A stretch of 48,062 bases of DNA from a virus. The stretch is taken from the IMG/VR virus record IMGVR_UViG_3300003409_000006, positions 1-48,062 of that record. The stretch is one strand, 5' to 3'. Below are positions 1 to 48,062 of this stretch, in pieces (position 1 is the first letter of the stretch; every line of letters starts with the position of its first letter). The notes beneath the pieces are model-generated. The model saw nothing but the letters and a program-made list of their open reading frames with translations, was not told the origin of the DNA and ran no database searches. The translations under genes were made by a program, and so were the position numbers.

Positions 1-2
1 CG

Positions 3-284
3 TCACCTTATATGAGTCGCATTATGCCTGTAACAAGTAATGCTATTCCCGGTGTTACACACATAGACGGTACAGCAAGAATTCAAACCGTAACAAAACA
101 ATTTAATGAAAAATATTATAATTTAATAAATGAATTTTATAAATTAACTGGCATTCCTATGCTACTTAATACTAGTTTTAATTGTCAAGAACCAATTGTA
201 GAAATACCAGAAGATGCTGTTGCTACATTTAAAAAGTGTGGATTGGATATTCTAGTTATAGATAACTATTTGGTGAGAAAATGA
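3..284 (+). CDS. Carbamoyltransferase, C-terminal fragment (5' truncated by window edge)
   Basis: The frame is open from base 3 to the window edge and begins Ser-Pro-Tyr-Met, so the ATG at 12 is internal and the true start lies outside the window. The visible part matches the C-terminal domain of NodU/CmcH-type O-carbamoyltransferases: PGVTHIDGTARIQTV, then TGIPMLLNTSFN, then EPIVEIPEDA and a final LVIDNYLV. Enzymes of this family transfer a carbamoyl group from carbamoyl phosphate to a hydroxyl of a sugar or small molecule. The N-terminal carbamoyl-adenylate/TsaD-like domain is not visible, so activity cannot be judged. The stop overlaps the next start as ATGA, pointing to translational coupling with the methyltransferase. 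A role in sugar decoration fits the glycosyltransferases downstream, but that is inference. Confidence 0.85.
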   Translation, partial: SPYMSRIMPVTSNAIPGVTHIDGTARIQTVTKQFNEKYYNLINEFYKLTGIPMLLNTSFNCQEPIVEIPEDAVATFKKCGLDILVIDNYLVRK

Positions 285-943
285 TAGACGAAACTATTTT
301 TAGAAATGTATTAAAAACTATAAAAGATAACCCAGAGTACAGTGAAGATATTATTGATTCTTTTAGTGATAATCAGTTTGCATCTAAAGATGCGCTTCTT
401 CATGCTATAGATTATCTTAATATTTTAAATAAAAATTCTACAGTTGTACTTTGGGGGAGTTGGTACGGAAGCATTCTTATTCCTAAACTTGCAAATAAGA
501 TTAAAAGAATTGTATTAATTGATCTAGATTCAAAACCGCTCCAAATTTCAAAAAACAAAATGTTTCCTAATTATAAAAATGTTGATTACATATGTGACGA
601 TGTGTTTAAAACACGAAGAAAACTTTATAAAGAAACAAACCTTATAATTAATACATCCTGTGAACATATGTCTCCTATGAAAGAGTGGCCTTGGTTTGGT
701 CCAGGCGCATTACTAGCAGATGGATTGTCAGAAAAAGATCCTAGTATTTCAGATAACTGTTATTTTGCATTCCAGTCTAATAATATGTTTGGAATTGATG
801 GACATGTTAATTGTGTAAATAGTTTAGAAGAATTTAAAGATCAATTACCTGAACGAGCAAAAGTATTATACGAAGAAGAAGTAGAAGACACTAGAGGCAC
901 ACGTTACATGCTAGTTGGTAAATTACTACCTATTACTTTATAA
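281..943 (+). CDS. SAM-dependent methyltransferase-like protein
   Basis: This 220-residue protein has a class I Rossmann pattern: a motif I-like strand-loop VVLWGSWYGS (residues 55-64), an acidic pair after the second strand (IDLD, 80-83), and CDDVF (105-109) at the usual adenine-binding acid. The later NTSCEHM stretch (124-130) sits where class I enzymes carry motif IV. The motif I loop is not the canonical GxGxG, so cofactor binding is likely but not certain. The start overlaps the carbamoyltransferase stop by four bases, so the two are probably co-translated. The last 40 bases overlap the 3' end of the convergent SGNH gene. The substrate is unknown; given the neighbours, a sugar or sugar-phosphate is the natural guess. 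Confidence 0.65.
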   Translation: MIDETIFRNVLKTIKDNPEYSEDIIDSFSDNQFASKDALLHAIDYLNILNKNSTVVLWGSWYGSILIPKLANKIKRIVLIDLDSKPLQISKNKMFPNYKNVDYICDDVFKTRRKLYKETNLIINTSCEHMSPMKEWPWFGPGALLADGLSEKDPSISDNCYFAFQSNNMFGIDGHVNCVNSLEEFKDQLPERAKVLYEEEVEDTRGTRYMLVGKLLPITL

Positions 944-1578
944 ATTTTATTAGCAAAATCTTGATGTGCAAGGACACTAGGATGATCATTGTCTGATGCT
1001 AAATCGTCAATAAATTCTAAAGGTTGTAACTTTGTTGTAAACCATATAGGTTGTTTTATATTATTAATAGGTAGTGGACTTCTTTTGGAATTTCTAAAAA
1101 ATGTAAAATGATAGTTTTCTATATTTTTTTCATCTAAATATTTTTTTACGTGATCTATACATAAAAAACTTTCTAAATTTAAATTTTCTTCAAAGAAAAA
1201 ATTATTGTAATAATTTCTATTAAAATTATATTCGTCTTTAGGCCTTTTGTGTTTTTTATCTGCCCATGAAGGCAATATACGATACGTAGTATCCGATGTA
1301 GAGAAAAAACAAGTTCTATAAAAAGATGTCCATAAAATTACTACTATATCAGTTTTTTTAAACTCTTGATTTAATATTAATTTCCATATTTGTTTATTAG
1401 ATCCGCCAGGTATTCCTAAATTTACAACATCAGTTCCAATTTTATTACCCAAAAATACAGGCCAGGAATATTTACTAGGTTCAGGAATAGCAAGCGAAGG
1501 ATTACTAGCATTACGTTCGGCATCAGGTAAACCTTCTCCAAATGTATTACTGCATCCAAATGTAATTAATCTACTCAT
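904..1578 (-). CDS. SGNH/GDSL-type hydrolase-like protein
   Basis: This 224-residue protein keeps the SGNH family blocks in order. Block I is GCSNTFG (8-14), with Ser10 as the likely nucleophile. Block II/III is NLGIPGGSN (53-61), giving the oxyanion Gly and Asn. Block V near the C-terminus is DNDHPS, with Asp196 and His199 as the other catalytic residues. Family members are esterases, or acetyl-group transferases or hydrolases acting on polysaccharides, lipids or peptidoglycan. There is no signal peptide, so a cytoplasmic role is likely. Its start overlaps the stop of the upstream GT-like gene by eight bases, so the two form an operon driven from the promoter at 2248-2276. Deacetylating or acylating a glycan intermediate would fit, but is inference. 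Confidence 0.72.
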   Translation of the reverse strand: MSRLITFGCSNTFGEGLPDAERNASNPSLAIPEPSKYSWPVFLGNKIGTDVVNLGIPGGSNKQIWKLILNQEFKKTDIVVILWTSFYRTCFFSTSDTTYRILPSWADKKHKRPKDEYNFNRNYYNNFFFEENLNLESFLCIDHVKKYLDEKNIENYHFTFFRNSKRSPLPINNIKQPIWFTTKLQPLEFIDDLASDNDHPSVLAHQDFANKIYKVIGSNLPTSM

Positions 1579-2242
1579 TAAATTTCTCTTTTAACCAATC
1601 AAAATCATTAATCAAAGAGATATCAGCTTTATTATCTATACCAAACTTTTTACCAGCTTTGGCACCTTCTAAGGCATACTCACTATAGTCCGCATTATTG
1701 TGAATAGTTGTCCAAACATCTAATCTATAATTTGTTTCTACACTATCCTGTCTGTCAATAGTTTGACTTGCAAGTTTAGCACATTCTCTAAATGCACTTT
1801 TCCATGTATTAAAAGGATCTGTATTAAATTCTGTGATATTTGAAACTTCAGGCAATGGAACAAATTTTTCACTAATACTTGTAGTCATATCAAACGTGTT
1901 CGTTTTCATTTTACGAGTAAGTTTAGTTGGTAGTAATTTTACTCCGCCGTAACCGTAAACTAAATTATTAACAGGATTTTTACTTTTACAAACATATACT
2001 GTATCATAGTCTATGTCCTTATATGCGGCGCTGTATTCAAAGGTAAACTCTGAGAGTATAACAGCATCAGCGTCTACTACCCAAAACATTTTTGTAAGAG
2101 CTATATTAGCAGCTTCTTTATGTGCATTGTGAATGCCTTTTATGCCATGCACCCGCTGTGCTGACGGGAATCTATTTTTTAGATCTTCCCAATTTTTATC
2201 TGCATTAGGCTCGTTATAAGAAATAAAAATAATATCAAACAT
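1571..2242 (-). CDS. GT-A-like glycosyltransferase family protein (paralogue A)
   Basis: This 223-residue protein starts with a beta strand and the signature ISYNEPNADKNW. It continues with RVHGIKGIHNAHKEAA and a DxD-like metal site, VVDADAV (Asp57, Asp59), as in GT-A fold nucleotide-sugar transferases. A GYGGVKLLP stretch follows. The same blocks recur in the 308-residue protein at 8941-9867, so the two are paralogues in separate operons. This copy is shorter and lacks most of the C-terminal extension. The exact GT family cannot be named by eye. The start codon lies only six bases after a consensus -10 hexamer, so the message is predicted to be leaderless. The SGNH hydrolase is directly downstream. 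Confidence 0.62.
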   Translation of the reverse strand: MFDIIFISYNEPNADKNWEDLKNRFPSAQRVHGIKGIHNAHKEAANIALTKMFWVVDADAVILSEFTFEYSAAYKDIDYDTVYVCKSKNPVNNLVYGYGGVKLLPTKLTRKMKTNTFDMTTSISEKFVPLPEVSNITEFNTDPFNTWKSAFRECAKLASQTIDRQDSVETNYRLDVWTTIHNNADYSEYALEGAKAGKKFGIDNKADISLINDFDWLKEKFNE

Positions 2243-2247
2243 AGCTT

Positions 2248-2276
2248 ATTATAACAACGTTTTTTTACTTTGTCAA
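2248..2276 (-). promoter_or_regulatory. Consensus sigma70-type promoter for the GT-like/SGNH operon
   Basis: On the minus strand, TTGACA (2276-2271) and TATAAT (2253-2248) are both perfect hexamers with a 17-base spacer, and a TG extension precedes the -10. Initiation six bases downstream of the -10 would fall on the A of the ATG at 2242, giving a leaderless transcript; no Shine-Dalgarno could be included. Confidence 0.85.
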
Positions 2277-2315
2277 TTATTATATATGCAAAAATGTTAT
2301 TGGGTAAATATTTTT

Positions 2316-2954
2316 ATGAAAAATTCTTTAATAATTGGTGGCGGTTCTAAATGGGGTGCTGTTTTAACTAAAACTTTAACTCAGAATAATTATCATGTTG
2401 ATCTTATATCTAGTAGTAACTATGTAAACGATAATGTTACTACATATTCTATTGATTGGCATAATTGTAAGGAACAAGATGTAAAAGATATTATATCTAG
2501 CATACAAACAGAATCTTACGATCTAATATTTTTTAATCAAAATTCAGGAGGAGGACCCAATGACGAGTTCTATGCTCCTGGTAACGACTTTCCTATAGAG
2601 TACTGGAATAAAGCATTTTGGTTAGATTGTCAAATTACCTATTATATTGTAAAAGGACTCACAACAAAAATTAATGATAACACTAAGATAGGTTGGATGC
2701 TTACAGGTTTAATAAACGGTGCAGATCCTGATTATTGGAAGTTTGCCGGTTATGCTAGTTCAAAATCTACAAACTTACATATAATGCGAGGTTTTGCAAA
2801 ATATCATCCAGGTATATTTTTTTGTATTCAGCCGATATGGTTTCCCGAAGGAGAAGAAGAAAAAGACGCCAAGGATATTTTAAATGTAGTCGAAAACTTG
2901 CAATTAAAAGATTCCGGTTACGTTTTTAATAAGGACGGGTCTAAGTGGGTTTAA
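2316..2954 (+). CDS. Short-chain dehydrogenase/reductase-like protein
   Basis: The protein is 212 residues from the ATG at 2316. I prefer this to the in-frame ATG at 2286 because an SDR Rossmann fold should begin just before the dinucleotide loop, and MKNSLIIGGGSKWGA puts that loop at residues 8-14. The catalytic YxxxK is present as YASSK (Tyr146, Lys150), with Thr130 near the usual Ser position. SDR enzymes use NAD(P)H to oxidise, reduce or epimerise small substrates, often sugar nucleotides. The family core is usually about 250 residues, so this is a short member and the substrate part of the C-terminus looks trimmed. No convincing promoter was seen. The last 14 bases overlap the convergent oxygenase gene. 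Confidence 0.68.
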   Translation: MKNSLIIGGGSKWGAVLTKTLTQNNYHVDLISSSNYVNDNVTTYSIDWHNCKEQDVKDIISSIQTESYDLIFFNQNSGGGPNDEFYAPGNDFPIEYWNKAFWLDCQITYYIVKGLTTKINDNTKIGWMLTGLINGADPDYWKFAGYASSKSTNLHIMRGFAKYHPGIFFCIQPIWFPEGEEEKDAKDILNVVENLQLKDSGYVFNKDGSKWV

Positions 2955-3585
2955 GAGCAGTAGCGCACATCCATTGATTACACAACAGAATTCGCCTGTC
3001 TTCTTGTACCTCAGGAAGCATATGCCAGGTATGTTCGGTGTTTAACCAAAAAGTTCCAGTCCATTTTGTTCCTATTGTCTTGTGGTATAATTTATAATCG
3101 TATTCGCCGATACGATGATACATTTCTGTAGTTGTTGAGTTATCTTGTAAATTAATTACTCCTGCCCACAAAACAAATCTGTTGTCTATATGATATCCTT
3201 GACTAAATCCTGGCTTGTCTAATACTATTAACCCGTGTCTTTTATCCCATAGTTGCTGTTCATCGTACCATTGCGATAAAAGAGAATCTTCAGATTTAAC
3301 GTCTCCATAATAAATAGGATAATTTACAGGATCTAACTTAATAATATATTTTGTTATTTCTTCAAAACAAAGAGTTGCATTATAAGAAAGTTTTTCAGCA
3401 ATTTTATTTTTATTTTTGTATGAAAATCTATTTGATATTTGTGTTAATTCTTTATTATAATTTATTTCTTCGAAATTGTTAGTATCTTGATATATTTTGT
3501 TTAATTTGTCGTCAGACATTAACGGCTCAAATTCAACTTGAATTACCGGAGGATTAGTATTAATGGTTTTAATATTTTTTACCAC
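2941..3585 (-). CDS. 2OG-Fe(II) oxygenase-like protein
   Basis: This 214-residue protein has the metal and cosubstrate residues of the double-stranded beta-helix dioxygenases: HID (His132, Asp134) in GYHIDNRFVLW, the distal His188 in EHTWHMLP, and Arg197/Arg198 in EDRRIL for 2-oxoglutarate. Such enzymes hydroxylate or otherwise oxidise proteins, nucleic acids or small molecules, coupled to decarboxylation of 2-oxoglutarate. Related genes are frequent in marine T4-like phages, mostly with unknown substrates. It is the last gene of the long leftward operon, overlapping the preceding radical SAM gene by seven bases. It may finish a modification begun by the radical SAM enzymes, but the sequence alone does not show this. 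Confidence 0.7.
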   Translation of the reverse strand: MVKNIKTINTNPPVIQVEFEPLMSDDKLNKIYQDTNNFEEINYNKELTQISNRFSYKNKNKIAEKLSYNATLCFEEITKYIIKLDPVNYPIYYGDVKSEDSLLSQWYDEQQLWDKRHGLIVLDKPGFSQGYHIDNRFVLWAGVINLQDNSTTTEMYHRIGEYDYKLYHKTIGTKWTGTFWLNTEHTWHMLPEVQEDRRILLCNQWMCATALKPT

Positions 3586-4793
3586 GGATCTATATTATAC
3601 TCGTCTGCTAGTTTTAAAAACCAAGGCATTGTATTAAACAAATTTTGTTTCCTTGACTTGTCAAAATCTTTTGTTATACTAAAAAATTTGTGTATCCTGG
3701 CTATATCTATTGGTTGCTCATATGCATTTTCTAAAGTTTTTATAAGACTGTGTACATGCTGATGGATAAATTTCATATTTTTTAATTTTGTAATTTGTTC
3801 TAATAAAATATATTTTGGAACTAAGTTAAGTTGATTTGTACCCATTATGTCTATGAAATAAAAACAAGTTTGTTTTCCGCCGATGCTGCCTAATTCACTA
3901 TGAATTAAATCATAATAATTATGAGCATTTAGATTTTGCATAGTAGTTGATATACCTACATTAATAGTGCTATGATCAACTATTTTTTCTATTTCTTTCC
4001 AGTTTTTTACAAGTTTAGTATAATTACCAGGCCACCTTATGTAATTATACGTGTCACCTTCTCCATCAACACTAACAGAAATTCTGTTACTTTTAAATTT
4101 AGAAAATCTATCTATATATGAACTTATTTTATTAGTATATAAATTAGTATTAAATTGCAAATCTATATTTTTTGCAGATCCATTTTTTATTAACAAATCT
4201 AAAATTTCATCAAAGAATTCGTTAACTAACGGCTCGCCTCCTACAGCATATATACCTGTTAAATTTTTACAACGATCAATAAATTCTAAAATAGAATCTT
4301 TTAATTTACGTGAAGGATTGTGATCAATTTCTCCTGTCCATCTTCCAATATCTTTTAAATTTTTAGCAAGCAGTGTACTACTAGTTGCATCACACATTCT
4401 ACATGCTAAATTACATTTGTTTCCTAGATTTAGATCTATATATCTAATATCTTCGCAAGATAATTCTTTTTTAAAAGTTGATTCACTATAATGGATATGG
4501 CCGTTTGGATTAGTAGGATCGATAGCAGTTTTTCTAAAACTTCTTGCGCCTATATCGTCAGCATTCCAACATCTAACACAAGTGGGATGTCTTTTATTTT
4601 CTAAAAAAGCAGACCTCACATCTTGCATGTAATTGTTATTTAAAATGTCGTCAATATTATCTACATCAAAATAATAAGGTTTTGGAATATCAAACGCACA
4701 ACTACAACATTGACGCACTGAACCATATTGATCTAAACTAACTGATATGAACGGAAAGGTACAATAATTTGTATACTTATTTAGATCGATCAA
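3579..4793 (-). CDS. Radical SAM enzyme with N-terminal twitch-like cysteine domain (404 aa)
   Basis: The radical SAM [4Fe-4S] motif is CNLACRMC (Cys127, Cys131, Cys134), followed by GGEP (185-188), the usual SAM amino-group contact. Before the barrel lies a separate cysteine module: Cys11 in YCTFPF, Cys29/Cys30/Cys32 in RQCCSC, and Cys72/Cys75 in CVRCWN. This looks like an auxiliary iron-sulfur (twitch/SPASM-type) domain placed at the N-terminus. Phage members of this kind are known as twitch domain-containing radical SAM proteins; reactions are not established. It is the fourth radical SAM gene in the operon, starting inside the end of the previous one (17-base overlap). Substrates might be peptides or sugars; I see no decisive clue. 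Confidence 0.85.
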   Translation of the reverse strand: MIDLNKYTNYCTFPFISVSLDQYGSVRQCCSCAFDIPKPYYFDVDNIDDILNNNYMQDVRSAFLENKRHPTCVRCWNADDIGARSFRKTAIDPTNPNGHIHYSESTFKKELSCEDIRYIDLNLGNKCNLACRMCDATSSTLLAKNLKDIGRWTGEIDHNPSRKLKDSILEFIDRCKNLTGIYAVGGEPLVNEFFDEILDLLIKNGSAKNIDLQFNTNLYTNKISSYIDRFSKFKSNRISVSVDGEGDTYNYIRWPGNYTKLVKNWKEIEKIVDHSTINVGISTTMQNLNAHNYYDLIHSELGSIGGKQTCFYFIDIMGTNQLNLVPKYILLEQITKLKNMKFIHQHVHSLIKTLENAYEQPIDIARIHKFFSITKDFDKSRKQNLFNTMPWFLKLADEYNIDPW

Positions 4794-5997
4794 GATATGC
4801 TCCTAATTTATCTCCTAGTTCTCCAAAATCTAAGCCGTTATATTCTCTGCCGCAACAACTGCCGCATTTAAAAGGACGCATCCGGTTACTCGATTTCCCG
4901 TCAACCTTCCATGTATCAGGTATAAATTTTTTAAATGCTGGTCTTTCAAGAATTTCATACAAATCATAACGATGCATATTAAATAATTCTAAACCGCCAG
5001 ATAAATCTAAAATTTTAATATAATTTTCGTCTCTTCTTTCGTTCTTAGGAAAAAATGGTTCTGAACCAAGAAAACAACACGGCGAAACAGTGCCGTCTGC
5101 TCCAATATAAATTTCATTTGTTGAATCTTTTCTAGTTCCGGCAACTGATCTGCAATCTACATTTAGATCATTTAATCGAACTTCTTTATACTCTCCATTT
5201 ACAAAAACACGCTGAACGTTATCTTTACCTTTTACTTTACGTAATTGTTTTAAGGTAAAACTTTGTCGTTCTTCATTTTGGAAAAGTGTAGCATCTTCAA
5301 AATTATGCTGGAAAGATTTATCTGAAGGTTGTTCTAGGTTATATAAAAATTTGCCTTTGTGATAAACTTTATGATAGCCTAAACCATTTTCATCGTAGCC
5401 GCCCCAGCGGGTAGTTTTTTTGATATTAAAATTTTCAAATCCCATTTTGATAGCAATATTTTTTGCTTCTTCTACTTGATGCTCGTTGTGTTTAAAAACA
5501 ATATAATCCCAATGGGCAACTCCACCGGCATCGATAAAGGCTTCAGCATTTTCCATAATTTTTTTGAAATTAGTATTTCTTCTATATAAGTGATTTGTAT
5601 CGTCTAACCCATCAATGCTAAATGTACAATAGTTTGCTTTACTTTGTTCTTTACGCATAACTGAACCTAGTTGTGCCCACCAATCAGGTGTCCTTAAACT
5701 AGCATTAGTATTGACTGCAAGACCTATAGTAGGATTTATACTTCTTACATATTTGTAAATATCTGAAAAGTCTCTACAAGCACAAGGATCACCGAAATTG
5801 CCGCAACTTAAAATTTTCTTTAAGTCTTTAAGGAATTGTTCCGGCCATGCATTTATAAATCCATCTAATGTCCATTCTGTGTTTACCAGTGCAGGATTTT
5901 CAAAGCCGTCGCTGGTATATCTAGGACACATAGGGCATGCACTATTACACTTATCGCTAGGTTCCCAGTGAACTTGATCTATTTTACCGTTCCACAT
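4777..5997 (-). CDS. Radical SAM enzyme with C-terminal SPASM-like domain (406 aa)
   Basis: The cluster motif CNSACPMC (Cys17, Cys21, Cys24) is almost at the N-terminus, so there is no room for a leading twitch domain. Instead, cysteines for auxiliary clusters occur at the C-terminus: Cys282, SPCC (Cys307, Cys308) after GADGTV, and KCGSCC (Cys378, Cys381, Cys382). This is the standard SPASM-type order, opposite to its three neighbours. SPASM enzymes modify ribosomal peptides, activate sulfatases by converting a Cys or Ser side chain, or act on cofactor precursors. The start codon overlaps the preceding stop as TAATG, so translation is coupled. The mixed domain order suggests the four enzymes were not all made by simple tandem duplication. 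Confidence 0.87.
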   Translation of the reverse strand: MWNGKIDQVHWEPSDKCNSACPMCPRYTSDGFENPALVNTEWTLDGFINAWPEQFLKDLKKILSCGNFGDPCACRDFSDIYKYVRSINPTIGLAVNTNASLRTPDWWAQLGSVMRKEQSKANYCTFSIDGLDDTNHLYRRNTNFKKIMENAEAFIDAGGVAHWDYIVFKHNEHQVEEAKNIAIKMGFENFNIKKTTRWGGYDENGLGYHKVYHKGKFLYNLEQPSDKSFQHNFEDATLFQNEERQSFTLKQLRKVKGKDNVQRVFVNGEYKEVRLNDLNVDCRSVAGTRKDSTNEIYIGADGTVSPCCFLGSEPFFPKNERRDENYIKILDLSGGLELFNMHRYDLYEILERPAFKKFIPDTWKVDGKSSNRMRPFKCGSCCGREYNGLDFGELGDKLGAYLDRSK

Positions 5998-7355
5998 TAC
6001 ACTTTCTCGTATGTTTCATAAATTGTTTTGCAATGATCGTAAAAATCACTGTATTCTGGAAATACTTCTAATAAGTTAGTTCCTAATCTTTTATCGTTTT
6101 CTGTAAAGAACGAATAAAAGTCTCGTTGTCCTTGTGTTATTCTGTCAGATGCAATAGGATGTGTTTTCATGTAGTTTGTTACACGTTTAAATTTTTCGTA
6201 TTCTTGAGGATTAAACCAATCCATATTGTTATCAATAAAAGACAAAGTATCATCCATGTAAGATATAAAACTTTGCGGAAGAATGTTAATCATCCAATGT
6301 GGTGGTTCTTTTAAATACGGAACATCAAATCTAATAGCATGTTTTCCATATTCATTTCTCCATTCAATCATTTTTTCCATTAAACTTTTATAGTTAGTTA
6401 CACAGAGTACATTAAATGTACACATTAAACTTACTTCGAAGCCCATATCTAACGCTTTTTTAAGATTACGTTCCCAATGATCTAATTTAAGACCTGTACG
6501 CATATACTCTGCTTGTGGACCCCAGGTATCAATGCTAGTAAACAATGTAAATTTTTTAATTTTATTGTTATCAAGTAAACTTTGAATACGAGTGTACATT
6601 CTATCCATTTTAGCAGTAGTAACGCCAAGATTGCTATTTAAACTAATCTCTAGTTGCGGAGCTGGCTCGTCTTCTAATAAGTCAAAGAACTGCATTGCTC
6701 CTGGATTCATTAAAGGTTCGCCGCCTGTAATACGTAGTGTGTGCAAGTCTTTACGTAAACTAGGCCACCATTTCCAAAATGCTTCTACATAAGGGTTATC
6801 ATCTTTGGGTCCGTAGTATGTACCGTGCTCTAAAAATTCAATACCGTACTGATTATATGTTAGATCATAATTACCATGTTTTTGTATTTCATCCATCCAA
6901 AGAGTACTTGCTTGCGGACAACAATAACCACAGCGATAGTTACATCCGTTACCGAAACTCACTTCTAAATATCTTGGATTAATAGGAGCGTCCCATGGTA
7001 ATTCTGCTAGTTCCTCAATCATAGGTTCAGCAAAGCTACTTGCACTGTGAAACATTCTATCAGATAAATGTTCACCTTCTAAATCTTCAATGTTCCAGCA
7101 GTAATAACATTCTTCAGGACGACCGCCTTCTAGCATTGTTTTACGTTGCTGCTTCTTCCACTCTGTATTGTGTAAGGCACTAGGATCTGCTTCAATTTCT
7201 TTTAACGGAATATGATGCGGGCGAGGATGATAACAACTATGATTATCTCCTGTATGCAAATACAATGTTTGATGCAACCATTTCATTGCACAAAATCCTG
7301 GTCCGATCTTGTTTAATCGTTTTGCAACATCGTCTACTCGTTTATCTCTACTCAT
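5997..7355 (-). CDS. Radical SAM enzyme with N-terminal twitch-like cysteine domain (452 aa)
   Basis: The radical SAM motif is GNGCNYRCGYCC (Cys138, Cys142, Cys145) with GGEPLM at 211-216. The N-terminal module has Cys22 (FCAMKWLHQ), Cys41 (SCYHPRPHH) and Cys83/Cys86 (ECYYCWNIED). Spacing and wording are nearly the same as in the 512-residue protein upstream (Cys24, 43, 85, 88), so these two are close paralogues. Both also share FWKWWP before the GGEP segment. The gap to the upstream gene is 50 bases, the only sizeable break in the operon; it holds a TATAAT-like hexamer without a good -35. Reaction and substrate are unknown. Confidence 0.87.
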   Translation of the reverse strand: MSRDKRVDDVAKRLNKIGPGFCAMKWLHQTLYLHTGDNHSCYHPRPHHIPLKEIEADPSALHNTEWKKQQRKTMLEGGRPEECYYCWNIEDLEGEHLSDRMFHSASSFAEPMIEELAELPWDAPINPRYLEVSFGNGCNYRCGYCCPQASTLWMDEIQKHGNYDLTYNQYGIEFLEHGTYYGPKDDNPYVEAFWKWWPSLRKDLHTLRITGGEPLMNPGAMQFFDLLEDEPAPQLEISLNSNLGVTTAKMDRMYTRIQSLLDNNKIKKFTLFTSIDTWGPQAEYMRTGLKLDHWERNLKKALDMGFEVSLMCTFNVLCVTNYKSLMEKMIEWRNEYGKHAIRFDVPYLKEPPHWMINILPQSFISYMDDTLSFIDNNMDWFNPQEYEKFKRVTNYMKTHPIASDRITQGQRDFYSFFTENDKRLGTNLLEVFPEYSDFYDHCKTIYETYEKV

Positions 7356-7405
7356 TCATACACCATTTTGTTAAAGTTATTTACGTTACGCTCTTAAAAT
7401 TATAG

Positions 7406-8944
7406 CTATGTTTGGCTGCAATCATTATACCATGTTTCTAATTCAGGAAATGTTTTACTAAAATTCCTGTTACGCCTAGAATCCAACGCATTAAAGTATT
7501 TTTTAAAACTTTGTTTTCTTTCACTTTTTGTAGTTTCAGACATATGTATAAAACTTTGTTTCATATGTGCAATATTTCTACGTAATTTATCAATTTCATA
7601 TTCTTTAAATCCATGAAACGTTTTAGAGTAATTCTCGTCTTCTCGATTCTTTATCATAAAGTCTAAGCACTCATTTAAAGTATCTGTGTATTCTTTATAT
7701 TCAAAAAGATTTTCTACAGCCATCCAATCTGGAGATCTTAGATAAGGAATATCAAACCAAATACGTTGTCTACGTTTTCTTACAAAAGGAGGATGTGTTA
7801 AATTTCCCTGTTTAGGAGGTGTTATTTCTAGCTCTGACTGATTTTCAAATCCAAATTCTACTCTTAGATCAAGAATTAATTGTAAAAAATCTTTAAGTCT
7901 AGGAACACTCATTAAATTAAATGTATTAATAAATGTAATTTCTGTTCCGTGAGTATTGTTAAGAACAGATTTTACATTTTCTATCATTCTAGCAAAATCT
8001 AGTCCTTCTCTTATGTACTCAGCATGTTCTCCTACACTGTCTACACTTACAAATAAACTAAAATGTTTACAAGCAGGTGATACATACCAATTATTTCCTG
8101 TATGGGGATTTATCTTTTCTTGATCTTCCCAGATCCGAACTTCTTCTAGTTTTTGCAACTTAGAAATAAATTTATCAAACAGTTCTTGGCTAGGAGGACA
8201 CATATTACTAGTAATACTTAGATCTAAAAATGCATTAGGATTTTTGTCTACATAGTCTAATACCTTAAAGGTATTTTTGTCCATTAACGGCTCTCCGCCT
8301 GTCATTCTAAATACTTTTAATTCTTTGTACAGATCAGGCCACCATTTCCAAAATGCTTGTACATAAGGATTTTCGCTATTAGAAACTTTTATCGGCATTA
8401 ATCCTTTGTGATCTAAACTGTTTATATCATTATGAAACCCATTTGCTGTTGGCACTGCACCGTGTTCTTTTACTTCAGTTTCCCATGCTGTGCTTAAATG
8501 GGGACTGCAATATACACATTTAAAATTACATGCTTGGTTAAAGTTAACTTCTACATAGCGAGGTAGTGCCGTCCATGTTTCTTTTTTTGCATCACGTAGT
8601 TTATCTTCTACCCACCATTCACTGCTTCTATAATGTCTATCGCTATAGTGGGGGCCACTTGGAGCGTCTTCTATATTCCAGCAGTATTGACATCCAGAGG
8701 GTCTTTCGCCTTTTAGCATCTGTTTTCTTTGTTCTATTTTTTCAGGTGTGTTATGCAGAACACCCGGATTATCATCTAATTGTACAACAGGAATTAAATG
8801 AGTCGGAGGGTGGTAACAACTTTGTGTAAGACCTTGCGGAAGATGTAGACTAACTTGATACCATTTAGCCAAACACATGGTAGAAGATATTGTTTCTAAA
8901 TCTTCTTTAGTCTTTTTTACGTTATCGTAGTACTTACTGCTCAT
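7406..8944 (-). CDS. Radical SAM enzyme with N-terminal twitch-like cysteine domain (512 aa)
   Basis: This is the largest of the four radical SAM proteins. Its N-terminal cysteine module is Cys24 (MCLAKW), Cys43 (SCYHPP) and Cys85/Cys88 (CQYCWNIED). The SAM cluster motif is CNFKCVYC (Cys139, Cys143, Cys146) and GGEP is at 216-219. Compared with its 452-residue paralogue it has extra sequence between GGEP and the C-terminus, including a charged stretch around KRRQRIW. The start overlaps the stop of the GT-like gene by four bases (ATGA). The order GT-like protein then radical SAM suggests a joint role on a glycan or glycopeptide, but no direct evidence is visible. Confidence 0.87.
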   Translation of the reverse strand: MSSKYYDNVKKTKEDLETISSTMCLAKWYQVSLHLPQGLTQSCYHPPTHLIPVVQLDDNPGVLHNTPEKIEQRKQMLKGERPSGCQYCWNIEDAPSGPHYSDRHYRSSEWWVEDKLRDAKKETWTALPRYVEVNFNQACNFKCVYCSPHLSTAWETEVKEHGAVPTANGFHNDINSLDHKGLMPIKVSNSENPYVQAFWKWWPDLYKELKVFRMTGGEPLMDKNTFKVLDYVDKNPNAFLDLSITSNMCPPSQELFDKFISKLQKLEEVRIWEDQEKINPHTGNNWYVSPACKHFSLFVSVDSVGEHAEYIREGLDFARMIENVKSVLNNTHGTEITFINTFNLMSVPRLKDFLQLILDLRVEFGFENQSELEITPPKQGNLTHPPFVRKRRQRIWFDIPYLRSPDWMAVENLFEYKEYTDTLNECLDFMIKNREDENYSKTFHGFKEYEIDKLRRNIAHMKQSFIHMSETTKSERKQSFKKYFNALDSRRNRNFSKTFPELETWYNDCSQT

Positions 8945-9867
8945 TCCGGATCTATAATTAGCTGTTCTAACTTGCGGTTTCTTTTTGGATTTTGATACAA
9001 ATGTTTAAAAAACTTGCTTTGTCCTGGAGATAACGGATGATCAATAGTTATACCTAATTGTTCTACTAAAACATCTGTATATTTACACGCTTCTTCGTAA
9101 ACTGCACTACTTTGAATAGTTGCAAATTCTTCTGACCATAAGTTATTAAGATGTTCAAAATCACGAACTTGCACATAATCCCATTCTGTACACATAGTTT
9201 TATACAATCCTGCTCTAGTTCCTAAAATTGCATAATCTCCGTTCTTTATATCGGCACCTATCATTGCCCACACATATAACATGTGTAAGTTTTTCCAGTG
9301 CGCCTTTTGTAAAAATTCTGATTTACCTACTCTTACACCTCTGTCAAGTGCAAGTTTTACACCTTCTCTAAACCCTGCTCGCCAGGCTTGCTGTGGAGTT
9401 GCATTATTATATACTGTAGAATAGCAACTATTCATTTGGATATATTTTGCGTCCCAACAAAAATCTACCTGTGCATGTTCGTTGTTAGGATCAGCATTTT
9501 CATGAGTGCGCATGTTAAGCACATATTCTTTAGGCCAACATTTTAATCCGCCATTACCGTACATTAAACTATTAATAACATTTTGTCCGCACCAACTAAT
9601 TACTGTTTTTTCTAAACTTTTGTGCTCTGTAAAATCAATTTCTTGATTGATAAAATTTTCATCAATGATGTTATCACCATCAACTGTAATAAATCTATCT
9701 GTTTCTGAAATATTTGCACACGCTTTATGTGCTGCATCGCTTCCGTGAACTCCATGAACTCTTTTTGCCCAGGGAACTTTTGTGCATAAATCTGCGTAAT
9801 TTTCTTCAGCGTTCGGCTCGTCGTAACTTAAATAAATTATATCACAATCTGCTACTCTAAACTTCAT
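8941..9867 (-). CDS. GT-A-like glycosyltransferase family protein (paralogue B)
   Basis: This 308-residue protein is the longer relative of the protein at 1571-2242. It shares LSYDEPNAEENY at the N-terminus, RVHGVHGSDAAHKACAN, the DxD-like TVDGDN (Asp63, Asp65), GNGGLKCWP, and a C-terminal AWRAGFREGVKLAL block that in paralogue A reads TWKSAFRECAKLA. The DxD motif and strand pattern point to a GT-A fold nucleotide-sugar transferase. The ribosome site is AAAGG, about eight bases before the ATG, and an internal promoter lies 41-69 bases upstream of the start. It is followed by the four radical SAM genes with a four-base overlap to the first. The donor sugar and acceptor cannot be told. Confidence 0.65.
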   Translation of the reverse strand: MKFRVADCDIIYLSYDEPNAEENYADLCTKVPWAKRVHGVHGSDAAHKACANISETDRFITVDGDNIIDENFINQEIDFTEHKSLEKTVISWCGQNVINSLMYGNGGLKCWPKEYVLNMRTHENADPNNEHAQVDFCWDAKYIQMNSCYSTVYNNATPQQAWRAGFREGVKLALDRGVRVGKSEFLQKAHWKNLHMLYVWAMIGADIKNGDYAILGTRAGLYKTMCTEWDYVQVRDFEHLNNLWSEEFATIQSSAVYEEACKYTDVLVEQLGITIDHPLSPGQSKFFKHLYQNPKRNRKLEQLIIDPE

Positions 9868-10435
9868 TTTCTACCTTTCTGTATGCATATACATCAAATT
9901 TTTTATTAGTATATAGGCTTATAGCAGTATTGTCAAGTTCAAAATTATCCGTAAATGGAAAGTCTAATCCACCTCTGCTAATTAATTGACGCATGTCAAA
10001 TTCTAAACGTCTGTAAAAAATATTAGGATTTCTTTTTTTTGTAATGCTAAAGTCAAATACTCTATCAAAATGTGCGCCCGACAAGGCTGTCTGCAATTCT
10101 TTACCTATTAAAATTTTCCAGCATTTTTCTTTACAATTTTGCTCAATTAAAATATCATAATCTTTAGAATATCTATCCGGTACTTCATATAAAAATTCGT
10201 TTACATCACTGTTGTCAGTTGCATCTTCTACATTCTTTTTATTTTTTAAAACAAATTTTTTAGTTTTAATATCCATTACTACTGATAAGAATTTAAAAGG
10301 AACAATTCCTAACATTGCTTCTTTTACTTCTTCATGATCAACTACAATGTAAGATCCGTGTTCTTTGTTTTCAACATTAGATATTCCTATCACTTCTCCT
10401 GTTTCAGTATCGTAATAAACATAACTCTTAAACAT
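9857..10435 (-). CDS. Unrecognised protein, 192 aa
   Basis: I do not recognise this family. The first part (residues 1-70) is beta-rich with KSYVYYDTETGEVIGIS; such an opening resembles small phage proteins that mimic or cap a strand-rich domain, but that is weak. The middle is charged (KNKKNVEDATDNSD). The C-terminal half has FDFSITKKRNPN and MRQLISRGGLDFPF. There are no transmembrane segments or signal peptide, and the only cysteines (EQNCKEKC) do not form an obvious metal site. Its start overlaps the stop of the upstream GT8-like gene by one base, and its end overlaps the next gene by eleven. An internal promoter for the next gene lies inside its 3' end. Confidence 0.7.
   Translation of the reverse strand: MFKSYVYYDTETGEVIGISNVENKEHGSYIVVDHEEVKEAMLGIVPFKFLSVVMDIKTKKFVLKNKKNVEDATDNSDVNEFLYEVPDRYSKDYDILIEQNCKEKCWKILIGKELQTALSGAHFDRVFDFSITKKRNPNIFYRRLEFDMRQLISRGGLDFPFTDNFELDNTAISLYTNKKFDVYAYRKVENEV
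9908..9936 (-). promoter_or_regulatory. Internal sigma70-type promoter ahead of paralogue B and the radical SAM genes
   Basis: On the minus strand, TTGACA (9936-9931) and TATACT (9913-9908) are separated by exactly 17 bases inside the 3' end of the 192-residue gene. The predicted start near 9901 gives a leader of about 34 bases with an AAAGG ribosome site before the ATG at 9867. It would let the GT-like/radical SAM section be expressed separately from the operon promoter. Confidence 0.65.
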
Positions 10436-11265
10436 TATTCTAATCCTATTGCATTAGCATATCTATCTAAAAACTCTTGTCGAACAAAGTCATTTTCTGT
10501 GTAATGAAATACGCCTTGTTGCAAGGTATTTCCTATTGTTAACAAGCAATCGTCTGTTAAGTATGCACCTACCTTTGTTTGCCAACTAGTTGGCATGTGT
10601 CTCCATTCTTGTATTCTTGGCTTCATATGTACTAACATAGGAAATTTTGATTTAGAATTTACTACTTCAGTGTCAATATCTAAAATTTTACTTACAATAG
10701 CATATGTTATATCCATGCTCGGTAGTTTGGGATAAAATTCTTTGCAAAATTGTCCATAGAAAAATTCCCAGTTGTTAGATACTAATTCTACCCATTTATA
10801 AAAATTATGTGCTTCTGGTCCTTTTTTGAAGTAATGTACAGCACTATATAGATTAGGTAGTTTGTTTTTAGTAAATGCTTTTCTATAATAATCGCTTGTA
10901 ACTTCTTTATGACGATATGTATGTGCTGTTGTTAAAAAGTATAAATTATAATTTGCAAGTGTCTTCCAAAAATCATTTAAACTTTGTAAAACTAATATGT
11001 CAGTGTCTAAAACTATAGTTTCTTCATAAGGACTTGCATGATATATTTTCCATCTATCTGTGGTGGCAAATCTATCTACTTTATTATTAGACCAAGGTAT
11101 CTTTACAATTTTATCAAATAATTTTTTATATTTGGATGGAATTTTATCGTTGGTTATAACACTTATAGGAAACATATTTCCTGTATGTTTAATGCTCATA
11201 GCACAAAGACATGCTTGTAATACATAGTCTTTGCCAACTGCCATCATAACAAATCCTTTAGACAT
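10435..11265 (-). CDS. GT8-like glycosyltransferase (276 aa)
   Basis: The protein opens MSKGFVMMAVGKDYV and carries SPYEETIVLDTDILV, where Asp87-Thr-Asp89 is the DxD metal/nucleotide-sugar site typical of GT-A transferases such as the GT8 family. The pattern of an N-terminal VITND strand about 50 residues before DxD also fits. It is clearly related to the 298-residue upstream neighbour (MSKGVLVFAR, SPYDETLLLDSDIVV), so the pair arose by tandem duplication. The start overlaps the previous stop by eight bases. Such enzymes transfer a sugar from UDP- or similar donors; the acceptor here is unknown. There are no membrane segments, so it should be soluble. Confidence 0.72.
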   Translation of the reverse strand: MSKGFVMMAVGKDYVLQACLCAMSIKHTGNMFPISVITNDKIPSKYKKLFDKIVKIPWSNNKVDRFATTDRWKIYHASPYEETIVLDTDILVLQSLNDFWKTLANYNLYFLTTAHTYRHKEVTSDYYRKAFTKNKLPNLYSAVHYFKKGPEAHNFYKWVELVSNNWEFFYGQFCKEFYPKLPSMDITYAIVSKILDIDTEVVNSKSKFPMLVHMKPRIQEWRHMPTSWQTKVGAYLTDDCLLTIGNTLQQGVFHYTENDFVRQEFLDRYANAIGLE

Positions 11266-12154
11266 CGAGTACCTCGTCTATACATCTGTTTAAACTAAAT
11301 TTATTCATTACATGAATATTATAATGTTTGAATCTTGCCGCAGTATATTCTCCACGATGCGATTGTTTCTCTAATAAAAACAGCATTTCGTCGTTGTCTA
11401 TTTTATGCAAAATATCTTTGTCAGTGGTGTAAAAAAGTTTTCCTGGCATTTCTTTTGCAAACATAGTTCCTGATTGAAATCCGTTCATAATATGAATTGC
11501 TATACTAAATGCATGATCATTTCTATACACTACTCTGTTAAGTTGATACACGTTTTTATAGTGAGTCCAATTTTCTTGTATGTGTTGTACTAGGTCAAAG
11601 AAAATTTTATTAGACTCAGTTTTTCTAAAAAATACACAAGTAGCCCAATAAAAATCTATACTCGAGTCACTAATATATTCAAATTCTCTATAATCTCTAA
11701 AATCGGCTAAGTCGTATGCTGTTTTATAAATTAAAAAATTATTAGGCTGTGTGAAACACCATTTATATAAGTCGTTGTTAACAACAATATCGCTATCTAA
11801 CAAAAGAGTTTCGTCATAAGGACTAACATCATATGCCAGTGTCCTAGTTTCGTTTTTAAATTCTAATTTCTTTTCTACTAAAGTTCCGTCGTGGTATCTT
11901 TTAAATGTGTGATTTTCTGTCTTACTGAGTGTTGTATCTTTAGATAAATCTTTTTTATTCCATACAATATTAATAACTCTGTCAAACACAGTTTCGTAAT
12001 CTGGAAAGGACAATCGCAGATAATCACCACTATCTGTAACAATAGTAGTAGGTAGTTGTAAGTATTTTTTTACCTGCTTTGCTAAAAAGTACGCTTGTTT
12101 TACATAGTCTACGGTATTGTTGTTTCTAGCAAATACTAAAACGCCTTTACTCAT
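11258..12154 (-). CDS. GT8-like glycosyltransferase (298 aa)
   Basis: This 298-residue protein has an N-terminal strand MSKGVLVFARNNN, a TIVTDSGDY segment, and the DxD motif in YDETLLLDSDIVV (Asp120, Asp122). It has about 30 residues more than its downstream paralogue between the first strands and DxD, including KKDLSKDTTLSKTEN. The C-terminal part contains GEYTAARFKHYNIHVMN, of unknown function. It follows the 115-residue gene with a four-base overlap and precedes the second GT8-like gene with an eight-base overlap, so all three are coupled. The two may add successive sugars, but this is inference from duplication. Confidence 0.7.
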   Translation of the reverse strand: MSKGVLVFARNNNTVDYVKQAYFLAKQVKKYLQLPTTIVTDSGDYLRLSFPDYETVFDRVINIVWNKKDLSKDTTLSKTENHTFKRYHDGTLVEKKLEFKNETRTLAYDVSPYDETLLLDSDIVVNNDLYKWCFTQPNNFLIYKTAYDLADFRDYREFEYISDSSIDFYWATCVFFRKTESNKIFFDLVQHIQENWTHYKNVYQLNRVVYRNDHAFSIAIHIMNGFQSGTMFAKEMPGKLFYTTDKDILHKIDNDEMLFLLEKQSHRGEYTAARFKHYNIHVMNKFSLNRCIDEVLDV

Positions 12155-12498
12155 AGTTCTACTAATTTTTCTACACTTCGGTTAGATTTTAATTTTTGAT
12201 ATTCTGTGTTAAATTTATTAGTTGCAATAAAATATGTGTCTAAAATATCTTCTAAAAATTTGTTTATGTCATCTATTTTTACAGGAATATCGTTGTCGTC
12301 AATTAACACCACGGATTCTCTTTTAAAATTTACAAGAGTAGAACAGAAGCATATGAGCTCTCGGTTTACTGTAAATTTACTACCGCTGGTATAATAAATA
12401 AGATCTTGATAAACGCTTTCTTGCAGGATACGTTTTTGATTATTAAGCGTAATCATGTAATTAGAAAAGTCAAGTGCTTTTTCTAATCTTTCGTCCAT
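12151..12498 (-). CDS. Small conserved-looking phage protein, 115 aa, first gene of the accessory operon
   Basis: Function is not recognised. The sequence starts MDERLEKALDFSNYMITLNNQK, is predicted helical at both ends, and has a short beta segment around FTVNRELICFC and SVVLIDDNDIPVKIDD. I recall similar short proteins among marine T4-like phages but cannot name a function. It has no signal peptide or membrane segment. A clear AAGGAG ribosome site lies six bases before the ATG. That site forms part of the right arm of a 12-bp inverted repeat around its promoter (12507-12547), so its translation may depend on which transcript it is made from. It is the lead gene for the GT and radical SAM genes. 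Confidence 0.75.
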   Translation of the reverse strand: MDERLEKALDFSNYMITLNNQKRILQESVYQDLIYYTSGSKFTVNRELICFCSTLVNFKRESVVLIDDNDIPVKIDDINKFLEDILDTYFIATNKFNTEYQKLKSNRSVEKLVEL

Positions 12499-12506
12499 AA
12501 TATTCT

Positions 12507-12547
12507 CCTTAGACTATAAATTGTATTATAGCAAATATAGTCTAAGG
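12507..12547. repeat. Perfect 12-bp inverted repeat around a promoter -10, covering the ribosome site
   Basis: The arms are 12507-12518 (CCTTAGACTATA on the plus strand) and 12536-12547 (TATAGTCTAAGG), with a 17-base loop. The loop contains the whole -10 hexamer of the leftward promoter. On the minus-strand RNA the downstream arm ends in AAGG, the first part of the AAGGAG ribosome site of the 115-residue gene. No T-run follows either arm, so it does not look like a terminator. Confidence 0.9.
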
Positions 12548-12553
12548 TGTCAA
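12525..12553 (-). promoter_or_regulatory. Consensus sigma70-type promoter of the accessory operon
   Basis: On the minus strand, TTGACA (12553-12548) and TATAAT (12530-12525) are perfect hexamers with a 17-base spacer and a TG extension before the -10. It lies immediately after the stop of the last late gene at 12557. The predicted start near 12518 coincides with the first base of the downstream arm of the inverted repeat, so the local transcript lacks the upstream arm. Confidence 0.88.
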
Positions 12554-12556
12554 GTA

Positions 12557-13609
12557 TTAAAGTGTGGAAATGTTAGTACCAGTAGGGGCAGCAACATCTA
12601 CATAGTCGCCCGATGGTCTAAAATATTTTACAATGCTTTTTACAGGAGCAGTAACTGACTCGTCTGTTGCATAATTATAACCATCAGCAATTTGATCGTC
12701 ACCTTGGTCGTCATCGTTGAATTCAATTCTTATGTAAATTTTAAACACACCTGTAGTAGGATCTGCAGGAACAGCATCTCTACGTGCATAAATTGTGTAA
12801 TCATTTTCTGCGTATACAGATCCTAGTTCGCCTTCTTTAGAATAAACTACTTGATTAGTTTCTGTTAAGTCCCAGAAACCTATGTTAGTAGCTGCATAAT
12901 TACGATTTAAGTAAACAGTATCACCGTCTGCGTCAGGGTCTTGGCTAGTTGTAGCATTAGGGCCAAAACTTATAATACCCATATTTAAAAGCATTAAATA
13001 CCAATCGCGCTGTTTAGTATTTTGCGTTGTTCCTTGAGCTACTTCTGCTTGCATGTTAATTCTGCCGCCAGCGTTGAAGTAATGTCTTGCATGATCGTAG
13101 TTTGTAAAATTCACTGAAAACTCATGGACTAGATTATCTTGTCCTGCTGTCCAAGCTGAACTTTTAGTAGAAGAAACTGGTTGGTTTGTACTAGTTTTTA
13201 ATTCAAGATTTTCAGCTTGGCTGGTAGCTAATTTAAAACGTTCTGCATCAGATTTAATAGTTGCTGTTAGATCTTCGTAATTAACATAACCTTTTAAATC
13301 TCCATCTGCTGGAAGAACTCCTGGAGTATCAGTTCCGCCAGTATCATCTGTAATTAAGTCGCCTGGCTGAACATTTGCAATAACATCTGAAGGTAATAAT
13401 CCTGTTTGATGTACTCTACATTTAATTAAATCGTTATAAAGTTTTTGCATGTCAGTAGCTTCTACTAACTTTACATTGCCGCCTTGTACTTGGACACTTT
13501 CTACCGTTTGTCCGTATCCAAAATTGCCAGAACCATTTCCTAGCACTAGAGATATATCTGTTTGTATGTTATTGTATCGGGTGGCGGTTAAAAGATCACC
13601 TTGGGCCAT
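12557..13609 (-). CDS. Virion structural protein, probable tail-fibre/appendage component (350 aa)
   Basis: The protein begins MAQGDLLTATRYNNIQ, an opening I associate with structural proteins of marine T4-like phages. It is rich in Gly, Asn, Asp and Thr with alternating beta patterns, including VNFTNYDHARHYFNAGGRINM and DYTIYARRDAV. No enzymatic motif is seen. It closes the late structural block, after three fibre-like paralogues. It has its own late promoter box (13644-13651) and an AGGAG ribosome site about nine bases before the ATG. A role in a distal fibre or as a fibre attachment is inferred from position only. No transcription terminator is visible after the stop. Confidence 0.65.
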   Translation of the reverse strand: MAQGDLLTATRYNNIQTDISLVLGNGSGNFGYGQTVESVQVQGGNVKLVEATDMQKLYNDLIKCRVHQTGLLPSDVIANVQPGDLITDDTGGTDTPGVLPADGDLKGYVNYEDLTATIKSDAERFKLATSQAENLELKTSTNQPVSSTKSSAWTAGQDNLVHEFSVNFTNYDHARHYFNAGGRINMQAEVAQGTTQNTKQRDWYLMLLNMGIISFGPNATTSQDPDADGDTVYLNRNYAATNIGFWDLTETNQVVYSKEGELGSVYAENDYTIYARRDAVPADPTTGVFKIYIRIEFNDDDQGDDQIADGYNYATDESVTAPVKSIVKYFRPSGDYVDVAAPTGTNISTL

Positions 13610-13643
13610 AATGTAGTACTCCTATTACATTAACTACGTAGTT

Positions 13644-13651
13644 TATTTATA
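13644..13651 (-). promoter_or_regulatory. T4-type late promoter box TATAAATA
   Basis: An exact TATAAATA on the minus strand lies 35 bases before the ATG at 13609, followed by an AGGAG site. T4 late promoters are recognised by gp55 through this single element. The box contains the stop codon of the upstream fibre gene (TAA at 13649-13647). Confidence 0.75.
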
Positions 13652-15125
13652 CTTTTAGGAAACATTCAACTAATTTTTCTGAAACATCAGAGTTAGTTTC
13701 TAATGCTACTCCTACAAGCTCTCCCTGGCCCTCAATGCTTGCTAGCCCATCTTGGGCTACAAAAACTTTATCCCCTTTCTTAACAGCACCTATAATTCTA
13801 ACAGGTACTCTTCCTTTTAATGCTACTGCTTGTCCTTGTGCTTCTGCATTCATTAAGAAAGCAGGCTTTTCTGAAATTACACCAGCTACAACACTTGCAG
13901 GTGTTGCTAATGCCATTTCGTGTTCTTCGTGCTCACAAACTGCGACTACTGTGCCTACTGAATATTCAGCTTCTGTAGTATATTTTTCTGCTAAATCAGC
14001 ATATTTTGCACCAGTAGATATACCGTTAAAGAAATTTGCTGTTAAATTGCCGCTTCCATCTCTTAAAGCAACAGTGTTTACACCAGAATTAATACTAGGT
14101 AGATAAGTTGTTGTTCCGCTATCCGGAGTCAATCCTCCTGCTACTGTTGCAACACCGACAAAATTATCAGCATAAACATTGCTCCATTTTAAAACGGAGG
14201 TTCCTAGACTAAAGGCAGAGCTAGAGGCAGGATTAATTCCTGTGCTTTGAATTGTTACACTATGTACTGCTGTTCCAGATTGGTTGTTTGCTTTAAATTT
14301 AATTAGGTTATTATTGCCAACGGCGTTTTGTATTACACCTTGATTATCGTTTTCGATGTAAATTTTTAAATCTAAGCCATCACCGATTGCAATACCATCA
14401 TCTGTAAATTCAGCAATACCAGTAAACGCTGCTGCGCCAGCTCTTATATAGTCAGAAGCTTCGAAGCCGCCTAATCTATCTGAGTCAGCTGCTGTGCCCC
14501 AATATCTGTGACCAGTTGTAGTAACACCTGTCTGATAATTTGTATTAACAAGAGTTAAGCCTTGTTTAATATGAGTAAATCCTGGAATAGCGTTTTCTTG
14601 ATCTGAAGAGTCAATTTCAAAACTATCAGCAGAAACTGTGTATATTGGATTATTTTCTGCATATGCTATCATAACATTATGATTTACCGCAAGCACGTCT
14701 CTTACTTGACGTGTAACCATTTGTGTAATGTTACCAGCAGTTCCCTGGGGGCCGACTAAAACATATCCGCCACTACCTAAAGCATATAATTGTTCGTTAG
14801 CAGTGTCCCACCAAAAATCACCTATGGTCAAGCCAGTCGGTGCTGTAGCACTTACTTCCGCTCCACCTGTGGTACGGAACTTTGTTCCATCGTAAAACTT
14901 TAATTTTGAACTACCACTGTCGTACCATATTTGTCCTGATATTGCCTTAGGCGGTTCGTTAGCACTAGAAAAGTTTTCTAATAAAAATAAAAAGTTTTCG
15001 TTTTGGATTTCACCATATCCTGCGTAGTTTTTTCCTATGAACTTAAGATCAGTTGTTTGATCTACTGTTCCATCTTCTACAACAGTTATTGGTGTGTTGT
15101 TGTAACGATCAATTTGATAAGCCAT
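13647..15125 (-). CDS. Tail-fibre-like protein, paralogue 3 (492 aa)
   Basis: Residues 1-120 match the two preceding proteins: MAYQIDRYNN, DGTVDQTTDLKFIGKNY, NENFLFLLENF, GQIWYDS (64-70) and a second GDFWWDT. The middle has LGTSVLKWSNVYADNFVG, a pattern common in phage fibre shafts. The C-terminal 130 residues are a different module starting KYADLAEKYTTEAEYSVGTVV and ending with VPVRIIGAVKKGDKVFVAQDG, seen at fibre tips and possibly involved in folding or receptor contact. The gene has its own late box (15151-15158) but only a weak GGGG-type ribosome site. It likely forms a trimeric fibre attached by the shared N-terminal domain; this is inferred from domain order. Confidence 0.75.
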   Translation of the reverse strand: MAYQIDRYNNTPITVVEDGTVDQTTDLKFIGKNYAGYGEIQNENFLFLLENFSSANEPPKAISGQIWYDSGSSKLKFYDGTKFRTTGGAEVSATAPTGLTIGDFWWDTANEQLYALGSGGYVLVGPQGTAGNITQMVTRQVRDVLAVNHNVMIAYAENNPIYTVSADSFEIDSSDQENAIPGFTHIKQGLTLVNTNYQTGVTTTGHRYWGTAADSDRLGGFEASDYIRAGAAAFTGIAEFTDDGIAIGDGLDLKIYIENDNQGVIQNAVGNNNLIKFKANNQSGTAVHSVTIQSTGINPASSSAFSLGTSVLKWSNVYADNFVGVATVAGGLTPDSGTTTYLPSINSGVNTVALRDGSGNLTANFFNGISTGAKYADLAEKYTTEAEYSVGTVVAVCEHEEHEMALATPASVVAGVISEKPAFLMNAEAQGQAVALKGRVPVRIIGAVKKGDKVFVAQDGLASIEGQGELVGVALETNSDVSEKLVECFLKV

Positions 15126-15150
15126 GTTTCTTTAACCCCATATACACATG

Positions 15151-15158
15151 TATTTATT
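15151..15158 (-). promoter_or_regulatory. Late promoter box AATAAATA
   Basis: AATAAATAC on the minus strand differs from the T4 late consensus at one base. It lies 26 bases before the ATG at 15125, and the same nine-base string recurs at 19745-19753 and 38421-38429. Confidence 0.6.
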
Positions 15159-15162
15159 CATA

Positions 15163-17013
15163 TTAAACACTAGACGCTGGTCCAGATGTTAGCTGCCACT
15201 CATTAGTTCCACCGTTGTCTACCACTATATAGTGTTTTAGATCACGTGTAATAGTTACATTTACAGAACCTGTTGCATCTGTACCTTGTGACACTGACTG
15301 TATTACTGTTTTATTATTAGTTCCGTTACTGTCAACTGCTGTTGTTGCAACTACAATATTTCCTGAAGTATTAGGTTGCTGTGAAACTGTAACCTCAATA
15401 CCTGTAACTGTTGCTCCAGCAAGAGATGTAGTATGAATGCTTGCTGTTCTACCAACTGCTGAATCTGCGGGCGAATATAAATCGCTTAAAACACTTATAA
15501 TATTTGCTGGTGATAATCCTGTAACATCTAAACTAAATCCTACGTGGGAACTTGCTAGAAGATCGTCAACATATCCTTTATTTGTTGCATGTGTTGATCC
15601 GCTAGGTGATGCTACATTTGTTATTTGATTATTGTTAACATTAATAACACCTGTTGGATTTAAATTTAAATCCCCCGAAGTAGTGGAAATAGTATTAGCA
15701 GAATCTACACCTACTTCAATAGAGCCAGCTGTTACATTAGTTAATGCACCTACACTTGTTACAGCAGGAGCACTGGTAACATTGTATAATGTAGTAGAAT
15801 CTAACATTAAGGATCCGTCAATATAATATCCCTTATTATTTGGAATATTAAGATCCGTACTAATTTGCCAGGCGTCAGTGCCAAAATCCCAAGTTATAGT
15901 TTTGTCATCGCCCTGCACTTTAACAAGAATACCTGCACCATCTGCTTGTGCTTCAGTTAGCATAGTACTATCGTCTGTAATACCTAATTCAATATTTTTG
16001 TCTGCTATTCTTAATATAGTACTATCAACACTTGTAGTAGTTCCTTCAACTATTAAGTTGCCGGCAATTCTAGCATCACCTTCTACGTCTAATGTATGTG
16101 ACGGAGTAGCTGTAAATATGCCAACTCTTTCTTCCTGAGCATCAACAAATATAGCATTTTTTGTAATACCTTCAGCATTCACTGTTACTGCAAAGTCTTG
16201 GTTTTTAAGTCTACTTTCTAAAACTATCCTAGTACCACTTACTTTAAGAGATGTATTAGAACCTGTACCAATTGTTAAACCATTATTATTATCTATAAAC
16301 AATGTACCTGTCATTGTTCCTGCTCTATCTGCTGGAACAAATTGGTCGGCACTAATAACTTCGCCTGCTTGATTGATAACATTTTGTGCTAGTTTTGCAG
16401 TACCGTGATAGACGAATCCTGTTTCATCTATAAAATTAAATCCTTTAAGAATATTCTCTGAAAGTTCTGCAGGTAAACTTGCACTAGGATTAGGTGTAAA
16501 TTCTTGGTTACTTAAAATAGCAACTAATTGTCCGGCGAGATATAATTCTGCAACTGTACGTTCTCTTTCTAGTGTATCAGTTATTGTTCTAATTTTAAAT
16601 CCGCTTTCACCTTGCTGTTCAGTATATATTGGACCTGCAAGAATTGGTCCTGAACTAGGACTAGTTGCAAAGAACAATTGTTTAGTAAACGGATTAATGT
16701 ATAGATCACCTTCTGTAAGAGTAGGAGTGTCTGAACTTACAATAGGGGCGCCGGCAGTTTCAAAATCTTCACCGTTGTATACTTTAATACGTCCATTGTT
16801 TGTATCATACCATATTTGTCCTCTAATAGGATTACTAGGAGCAAAACCAGCAGCAAAATTTTCTAATAATTTTACAAAATTTTCGTTAAACTGTTCGCCG
16901 AATCCTACATAGTTTCTGCCTATTAATGTTAAATCAGTAGAATTAGTATCTACTATTCCATCAATTAGATCAACTAATAAAGATCCGTCACTTTTATTAA
17001 TTTGATAACTCAT
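15163..17013 (-). CDS. Tail-fibre-like protein, paralogue 2 (616 aa)
   Basis: The N-terminal domain is shared with paralogues 1 and 3: MSYQINKSDG, STDLTLIGRNYVGFGE, NENFVKLLENF and GQIWYDT (65-71). The shaft contains GLTIGTGSNTSLKV, VGIFTATPSHTLDVEG and DARIAGNLIVEGTTT, matching the corresponding region of paralogue 1. The C-terminus is unique, with ATNKGYVDDLLASSHVGF followed by a Ser/Thr/Val-rich beta segment and HYIVVDNGGTNEW. No chaperone or collar domain is seen. The start overlaps the stop of paralogue 1 by four bases, so it is translated from the same message. Different C-termini on the same base suggest different receptors or positions on the baseplate, which is inference. Confidence 0.75.
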   Translation of the reverse strand: MSYQINKSDGSLLVDLIDGIVDTNSTDLTLIGRNYVGFGEQFNENFVKLLENFAAGFAPSNPIRGQIWYDTNNGRIKVYNGEDFETAGAPIVSSDTPTLTEGDLYINPFTKQLFFATSPSSGPILAGPIYTEQQGESGFKIRTITDTLERERTVAELYLAGQLVAILSNQEFTPNPSASLPAELSENILKGFNFIDETGFVYHGTAKLAQNVINQAGEVISADQFVPADRAGTMTGTLFIDNNNGLTIGTGSNTSLKVSGTRIVLESRLKNQDFAVTVNAEGITKNAIFVDAQEERVGIFTATPSHTLDVEGDARIAGNLIVEGTTTSVDSTILRIADKNIELGITDDSTMLTEAQADGAGILVKVQGDDKTITWDFGTDAWQISTDLNIPNNKGYYIDGSLMLDSTTLYNVTSAPAVTSVGALTNVTAGSIEVGVDSANTISTTSGDLNLNPTGVINVNNNQITNVASPSGSTHATNKGYVDDLLASSHVGFSLDVTGLSPANIISVLSDLYSPADSAVGRTASIHTTSLAGATVTGIEVTVSQQPNTSGNIVVATTAVDSNGTNNKTVIQSVSQGTDATGSVNVTITRDLKHYIVVDNGGTNEWQLTSGPASSV

Positions 17014-19121
17014 AATTCAATTTTCCCAGTAAATATGATATAGTTGATTGCTAAAAATGGATTCATTACATCTAACGCATTGCCAAGATTTTTAATCGTA
17101 TCTCCTGTGACAGGATCGGGAATCACATCAGCTAAAACTCCGCCTGATCTTGGATATCCTTGTCCTTGATTATCATCTGCAGAATCAATTGTATAAGGCT
17201 GACTTATTGATTCTGCCGGGCTTGTTCCGTCGTTTAACTTAGGATCTTTACTCATTGCATAAAACTGTTTTACAATATCTCCTTCGACATCAGATTGTAA
17301 TGTATGTTCATGCTCTGGTAAATTATCTATATCAATTGTAACTTCTTGTGAGCCTTCTTTATTACCTAGCTCTGCAGCTCTTTGGCCTGTAACTACTCCT
17401 GCGGCAGTACCTCCCATATTGTCAAGACCTAAAGGTAATCGTCCTCTTAAATCTGGTAGACCAAATTTATTTTCACTAGGATTATCTTTAAATGCTGTTC
17501 CTATTGTGTCGAACAATAGTTCGTAGGTTTCTTCGTCCACTTCTCTTCCGTCGCATACTAACCATATTCCGCCATTGTATAATACTCTACCATCTGATGG
17601 AATAATTCCTGCATATGGTACTACAGTTCCTGGAGGAGTAACTGGGACTAAATTTAAAAGTGTACGTGTACTTGTCTTTTTTAATCCAGTGTCATTGCCA
17701 GAAATTCGATTAATTAACAATTCGTCATCGAACAAATTAGTTACGACAGGATTTTTTCCTGAAATAAACGTATTAGCAACAGAAGTAGTAAATGTTTTTG
17801 TGTTTCCGCCTGTCGAACCATCAAACGATATTTGATTTGCTGTTATATCACCTGTGATTATAAATGTAGTAGCACTAGTGATTCTATTTGCCCTAGTAGC
17901 TGTTCCGGAAAGTGTACCTGTTACATCACCTTCTAAATCACCAATAAATTTGTTAGCGTAAACATTTCTATATTTTAATAATTGTGTTCCAATGTCACGA
18001 GTAAGAGAACCGTCTGGTAAAATGTTTGTAAAAGTAGTATCTCCTGCAACATTTAAATCGCCGCCGATATATGTATTTTTTGCAACACCTAGCCCACCTT
18101 TGGTTACAATTGCTCCAGATCCAAATGTTGTACTTTCTGCTACTCCGTTTACAAGTAACGAATCACTTGCTTGAATTGTACCTGTTACATCTAATGCGTA
18201 TCCTGGATTTTGATTATTAATACCAACATTAGTAGATGCATCTACTTTAATTACAGTTTTGTTAATGCCTTCGTCATTAACTCTTATATCAATTGCAGCT
18301 CCACTTGTGTTATGTTGAATAATTGCAGACTCGCCTTCGACGCCGACAGTTAATTGGCCTCCACTACCTACTAATAATCCGCTGTTGTTCTTTATTCTAA
18401 GCTGTTGATTTGTAGTAGAAATAACATCGCTTCTTAAAAAGTTACTTGCTAATACTGTTTCTGCACCAACTAGTAAATTTTCTGCTTTTTCTGCTGTACC
18501 AATTATTTTAGGTATTCCGCTGGCTCCGAATGTATTGAAACTAAGATTTATTCCTGCTTTTAAACTTGAAAATCCTGGTATAGTTGTCTTAGGGGTAAAT
18601 GCTTCTCCGCTAATTATAGCAACTGGAACTGCATCTACTTCTACTCGTATAATACTGTGCTCTAAATTATCTATACCTATAATTCTTTCTGGAGAGGCTC
18701 CTGTTGCTAGTCCATCACTAAATTGCGGTCCTACTAGAGTCCAGCCTGCACCTGTAAACAAATAAAGTTGTTGATTATCAGTATCTGACCATAAGTCGCC
18801 AGCAACACTAGCACTTGCTTCAGGTTGTGTATCTCCTTTCTTTAAATTGCCAGCGGCAACAAATTGAGTAGAGTCGTAAATTTTTAATTGCGGAGATGCT
18901 GCGTTTGTATCGTACCATAATTGTCCTGTTACAGGCCTACTAGGTTCAGTAGAACTTGCAAAATTTTCTAGTAGATGTAAAAAGTTTTCTGCTATTGCTT
19001 CGCCGTAGCTCGTTACACTTCTACCAGGAAATTTTAAATCTGTTTCCTGATTAATAGTTCCATCTTCTATAATTATAGTGCCATTGTCTACCGCATTTGT
19101 AAAACTAATAGTATATGCCAT
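17010..19121 (-). CDS. Tail-fibre-like protein with tail-collar domain, paralogue 1 (703 aa)
   Basis: The protein starts with the shared domain (ETDLKFPGRSVTSYGE, AENFLHLLENF, GQLWYDT at 66-72) and a shaft with VGINNQNPGYALDVTG and GDLNVAGDTTF. Near residues 490-565 it carries a phage tail-collar domain: PPGTVVPYAGIIPSDGR, WLVCDGREVDEETYELLFD and NKFGLPDLRGRLPLG. The C-terminal part contains EHEHTLQSDVEGD and a final LDVMNPFLAINYIIFTGKI, the usual end of collar-type fibres. In T4, gp12 (short tail fibre) carries such a domain, so this may be the functional counterpart. It is three bases downstream of the 200-residue structural gene and is followed by paralogue 2 with a four-base overlap. Confidence 0.85.
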   Translation of the reverse strand: MAYTISFTNAVDNGTIIIEDGTINQETDLKFPGRSVTSYGEAIAENFLHLLENFASSTEPSRPVTGQLWYDTNAASPQLKIYDSTQFVAAGNLKKGDTQPEASASVAGDLWSDTDNQQLYLFTGAGWTLVGPQFSDGLATGASPERIIGIDNLEHSIIRVEVDAVPVAIISGEAFTPKTTIPGFSSLKAGINLSFNTFGASGIPKIIGTAEKAENLLVGAETVLASNFLRSDVISTTNQQLRIKNNSGLLVGSGGQLTVGVEGESAIIQHNTSGAAIDIRVNDEGINKTVIKVDASTNVGINNQNPGYALDVTGTIQASDSLLVNGVAESTTFGSGAIVTKGGLGVAKNTYIGGDLNVAGDTTFTNILPDGSLTRDIGTQLLKYRNVYANKFIGDLEGDVTGTLSGTATRANRITSATTFIITGDITANQISFDGSTGGNTKTFTTSVANTFISGKNPVVTNLFDDELLINRISGNDTGLKKTSTRTLLNLVPVTPPGTVVPYAGIIPSDGRVLYNGGIWLVCDGREVDEETYELLFDTIGTAFKDNPSENKFGLPDLRGRLPLGLDNMGGTAAGVVTGQRAAELGNKEGSQEVTIDIDNLPEHEHTLQSDVEGDIVKQFYAMSKDPKLNDGTSPAESISQPYTIDSADDNQGQGYPRSGGVLADVIPDPVTGDTIKNLGNALDVMNPFLAINYIIFTGKIEL

Positions 19122-19124
19122 TTA

Positions 19125-19727
19125 TTATACCCCCGATAGACTCTGAATACGCACTGTGTAGTCGATTTGTATAAGTCTGTTGAGTGACTTTTGTACAGGA
19201 TGGAAAATTACATGGGTTAATAATCTACCAGAACCGCTAGGATCGTATGCCCTTAATCCTAGTTCATCAAATACATATAAACTATCACTTTGCGTTGCTG
19301 TGTCAAACGCATCCTGGCCGTTTGGCTCACTATAATCTAACAAACAACTTACTACTACATCTGTATAGTTTGTGCCACTTACGTGTCTTGTTTCTATTTT
19401 ATTACGCACAGGATCAACATTGTTAACACTCCTGTCGTCAACAATTTTAGTATACGTTTGATTGTATAAACTTGCATTTGTTCCTGTAGAGTTTGGAGTT
19501 AGGTATGTAATTATACCTGTTTCGTCTACGCTAGTTCCGCCATTTCCAAAACTCATTTCATAAATCCAGCTAGTGCCAGCATTTGCTACACTTTCTGCAA
19601 GACTTATACTCATGTTTTCATAATGGATTGCATTTCTTTTATTGACATATTCAACATCATTCTCTGGATCGAAAATCCGAATGTGCCCTTGTATCAATAA
19701 GCTCTGTGAATCTTGTAATTTTTCCAT
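19125..19727 (-). CDS. Virion structural protein, probable baseplate/fibre connector (200 aa)
   Basis: I recognise this only as a conserved-type structural protein of marine T4-like phages, from NKRNAIHYENMS, WIYEMSFGNGGTSVDETGII and YLTPN. The rest is beta-rich (TDVVVSCLLDYSEP, LLTHVIFHPVQKS, IQIDYTVRIQS). It has no enzyme motif. Position is the best clue: it sits between the giant baseplate-region gene and the fibre genes and is co-transcribed with them, so it may join fibres to the baseplate. A late box lies 19 bases before its ATG, with AAGGA in the short leader. Confidence 0.6.
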   Translation of the reverse strand: MEKLQDSQSLLIQGHIRIFDPENDVEYVNKRNAIHYENMSISLAESVANAGTSWIYEMSFGNGGTSVDETGIITYLTPNSTGTNASLYNQTYTKIVDDRSVNNVDPVRNKIETRHVSGTNYTDVVVSCLLDYSEPNGQDAFDTATQSDSLYVFDELGLRAYDPSGSGRLLTHVIFHPVQKSLNRLIQIDYTVRIQSLSGV

Positions 19728-19745
19728 TTTAATTCCTTGACATCG

Positions 19746-19753
19746 TATTTATT
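19746..19753 (-). promoter_or_regulatory. Late promoter box AATAAATA
   Basis: AATAAATAC on the minus strand lies 19 bases before the ATG at 19727. The predicted leader of about 13 bases holds an AAGGA ribosome site. The box overlaps the TAA stop of the giant gene at 19754-19752. Confidence 0.62.
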
Positions 19754-22700
19754 AAGGTAAGTCCACCTCTACTGATCTTATAAATCTTGCTACTTCAGAT
19801 TCTGAATTTCTTAATGAAACACCCGGTAAACTAAAGGTTTTACCTGTTTTCTTAACAAACTGGATTCTTGCATTAGCATTTGGTGCATCTACTAAAGTAA
19901 CTGTATTAGTTGCTGTGTCTACACTGTACTGTGCAGGTAATGTTATATCTCCTGCCGGAGAATCTTGATCTACGGTATAATCATAAACATTTATGTCATA
20001 TTTACGTAATCTAGTACCGCCTACAAAAACTTCTAACTCATCTATACTAGAAATATCAAAGTTTACTGTATATGTTGTTCCGCCAGTATTTTCAGCTGTA
20101 TCTACAATTGTTTCGTCTTTGTAAGGTATAGTTTCTGTAACACCCTGATTGTAAACTCTGGTTCCTGCTTCGTGTAATTCTTTGATACCTGTTCCTAGAG
20201 TGCCTCGTCTAAGTTGTCTTAAACGATTATCTTGAATTACAAAGTATTCGATACGTTCGCCATTGATAAACACAACACCTGGTATATTTTTTGCCTTGTT
20301 TGGTTCAGGCAATCCTTCTACCGAATCTAATTCAATAGCAGTGTCATACCAATTTAAATCTTGTGCAAGAGTATATCTATATGTATCGTTAAGACGCTTG
20401 TAGTGTGTTCTATTAAGCATATCTTTAAATACTCTATATCCAAACTTGCCAGATATCGGCGTTCCTCTAACTTGTAGGATGTCTATTACATCATTTTCTG
20501 TTAAATCTTTTTCAATTCTTAGATATTGTCTATCATCAGTTAGTGTATAATCAACATTAGGTGTTAATCTACTTCCGTTAACTAAAACAAAAACATATTG
20601 TACATCTGTTGCAGCTTCAGATAGTTTGATCAATCCGTTAGTTAAGCTACGATATTCGTTGTAATCAGTTAAACTAGGATCTAGTGTAATTTTTGAAACA
20701 ACTTCTAAATTAAATCTATCAAAGTTTTGTAAATCGTGGTTTGTAAACGTTACAATTTTTATTTGAGCATCTTGAGCTGGTGCTGTGTTAAATTGTATTG
20801 TTCCATTATTAACCGTGTATTCTCCGGTGTGTACGTAAACTTTTAATCTATCTCCTGTATTACCAACGCCAGTAGACAACTCTATACTAGAATTTGCACT
20901 GCTCCATCGATATTGAATATTTTTTGTAAGTAATTCGTCGTTTAAGAAAACAGAAATATTTTCAGCTACAATTGTACTAGGTTCTTGTTGATATTGTCTT
21001 AGCACATATTCTCTAGTAGAACTTACAGTAAATGTTTCATTATAATCTGCTATTAATGCAAGATTATCTACAAAAACAAGCATATTTTGTTCTACAGGAG
21101 ATTTATATAAAGGTACATTGTCTAATACAAAGTTCACAGTATTTCCGTCGCCTACTTCTAATTGTTCTGCAACAACACTGTATGACTGATCTCCTGCGCC
21201 GAATACACTGTATCTTATAATATTACCAGCAAACGGAGGTTCATCAAATCTTAATACTAATCTGCCTTGATCATCACCGAATGTTTCGTCGGCTTCCACT
21301 AATGTAACATTAACAGGTATACCGGCTACAGTAACATACACTTGTAAGTCTTCCGCAAACGGAACCTGAGTAATATAGTTATTAACTGCTTCTTCTGCAA
21401 CAAATTCATCAATATCGTAAATGTTTGCTCCAGCTTGATCCATCAATACAATACTTACTAGATTTTCTCCAGTAATAATACCATTTCCTGATTCAGGTAA
21501 CGTAACTGTACTATTTGCCATATTAAGTGTTATGTCACTAGTGTTTATCACTGTATCATTAATTTTTGCAAATATACTTGCTGTATTTGCAGGAAGATTA
21601 TCAACTGTGAATACACTAGTATAAGGATCTACCTTGAATGTGTAAACATACATTTTACTAGAGCCGTCACCTGGGCGATCGTACACTTTAATATCTAGTG
21701 TATCTACAACGTGTCCTGGAACTACTTCTTCTGGTCCAGAAGTATTAGTTATAGTTACTATTCCGTCTCCGTCTACAATAATGTCTTCTGCTCGAAGCCC
21801 TGTTGCTGTAGAATAATTAAGATCACCGCCCTGTAATTGAGTATCATAACTTGTAGGATCTGGTGTAATAGATCCGTCGCTGGTAATTTTTCTTACTACA
21901 AACAAATCGTCAGACGCAGAACTAATACCATAATCGTCTAAGTCTAGATAATCCGTAACGCCGTCACCTGTTAAACTTGGCATCAATGCATTGGCATTAG
22001 TTTGATCCTGTGTGCCATAGTTTTCGTCATCTATGCGTACACCATTTTTATAAACATTGTACACAACACCGTTTTCTAATGGTTGACTTAATTGTAATCT
22101 AATAGTACTACCATCTAATTGGAATACTTCGTCTTCATAAGTTGTGTCATAGTCATCCCAAGTACTGGTATACCAACCATCTAATTCTGTCATCCATCCT
22201 GCTGCTCCAGCAAAACTGAAACTTGTAATTTCAACTCCGCCGTAGTCTACACCTGTCATTAACTGTGGTAAATCTTTGCCCAACTGTCCAGTTGTAGGAT
22301 TATAGTAATGTTGTATTCTATCAGCTGCTGAAAGAACACTGATGTCTTTATTATAAGATACAACAATTTCACTTCCACTAGCAGGCGGTGTAGTAAATTC
22401 TATTTCTCCTAGCTGTCTAGTAAATCCTAGGCTTGTGTCTTCTTTATTATAATAGGTGTAATTATTTTGTAAAACTTCTACACCGTTAACTTTTATGTCA
22501 ATAGCAGTAACATCATAAGATATAGGCCATTTTAATGTAAACACTGTGGTATTTGTTCCGCCTACAAATGTTTCTGTTTCTGCGATTTCATTAATTTCGT
22601 ATCTGCCTTGAATTCTATCGAACTTAAGAACTGTTCTAGCAGAGCGGACTACGTTATCTCCGATGATAGCAACTGCTCTAGCTGCCGTGCCACCTTCGTC

Positions 22701-25700
22701 TAATCCGCCTTCGATTGTAATTACAGGTGTTTTTGTAAATCCATTGCCTACATCAAGTATTTCTATTGCATTTACTTTTCCGTTGCTTACATATGCTACT
22801 GCTTTAGCTGTTGTTTCAACGTCAAATACAACCTGCGGAGCTTGAATATATCCGTTGCCGCTGTCTGCAATTTTGATATCCACAAGTTGGAACTTGTTAT
22901 TTTCTTGCCACGCTAAGTCTGGATAACTTAATGCTCCTTCACTTACACTAGATATTGTTCCGTTGTCATATGTAAAATTACGTGTGGTAATTTTTCTTAA
23001 CGATTCATTATAATAAGGCGGTAAATCAAAATCACTAACAAAATTTTGAGCAGTATCAGCGGATTCGTAAGAACTTATAAACTCTCTTACTTTAGTTCTA
23101 AAAGGTTTAGCTTCGTTGATAAAGTCTTCATAATTTTCTAAATTGTCATTTTCAAAATTAATTTTTTGCTCAAGATTTCCTACATTATGTTTTGCTTTTA
23201 CAAAACTAGATTTAAATGCCCAATCTATGTAATTTTGTTCGCTGAACGCATATCTTACACTTGCAAAGAACAACTCATTATAATGTATAGCAAGCTCATC
23301 AACAAAAATACTATCTCGTAAAGTTTCTAAGATAACACGAGTTTCTGTGATAGGTAGATTATCATAGAATGTTAAATCAAACGTATCACTATCATAACCT
23401 ATTTTATTTGCAGCTGTATCATAAAGAGTATTCTTAAACTGGATAGTACCGTTCTGTCTACCTACTGTCTTAAAGTTTACTGTGTAGTCAACATTTTCTT
23501 GATCGTCTATTTGTTCTAATAATAGCCAGCCACCTGTACCTACATTATTAATCTTCACGAGATCGCCTACTTCAGATTCTAAGAAATCTAATTCGTAACT
23601 TTGATCTATTATATAATCTATTTTACTAAACTCGCTGTATGTGTCGGCATACCAATCTACATAGTTCCAATACTGACTTGTATCATATTGCTGTGCAGTA
23701 ATCTTTTCCCATTCTTCTAAATCAAAATTCCATCTAGATAGTGTCCAACGTCCTCTAGCACTAGAGTCAGCATTTACAAGAACACTAAAGTTTCTTAAAG
23801 TAACCGTTGTTTCGTCGGTGTATTTGTCTCCGCCTGACACAACAACTACGTTTGCTATTCCGCCAGACGAGTTTAGTTCAAACTCTAATACTGCTCCTGA
23901 TCCAATACCGTCTACTTTATACGACGGTGGCACTAGATATCCTCTGCCTGGATCAACAATGTCAACTCTAGTAATAGATCCTTCAACAATTACAGGTGTT
24001 AATTGTGCAGTTTTTAATCTAGCTGTACCTACAAATTGAAGTTCTTGTTCTGTATCTAAAATTAAATCGTATAAATTTGTAGATATAGACGGTGGTGCTT
24101 CTTTTTCAAACAATCTATCCAAGTCATAATCATCTACAATTAAATAGTTTTTAAGAGTAGAATTAGTTCTTTCTATAAGTTGTTTTAGAGCTTCTACCTT
24201 ATTGACAAACATACTTTGTCTTGGTTTATTAAGTACTCCGTATTGTTGTTTTGCCTTTAAATTAATATCAGGAACTGGCCTGTCATAAGCGTCATAACCA
24301 ACTAAACTATCAAACCATTTTTGTTCTATATCTCTATTCGGAGTGCTGGTTGCAAGTCCTTCTGTGATAATTTGATACTGAGAGTGAATATTTCTAGTTG
24401 TATCATCTACTGTCCAATATTGGAAATTAATAGCAACATCTCTGTCAGATAATAATCCATCGCAGTTATGAACTATAAATTTATTATCTTTTAATAGGCT
24501 TACAAATTTATATCCTTGGATATGCGGGTTTCTAATTAAGTTTTCTACTTCGTTACAACTAATTGTTCTTGGTGCTAGATCAGGAACAATAACTTTGTCT
24601 GACACCCAGAAATAATACTTATTAGAGAATGTTTGCGAAACTGAGTCAAAAATTGATTTTTGTACGTAAATTTCATCACCGTATTTAGGTTGTCCGCTTA
24701 TACCTTCATTAAGACCTTCTTCTGTGTCTGCCAATTCTGCCCATTCTGAAGGAAGATAATTACTTTCTACCCATTCGCATACTTCTACATCTGTACCTTC
24801 AAATAATGTATTCCATGTATTTGTTTGATATATTGTATTTCCTTGGTAAGGATTAACCCACAGTCCTTGACTAAGATTCCACCATAGTTGTCCAACTTGT
24901 CGTTCTCCCCAAGTTGCTAGTTCGTCTACAGTAACTTGAGTTGTTCCTACAGAATACACAGCAGGATCATAGTGTACTTTATAACTAATATTTTGATCAG
25001 CTATTCCTGCAATTTTGCCTTGAATAGGATCTATAAAGTCTAGTCGTTCTATCAGCTGATTAGTATCCGTATTGTATAAAAATATTCCTTTTATCTTTTC
25101 TAAATCTACCATGTCAATTGGCGATCTAATTATTTCAATACATTTACTATTTCTTTCTTTTCTAAAATCTTGTACAATTCCCTGATATGTTTCGCTATCA
25201 GTATATGTAGGATTAGCAATGTATACGTGATTATTATTGAATAATATTTCTTTGCCGTAGCCTACCATGTCTTCCAGATCTGTTTCTAAAGACTGTGCAG
25301 GAATATATGTAGTATCTACTTTTTCAAATACATGCACACTTCCGATATTCTTATTAGTTTTAAAGAAAGTTGTAAAGCCATTGTCAAATAAGGTTTCTTG
25401 TCCGCTTAACTCACTATCTTTGTCTAAAACATAATCAGTTCCATATATTAAATTTGAAAATTCTACTAGTTGTGAGTGTACATTAAATGTTGTATCTAAA
25501 GTAATGTCTCCACGACTGCTAGTGACAGCAACACTGTCGTTTAATCCATGTACTTTAAATCCAAACTGATCGTCTACTTCTACATTTGGACTTATTAATC
25601 GTTGAGTTAAGTCAAATCCAGAGTCTTTTAATTCGTAAACACTTACTGTGCCTTTATTTGCAACAGTATTAATTACATTGCCTTCTTCGTCTTTGTCGAC

Positions 25701-28700
25701 ATCGTTGTACGGTTCGCCTACAAACAAAGTTTTTCCGTCAGGGCTTAAACTAATACTACTACCGAATCGTGTATCAGCAATGTCTGCATCAATAACTTGA
25801 TCTAAAATAAACTTACCGTCTTGTTTTCTATAAACCACCAATGTTTCATCTGTAACACTATCAGTAAGTTGTTTTGATACTGCACAAACTAAAACATCTC
25901 CAGTTGTATCAACAGTAAAGTTATCTGCGAATCGTAAAATATCTAAATCTTCTCTAATAGAGTAATAAGTGTCATCACCGATTGTAACTTGTGCATTGCT
26001 AGGAAGATAACCTAAGTAAGTTACTGGAGTGGTAATTTCTTCCCAATCATTTGCATCAAATGCTCCAGGTGATACATTTGTAATTGCAACATATAAAGTA
26101 TCGCTGTTTACTACAATTTCACCTATACGGTAGAACAATTCTGAATCGAATGCTCCTCTATAATTTTCATCACGATCTAATGCATATCCTAGTTCTTCGG
26201 TGTGTTTGACAAAGAATAATTTTCCTATGCCGCCGCGAGCGCCTACAAAAATATTTGTTGTATCGCCGTTGATGCTTATTTTTACAGAAGAACCTAATTC
26301 TAAATCTTGAGCTGTTTCAGGAACAACATAAGCACCTACTAGGGTAAATGTGGTGCCTGATTTTTCATAAACAAAATATGCTCCTTGATCTGTGTACCCT
26401 TGATCTGTGGTTCCTAAATCTGATAAGGGAATATTGTATACCTGTGTCCAGTCATTGTTGTTACTACTAGGAATATTAGGTTCTCTAGGAACTCCAGACA
26501 CTGTAGTTTTATCATAAAACCAATATTCGCCGTCTACGATAGTTGGTACTGTTGCAAGATTAAATTCTTCGTTTGGATTTCTAACTACAAACAACGGACC
26601 TATATTGCTGTTAGCTAAACTAGTTCCAACTATGTCACCCATAGGCTGTAGCGCACCGGCCTGCACGTAATCTTTGTATATTATTTCTGAAGGTTCTCCG
26701 TAGCTTCCTCCATCAGTCCATGATCCTGTTACATTCTTAACATATATTCTTACATCGTTAAAATTACGTTGATAGAACATTACTTCAGCTTCTGCACCTG
26801 TAGTAGAATCTTTAACAATAGTTCCGCTACCGTTATCTACAAATGTACCCGATCCTGAATCATATTCGTATCTAGGAGTAGGTTCAAACGGATCTCTAGT
26901 CTCTGGATCAAATTCTTCAAACGTAAAATCAATGTATCCGTCCCAGATGTCAAAAATTGCATGCTCGTCATTGATATAATCTGCATCTATTCTTGCAAGT
27001 GGAAGATTTGTTGCTCCTGGAACTTGAATTCTAAATGAATCGCCTATGTTTTTAGAACTAGCAAAGTCTACATCTGATCTTACTGTCCAGAAATTATTGT
27101 TATAAACTCTACGTAAATTATTATTGTCGCCTTCCCATGTTAATTGTGCAAGAAAACTTGCTTGATCGTTGAGTGTGATTTGTAGGCCTATATCCGCAAC
27201 TTTGTCTAGAATATTATAGTAATCAAATGCATTTCTTGTATCTGTGTCTAACAAATAATCTACAAATACTAGACCCTTACCTTCATCTATTTTATCACCT
27301 GTTGGTATTTCGTAAGATGGAGTGTTTATCATCCAAAAACCATTTGTAGAATTGTAAACATCTCTGAATTGTTCTGCATATTCTCCTACAAATAATCCAT
27401 TTGCTAGATCAATTCGACCAGTTTCGTCAAAACGTCCACTTACATTTTTAAGATAAATTATAGAAGAATTAAAAATTTCTCTTGCATATGCAACTTCACC
27501 GCTGGCTGTATCGCTGGTTACAATATCTCCAGCAATAACAGAATTATCTGTATTAGCAACTACAATGACTTGCTCAATCTTATCAACAATTGTATGAGTT
27601 CCACTCACAAATGTTTCTAATTCTGGTATTGCTCCTGCAAACGGTGTATAACCAAATGTGTTAATGAAACTGTTAATATTCCAACGTAGAACAGTTCTGT
27701 CACCTGCTTTACTACCGTTGTATTGGTCTTCTGGCGCTACTACTAACATATGCGAAGTAGTTTCGCCGTCAAAGATGTTATCGCCTACAATCAATAAATT
27801 TAAAGCAGTACTGTCTTGTACAGCCATGTTTTCGTAGAAGTTAAAACTTTCGAAAGTTTGCGATGCTAAGCCAGGTTCAATTGTTCTTACAGCCTGCCAT
27901 AACGTATTTTTATAAGTTACTATTTGATTCTTTGTATACTGGTTAGTTTCTACAAAGTTACCTTGATAGTAAGACTTTGCATTAGATAGCTTAGGTGCGC
28001 CTACTATTAATTTTTGATTATCTTTTGACATAGCTACGCTAATACCAAATTGATCAATTGTATCGGCGAATCCGCTAAAAGGCTCTAGTGTTTCACTTAA
28101 AAACCAATTTGCTCCGTCAGACGCTCTTCTATAAATGTAAACTTTATTATCTTCTGGGGCTCCTACTGCCATCCATGTATTAGATGCGTCCACATCAAAA
28201 CTAGTACCAAAATTTTCAAAAGTAGAACTGTTATAATATGCATTATTTTCTATTTTATTAAGCTCAGTAAATTGTTTTGTTTGATTAATGACATTCCATT
28301 TGCCGTTTGAATCGCTATCGATCCAAAACTTATTGCCTTCTTCGGTTAGTTGCATGGTTTTAATTGTTTCGTAATCAGCAAGTCTAACAGATTCAAATAC
28401 ACTTACAAATGCATTAACTGTTTCTAATTCTGCAAATTCAGCGTCAATGATTATTACATTATTACTAACTGTTACAACTTTATAAAATGCATCGTTGTCT
28501 TCAGCATTATATAAACCTATAACATCGCCCTCGGACACACCTGTTACTGTTCTAGTAGCGTTTAGTATCATACCAGTGCTATCTGCAATAATGCTTGATA
28601 TTTTTATAGTTGTGCTAACATGTTTTAGAACATCCCAGTCATTGTTTTTATTTGCTACCCAAATAAAATTATCAACATTTACGTCGTCGATGTTTAAGTT

Positions 28701-31700
28701 TATAATGTCATCGTATAGATAAACACTGTGATCTACATCTTCCATGTTTACATAGCCAGCAGTCTTACTAAATTCTTGCTGTGTATATTTTGTAGGAAAT
28801 GGCGCAGTATTATAATTAGTAGGTTGTACAAGTGTATCTGCGTCGTTGACACGATAAATTAAATCTAACGGATTACTAGGTTTTAAGGTTACAATCTCTA
28901 CTGCTTGCGGTTGAGCTTTAAATTGTGATTCATCTAACACATATTCTACTTCTTCAAAACCGTCGGCAACACCATATTGACCTTGTTTAATTGCCCATTC
29001 TTCGTAAAACTCTAAACTATCTTTGTCTGAACTTCCAAGTACGTCAAATAATTTGTCAAATGCATTACGAGTACCTTTCTCTCTAATAAATCCTTGGTAG
29101 AATTTGTACTGGCTAACGTCATCGTTGATTATATTTGCTAGATAATCACGTTTTTGATAGCCTATTAAATGTTGAGCAAGTTTTTGTTGACTTGCGTCAA
29201 AATTATCAGTATCTAAATCGTAAAAATCTGCAAACTGTACTGTTCTATAATCTAAATTTGTAGTCAGTTGACTTGTAGGTTTTTCATCTAACTTAATGTA
29301 TTCGTTTTCGTTAAAAGTTTCTTCGCCAGGATTTTTAAATTTAGAAATATAATAGTACTCTTTATATTTTACTACATCGCCTACATTATAATCTGTATAC
29401 GGAGACCAATCTTGGATAACAACTTCGTCATATAAGAAGCCAGGAATATTTACACTGCCGTCCCAGCTGGTGCTCTTGTAGCCTATTGCAAAAATTCTAT
29501 CTTGTCTATACCCTAGTTCAGCATTATATAAAACATCATTAAAAACAGTTCTGCTATCAAGAACTAAAACATGTTCTTTTTGTACTAAAGGTAATTGCAG
29601 TGAATAAATTCCTGCAGCAGTATTTTTTAGAGTTAATGTAAATTCGTTGCCGTCTCTAGCAATAGAAATAAATCGTCTATCTAGAGGTTGACCATTAATA
29701 TCTAATATGCTATAGTCATAGAAATTATCAAAAATATTATCTACAATTCTATAAGGCTTTTGGAATTTAATTTGACTTGCACACGGACTTAGTGATATTA
29801 GAGAGCCTTCGCCCCATTCTTGTGTTGTCCAGAATAAAAATTCTTTAACACTTAGGTCCCAATTTTCTACAGTTTCTAAATTATCGTTAAATCTGTCAAA
29901 TGCAAACCCTTGTAATTCTAAATACGCCTGATACCCTAATAAAAAGTCTACTACTTCTTGTATTTCTGTAAAAAGAGTACCGTACGGAACTTCTAAAGTT
30001 CTTTCTGCAAAACTTCTGCGGAATAAAGCATCTCTGCCTCCTACTGTAGGTAAAAACGGAAGTTTAGCAAATTTATCTATATCAAACGTTGCTTCACTCA
30101 CATGCTGCGTTTTTACACGGTAATACTCGCTGTTATACCTTACATTTAACCCTGCAACATATTGTTGATCTTCTGCCCACTCTATAAACTCTTCTGTAAC
30201 TCCACCTACGTTAATAGTTGGATCTGTGGTTTTAGTTATTGGTTCTAGAACTGTAAAACTAGAAGTAGTCCTGTCGTATCCTTGAACAATATATCCAGCA
30301 CCTGTTCTTTCTATGATTACGCCACTATATGTAATTGTTTCTATTGGACTACTTGTATTGAATTTAATTTCGTAGTTTTCTTGTGGTACAAATACGTTTC
30401 CTTTATTCAGCGGAGTTCTACTATCTAATACAAGATTAAATTTAGAAATGTCCGAATAGCCGCCTAGTTTATAACCTAGCTTTACATCTAAGTTTTGACA
30501 ATAGGTTTTGTATTCTTCGTATGATTTTACAACATCGCTATTTAGATAATCGCTTACAAAATTTACAAGACCTCTTGTAGCAATTCTTGCAGTATCAGAA
30601 TACACATTAGGAAAAACTAAATCTTGTATTTTTATAGGCTGTTCTGTATCAACATGAACAATTTGATCTGCTAAATTAACTTTTAATCTAGAAAGATCGA
30701 ATAATTTTGTAATTAATTCGCCAGGTTTATTTAAAAGCATTGCTTTTAATAAACTGTATCTATAATGACTAGAGCGCCTCCATGCTGTTTCAGCAGGAGC
30801 TTCGTCGCCAAATTTCCACTCTGCTTTTGCTAGTTTTTGTACATAACCTTGAGCATATCCAGTATTATAAGGACTTAGTAAATTTCCTTGCGCATCTACA
30901 GGAATATAGGAAGTTAAATTTGTTCTTGCATACTTAGAGTTTTCTTCTGCAGGTACACCAGGGGCTCTAATAATTCCTTGCTCTATATCTTCCCACATTA
31001 GCAAGTTGTTGCTAGTGTAAGGCGCTGCACCGTACTCGTCTTCCCACCAACTTGGCATAATTGAAAAACCAAGACATTCCCAGGGATGAGTATGCGGACG
31101 ATCAGTGTCTAAATAATTTTTGTATATAGATCTCCAAAATCCTGGTAACACATTGTCGTTAGGATCAACCATACTAGAATAATTATAAGTAAACGAATTA
31201 AATTCATTAAAGATTACATTAGTACTATAATCAATGTTACCGGCTAGTTTTGCCCAGGCTATAAAATCAGGTATTAAAACTGAGTCAATTTGTTGCTTGC
31301 TTACACCTGTATTTCTATCAGAACTTGATATAATATCATAGATATTAAACAGTCTTTCATTATAGGTTTGCTTGATATTATTGTATATTCTAAGTTCTAA
31401 CTCTAATACAAGATCGTCTCTGTAATCATCAAATGCATGAATAATACTTCCATCGTGTCCCTGGATTACTTTTGTGTTTGATAGATATGTGTCATCTACA
31501 TAAATTTTTGGCTCGTATTTAGGAAATATTCCTAGTTTAGTAGGCGTAGGAGGAATATAAGATCCGTCAGTAGATTCAAATTCTTTAATTACAATTCTAT
31601 CACCTAATTGTTTTTCTGTGTTTACAATACAAAATCCTTCGCTGTCAAAGGTATAATCCTTGCCATAGGTTAATTGTATTTCGTTCTGATAAACATAAAC

Positions 31701-34496
31701 TGCTCTTGGCGATATTTCTTGTATATCGAAAGGTTGCGATAACGCAAAGAAAACACTGTCAACATCGACAACTTCATAATCACGAGTTACTGCGTTTGCA
31801 AATCCAGCCATTTGTGAAAAATAAAATGGCATGCTAGGATCTTTATCTCTAGTAAGATTTTGTAAAATTCTGTCTACCATTTCAGCAGGAGCAGCATCAA
31901 AACCTAGTGTTTCTGCTTCAGTTAAAAATTGTCTTTTAAACTTTGCATATTCATTGCCAACAAAATCTATTGCTTTTTTAATATTGTACTCTTTGTTTGT
32001 TACATGGAACATTGTTAAAGGTAAAGTATTAGAGTGTTTTACAAATCTATTACCGTACTTTGCAATGTCGCCTAGATCTCTTACATTATTGACACCAAAT
32101 ATTTCTCCAGAAAATCCTGGTAAATCATCTATCATAGTGTTTAAATGATCATTGATTGACCCAAGTGTAGCAGTAGTAAAGTCGTTGTTCTGCGGATTAC
32201 GTTCTAAATTCTTTGGAACTTCGTAATATCCGTTGCCGTTACACGGAGCTGAACTTTTTGTTCTAAAAACAACTTTTTGGCCTACATCTAAATCTGTGTT
32301 AAAGTTAACATATAACCTATTGTTTATATTTTCAATATCATAATCAATGCGGTCTTGTTTAAAATCATTGTCAACAAATACCTTAACTTCTAAATCACTT
32401 AATACTCCAGCAGAGTCATACATATCAATTTCAAAGAGATTTGTCTGAGTAGAATCTACAACATATTGTCTTAACACTGGCTGATAGGATTTTCTAAAAC
32501 CTTTTGCCCAACCGTTATGATATGAAAAATCTAGGGTTTCGTCATATACTTTAAGATACGATTCGCTTGTTTTGTATACAGCACTTTGTAATTGTGTGTT
32601 ATCTTGATATCTAACTTCTTGATTAGGCAAAGTCCAATTGAATGTAATGTCACCAACATTTTCGATGGTTCTATATGTAAGAGGAAATCCTAGTTCAGTG
32701 TCTGCTGTTCCTGTACCTTGAGCATATTCAAATATTGTTACTCCAGTAAAGTCACTAGAAGGATACGTAGTAGAATCTTTTAAATTTTCGCCGTTGGCAT
32801 CGAATAAATCAAATTTCGGTGGTTGATTTACTCTGGTTTTCTGTTGTCCTTTATACCAAACTCCAGAAGTATAATGCCACATTGCGCCACGATTTTCGTC
32901 ACCTTGCTTAACTAAAACTGTTTCGCCTTCTACAGGGTCTGTATCGTCAACAGTGATTAATGCAATTTGACGTCGGTCTACAATATTTTCGCTGTTTTGT
33001 TGGGTGATAAATTTAACTTCAAATATTTTGTTCTTTACTAAAATATCTGTATCAGCTGTAAAGAGTATACGCATACCTTCACTTATATCAACACCGTCAA
33101 TATTATATCCAGCGGAACCTTCTATTGTAGAAAATACATCAGTTGTAAACGTGTCAACTAGGTCTACTGCTGGTTTTTCTTTTACTCCAAAATTATATAA
33201 CTTAACACCGCTTTTAAATTCTATAATAGGTCGTTTTGCTCTAGCATCTTGATTAAGATCTGCAGGCTGGCCATTAATTTCTGCGCTTTGCTCGATTACA
33301 CTTTTATGAAACCATCTGTTGTACTTTGACCAGGCGTTACCATCGACAGCACTTTTATTGATAGTAATATAATCTTTTTCTGCAGGGTAAGAAGCAGCAT
33401 TACCAAAAGGCAATCTATCAAATGCATTTGTGTCAAAAGGTATTAATTGGTCTGCGGCAAATTGATTAGGAATTTCTAAATCTTTTTCTGGTATTAATTT
33501 TATTCCAGCGCCTACACCTTCTACATAATAAGCACTTTCGCCGTAGATTTCTGGAGTAACTTTTCCTTTAAATTCTACTTTCATACCGTTAGATAATTTT
33601 ATATTATTACCGCTGGTATAATTTAATTTTCCCAGAATTTCGTCTTCTACATTTATAAAACTATTTTCATCAATGTCTAAAACAATAAACAAGCCGTAAG
33701 TATTAGGGTCGTTTTCATCTACATAGTATAGTAAATCAGGAGTGTCGTTATCAACTGTGAAAGTAATACTACCTTCTTCAACTCCTTGCTCACTAACTCC
33801 GTCATTATAGATAAAGTCTTCTCCTGCTCGACTTGCAGTTTTTATATAGAACGGCTTACCCGGTGTGTTAATCGTAAATGTATAGGTTTGCCCTCTATAT
33901 AAACGAATATTAGGATTTTGTGTTAGACCGTCAGGAAAGAAAACGTAACCTTTGTTATCAGCATTGTCTCTTGCAATAACCTGAATTTCTGTTTCTACAT
34001 CTGCTGACTGTCCTAATATTCCTATAGTTTGTGGTCCGTAAGGTAACCAATAATACTCGCGGAAGTTTACAAACTTATCCCAATCAATTAAAGGATCCCA
34101 TGAATAGTATTCTTGTTCGTTTAGTTTATTATGATCGTCAACATCAACTTTAAAGTTTTTAAGTTGATTGATATAATCCATATAGTCTTTATAAAATACA
34201 GTATTACCAATTGTATCTTCGATAAGAACTGCTGGTTCTAATTGATAATTAATTCTGTTTAAAGATACATCGCCTACATAATTGTCATCAGAAGTATATG
34301 CTTTGGTTATTCGTCTGCCGATAAAACCGTTTACTTTTTCAGCTACACCAGGTTGTAATAATTGATCAAGAGTACTGGCTAAAAACTTTTTGTTAAAATT
34401 AGTTCTAAAATATTTAGGTAAAAAGTTATAACTTTCTCTGTTTTCGTCATCACCTACTGGTAGTGCTGGATCGGATTGATTATTATCGTAAGCCAT
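19752..34496 (-). CDS. Giant virion/baseplate-region protein with FG-GAP-like propeller repeats (4914 aa)
   Basis: One uninterrupted frame of 4914 codons, roughly 540 kDa, follows gp6 in the position of T4 gene 7 (1032 residues). The N-terminal 170 residues (FLPKYFRTNFNKKFLASTLDQL, ITKAYTSDDNYVGDVSLNRI read in parts) look like an assembly domain. About residues 2095-3115 hold repeats resembling the alpha-integrin FG-GAP blade: WMAVGAPEDNKVYIY, KLIVGAPKL, TNIFVGARGG, KTLFVGEPYND and VYIANPTY. Two Gly-rich beta segments follow near 3520 and 3885-3925 (GRGYLVPPSY, GNGFTKTPVITIEGG). Residues 4000-4890 contain about eight copies of a VNGxxL/DYT beta motif. A GGAGGAAG ribosome site precedes the start, which overlaps the gp6 stop by one base. 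It is probably a wedge or peripheral baseplate protein; homology to gp7 is not shown. Confidence 0.8.
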   Translation of the reverse strand: MAYDNNQSDPALPVGDDENRESYNFLPKYFRTNFNKKFLASTLDQLLQPGVAEKVNGFIGRRITKAYTSDDNYVGDVSLNRINYQLEPAVLIEDTIGNTVFYKDYMDYINQLKNFKVDVDDHNKLNEQEYYSWDPLIDWDKFVNFREYYWLPYGPQTIGILGQSADVETEIQVIARDNADNKGYVFFPDGLTQNPNIRLYRGQTYTFTINTPGKPFYIKTASRAGEDFIYNDGVSEQGVEEGSITFTVDNDTPDLLYYVDENDPNTYGLFIVLDIDENSFINVEDEILGKLNYTSGNNIKLSNGMKVEFKGKVTPEIYGESAYYVEGVGAGIKLIPEKDLEIPNQFAADQLIPFDTNAFDRLPFGNAASYPAEKDYITINKSAVDGNAWSKYNRWFHKSVIEQSAEINGQPADLNQDARAKRPIIEFKSGVKLYNFGVKEKPAVDLVDTFTTDVFSTIEGSAGYNIDGVDISEGMRILFTADTDILVKNKIFEVKFITQQNSENIVDRRQIALITVDDTDPVEGETVLVKQGDENRGAMWHYTSGVWYKGQQKTRVNQPPKFDLFDANGENLKDSTTYPSSDFTGVTIFEYAQGTGTADTELGFPLTYRTIENVGDITFNWTLPNQEVRYQDNTQLQSAVYKTSESYLKVYDETLDFSYHNGWAKGFRKSYQPVLRQYVVDSTQTNLFEIDMYDSAGVLSDLEVKVFVDNDFKQDRIDYDIENINNRLYVNFNTDLDVGQKVVFRTKSSAPCNGNGYYEVPKNLERNPQNNDFTTATLGSINDHLNTMIDDLPGFSGEIFGVNNVRDLGDIAKYGNRFVKHSNTLPLTMFHVTNKEYNIKKAIDFVGNEYAKFKRQFLTEAETLGFDAAPAEMVDRILQNLTRDKDPSMPFYFSQMAGFANAVTRDYEVVDVDSVFFALSQPFDIQEISPRAVYVYQNEIQLTYGKDYTFDSEGFCIVNTEKQLGDRIVIKEFESTDGSYIPPTPTKLGIFPKYEPKIYVDDTYLSNTKVIQGHDGSIIHAFDDYRDDLVLELELRIYNNIKQTYNERLFNIYDIISSSDRNTGVSKQQIDSVLIPDFIAWAKLAGNIDYSTNVIFNEFNSFTYNYSSMVDPNDNVLPGFWRSIYKNYLDTDRPHTHPWECLGFSIMPSWWEDEYGAAPYTSNNLLMWEDIEQGIIRAPGVPAEENSKYARTNLTSYIPVDAQGNLLSPYNTGYAQGYVQKLAKAEWKFGDEAPAETAWRRSSHYRYSLLKAMLLNKPGELITKLFDLSRLKVNLADQIVHVDTEQPIKIQDLVFPNVYSDTARIATRGLVNFVSDYLNSDVVKSYEEYKTYCQNLDVKLGYKLGGYSDISKFNLVLDSRTPLNKGNVFVPQENYEIKFNTSSPIETITYSGVIIERTGAGYIVQGYDRTTSSFTVLEPITKTTDPTINVGGVTEEFIEWAEDQQYVAGLNVRYNSEYYRVKTQHVSEATFDIDKFAKLPFLPTVGGRDALFRRSFAERTLEVPYGTLFTEIQEVVDFLLGYQAYLELQGFAFDRFNDNLETVENWDLSVKEFLFWTTQEWGEGSLISLSPCASQIKFQKPYRIVDNIFDNFYDYSILDINGQPLDRRFISIARDGNEFTLTLKNTAAGIYSLQLPLVQKEHVLVLDSRTVFNDVLYNAELGYRQDRIFAIGYKSTSWDGSVNIPGFLYDEVVIQDWSPYTDYNVGDVVKYKEYYYISKFKNPGEETFNENEYIKLDEKPTSQLTTNLDYRTVQFADFYDLDTDNFDASQQKLAQHLIGYQKRDYLANIINDDVSQYKFYQGFIREKGTRNAFDKLFDVLGSSDKDSLEFYEEWAIKQGQYGVADGFEEVEYVLDESQFKAQPQAVEIVTLKPSNPLDLIYRVNDADTLVQPTNYNTAPFPTKYTQQEFSKTAGYVNMEDVDHSVYLYDDIINLNIDDVNVDNFIWVANKNNDWDVLKHVSTTIKISSIIADSTGMILNATRTVTGVSEGDVIGLYNAEDNDAFYKVVTVSNNVIIIDAEFAELETVNAFVSVFESVRLADYETIKTMQLTEEGNKFWIDSDSNGKWNVINQTKQFTELNKIENNAYYNSSTFENFGTSFDVDASNTWMAVGAPEDNKVYIYRRASDGANWFLSETLEPFSGFADTIDQFGISVAMSKDNQKLIVGAPKLSNAKSYYQGNFVETNQYTKNQIVTYKNTLWQAVRTIEPGLASQTFESFNFYENMAVQDSTALNLLIVGDNIFDGETTSHMLVVAPEDQYNGSKAGDRTVLRWNINSFINTFGYTPFAGAIPELETFVSGTHTIVDKIEQVIVVANTDNSVIAGDIVTSDTASGEVAYAREIFNSSIIYLKNVSGRFDETGRIDLANGLFVGEYAEQFRDVYNSTNGFWMINTPSYEIPTGDKIDEGKGLVFVDYLLDTDTRNAFDYYNILDKVADIGLQITLNDQASFLAQLTWEGDNNNLRRVYNNNFWTVRSDVDFASSKNIGDSFRIQVPGATNLPLARIDADYINDEHAIFDIWDGYIDFTFEEFDPETRDPFEPTPRYEYDSGSGTFVDNGSGTIVKDSTTGAEAEVMFYQRNFNDVRIYVKNVTGSWTDGGSYGEPSEIIYKDYVQAGALQPMGDIVGTSLANSNIGPLFVVRNPNEEFNLATVPTIVDGEYWFYDKTTVSGVPREPNIPSSNNNDWTQVYNIPLSDLGTTDQGYTDQGAYFVYEKSGTTFTLVGAYVVPETAQDLELGSSVKISINGDTTNIFVGARGGIGKLFFVKHTEELGYALDRDENYRGAFDSELFYRIGEIVVNSDTLYVAITNVSPGAFDANDWEEITTPVTYLGYLPSNAQVTIGDDTYYSIREDLDILRFADNFTVDTTGDVLVCAVSKQLTDSVTDETLVVYRKQDGKFILDQVIDADIADTRFGSSISLSPDGKTLFVGEPYNDVDKDEEGNVINTVANKGTVSVYELKDSGFDLTQRLISPNVEVDDQFGFKVHGLNDSVAVTSSRGDITLDTTFNVHSQLVEFSNLIYGTDYVLDKDSELSGQETLFDNGFTTFFKTNKNIGSVHVFEKVDTTYIPAQSLETDLEDMVGYGKEILFNNNHVYIANPTYTDSETYQGIVQDFRKERNSKCIEIIRSPIDMVDLEKIKGIFLYNTDTNQLIERLDFIDPIQGKIAGIADQNISYKVHYDPAVYSVGTTQVTVDELATWGERQVGQLWWNLSQGLWVNPYQGNTIYQTNTWNTLFEGTDVEVCEWVESNYLPSEWAELADTEEGLNEGISGQPKYGDEIYVQKSIFDSVSQTFSNKYYFWVSDKVIVPDLAPRTISCNEVENLIRNPHIQGYKFVSLLKDNKFIVHNCDGLLSDRDVAINFQYWTVDDTTRNIHSQYQIITEGLATSTPNRDIEQKWFDSLVGYDAYDRPVPDINLKAKQQYGVLNKPRQSMFVNKVEALKQLIERTNSTLKNYLIVDDYDLDRLFEKEAPPSISTNLYDLILDTEQELQFVGTARLKTAQLTPVIVEGSITRVDIVDPGRGYLVPPSYKVDGIGSGAVLEFELNSSGGIANVVVVSGGDKYTDETTVTLRNFSVLVNADSSARGRWTLSRWNFDLEEWEKITAQQYDTSQYWNYVDWYADTYSEFSKIDYIIDQSYELDFLESEVGDLVKINNVGTGGWLLLEQIDDQENVDYTVNFKTVGRQNGTIQFKNTLYDTAANKIGYDSDTFDLTFYDNLPITETRVILETLRDSIFVDELAIHYNELFFASVRYAFSEQNYIDWAFKSSFVKAKHNVGNLEQKINFENDNLENYEDFINEAKPFRTKVREFISSYESADTAQNFVSDFDLPPYYNESLRKITTRNFTYDNGTISSVSEGALSYPDLAWQENNKFQLVDIKIADSGNGYIQAPQVVFDVETTAKAVAYVSNGKVNAIEILDVGNGFTKTPVITIEGGLDEGGTAARAVAIIGDNVVRSARTVLKFDRIQGRYEINEIAETETFVGGTNTTVFTLKWPISYDVTAIDIKVNGVEVLQNNYTYYNKEDTSLGFTRQLGEIEFTTPPASGSEIVVSYNKDISVLSAADRIQHYYNPTTGQLGKDLPQLMTGVDYGGVEITSFSFAGAAGWMTELDGWYTSTWDDYDTTYEDEVFQLDGSTIRLQLSQPLENGVVYNVYKNGVRIDDENYGTQDQTNANALMPSLTGDGVTDYLDLDDYGISSASDDLFVVRKITSDGSITPDPTSYDTQLQGGDLNYSTATGLRAEDIIVDGDGIVTITNTSGPEEVVPGHVVDTLDIKVYDRPGDGSSKMYVYTFKVDPYTSVFTVDNLPANTASIFAKINDTVINTSDITLNMANSTVTLPESGNGIITGENLVSIVLMDQAGANIYDIDEFVAEEAVNNYITQVPFAEDLQVYVTVAGIPVNVTLVEADETFGDDQGRLVLRFDEPPFAGNIIRYSVFGAGDQSYSVVAEQLEVGDGNTVNFVLDNVPLYKSPVEQNMLVFVDNLALIADYNETFTVSSTREYVLRQYQQEPSTIVAENISVFLNDELLTKNIQYRWSSANSSIELSTGVGNTGDRLKVYVHTGEYTVNNGTIQFNTAPAQDAQIKIVTFTNHDLQNFDRFNLEVVSKITLDPSLTDYNEYRSLTNGLIKLSEAATDVQYVFVLVNGSRLTPNVDYTLTDDRQYLRIEKDLTENDVIDILQVRGTPISGKFGYRVFKDMLNRTHYKRLNDTYRYTLAQDLNWYDTAIELDSVEGLPEPNKAKNIPGVVFINGERIEYFVIQDNRLRQLRRGTLGTGIKELHEAGTRVYNQGVTETIPYKDETIVDTAENTGGTTYTVNFDISSIDELEVFVGGTRLRKYDINVYDYTVDQDSPAGDITLPAQYSVDTATNTVTLVDAPNANARIQFVKKTGKTFSLPGVSLRNSESEVARFIRSVEVDLP

Positions 34497-37400
34497 TAGT
34501 AAGTACTTCCTCCGGAGCTGGTTATAACTTGATTACTTGTTGGTAGTGCAGTTGATATAGATCCAGAAACTTGTAGTTGACTTGCTGTTACTGCATCTAT
34601 AATTTCTACATCATCTACTGTTGCACTACTAATAAAAATTTCGTCTGTTTCGCATTTTACTTCGTACATCGTACCAAATGCTTTGTTAGTTTGTGTTGGT
34701 ACTATAACAAAAGTATTAATATCCGGAGCAAGTTCGTTGATTACATATGCTGACAATTCTGAGAAGTAAAATGTTTCACCGAAGTCCCAATTTTCTAATG
34801 CAAAAAATTGATTGATTGCACTAATGACTCTTGCTTTTATGTCGTTATCATTAAGCACAATATCTTTGTTTTTAACAATTTTAAATTTTGCTTGTAGCAC
34901 TTCTTCAGCCTTTGATCCAAATAAGTTTTTGTACTTAACAGGATGATAAATTAGTTCATCACTAACTGATTTAATTTTATTAAGATCAGTGCCGTAACTT
35001 CTAAATAAACTATCACTGCTAGGAGGCAATGGTTCACTAGAAACTGCATTTTGCAACCATTGTCTATAAAGTGTGTCGTATCCTTTTGTAAGCAAATATA
35101 AATCTAAAATATTACTACTACTTGGATCAATTCTACTTGCATCATCAGCATTGTGAACATATTGGAATTTAATGCTAGAAATTCCAATAAATGCTTTATA
35201 ATCTGTAGTCAATACTAATTTATTATTTTCGCTATCTAAGATATAAAAAGAATTACTTAATACAAAATAAAAAATCTGTCCGTTTGTATATCTAGTTAAT
35301 GGCAGAAGATCTGCCTGACTGTTTAGAGCGATTACTGTAGATTGGTCTTCAATTAATCTAAAATCTTCATAGCTTTCGTTTGTTGTATATTTTTCTTGGA
35401 AAATATATTTTGTAACAGTATTTGTTGTAGGTTGAACTATTTCTGTAAACATATCAGGATTATCAATAGTACCATCTTTGTCTGTATCAAAGAATGTTAC
35501 AATCACTTTTGAGCTATCTACATATCCTTCACTGTCTCTATATGCTTTTGTTACTTCCCAAGGATAATCAACTGTAAAACTCTCGTTTACATCGGGCTTT
35601 CGATTAACACTTAAAAACTTGATTTGATCTTCAATAACTTTACCAGTTTTAGTATCGTAAATTTTAGAAGAATCATCTTTGTAAAAACGACACTGTTTTA
35701 TACTTTCAAATACATATCTTAAATTACGTCTTGTAACTGTATAAGTTTCTCCGTCTGTGATAAATCGAAAAATCCAACTAGAATCTAATTGCTGATTAGT
35801 AGTATCGCCGGTTTTACCTGTGCTAAAGTTACCATATAAGTCTATATTATTTTCATTAATAACTTTCCATTCTCCAGAATTTCTGTCAAATCTTATACCA
35901 AATGGATTGTTAGAAAATATTTGATTGATTACTTGTGTTTTAACTTCATTGCTTAATGCATTAGGAATTCTAGGAATAACAGATGAAATAATAGCTCCAG
36001 TTGGTATAACTTCGTTTACCAAAATTCCCCCGTCGTTATTTGCATTTGTTCCGTCTGTTGCAACACTTACAACTTTTGCCCATATATAATTTACTGCACC
36101 GGGATGATCTGCATCCCCGTCCATTAATGAATTATTGTCATTAGTCATAAAATGTTGACCGGCTGGCGCAGTAAATTTAACCAATGATCCTTCTTTGATA
36201 AATCTTAATTGATTAGATGCAAAAGAAGAAACCGTGTATGGTAATCTATCAACATCTAAAATTATACCAGAACTTTGATTTGTTTCTGTGGTTAGTTGAC
36301 TCCAAGTTGGATTCAAATCTTCTGTAAAAATTCTTGGAAATTTAGCATAATAAAAATTTGTAATTTCTTCGTCGCCTAATAAAGGTATAATTTGATTTTC
36401 AATAATGCCTTCTATGTCAGTTTTTGTTGCATAGGTAAAGGTAAAATTCTTTTCAAGTTCTTCTCTGTATAAAACACCGTCAGTTGCAAATAAGTTTGTA
36501 TTTGAGTACTTTCCTGTTGCATCTGTTAAATCGAAATATCTTGAAATTCCACTAGATGTTCTATTAACGGTTTTTGTTTTAATAATTTCTTGACTAGTAG
36601 ACAAAGGAGCAATATTGTAATCCTCTGCTGTAATCATTCTGTTTTGTGTGTAATAATTACGTGGCGCACTTTGTTTAATACTTGCATTAGTTTCCGACGT
36701 GCTTGAATTATCCACTGTATATTGCAAAGACATTGTAACAGTAATTGCTTCAGATTTTCCTGCTCTGCTAATATACGGAACTGTAATGCTAATGTTTGAC
36801 ATTTCATTAGGCTTAATTGTAATACGTTTGTTAGCACTGGTTCTATAATAAACACGGAAATTACCCTTAGGTAAAGTTCCAAAGACGCCATCACTAAACA
36901 CTAATCCTATTCTATCGTCAGGTCTAGTTGTTACAGCATAGATATCTCTAATTCCTGCTTGGACACTGTTATAGATAACATTGTTTCCTTCTGTGCTATC
37001 TACTTTTGTCCAGAAATCACTTTCAAAACCGTCTTCATCTAATTTGTATAACCAGACATCGGAATTATTAATGTTTCTCGTATCAACATCTACAACTTGA
37101 TTAGGAATAGGAGTTCCTACTACAAAGTCTCCGCTGTCTAGTTGACCTTGACGGAAGTGTGCAAAGAATCCTGTATTTGTACTTCCTGCACCCTTCGAAT
37201 CATTTCTATATACAAACCCAAAGTTATTTCCTAGCACAGGAATTTCTTCTTCTAAATTACCGTCTTGCACATCCACTGACGTAACTTCAAAAGGATAACT
37301 TGCGCCGTCTACTGTTTTAGAAAAACTATAAACAGGAATATCTGTATTAATAGCATTAAACTTATATTGTTCTGTTTGTATTCCTGCTACTGTATCTTTT

Positions 37401-37924
37401 TTGTAAGGCTTACCAAATACACCGTTAAATGGAAGCGATGCATTTAAAATCTTAATAAATTGTTCGTACCAATTAGGATTAGTAGTATCGTTCCACTGAA
37501 TATCTAATCCTGATAAATTTTGTCCGTTACTGTCAACAATATCTTCTGTGGTTGTAACACTGTCAAATTTTAGGAGTCCGCTTGCAGGTATATTTCTTTT
37601 AGGATTATAAGATAACAACCGTGCAAGTCGTAGTACACTTTCTCTACGCTCTGCTAGTTCTATAAAGTTTTCTCTAGCATTTAAATCTATACGGAAACTT
37701 ATGTTTTGTCCAAGGAAAGCAATAAGGTCAATAAGTGCTAGATATTCCGAACTTTCAATGTAATCATTGAAATCTTCTGGATAGTTTTGACGCAGATAGT
37801 TAATCATTGTTCTGCGTAAATTATCAAAATCGTAGCTTTGGAAATCTGCGTATCTAAAACTTTGATAGATACGTTTCCAATCTTCTGCTACTAATAATCT
37901 ATTTTGTCTATCGGTTGATGACAT
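34496..37924 (-). CDS. gp6: Baseplate wedge subunit gp6
   Basis: This 1142-residue protein is recognised by the gp6 N-terminus seen in marine T4-like phages: YADFQSYDFDNLRRTMINYL, YIESSEYLALIDLIAFLGQN, and NARENFIELAERRESVLRLA. Further on, PRNYYTQNRMITAEDYNI is the baseplate J/gp6-type core. T4 gp6 is about 660 residues, so this is an enlarged version. In T4, gp6 dimers form the inner ring that joins wedges around the hub and control sheath contraction. It has an exact late box (37952-37959) and AAGGAAT ribosome site. It follows gp25 and precedes the giant protein, keeping the T4 order 25-6-7. Confidence 0.92.
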   Translation of the reverse strand: MSSTDRQNRLLVAEDWKRIYQSFRYADFQSYDFDNLRRTMINYLRQNYPEDFNDYIESSEYLALIDLIAFLGQNISFRIDLNARENFIELAERRESVLRLARLLSYNPKRNIPASGLLKFDSVTTTEDIVDSNGQNLSGLDIQWNDTTNPNWYEQFIKILNASLPFNGVFGKPYKKDTVAGIQTEQYKFNAINTDIPVYSFSKTVDGASYPFEVTSVDVQDGNLEEEIPVLGNNFGFVYRNDSKGAGSTNTGFFAHFRQGQLDSGDFVVGTPIPNQVVDVDTRNINNSDVWLYKLDEDGFESDFWTKVDSTEGNNVIYNSVQAGIRDIYAVTTRPDDRIGLVFSDGVFGTLPKGNFRVYYRTSANKRITIKPNEMSNISITVPYISRAGKSEAITVTMSLQYTVDNSSTSETNASIKQSAPRNYYTQNRMITAEDYNIAPLSTSQEIIKTKTVNRTSSGISRYFDLTDATGKYSNTNLFATDGVLYREELEKNFTFTYATKTDIEGIIENQIIPLLGDEEITNFYYAKFPRIFTEDLNPTWSQLTTETNQSSGIILDVDRLPYTVSSFASNQLRFIKEGSLVKFTAPAGQHFMTNDNNSLMDGDADHPGAVNYIWAKVVSVATDGTNANNDGGILVNEVIPTGAIISSVIPRIPNALSNEVKTQVINQIFSNNPFGIRFDRNSGEWKVINENNIDLYGNFSTGKTGDTTNQQLDSSWIFRFITDGETYTVTRRNLRYVFESIKQCRFYKDDSSKIYDTKTGKVIEDQIKFLSVNRKPDVNESFTVDYPWEVTKAYRDSEGYVDSSKVIVTFFDTDKDGTIDNPDMFTEIVQPTTNTVTKYIFQEKYTTNESYEDFRLIEDQSTVIALNSQADLLPLTRYTNGQIFYFVLSNSFYILDSENNKLVLTTDYKAFIGISSIKFQYVHNADDASRIDPSSSNILDLYLLTKGYDTLYRQWLQNAVSSEPLPPSSDSLFRSYGTDLNKIKSVSDELIYHPVKYKNLFGSKAEEVLQAKFKIVKNKDIVLNDNDIKARVISAINQFFALENWDFGETFYFSELSAYVINELAPDINTFVIVPTQTNKAFGTMYEVKCETDEIFISSATVDDVEIIDAVTASQLQVSGSISTALPTSNQVITSSGGSTY

Positions 37925-37951
37925 ATTATATTCCTTGAACTTTTATTACAA

Positions 37952-37959
37952 TATTTATA
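37952..37959 (-). promoter_or_regulatory. T4-type late promoter box TATAAATA (gp6)
   Basis: An exact TATAAATA on the minus strand lies 28 bases before the gp6 ATG, in the 55-base gap after gp25. The predicted leader of about 22 bases contains AAGGAAT. Confidence 0.75.
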
Positions 37960-37979
37960 TGAAATAATAAAGTGCGCAT

Positions 37980-38417
37980 TTAATACATGCCGCTGTCTTC
38001 ATCAAATTTAAGTTGCATTTTTTCCGATATATTGTAAGGAAGATAAGTCAACTCTACTTCAATTTGTATACCACTTTCGTAACTAGATACAAGAACTTGG
38101 TCAACTTGTACTCTAGGATCATAGTTTACAATTTCTGTTACATTATTTGCTATTGCTTGTTTTAAATCGTCAGTGAGAGGATCATAAAGTACGTCCCAAA
38201 TAATTGTACCAAACTCGGGATTTTGTAATCTTTCTCCCTGCCTTATATGGAAATGATTAATAATATCCTGTTTTATAAGACTTAAATCATAGAGTACAGG
38301 ACTTGTAGATTCTCGATTTACAGTAGATACACCCCTATAGGCTTTACTCGACGGAACTTTAGTTCTATCTTGTCCTATGCTAATTTGATTGTATAATTTC
38401 TTTTCTACGGAGCTCAT
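37980..38417 (-). CDS. gp25: Baseplate wedge subunit gp25
   Basis: This 145-residue protein matches the small gp25/GpW family: LIKQDIINHFHIRQGERL, NPEFGTIIWDVLYDPL, IANNVTEIVNYDPRV and a C-terminal IQIEVELTYLPYN. The length is close to T4 gp25 (132). In contractile systems gp25 docks with gp6 and nucleates the sheath at the baseplate periphery. The upstream gap to gp5 is only 12 bases. A late box ends five bases before the ATG, and the only AAGGA is about 18 bases upstream, too far for a normal ribosome site. Expression may therefore rest on leaderless initiation or coupling to gp5. Confidence 0.92.
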   Translation of the reverse strand: MSSVEKKLYNQISIGQDRTKVPSSKAYRGVSTVNRESTSPVLYDLSLIKQDIINHFHIRQGERLQNPEFGTIIWDVLYDPLTDDLKQAIANNVTEIVNYDPRVQVDQVLVSSYESGIQIEVELTYLPYNISEKMQLKFDEDSGMY

Positions 38418-38421
38418 AGCG

Positions 38422-38429
38422 TATTTATT
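38422..38429 (-). promoter_or_regulatory. Late-box-like AATAAATA directly before gp25
   Basis: AATAAATAC on the minus strand fills the gap between the gp5 stop and the gp25 ATG. With T4 spacing, transcription would start on the gp25 start codon itself, giving a leaderless message. The shortness of the gap means the match could be chance. Confidence 0.45.
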
Positions 38430-39911
38430 TTATAATCCTTTCCTAAATGTATCAGGCGTTAACACAGGTGTTGGATCCTCTATAGGTTCGTCTGTGTTTG
38501 CCCTGTCAGTGTTTGTAGGTTTAAATTTACTGCCATCTAAATTTTCATGATGTATCCACGGTTCGCCTTGCGGTACTCGTTTCATTATTACTTCGTCCTC
38601 GCCTGGCAGGGTATGCGTCTTAAGCGGAGACGCAATAGCGGCTTCCGCTGCTTGCGGTCCGTTATGGTGTATTACACTAGCCGTTTCGGTGTGTACACCG
38701 CCACTTAACATATCTGTTGTTCCAAACAATGCAGTAAATTTATTGTTATTTTCAGTGTGTAAATCAAAATTATTACCTGTGGTAATTTTACCGTCATTGC
38801 CTATTACTAATTGGAAGTTTACAATGCTTTCCATGGTAATGCCGTTATTTGCTTTAATATTAAAATTACGTCCTGCTTCAAAATTAAAATCTCTATCTGC
38901 TTTAAAATTAAAGTCATTTTTTGTGTGAATGCTTACACTGTCGTCTGCAAAAATATCTATTTTGCCATCGCTGGTCATTTCTATCCAACTAGTGCCCCTT
39001 GCATTACCAATGTAAATCAAGTCTTCACTATTGTGTAATAAAATTTGATGACCTGTTCTAGTACGTAATCTAACTAGTTCATTGTGAGGCCTTGTAACAT
39101 CACCGTCTCGTGTTTCACCGCGTTCTACATTGGCATAATCTAATGGACCTACAGCAGGATGTTCTTTGCGTAGAAATTTATCATCACCGTCATCCATCAC
39201 TAAACTAGAGCCACCAAGTCTATTTGTAAAAATTGTTGCTTTAGCTTCAAACGGCCCCATACTAAACTTAGGAGCACCATTTCGTTTGTCAACAGGTCCT
39301 GGTGTAGATATACCAAAAACAGAACTAGGTAATTCTCGTCTAGCACTAGAAGTTGTATAACCTCTAGTTTCATCTGTATCTAATCCTTGATTATGCAAAA
39401 CTTTATATTGATCAGTATGCACAGGTTTGTTTTTTAAAGTGTAATCTATTTTACCTTTTTCTTTTTTGTCTTCTTTGTTATATTCTGCAACAGGACGCAT
39501 TACTTTGTCTTTGTTAAATGTAGTACTTGCATTACCAGGTGTCATAAAATTCATACCTGTGTCTTGAATACAGCCAATCCAAAATGCATTTGATATATCG
39601 TTGTTTACAAACATTACTAAGACTTTTGTTTGCAGATCTGGCGGGACCATCCACATACCGTAAGATTTTTGTGATAACTCATATCCTGGGCTAGCATTTG
39701 TTGCGTCAGTAGGTGTTACACCGTAAAAAGGAGAAAGATATCTTGCTGTTACAATTTGTCCTGTACGCTCTGGCTGATTTCCTGCTCGGCTAGACCCTCT
39801 TAGTAATTCTACTTGCAACGCTCCTTGGTATTCTCCGTCTAAATAATTTACAACTACTGCTTCAAAAGGACCTGGTCCTAGAGTGTCTAATATATTAGAA
39901 CTTCTACTCAT
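38430..39911 (-). CDS. gp5: Baseplate hub spike gp5 (no lysozyme domain seen)
   Basis: The N-terminal 130 residues form the gp5/VgrG OB-fold region (GPFEAVVVNYLDGEYQGALQ, GQIVTARYLSPFYG, DLQTKVLVMFVNNDISNAFW, IGCIQDTG). From about residue 275 the chain becomes strand repeats typical of the spike beta-helix: LVRLRTRTGHQILLHN, WIEMTSDGKIDIFADDS, then FNFKADRDFNFEAGRNFNI. T4 gp5 has a lysozyme domain between these parts; here the linker holds no recognisable lysozyme signature, so the spike probably pierces without cell-wall cleavage. A strong AGAAGGAG ribosome site precedes the start, which overlaps the previous stop by one base. The protein ends with a Pro/Asp/Thr-rich tail. Confidence 0.87.
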   Translation of the reverse strand: MSRSSNILDTLGPGPFEAVVVNYLDGEYQGALQVELLRGSSRAGNQPERTGQIVTARYLSPFYGVTPTDATNASPGYELSQKSYGMWMVPPDLQTKVLVMFVNNDISNAFWIGCIQDTGMNFMTPGNASTTFNKDKVMRPVAEYNKEDKKEKGKIDYTLKNKPVHTDQYKVLHNQGLDTDETRGYTTSSARRELPSSVFGISTPGPVDKRNGAPKFSMGPFEAKATIFTNRLGGSSLVMDDGDDKFLRKEHPAVGPLDYANVERGETRDGDVTRPHNELVRLRTRTGHQILLHNSEDLIYIGNARGTSWIEMTSDGKIDIFADDSVSIHTKNDFNFKADRDFNFEAGRNFNIKANNGITMESIVNFQLVIGNDGKITTGNNFDLHTENNNKFTALFGTTDMLSGGVHTETASVIHHNGPQAAEAAIASPLKTHTLPGEDEVIMKRVPQGEPWIHHENLDGSKFKPTNTDRANTDEPIEDPTPVLTPDTFRKGL

Positions 39912-42454
39912 TAGAACGGACTCCTTCTGTCATCTTCACTAAGTTCCGGTGACGGTATTTCTAAGATAGGTGCAGTTTTAGTTTTTTGTCTATCATTCAT
40001 GCTTTCTGCTGCTGTTCCTGTCTTAACTGCGCCAACTCCTGTGCTTACTTCGCTGTTATCTTGATCTTGTCTACGCAATAGTGTTAATTCCTGTTTAAAT
40101 TGATTTTGACTAATCGAATGTCTAACTAGTGTAACTTGATACAATCCGCTATAAGGTTTAACTATTCCAAAATCTTCTGGAAATGTCATTGTTTCTTCAC
40201 CGTAATCTATAGGAGAACGGAACAGTAAATTAATATCAACTTCACCGTTTTGATAATTCATAGTTCCGTCTTCGTTTATATTTGTAAAACTTGTATCAGG
40301 TGCATTATAATTGCCTAATCCGCTGTCACTCAAATAATATGGATCTCCCATAATAGTCATATTAACCATTACCATATCAACACCTGAGATTATAGAATCT
40401 CTAAAGTTTCGTGCAATTCTTGTTTTGGCATCATCGTAAGGTGTTCCGCCCGACTTACCAGTTTCACTTTCTACAACTTCTTGTGTTTTCTTTAAACCTT
40501 CGCTAGGATAATAATTATTTTGACCTTCACCTGTAACAGTTTCATATGCATCGTCAGTGTTACTTGCAGAATTTTGTTTGCCTAATCTGTCGGAAGCACT
40601 TACACTGTTTCTATCTGCAGACAATGGAGTAAAGTATTGATAGTCAAATTTAACTTCTAAATCTAATATGTCTTTGTTTGCGCCTGTGTAAAAATAATTG
40701 TATTCTTTGGCTGCTTGTTTTTTTAATTTATCTATGCCAACAGAAGCCGCAGTAGGTGCTTTAAATTTACTGTGATGTATTTTATAAGGCACTACTTTAT
40801 AAACATAAACATGTGCATCACGACCTGTTCTATTTTTATTAGAACCTACTGGATAAACCTGCGACTCTATCCTAAACCAATTAACCATGCCTTCGTTTTC
40901 TTGTATGTTTTCTAATTGATTAGCTAGAGACTTTCCGTATTCGCTGTTTATTAATATTTCTTCTATAATATCTTGTATTCTAGATCCTTGCTTAAAGACA
41001 AAATTTCTTAGATCTTTTTTAATTTGAACTTCTATGCTATCTCGTCTATAAATTTTAGCATCCGAGTCATAGGTAAATGCAGGCTTTCCTAGAGGATTTT
41101 GTCCTGGTTGTAAGAAATCGTCTACCATTTCTGCTGTTGCTATTTCATTAAATTTAGTAGGTGTTTCTGCAAACAATTTTATTGCTTCGCCAAGCCTACT
41201 TCTGCCTTCTATAGTACTACTAACACTGCTTATGAAGTTAGTAAAATCGCCCGGTGCTAACGTATTATCATCTGGGCCTGAACTTGTTACACTTTGATAT
41301 AATTGATCTAAGTTTGTAGCACCTTCTTCTGTCGCGGCCGTTGCTACAACACTATCGTTAGAAGTTCCTTCCTGTACATCATTTATTGCTGTTTTAGTTC
41401 TAGGAAACATGATAACAATTTGGTCGGCTTGATTAACTTGATTTTTAGCTTCTAGGCTTTGAGCTCTGTCATTGATCACCGTAGCAAGACTTTGTGCGCC
41501 TGATTGTAGAATTTCGCTTACAGTTCTACCTGTAATAGTTACATCGGTTTTTACTGTTTGAACATTATCATCAAATGCTATATCGTTTGCGGCAATAGCT
41601 GTTACTTCGTATTTAGATCCTGCTTGATCAACTGTGAAAATAACGTTGGTCAGCATTATAGGAATCATCCTAGTACTATAAGGAGCTACTCTAGTATTAT
41701 TATTTTCGTCAAACCCTTGGAATTTTATTGTTAAAAGATAGTTTGCTTCTATATGACTAGAGTATTTTAACTCAGCGGCTGCAACATGTAGGGTCTGTAA
41801 AAATAGTCCCATGCTGTACGGTTCAATTACTGTAAATCTAATTGTAGTTGCATTAGTAGCCTGCGTTTTGCTGTTAGGAGCAATTAAACTGTCAATTTCT
41901 ATTTCGTCTATATAGTATTCTAGTCGTGTTTTTAGTTTATCTTCGTAGGTTGTTGTAATCTTATCTGCACCTAATCCTCCTCCAGATCTTAAAATAATAT
42001 TTGAAGGACCATTACTGCGATATGTAGTAACAGGATCAATACTTTCTTGGCGGCTTAAAATAGCTAGTTCTGAAATAACATTCATCGAAGTAAATGATTC
42101 AAGTGTATTTGGCCAAGGAGCAGGAGTTGTACCAGGTTCAAATTCTGCCGGAGGAGTTATGCTCCCTATAGGTCCTGGTTCGCTATCAGTACTAGTTGCT
42201 TGTATTTTATCAGGATTTACTGTTGTAGAGTATGCATCATCAGAATTTGATGCTAAAGGATTATTTGTATCATACGCATCATCAGTATTACTAACACCTT
42301 TAACGTTAATAGCACTACTTAATTCTTGTGTAATTGCTTTATTGACTCCGGCAATTCCAGATTCTTCTACAAGACCTTTAACGCCTTGGGCCGTTTCTTT
42401 TAAGATACCTATAGTTTTATTTTTAGCGGCATTTATCAATGACTGTGCTGACAT
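39911..42454 (-). CDS. Virion structural protein, candidate baseplate hub (847 aa)
   Basis: Not named with certainty. After a low-complexity N-terminus (1-115), residues 150-300 have RFTVIEPYSMGLFLQTL, YLLTIKFQGFDEN, IPIMLTNVIFTVDQ and GSKYEVTAIAANDIAF, a strand pattern like tail-hub proteins of the gp27/GpD type. A later region has KVVPYKIHHSKF and LDLEVKFDYQYFTPL, and near the C-terminus DINLLFRSPIDYG and GLYQVTLVRHSISQNQFKQELTL, the latter typical of hub or cell-puncturing complexes. It lies between gp53 and gp5, where a hub partner for gp5 would be expected, and no other gp27 candidate is in the window. T4 gp27 has 391 residues, so this would be much larger. Three copies of a (S)N(T/S)DDAY motif occur. 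Confidence 0.6.
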   Translation of the reverse strand: MSAQSLINAAKNKTIGILKETAQGVKGLVEESGIAGVNKAITQELSSAINVKGVSNTDDAYDTNNPLASNSDDAYSTTVNPDKIQATSTDSEPGPIGSITPPAEFEPGTTPAPWPNTLESFTSMNVISELAILSRQESIDPVTTYRSNGPSNIILRSGGGLGADKITTTYEDKLKTRLEYYIDEIEIDSLIAPNSKTQATNATTIRFTVIEPYSMGLFLQTLHVAAAELKYSSHIEANYLLTIKFQGFDENNNTRVAPYSTRMIPIMLTNVIFTVDQAGSKYEVTAIAANDIAFDDNVQTVKTDVTITGRTVSEILQSGAQSLATVINDRAQSLEAKNQVNQADQIVIMFPRTKTAINDVQEGTSNDSVVATAATEEGATNLDQLYQSVTSSGPDDNTLAPGDFTNFISSVSSTIEGRSRLGEAIKLFAETPTKFNEIATAEMVDDFLQPGQNPLGKPAFTYDSDAKIYRRDSIEVQIKKDLRNFVFKQGSRIQDIIEEILINSEYGKSLANQLENIQENEGMVNWFRIESQVYPVGSNKNRTGRDAHVYVYKVVPYKIHHSKFKAPTAASVGIDKLKKQAAKEYNYFYTGANKDILDLEVKFDYQYFTPLSADRNSVSASDRLGKQNSASNTDDAYETVTGEGQNNYYPSEGLKKTQEVVESETGKSGGTPYDDAKTRIARNFRDSIISGVDMVMVNMTIMGDPYYLSDSGLGNYNAPDTSFTNINEDGTMNYQNGEVDINLLFRSPIDYGEETMTFPEDFGIVKPYSGLYQVTLVRHSISQNQFKQELTLLRRQDQDNSEVSTGVGAVKTGTAAESMNDRQKTKTAPILEIPSPELSEDDRRSPF
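42266..42292 (-). repeat. Protein-level motif copy 1, SNTDDAYDT (hub candidate)
   Basis: Codons 55-63 of the 847-residue protein read SNTDDAYDT. Two more copies occur in the same protein at 42224-42250 (SNSDDAYST, residues 69-77) and 40538-40564 (SNTDDAYET, residues 631-639). Copies 1 and 2 are 14 residues apart in a low-complexity leader. Confidence 0.8.
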
Positions 42455-42455
42455 A

Positions 42456-42758
42456 TTAGATTCCTAGCAGTCTTTTTAATTTTGATCCTTTAGGTAGGTA
42501 AATCACTGTTCCAGGCTTTAAATCAAAAATTGGATCTTTTATAATATCCATGTTTCTTTGTGCAAACACCCACCATAATTTAGGAGTGTCATACAAATCA
42601 TAGGCTAATAAATCTGGTCTGTATGTATATTGTGGTTGTATTTCATACAATATATCATCGCTTTCGGCAGGTATTGGTCTAACTTTAATTGTGTCTAAAT
42701 ACCCGTTAGAATTAATAGGAGTTTTGTTCCAAGGACTTGTTGAGGAATATCTAGCCAT
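42456..42758 (-). CDS. gp53: Baseplate wedge subunit gp53
   Basis: This 100-residue protein shows the gp53 pattern: RYSSTSPWNKTPINSNGYL, YRPDLLAYDLYDTPKLWWVF, AQRNMDIIKDPIFDLKPG and YLPKGSKLKRLL. The last part resembles a LysM-like end. T4 gp53 is 196 residues; short versions are usual in marine T4-like phages. In T4 it joins neighbouring wedges around the hub. It lies between the gp48-like gene (one-base overlap of stop and start) and the hub candidate. An AAGGA ribosome site is visible ahead of the ATG. Confidence 0.9.
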   Translation of the reverse strand: MARYSSTSPWNKTPINSNGYLDTIKVRPIPAESDDILYEIQPQYTYRPDLLAYDLYDTPKLWWVFAQRNMDIIKDPIFDLKPGTVIYLPKGSKLKRLLGI

Positions 42759-43807
42759 TATAAGTATCCTTCTCCGCTGTTAATATATCCGCCGTTAATA
42801 AATTTAGCAAGATTAAACTGTTCAACTTTAGATCTACTGTAAATTGGTTGTACTGTTACAGTAAATGTTGACTGTGTTGGCACCCAAGAAACTGCATTTC
42901 CGCTAGCACTTGTATCCGGAGCATCTTTAATACCTTCTATACCTTTACCATAAGAATATTCACCGTTAGAATTTAATTCTGCACGGATATAATCAACATC
43001 TTGCGGCATGTCAACCATGAAACTTTGTACAACTACAGGAACATTATCAAAAACATAATCACCGTAGCCATTTAATTTTACAATCGGCGGAGGATTTCCT
43101 TGGTAGGCTCCGCTTCCTGCACCGTAAAACATTTTTGTTACAGATCTTAGATAATGCATAGCTGCAATCCAGTATTCTGCATCAAACGAATTCTCTACAA
43201 AAAATTCTCCGCTGATTACAAGCTGGTCAACCGAACTATTTTCGTAATTTAAAAAAGGATAATTACTATGTACAGGTTGTAATGAATTATAATGAGCAGT
43301 ATGTTGTACAATAATACTAGGAGTAAAAGGAAAAACTAGAGCATTGCCAGAACGAGCAAGAGGAGCTAATACACGACTATCGTAGGTTTTAGGCAAACTA
43401 AGTTTAACTCTCCAATCTTGTCCTTCGGTGCCAGTTGGAACAATTTTAGCGGCTGTTTCTGTTCTTGCTTGTTGTTCGGCTCCTTTAGGGAGTCCTGCTT
43501 TTGCTAAACGACTAGTAGCAGCAGAAAGACCTTCTGTTAATCCTGCAGCAGCTCCGCTGAGATTTCCCTGAAAACTCTCGCCTGAAGCTTTTGCACTGGC
43601 AGGAGAACTCGGTTTACCAAACCCTTGATACTTACCAGTTAGTTTAGTAAGTGTAGAAGGGGTACCGTATACTCGAGTTTGTACTCCATTAATGTCTGTA
43701 ACTACAGAAGGTAATCCTGATTGTTTGGCTTTGCCTACATTAGCATTTGTTGTATTAACCTTGCCAGTACTAGGACTGATATAAGCTCTTTTTTCTTGTA
43801 TTGCCAT
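42758..43807 (-). CDS. gp48: Tail tube/baseplate cap protein, gp48-like (349 aa)
   Basis: After a disordered Ala/Gly/Ser-rich N-terminus (1-130) the protein has ALVFPFTPSIIVQHTAHYN, PVHSNYPFLNYENSS, AEYWIAAMHYLRSVTKMFYG, PPPIVKLNGYGDYVFDNVPV and VVVQSFMVDMPQDVDYI, ending in a PIYSRSKVEQFNLAKFING strand. This matches what I know of gp48 in marine T4-like phages, where gp48 caps the baseplate and starts the tail tube; length is near T4 gp48 (364). T4 gp54 is the main alternative. It is the first gene of the leftward late block, preceding gp53, with an AGGAG ribosome site and a late-box-like ACTAAATA 20 bases upstream. Confidence 0.65.
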   Translation of the reverse strand: MAIQEKRAYISPSTGKVNTTNANVGKAKQSGLPSVVTDINGVQTRVYGTPSTLTKLTGKYQGFGKPSSPASAKASGESFQGNLSGAAAGLTEGLSAATSRLAKAGLPKGAEQQARTETAAKIVPTGTEGQDWRVKLSLPKTYDSRVLAPLARSGNALVFPFTPSIIVQHTAHYNSLQPVHSNYPFLNYENSSVDQLVISGEFFVENSFDAEYWIAAMHYLRSVTKMFYGAGSGAYQGNPPPIVKLNGYGDYVFDNVPVVVQSFMVDMPQDVDYIRAELNSNGEYSYGKGIEGIKDAPDTSASGNAVSWVPTQSTFTVTVQPIYSRSKVEQFNLAKFINGGYINSGEGYL

Positions 43808-43826
43808 TGCATTACTCCTGATACAT

Positions 43827-43834
43827 TATTTAGT
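43827..43834 (-). promoter_or_regulatory. Late-box-like ACTAAATA for the baseplate block
   Basis: On the minus strand ACTAAATA keeps the TAAATA core of the late element. The predicted start is near 43821, leaving a leader of about 14 bases that contains AGGAG before the ATG at 43807. The box shares base 43834 with the -35 hexamer of the divergent gp55 promoter. Confidence 0.5.
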
Positions 43835-43862
43835 TGACTTTTTTAACTGCGTATATTATAAT
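43834..43862 (+). promoter_or_regulatory. Sigma70-type early promoter of gp55
   Basis: TTGACT (43834-43839) and a perfect TATAAT (43857-43862) are separated by 17 bases. The -10 lies in a 14-base palindrome, TATATTATAATATA (43852-43865). Initiation near 43869 gives a leader of about 18 bases containing AAAGGA. Confidence 0.85.
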
Positions 43863-43886
43863 ATATTGAATTGTAAAGGATTTTTC

Positions 43887-44711
43887 ATGAAACGCAAAAA
43901 CTATCTTAATAATAAAGACTTGTTATTGGAAATACATAGGTCAAAAAACACATTCTGTTCTTATACAGAAAAAGAATATCATCAATATGATATTATTCTT
44001 CCTAGCATAGAAAAAATAAACATTAGAACTATTGCAGAAGCAAAAAGAAACAAAGCAAAACGCCTTTCTACTGCGGCTTATGAAGCTCGTAAAGAAGCAG
44101 GGGAGAAGGTTAAACAAGCAGAATGCGAAGTTGACTACAAAAAGATCACAAAAGAAGAACTAATTTTCCGTGTAATGACATTTGATCATATTCCGGATGA
44201 TCCTACTAGAAAGAAAAATCCTAAAACTGTAGCAGATCATAAAGTAAAATTAAATTTTCCTCCATTTGTACATTATAAGTTTGACGAAGACGGTGAATTA
44301 CAACTTGTAGGGAAAAGTCATTGGGTAGGAGGCATGGAAAATGGTTATTTTGATAGAGATCACGGTCAAGCAACTAATAAACTTGCTCTTATGTGGATGA
44401 AATTATGCGATCGTTATGCTACTCGTGGCAATGTTCGTGGTTATACCTATAATGACGAAATGCGTGGACAAGCAATCCTACAATTAGCACAAATTGGCTT
44501 GCAATTTGACGAATCTAAAAGTCAAAATCCATTTGCATACTACACTGCGGCAGTTACTAACTCATTTGTTAGAGTTATTAACATTGAAAAACGCAATCAG
44601 AACATTCGAGACGATATTTTAGAAATGAACGATATGAATCCTAGTTATACACGACAACATGCAGGCGAATGGGAAGCGGCTCTGAAAAGAGAAAGCGAAA
44701 ATAACGATTAA
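43887..44711 (+). CDS. gp55: Late-transcription sigma factor gp55
   Basis: The protein is 274 residues from the ATG at 43887. An upstream in-frame TTG at 43866 would add seven residues, but AAAGGA sits six bases before the ATG and overlaps that extension, so the ATG is preferred. The C-terminal half carries the conserved sigma region 2-like block of gp55: YNDEMRGQAILQLAQIGLQF, FAYYTAAVTNSFVRVINIEK and NQNIRDDILE. The N-terminal half is highly charged and longer than in T4 gp55 (185 residues in total). In T4, gp55 with gp33 and the clamp gp45 directs host RNA polymerase to TATAAATA promoters. Boxes of that type precede six structural genes here. Confidence 0.93.
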   Translation: MKRKNYLNNKDLLLEIHRSKNTFCSYTEKEYHQYDIILPSIEKINIRTIAEAKRNKAKRLSTAAYEARKEAGEKVKQAECEVDYKKITKEELIFRVMTFDHIPDDPTRKKNPKTVADHKVKLNFPPFVHYKFDEDGELQLVGKSHWVGGMENGYFDRDHGQATNKLALMWMKLCDRYATRGNVRGYTYNDEMRGQAILQLAQIGLQFDESKSQNPFAYYTAAVTNSFVRVINIEKRNQNIRDDILEMNDMNPSYTRQHAGEWEAALKRESENND

Positions 44712-44719
44712 ATCTTTGG

Positions 44720-44748
44720 TTGACTTTAACATTTTCTTTTGTTATACT
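44720..44748 (+). promoter_or_regulatory. Sigma70-type promoter of gp47/gp46
   Basis: TTGACT (44720-44725) and TATACT (44743-44748) are spaced by 17 bases, with a TG extension before the -10. Start near 44755 leaves a leader of about 13 bases with GAGG. The -10 is at the tip of a 10-bp inverted repeat. Confidence 0.83.
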
Positions 44749-44757
44749 AACAAAAGA
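44735..44757. repeat. Perfect 10-bp inverted repeat centred on the gp47 -10
   Basis: The arms TCTTTTGTTA (44735-44744) and TAACAAAAGA (44748-44757) flank a three-base loop. The downstream arm runs into the GAGG ribosome site of gp47 (44756-44759). It could be an operator for a dimeric regulator or, in transcripts coming from gp55, an RNA hairpin that partly covers the ribosome site. Confidence 0.85.
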
Positions 44758-44767
44758 GGTATAGACA

Positions 44768-45778
44768 TTGTTTAAAAAAGCAGCAGTATTCACAGACATA
44801 CATTTTGGACTTAAATCCAACTCGAAACAGCATAATCAGGACTGCGAAGAATTTGTAGACTGGTTTATTCAAACTGCAAAGGATCGTGGTTGCGAAACTG
44901 CTATCTTTTGCGGTGACTGGCATCACAATCGCAACAGTTTAAACATTACTACCATGGATGCAACACTGCGTTCATTGGAAAAACTTGGTCAAGAGTTTGA
45001 ACAGTTCTTTTATTTCCCAGGCAATCACGATTTGTACTACAAAGACAAGCGTGATATCCACTCTGTGGAGTTCGGAAAGCATGTTCCCGGTGTAACTGTT
45101 GTTAACGAAATCACAGAAAGCGAAGATGTGTGCTTGGTTCCGTGGTTGGTAGGCGATGAATGGAAGAAACTTCAAAAGTCTACTGCAAAATACATGTTCG
45201 GACACTTTGAATTACCGCATTTCTACATGAATGCAATGGTACAGATGCCTGATCACGGTGAACTAAAAGCCGAACACTTTGTAAATCAAGAGTATGTGTT
45301 CAGCGGTCACTTCCACAAGCGTCAAAAGCAAGGCAAGATTCACTATATTGGTAATGCTTTCCCGCACAACTATGCAGATGCATGGGATGATGAGCGTGGT
45401 ATGATGATACTAGACCGTGAGAACAATGCGGAACCAGAGTATATCAACTGGCCAGACTGTCCTAAGTACCGTACATTGAAACTTTCAGAGCTGTTAGACA
45501 AAACAGAAGAAATCATTAAGAGTAAAATGTACCTTAGAGTTACTTTAGACTTGCCTATCAGCTATGAAGAAGCTCAGTTTATCAAAGAAACTTTTATTAC
45601 ACAATATGATTGTCGTGAAATTACACTTATTCCGCAAAAACAGATCGAAGAAATTTCAACAAACATCGATATTCAACAGTTTGAATCAGTAGATCAAATT
45701 GTGAGTAATGAAATTTCTGCTATTGACTCAGATAACTTTAATAAAAAACTGCTATTGGACATTTACAACGAACTATGA
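44768..45778 (+). CDS. gp47: Recombination endonuclease subunit gp47 (Mre11/SbcD-like)
   Basis: This 336-residue protein has the calcineurin-type phosphoesterase motifs in order: DIHFG (10-14), GDWHHNR, GNHDLYY and SGHFHKR, which bind the two metal ions. With gp46 it forms the phage Mre11-Rad50-type nuclease that resects ends during recombination-dependent replication. The start is a TTG: no ATG lies between the promoter and the first motif, GAGG is eight bases upstream, and the first motif begins at residue 10, as expected. The stop overlaps the gp46 start by four bases (ATGA), giving coupled synthesis. T4 gp47 is 339 residues, an excellent length match. Confidence 0.93.
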   Translation: MFKKAAVFTDIHFGLKSNSKQHNQDCEEFVDWFIQTAKDRGCETAIFCGDWHHNRNSLNITTMDATLRSLEKLGQEFEQFFYFPGNHDLYYKDKRDIHSVEFGKHVPGVTVVNEITESEDVCLVPWLVGDEWKKLQKSTAKYMFGHFELPHFYMNAMVQMPDHGELKAEHFVNQEYVFSGHFHKRQKQGKIHYIGNAFPHNYADAWDDERGMMILDRENNAEPEYINWPDCPKYRTLKLSELLDKTEEIIKSKMYLRVTLDLPISYEEAQFIKETFITQYDCREITLIPQKQIEEISTNIDIQQFESVDQIVSNEISAIDSDNFNKKLLLDIYNEL

Positions 45779-47547
45779 TACGCATCAAAGACTTAACTGT
45801 AAAGAATTTTATGAGTGTGGGCAACCAAACTCAGGCTGTTGACTTTAACAAGGAACAGCTAACTCTTGTGCTTGGTGAAAATTTAGACCAAGGAGGTGAC
45901 GATTCAGGATCGCGCAATGGTACTGGTAAAACTACGATCATTAATGCTCTTAGTTATGCGCTGTACGGCCAAGCACTGACCAACATCAAACGGAACAATC
46001 TTATTAATAAGACTAATTCTAAGGGGATGTTGGTCACCCTACACTTTGAGAAAGACGGATTAGACTATAGGATCGAGCGAGGACGTTCTCCTAATGTATT
46101 AAAATTCTTTATCAACGAACATGAACAAGAAATGACTGACGAAAGTCAAGGTGATAGTCGTAAAACTCAAGAAGAAATCAATGAACTATTAGGTATGACC
46201 CACGATATGTTCAAGCATATTGTTGCACTTAATACCTATACCGAGCCGTTTTTGAGTATGCGGCAGAACGATCAACGAGCTATTATTGAGCAACTGCTAG
46301 GTATTACTATTCTATCAGAAAAAGCAGAAGTACTCAAGGAGCAGATTAGGCAAACCAAAGACACTATCCAAGAAGAAACTGCTAAAATTACTGCTATTCA
46401 ATCAGCCAATGAAAAGATCCAAAGCACTATTGAGAACTTAAAGAAGACACAGCGAGCTTGGCAGGCTAAAAAGACGCAAGACACTGAAAAATTAGAGTCG
46501 AGTATTGCAGAATTAGAAGAATTAGACATTGATGCAGAGCTCGAAGCTCACGAAAAACTAGCAAATTGGACTGAAACAAACAATGCAATAACTGTCTTAA
46601 ACAAAGAGAAAAGCACATTAGATGCTGCATTATTACAAGCCGATAAGCGTGTAAAAAAGATTGAAAAAGATGTATTAAATCTGGAAGATGCTACTTGTTA
46701 TACTTGTGGGCAAGCGATTCACGAAGACAAAAAACAAGAAATTCTCAGTGAAAAAGCCAAAGAATTGGAAGAAAGCATAGCATATCAGACAGAAGTTAAC
46801 GGAAAACTCGGCGAAGTGTTGAAGGGTTTAGAGGATTTAGGCGATATTAGTGCAAAGCCTATTACATTCTACGAAACTATTAAAGATGCCTATGAGCATA
46901 GAAACAACGTAGATAACTTAAAGCAAGCACTGATAAGTAAGACGCAAGAAGAAGATCCATATTTGTTGCAAATCAACGAATTAACTGAAACAGCCTTACA
47001 AGAAATTGATTGGACTCCGGTAAACGAGTTAACAAGTGTTAAAGAGCACCAAGAATTCTTGTTAAAACTGCTTACAAACAAAGATTCTTTTATCCGTAAG
47101 AAGATTATTGACCAAAATCTTGCATATTTGAACAATAGATTAACAAATTATCTGGATAGACTTGGTTTACCGCATCAAGTGTTGTTCCAAAACGATTTGA
47201 ATGTTGAAATTACACAACTAGGACAGGATTTAGACTTTGATAACCTGTCAAGAGGTGAAAGAAACAGACTTATACTTGGTATGAGCTTTGCATTTAGAGA
47301 TGTTTGGGAAAGTTTATATCAGAATATTAACTTATTGTTCATTGATGAGCTCGTTGACAACGGACTAGACTCTAATGGTGTTGAAAATGCACTTAGTGTT
47401 ATCAAGAAAATGGGTAGAGAGCGTGATAAAAATGTATTCCTAATCAGTCACAAAGATGAACTAGTAGGCAGAGTCAATCATGTTATGAAAGTTGTTAAAG
47501 AAAACGGCTTTACCAGTTATGAAAATGATATTGAAATTGTAGACTAA
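45775..47547 (+). CDS. gp46: Recombination endonuclease ATPase subunit gp46 (Rad50/SbcC-like)
   Basis: This 590-residue protein begins IRIKDLTVKNFMSVGN and has a Walker A ending NGTGKTT (48-54), preceded by an unusually long Asp/Gly/Ser loop (residues 38-47). A coiled-coil region follows (about 180-460), broken by a zinc hook CYTC (Cys308, Cys311) where two molecules join. The ABC signature LSRGERNRLI is near 490, and Walker B LLFIDE near 520, with an H-loop in FLISHKDE. T4 gp46 is 560 residues. It powers and positions the gp47 nuclease. It is translationally coupled to gp47 before it and to the small gene after it. Confidence 0.94.
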   Translation: MIRIKDLTVKNFMSVGNQTQAVDFNKEQLTLVLGENLDQGGDDSGSRNGTGKTTIINALSYALYGQALTNIKRNNLINKTNSKGMLVTLHFEKDGLDYRIERGRSPNVLKFFINEHEQEMTDESQGDSRKTQEEINELLGMTHDMFKHIVALNTYTEPFLSMRQNDQRAIIEQLLGITILSEKAEVLKEQIRQTKDTIQEETAKITAIQSANEKIQSTIENLKKTQRAWQAKKTQDTEKLESSIAELEELDIDAELEAHEKLANWTETNNAITVLNKEKSTLDAALLQADKRVKKIEKDVLNLEDATCYTCGQAIHEDKKQEILSEKAKELEESIAYQTEVNGKLGEVLKGLEDLGDISAKPITFYETIKDAYEHRNNVDNLKQALISKTQEEDPYLLQINELTETALQEIDWTPVNELTSVKEHQEFLLKLLTNKDSFIRKKIIDQNLAYLNNRLTNYLDRLGLPHQVLFQNDLNVEITQLGQDLDFDNLSRGERNRLILGMSFAFRDVWESLYQNINLLFIDELVDNGLDSNGVENALSVIKKMGRERDKNVFLISHKDELVGRVNHVMKVVKENGFTSYENDIEIVD

Positions 47548-47744
47548 TGGACGAAACTCACGATCAATTAGTAAAGGCTTACTTAGAATATTTTAAAGCC
47601 AACGAAAAATGGGAAACTAGACGATCGTATCGTACCTATTATGCTACGCAACGTTGGCTTAGGCAAATACAAAAATTATCAAAGGCAAAACAAAAAGAAA
47701 ACACAGAAATTTTTTATCAGAAGAAAGGCGAAAACAAGAACTGA
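47547..47744 (+). CDS. Small basic protein, 65 aa, unknown
   Basis: The start overlaps the gp46 stop by one base (TAATG), so it is probably a real coupled gene. The product is helical and rich in Lys, Arg, Tyr and Trp (YLEYFKANEKWETRRSYRTY, RWLRQIQKLSKAKQKE). Such composition suits a small nucleic-acid-binding or gp46/47-associated protein, but there is no specific motif and I do not recognise the family. It has no membrane segment or signal peptide. Confidence 0.65.
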   Translation: MDETHDQLVKAYLEYFKANEKWETRRSYRTYYATQRWLRQIQKLSKAKQKENTEIFYQKKGENKN

Positions 47745-47760
47745 GATACTATATAAGTTC

Positions 47761-48062
47761 ATGCAGTGGACTTATGAAGGAAAAACAATAGACTCTATAC
47801 CAGATGAGTATGAAGGATTTGTTTATCTTATCACTAATCTCACTACTGGGCAAAAATACATAGGCAAAAAACTAGCCAAATTCAAAACTACCAAACCACC
47901 GCTCAAAGGCAAAAAAAATAAAAGACGTGGATACAAAGAGTCAGACTGGAAAGACTATTGGGGTTCATCTGATAGACTCAACGCTGACGTCACTGCACTA
48001 GGCCCAGAAAACTTCACAAGAGAAATACTATACCTGTGTAAAAGCAGGGCAGAAATGTCATA
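47761..48062 (+). CDS. GIY-YIG nuclease-like protein, SegE-type (3' truncated by window edge)
   Basis: One hundred residues are visible before the edge, with no stop. GFVYLITN followed by QKYIGKK (about residues 19-37) is the GIY-YIG signature, with the second Tyr and Gly in place. Downstream, RRGYKESDWKDYWGSSDRL and GPENFTREILYLCKSRAEM match the domain found in putative SegE-like endonucleases of T4-like phages. T4 seg genes are free-standing homing endonucleases; this relative may be homing or a resident conserved nuclease. The Arg and Glu catalytic residues would be expected around ILYL and beyond; the Glu is likely past the window edge. The ATG has only a weak upstream ribosome site. Confidence 0.75.
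   Translation, partial: MQWTYEGKTIDSIPDEYEGFVYLITNLTTGQKYIGKKLAKFKTTKPPLKGKKNKRRGYKESDWKDYWGSSDRLNADVTALGPENFTREILYLCKSRAEMS

Follow-up and report, generated by a model that had tools for sequence, protein, structure and literature searches.

The promoter of gp47 in an uncultured phage lies within a perfect inverted repeat predicted to mask the ribosome binding site (RBS) of the gene on read-through RNA. The promoter is kept in relatives, the repeat is not, and the same architecture is evolutionarily maintained at a second locus of the virus. The window, i.e. the whole stretch of DNA analyzed, covers 48 kb out of a 58.9-kb uncultured phage contig. gp47 (44768..45778, plus strand) starts with TTG and encodes an SbcD/Mre11-like nuclease subunit (phrog_100, E 7e-71; PF00149); it is followed by gp46 (SbcC-like, start at 45775) and preceded by gp55, which encodes a late sigma factor (43866..44711, plus strand; phrog_12791, E 3e-78). 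The TTG at 43866 is merely the first possible start of the gp55 ORF, ATG at 43887 being likelier. The gp55 stop (44711) and the gp47 TTG (44768) are separated by 56 nt, which hold a sigma70-type promoter (44720..44748, plus strand) with 17 nt between its TTGACT (44720-44725) and its TATACT (44743-44748). The TTG start of gp47 is found in 46/52 de-replicated phages (window 44768; relatives L002-L081), a weak start codon unusually fixed.

The inverted repeat (44735..44757, plus strand) is formed by TCTTTTGTTA (44735-44744) and TAACAAAAGA (44748-44757), 10 bp in length, with the 3-nt loop TAC (44745-44747) in between and the -10 at the stem tip. The 3' arm overlaps the Shine-Dalgarno sequence (SD) AGAGG (44755..44759, plus strand). 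The RNA hairpin has a predicted energy of -9.0 kcal/mol, and the antisense strand folds nearly as stably (-8.3). Upon RNA folding two extra G-U pairs lengthen the stem, and cover the last two G of AGAGG. The predicted probability that the SD is unpaired is 0.29 in gp55 read-through RNA, and 0.96 in RNA started at the promoter. The preliminary description of the locus, with TATACT at the tip of a perfect 10-bp repeat and an arm running into the SD, is exact, and its distinction between a read-through RNA carrying the hairpin and a promoter RNA free of it is supported by the predicted openness of the SD.

Late promoters located within RBS-masking hairpins are well documented for T4 e, soc, 49, I-TevI/II/III and segB, and for Aeh1 mobE (PMC3014915, PMC2988022). 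In these cases the two arms flank the promoter; the RBS is covered when read-through RNA folds, and the 5' arm is missing from RNA of the internal promoter. The window loci share this layout, but feature a sigma70-type (-35/-10) promoter in place of the late promoter of T4. At gp47 the promoter is found between both arms, and the RBS is predicted to be hidden on read-through RNA and open on promoter RNA. An internal late promoter is missing at gp47, where the sequence reads TTGACT-17-TATACT and the late-like CTAAATA of the family is absent. Maintenance of the hairpin in related phages was found at the second locus, called here 12498(-), and not at gp47, the dyad of the window virus differing from T4 in its lack of conservation.

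We tentatively favor, with chance and a DNA operator as close rivals, the view that the gp47 dyad acts as a translational lock specific to this lineage, in the manner of T4 gene e or I-TevI but with a sigma70-type promoter at its core. Read-through transcripts from gp55 would contain the two arms and fold into a 12-pair AU-rich hairpin masking the gp47 SD; transcripts beginning at the internal promoter (near 44755) would be free of the 5' arm and therefore translated. Synthesis of gp47, plus gp46 behind it, would depend on its own promoter only, uncoupled from gp55. The promoter, the dyad and the maintained architecture at the second locus are shown, and masking of the SD is predicted; where transcription starts, that it runs on from gp55, and how translation of gp47 responds are what we infer in this scheme. 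No clear timing benefit of the lock is visible, because the gp55 and gp47 promoters are both sigma70-type.

gp47 loci were monitored in three scans of viral contigs (223 loci, the same contig being repeated in some). The -35/-10 pair, in the form TTGA-16/17-TA(N)nT, is kept in 51/51 de-replicated relatives from the first scan, none of which has the dyad, precisely the pattern that the preliminary description had named as speaking against its proposal. The dyad is absent from every distinct relative, the longest perfect stem spanning the -10 being 8 bp among 101 relatives, and at the gp47 promoter of the closest distinct relative (L002, 78% DNA identity) the stem measures 4 bp. The dyad also occurs in two other contigs, which represent the same virus (about 100% identity) and provide no independent evidence. 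An exact-sequence search of viral contigs with the dyad core gave at least 119 unrelated matches, the informative ones coming from the same virus only. No comparable promoter-dyad was seen by eye ahead of gp47 in the cultured relatives Paride, RaK2, Phosso and Atu_ph07; gp55 and gp47 overlap in RaK2, and nearly abut in Paride. As a class, gp47 promoters feature a small excess of self-complementarity (z -2.5 to -2.75 in swaps without the window virus, z -2.5 in dinucleotide shuffles), spread across -30 to 0 with no centring on the -10. Hairpins covering the SD are not enriched at these promoters (12/102 vs. 10.2% in swaps), nor is SD accessibility reduced there (z -0.36). The earlier claim that the same geometry, occurring twice, reflects design and not chance is not supported at gp47 itself, where relatives keep the promoter without the dyad and SD-covering hairpins stay at the level of swaps.

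That claim holds at the second locus, for which the evidence is stronger than for gp47. It spans 12553 to 12496 on the minus strand, is probably the other promoter-in-hairpin locus of the preliminary description, and includes TTGACA (12553-12548), a 17-nt spacer, TATAAT (12530-12525) and the ATG (12498-12496) of a gene encoding a 115-aa protein (12151..12498, minus strand). The stem is 12 bp long (12547-12536 / 12518-12507), and the SD lies within it. Relatives were found via the 115-aa gene (L345-L424), and carry at this site hairpins of unrelated sequence, such as CTCCTTTAA...TTAAAGGAG-type, AGTCTCCTA...TAGGAGACT, TATTGTATC...GATACAATA and TGTTGTA...TACAACA. Swapping halves among relatives abolishes the hairpin (z -7.4 to -8.7; -6.6 when the window virus is excluded), and stems of at least 6 bp are found in 71% of relatives vs. 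15% of swaps. The folding excess peaks at the -10 (-3.85 +/- 0.94 at 0, -2.24 +/- 0.53 at +10, about 0 elsewhere), and the 3' arm ends -8 to +3 nt from the SD. The hairpin is an evolutionarily maintained structure. Maintenance at the RNA rather than the DNA level is more likely; in the outer stem G-U and A-C mismatches are in a 12:4 ratio. In one clade (L351, L362, L364, L399, L401) covariation counts revealed no double changes, and 90% of cells are paired vs. 30-47% when slid. A stable hairpin immediately upstream of an exposed RBS is described in a passage on seg43 of Aeromonas phage 25 (PMC2988022); several relatives of the 12498(-) locus likewise have the hairpin directly next to the RBS, but the passage describes no sigma70 promoter inside the seg43 hairpin. 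The 115-aa protein has no match in Pfam or PHROG, and no significant match among solved structures. Its AlphaFold model (pLDDT 91) resembles one phage protein (E 3e-6) and, weakly, phage DUF4376 domain proteins.

Only slightly less likely than the lock is a chance origin of the gp47 dyad, spacer and leader of an AT-rich promoter being complementary by accident and the dyad having no function. Lack of conservation in all relatives fits this explanation, as does the finding that stems this long are expected about once per window: two stems of at least 10 bp were observed in the whole window vs. 0.77 +/- 0.72 expected, and a 10-bp stem somewhere in the window is therefore unremarkable. In contrast, a stem of at least 10 bp placed on the -10 of such a promoter is rare, being obtained in 0.29% of swapped half-promoters (spacer and leader exchanged among related gp47 promoters). 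Co-directional genes precede about four promoters of the window virus, which brings the chance, after correction, to about 1%. Only 2/200 local shuffles fold as stably as the dyad. The second, evolutionarily maintained case in the same virus also argues against accident.

That the dyad serves as a DNA operator, on which a dimeric regulator would block RNA polymerase, is about as likely as chance, or slightly less so. At the DNA level the repeat is perfectly symmetrical across the -10, and both strands fold alike. Sense vs. antisense folding asymmetry fails, in our hands, to tell RNA dyads from DNA dyads. In 18/101 relatives a TGT-N21-ACA motif occupies fixed columns of the gp47 promoter (Fisher p 6e-15), with TGT at spacer positions 3-5 and ACA at positions 4-6 past the -10. 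The two triplets co-occur in 18/21 promoters with TGT and in 18/20 with ACA. The carriers (L013, L017, L018, L030, L032, L046, L062, L080, L250 and 9 others) form no evident clade, gp47 protein identity being 77.2% among themselves vs. 77.1% to the rest, a distribution predicted for an operator, and inverted triplets at a fixed spacing across a promoter look, as far as sequence goes, like the operator of a dimeric regulator. Removal of the 18 carriers and of the window virus abolishes the dyad excess of the gp47 class (z -1.0, p 0.15); the excess is thereby explained, and the remaining promoters are in line with a chance origin of the window dyad. TGT-N21-ACA is absent from the window virus, from gp55 promoters and from promoters of the 115-aa gene, and the two cases found in the promoter survey described below are both gp47 promoters. 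The dyad of the window reads TGT-N7-ACA, and differs from the motif of relatives in both centre and spacing. It is neither fixed in relatives, as TGT-N21-ACA is in 18 of them, nor repeated in the window, where half-sites at one mismatch occur 8 times vs. 5.1 expected, and no candidate repressor was found. A 16-mer, TCTTTTGTTATACTAA, is present twice in the window, at 44735-44750 and 3667-3682 (both plus strand), 0.02 occurrences being expected with one mismatch allowed; the copy at 3667-3682 is antisense within the ORF 3579-4793 (minus strand), has TTGACT 16 nt upstream and misses the right arm.

Promoters were surveyed in 20 phage contigs, 93 lying behind co-directional and 21 behind divergent genes. 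A hairpin excess was found in the former (z -7.5; z -3.7 for the 61 left without genes sized like the 115-aa gene and gp47), none in the latter (z +0.2, 20 contigs). Similarly, the gp55 promoter (43834..43862, plus strand), taken as a control, has no hairpin excess in relatives (z about +0.2 to +0.8); no read-through RNA is expected there, because the upstream gene points the other way. Promoters of the late CTAAATA type display a weak excess (z -2.0, n=38), and an Rfam search gave no match. In genes other than the 115-aa gene and gp47, much of the structure sits some 50 nt ahead of the promoter and probably represents ordinary terminators; the excess at the -10 is weaker. It is highly improbable that the gp47 dyad belongs to the 3' end of gp55 mRNA, as a terminator or stabilizing hairpin that overlaps the promoter owing to the short intergenic region, for although the excess is confined to promoters behind co-directional genes and hairpins are enriched about 50 nt upstream of other promoters, the gp47 stem is AU-rich with a T run on neither strand, and the excess at 12498(-) centres on the -10, not on the upstream stop. 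The dyad thus has neither the GC-rich stem nor the trailing T run of an intrinsic terminator.

The lock may be part of a family-wide device by which uncultured phages put sigma70-type promoters in RBS-masking hairpins; genes behind co-directional, often late, genes would be translated from their own promoter only, the reverse of T4, and gp47 of the window virus would have gained its hairpin recently. We regard this extension as speculative. The device stands out strongly in one gene family, appears elsewhere in scattered single cases, and is unproven at gp47. T4 late promoters inside hairpins keep late proteins from early synthesis. A sigma70-type promoter in such a hairpin would, if true, do the opposite, an early gene in a late operon being silent on late read-through RNA. 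The gene upstream of 12498(-) appears structural, and the read-through silenced there would therefore be late, not early as in T4. IS10 and IS50 are protected from impinging transcription in a similar way: RNA reading through from outside folds back and hides the RBS, and the own promoter gives an open RNA. The window differs in having a phage replication/recombination gene, and no transposase or mobile element. The 12498(-) locus reveals an architecture that selection keeps in many uncultured phages although its sequence is not conserved, and which can therefore be searched for by complementarity alone. The gp47 result is mainly cautionary: even where a promoter is conserved, a dyad on it that catches the eye may not be.

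Further promoter arrangements were observed. Three promoters, L465 8922(-), L468 3209(+) and L468 3481(+), carry 10-14 bp dyads that stop short of the SD by about 12 nt or more, and SD masking is no explanation for them. At 43827-43866 a late-like CTAAATA, serving a minus-strand structural gene, is head-to-head with the gp55 promoter and overlaps the gp55 -35, an arrangement kept in relatives. CTAAATA is also found inside some sigma70-type spacers (G001, G003, G004, G006, G010), which gives the look of a late promoter nested with an early one.
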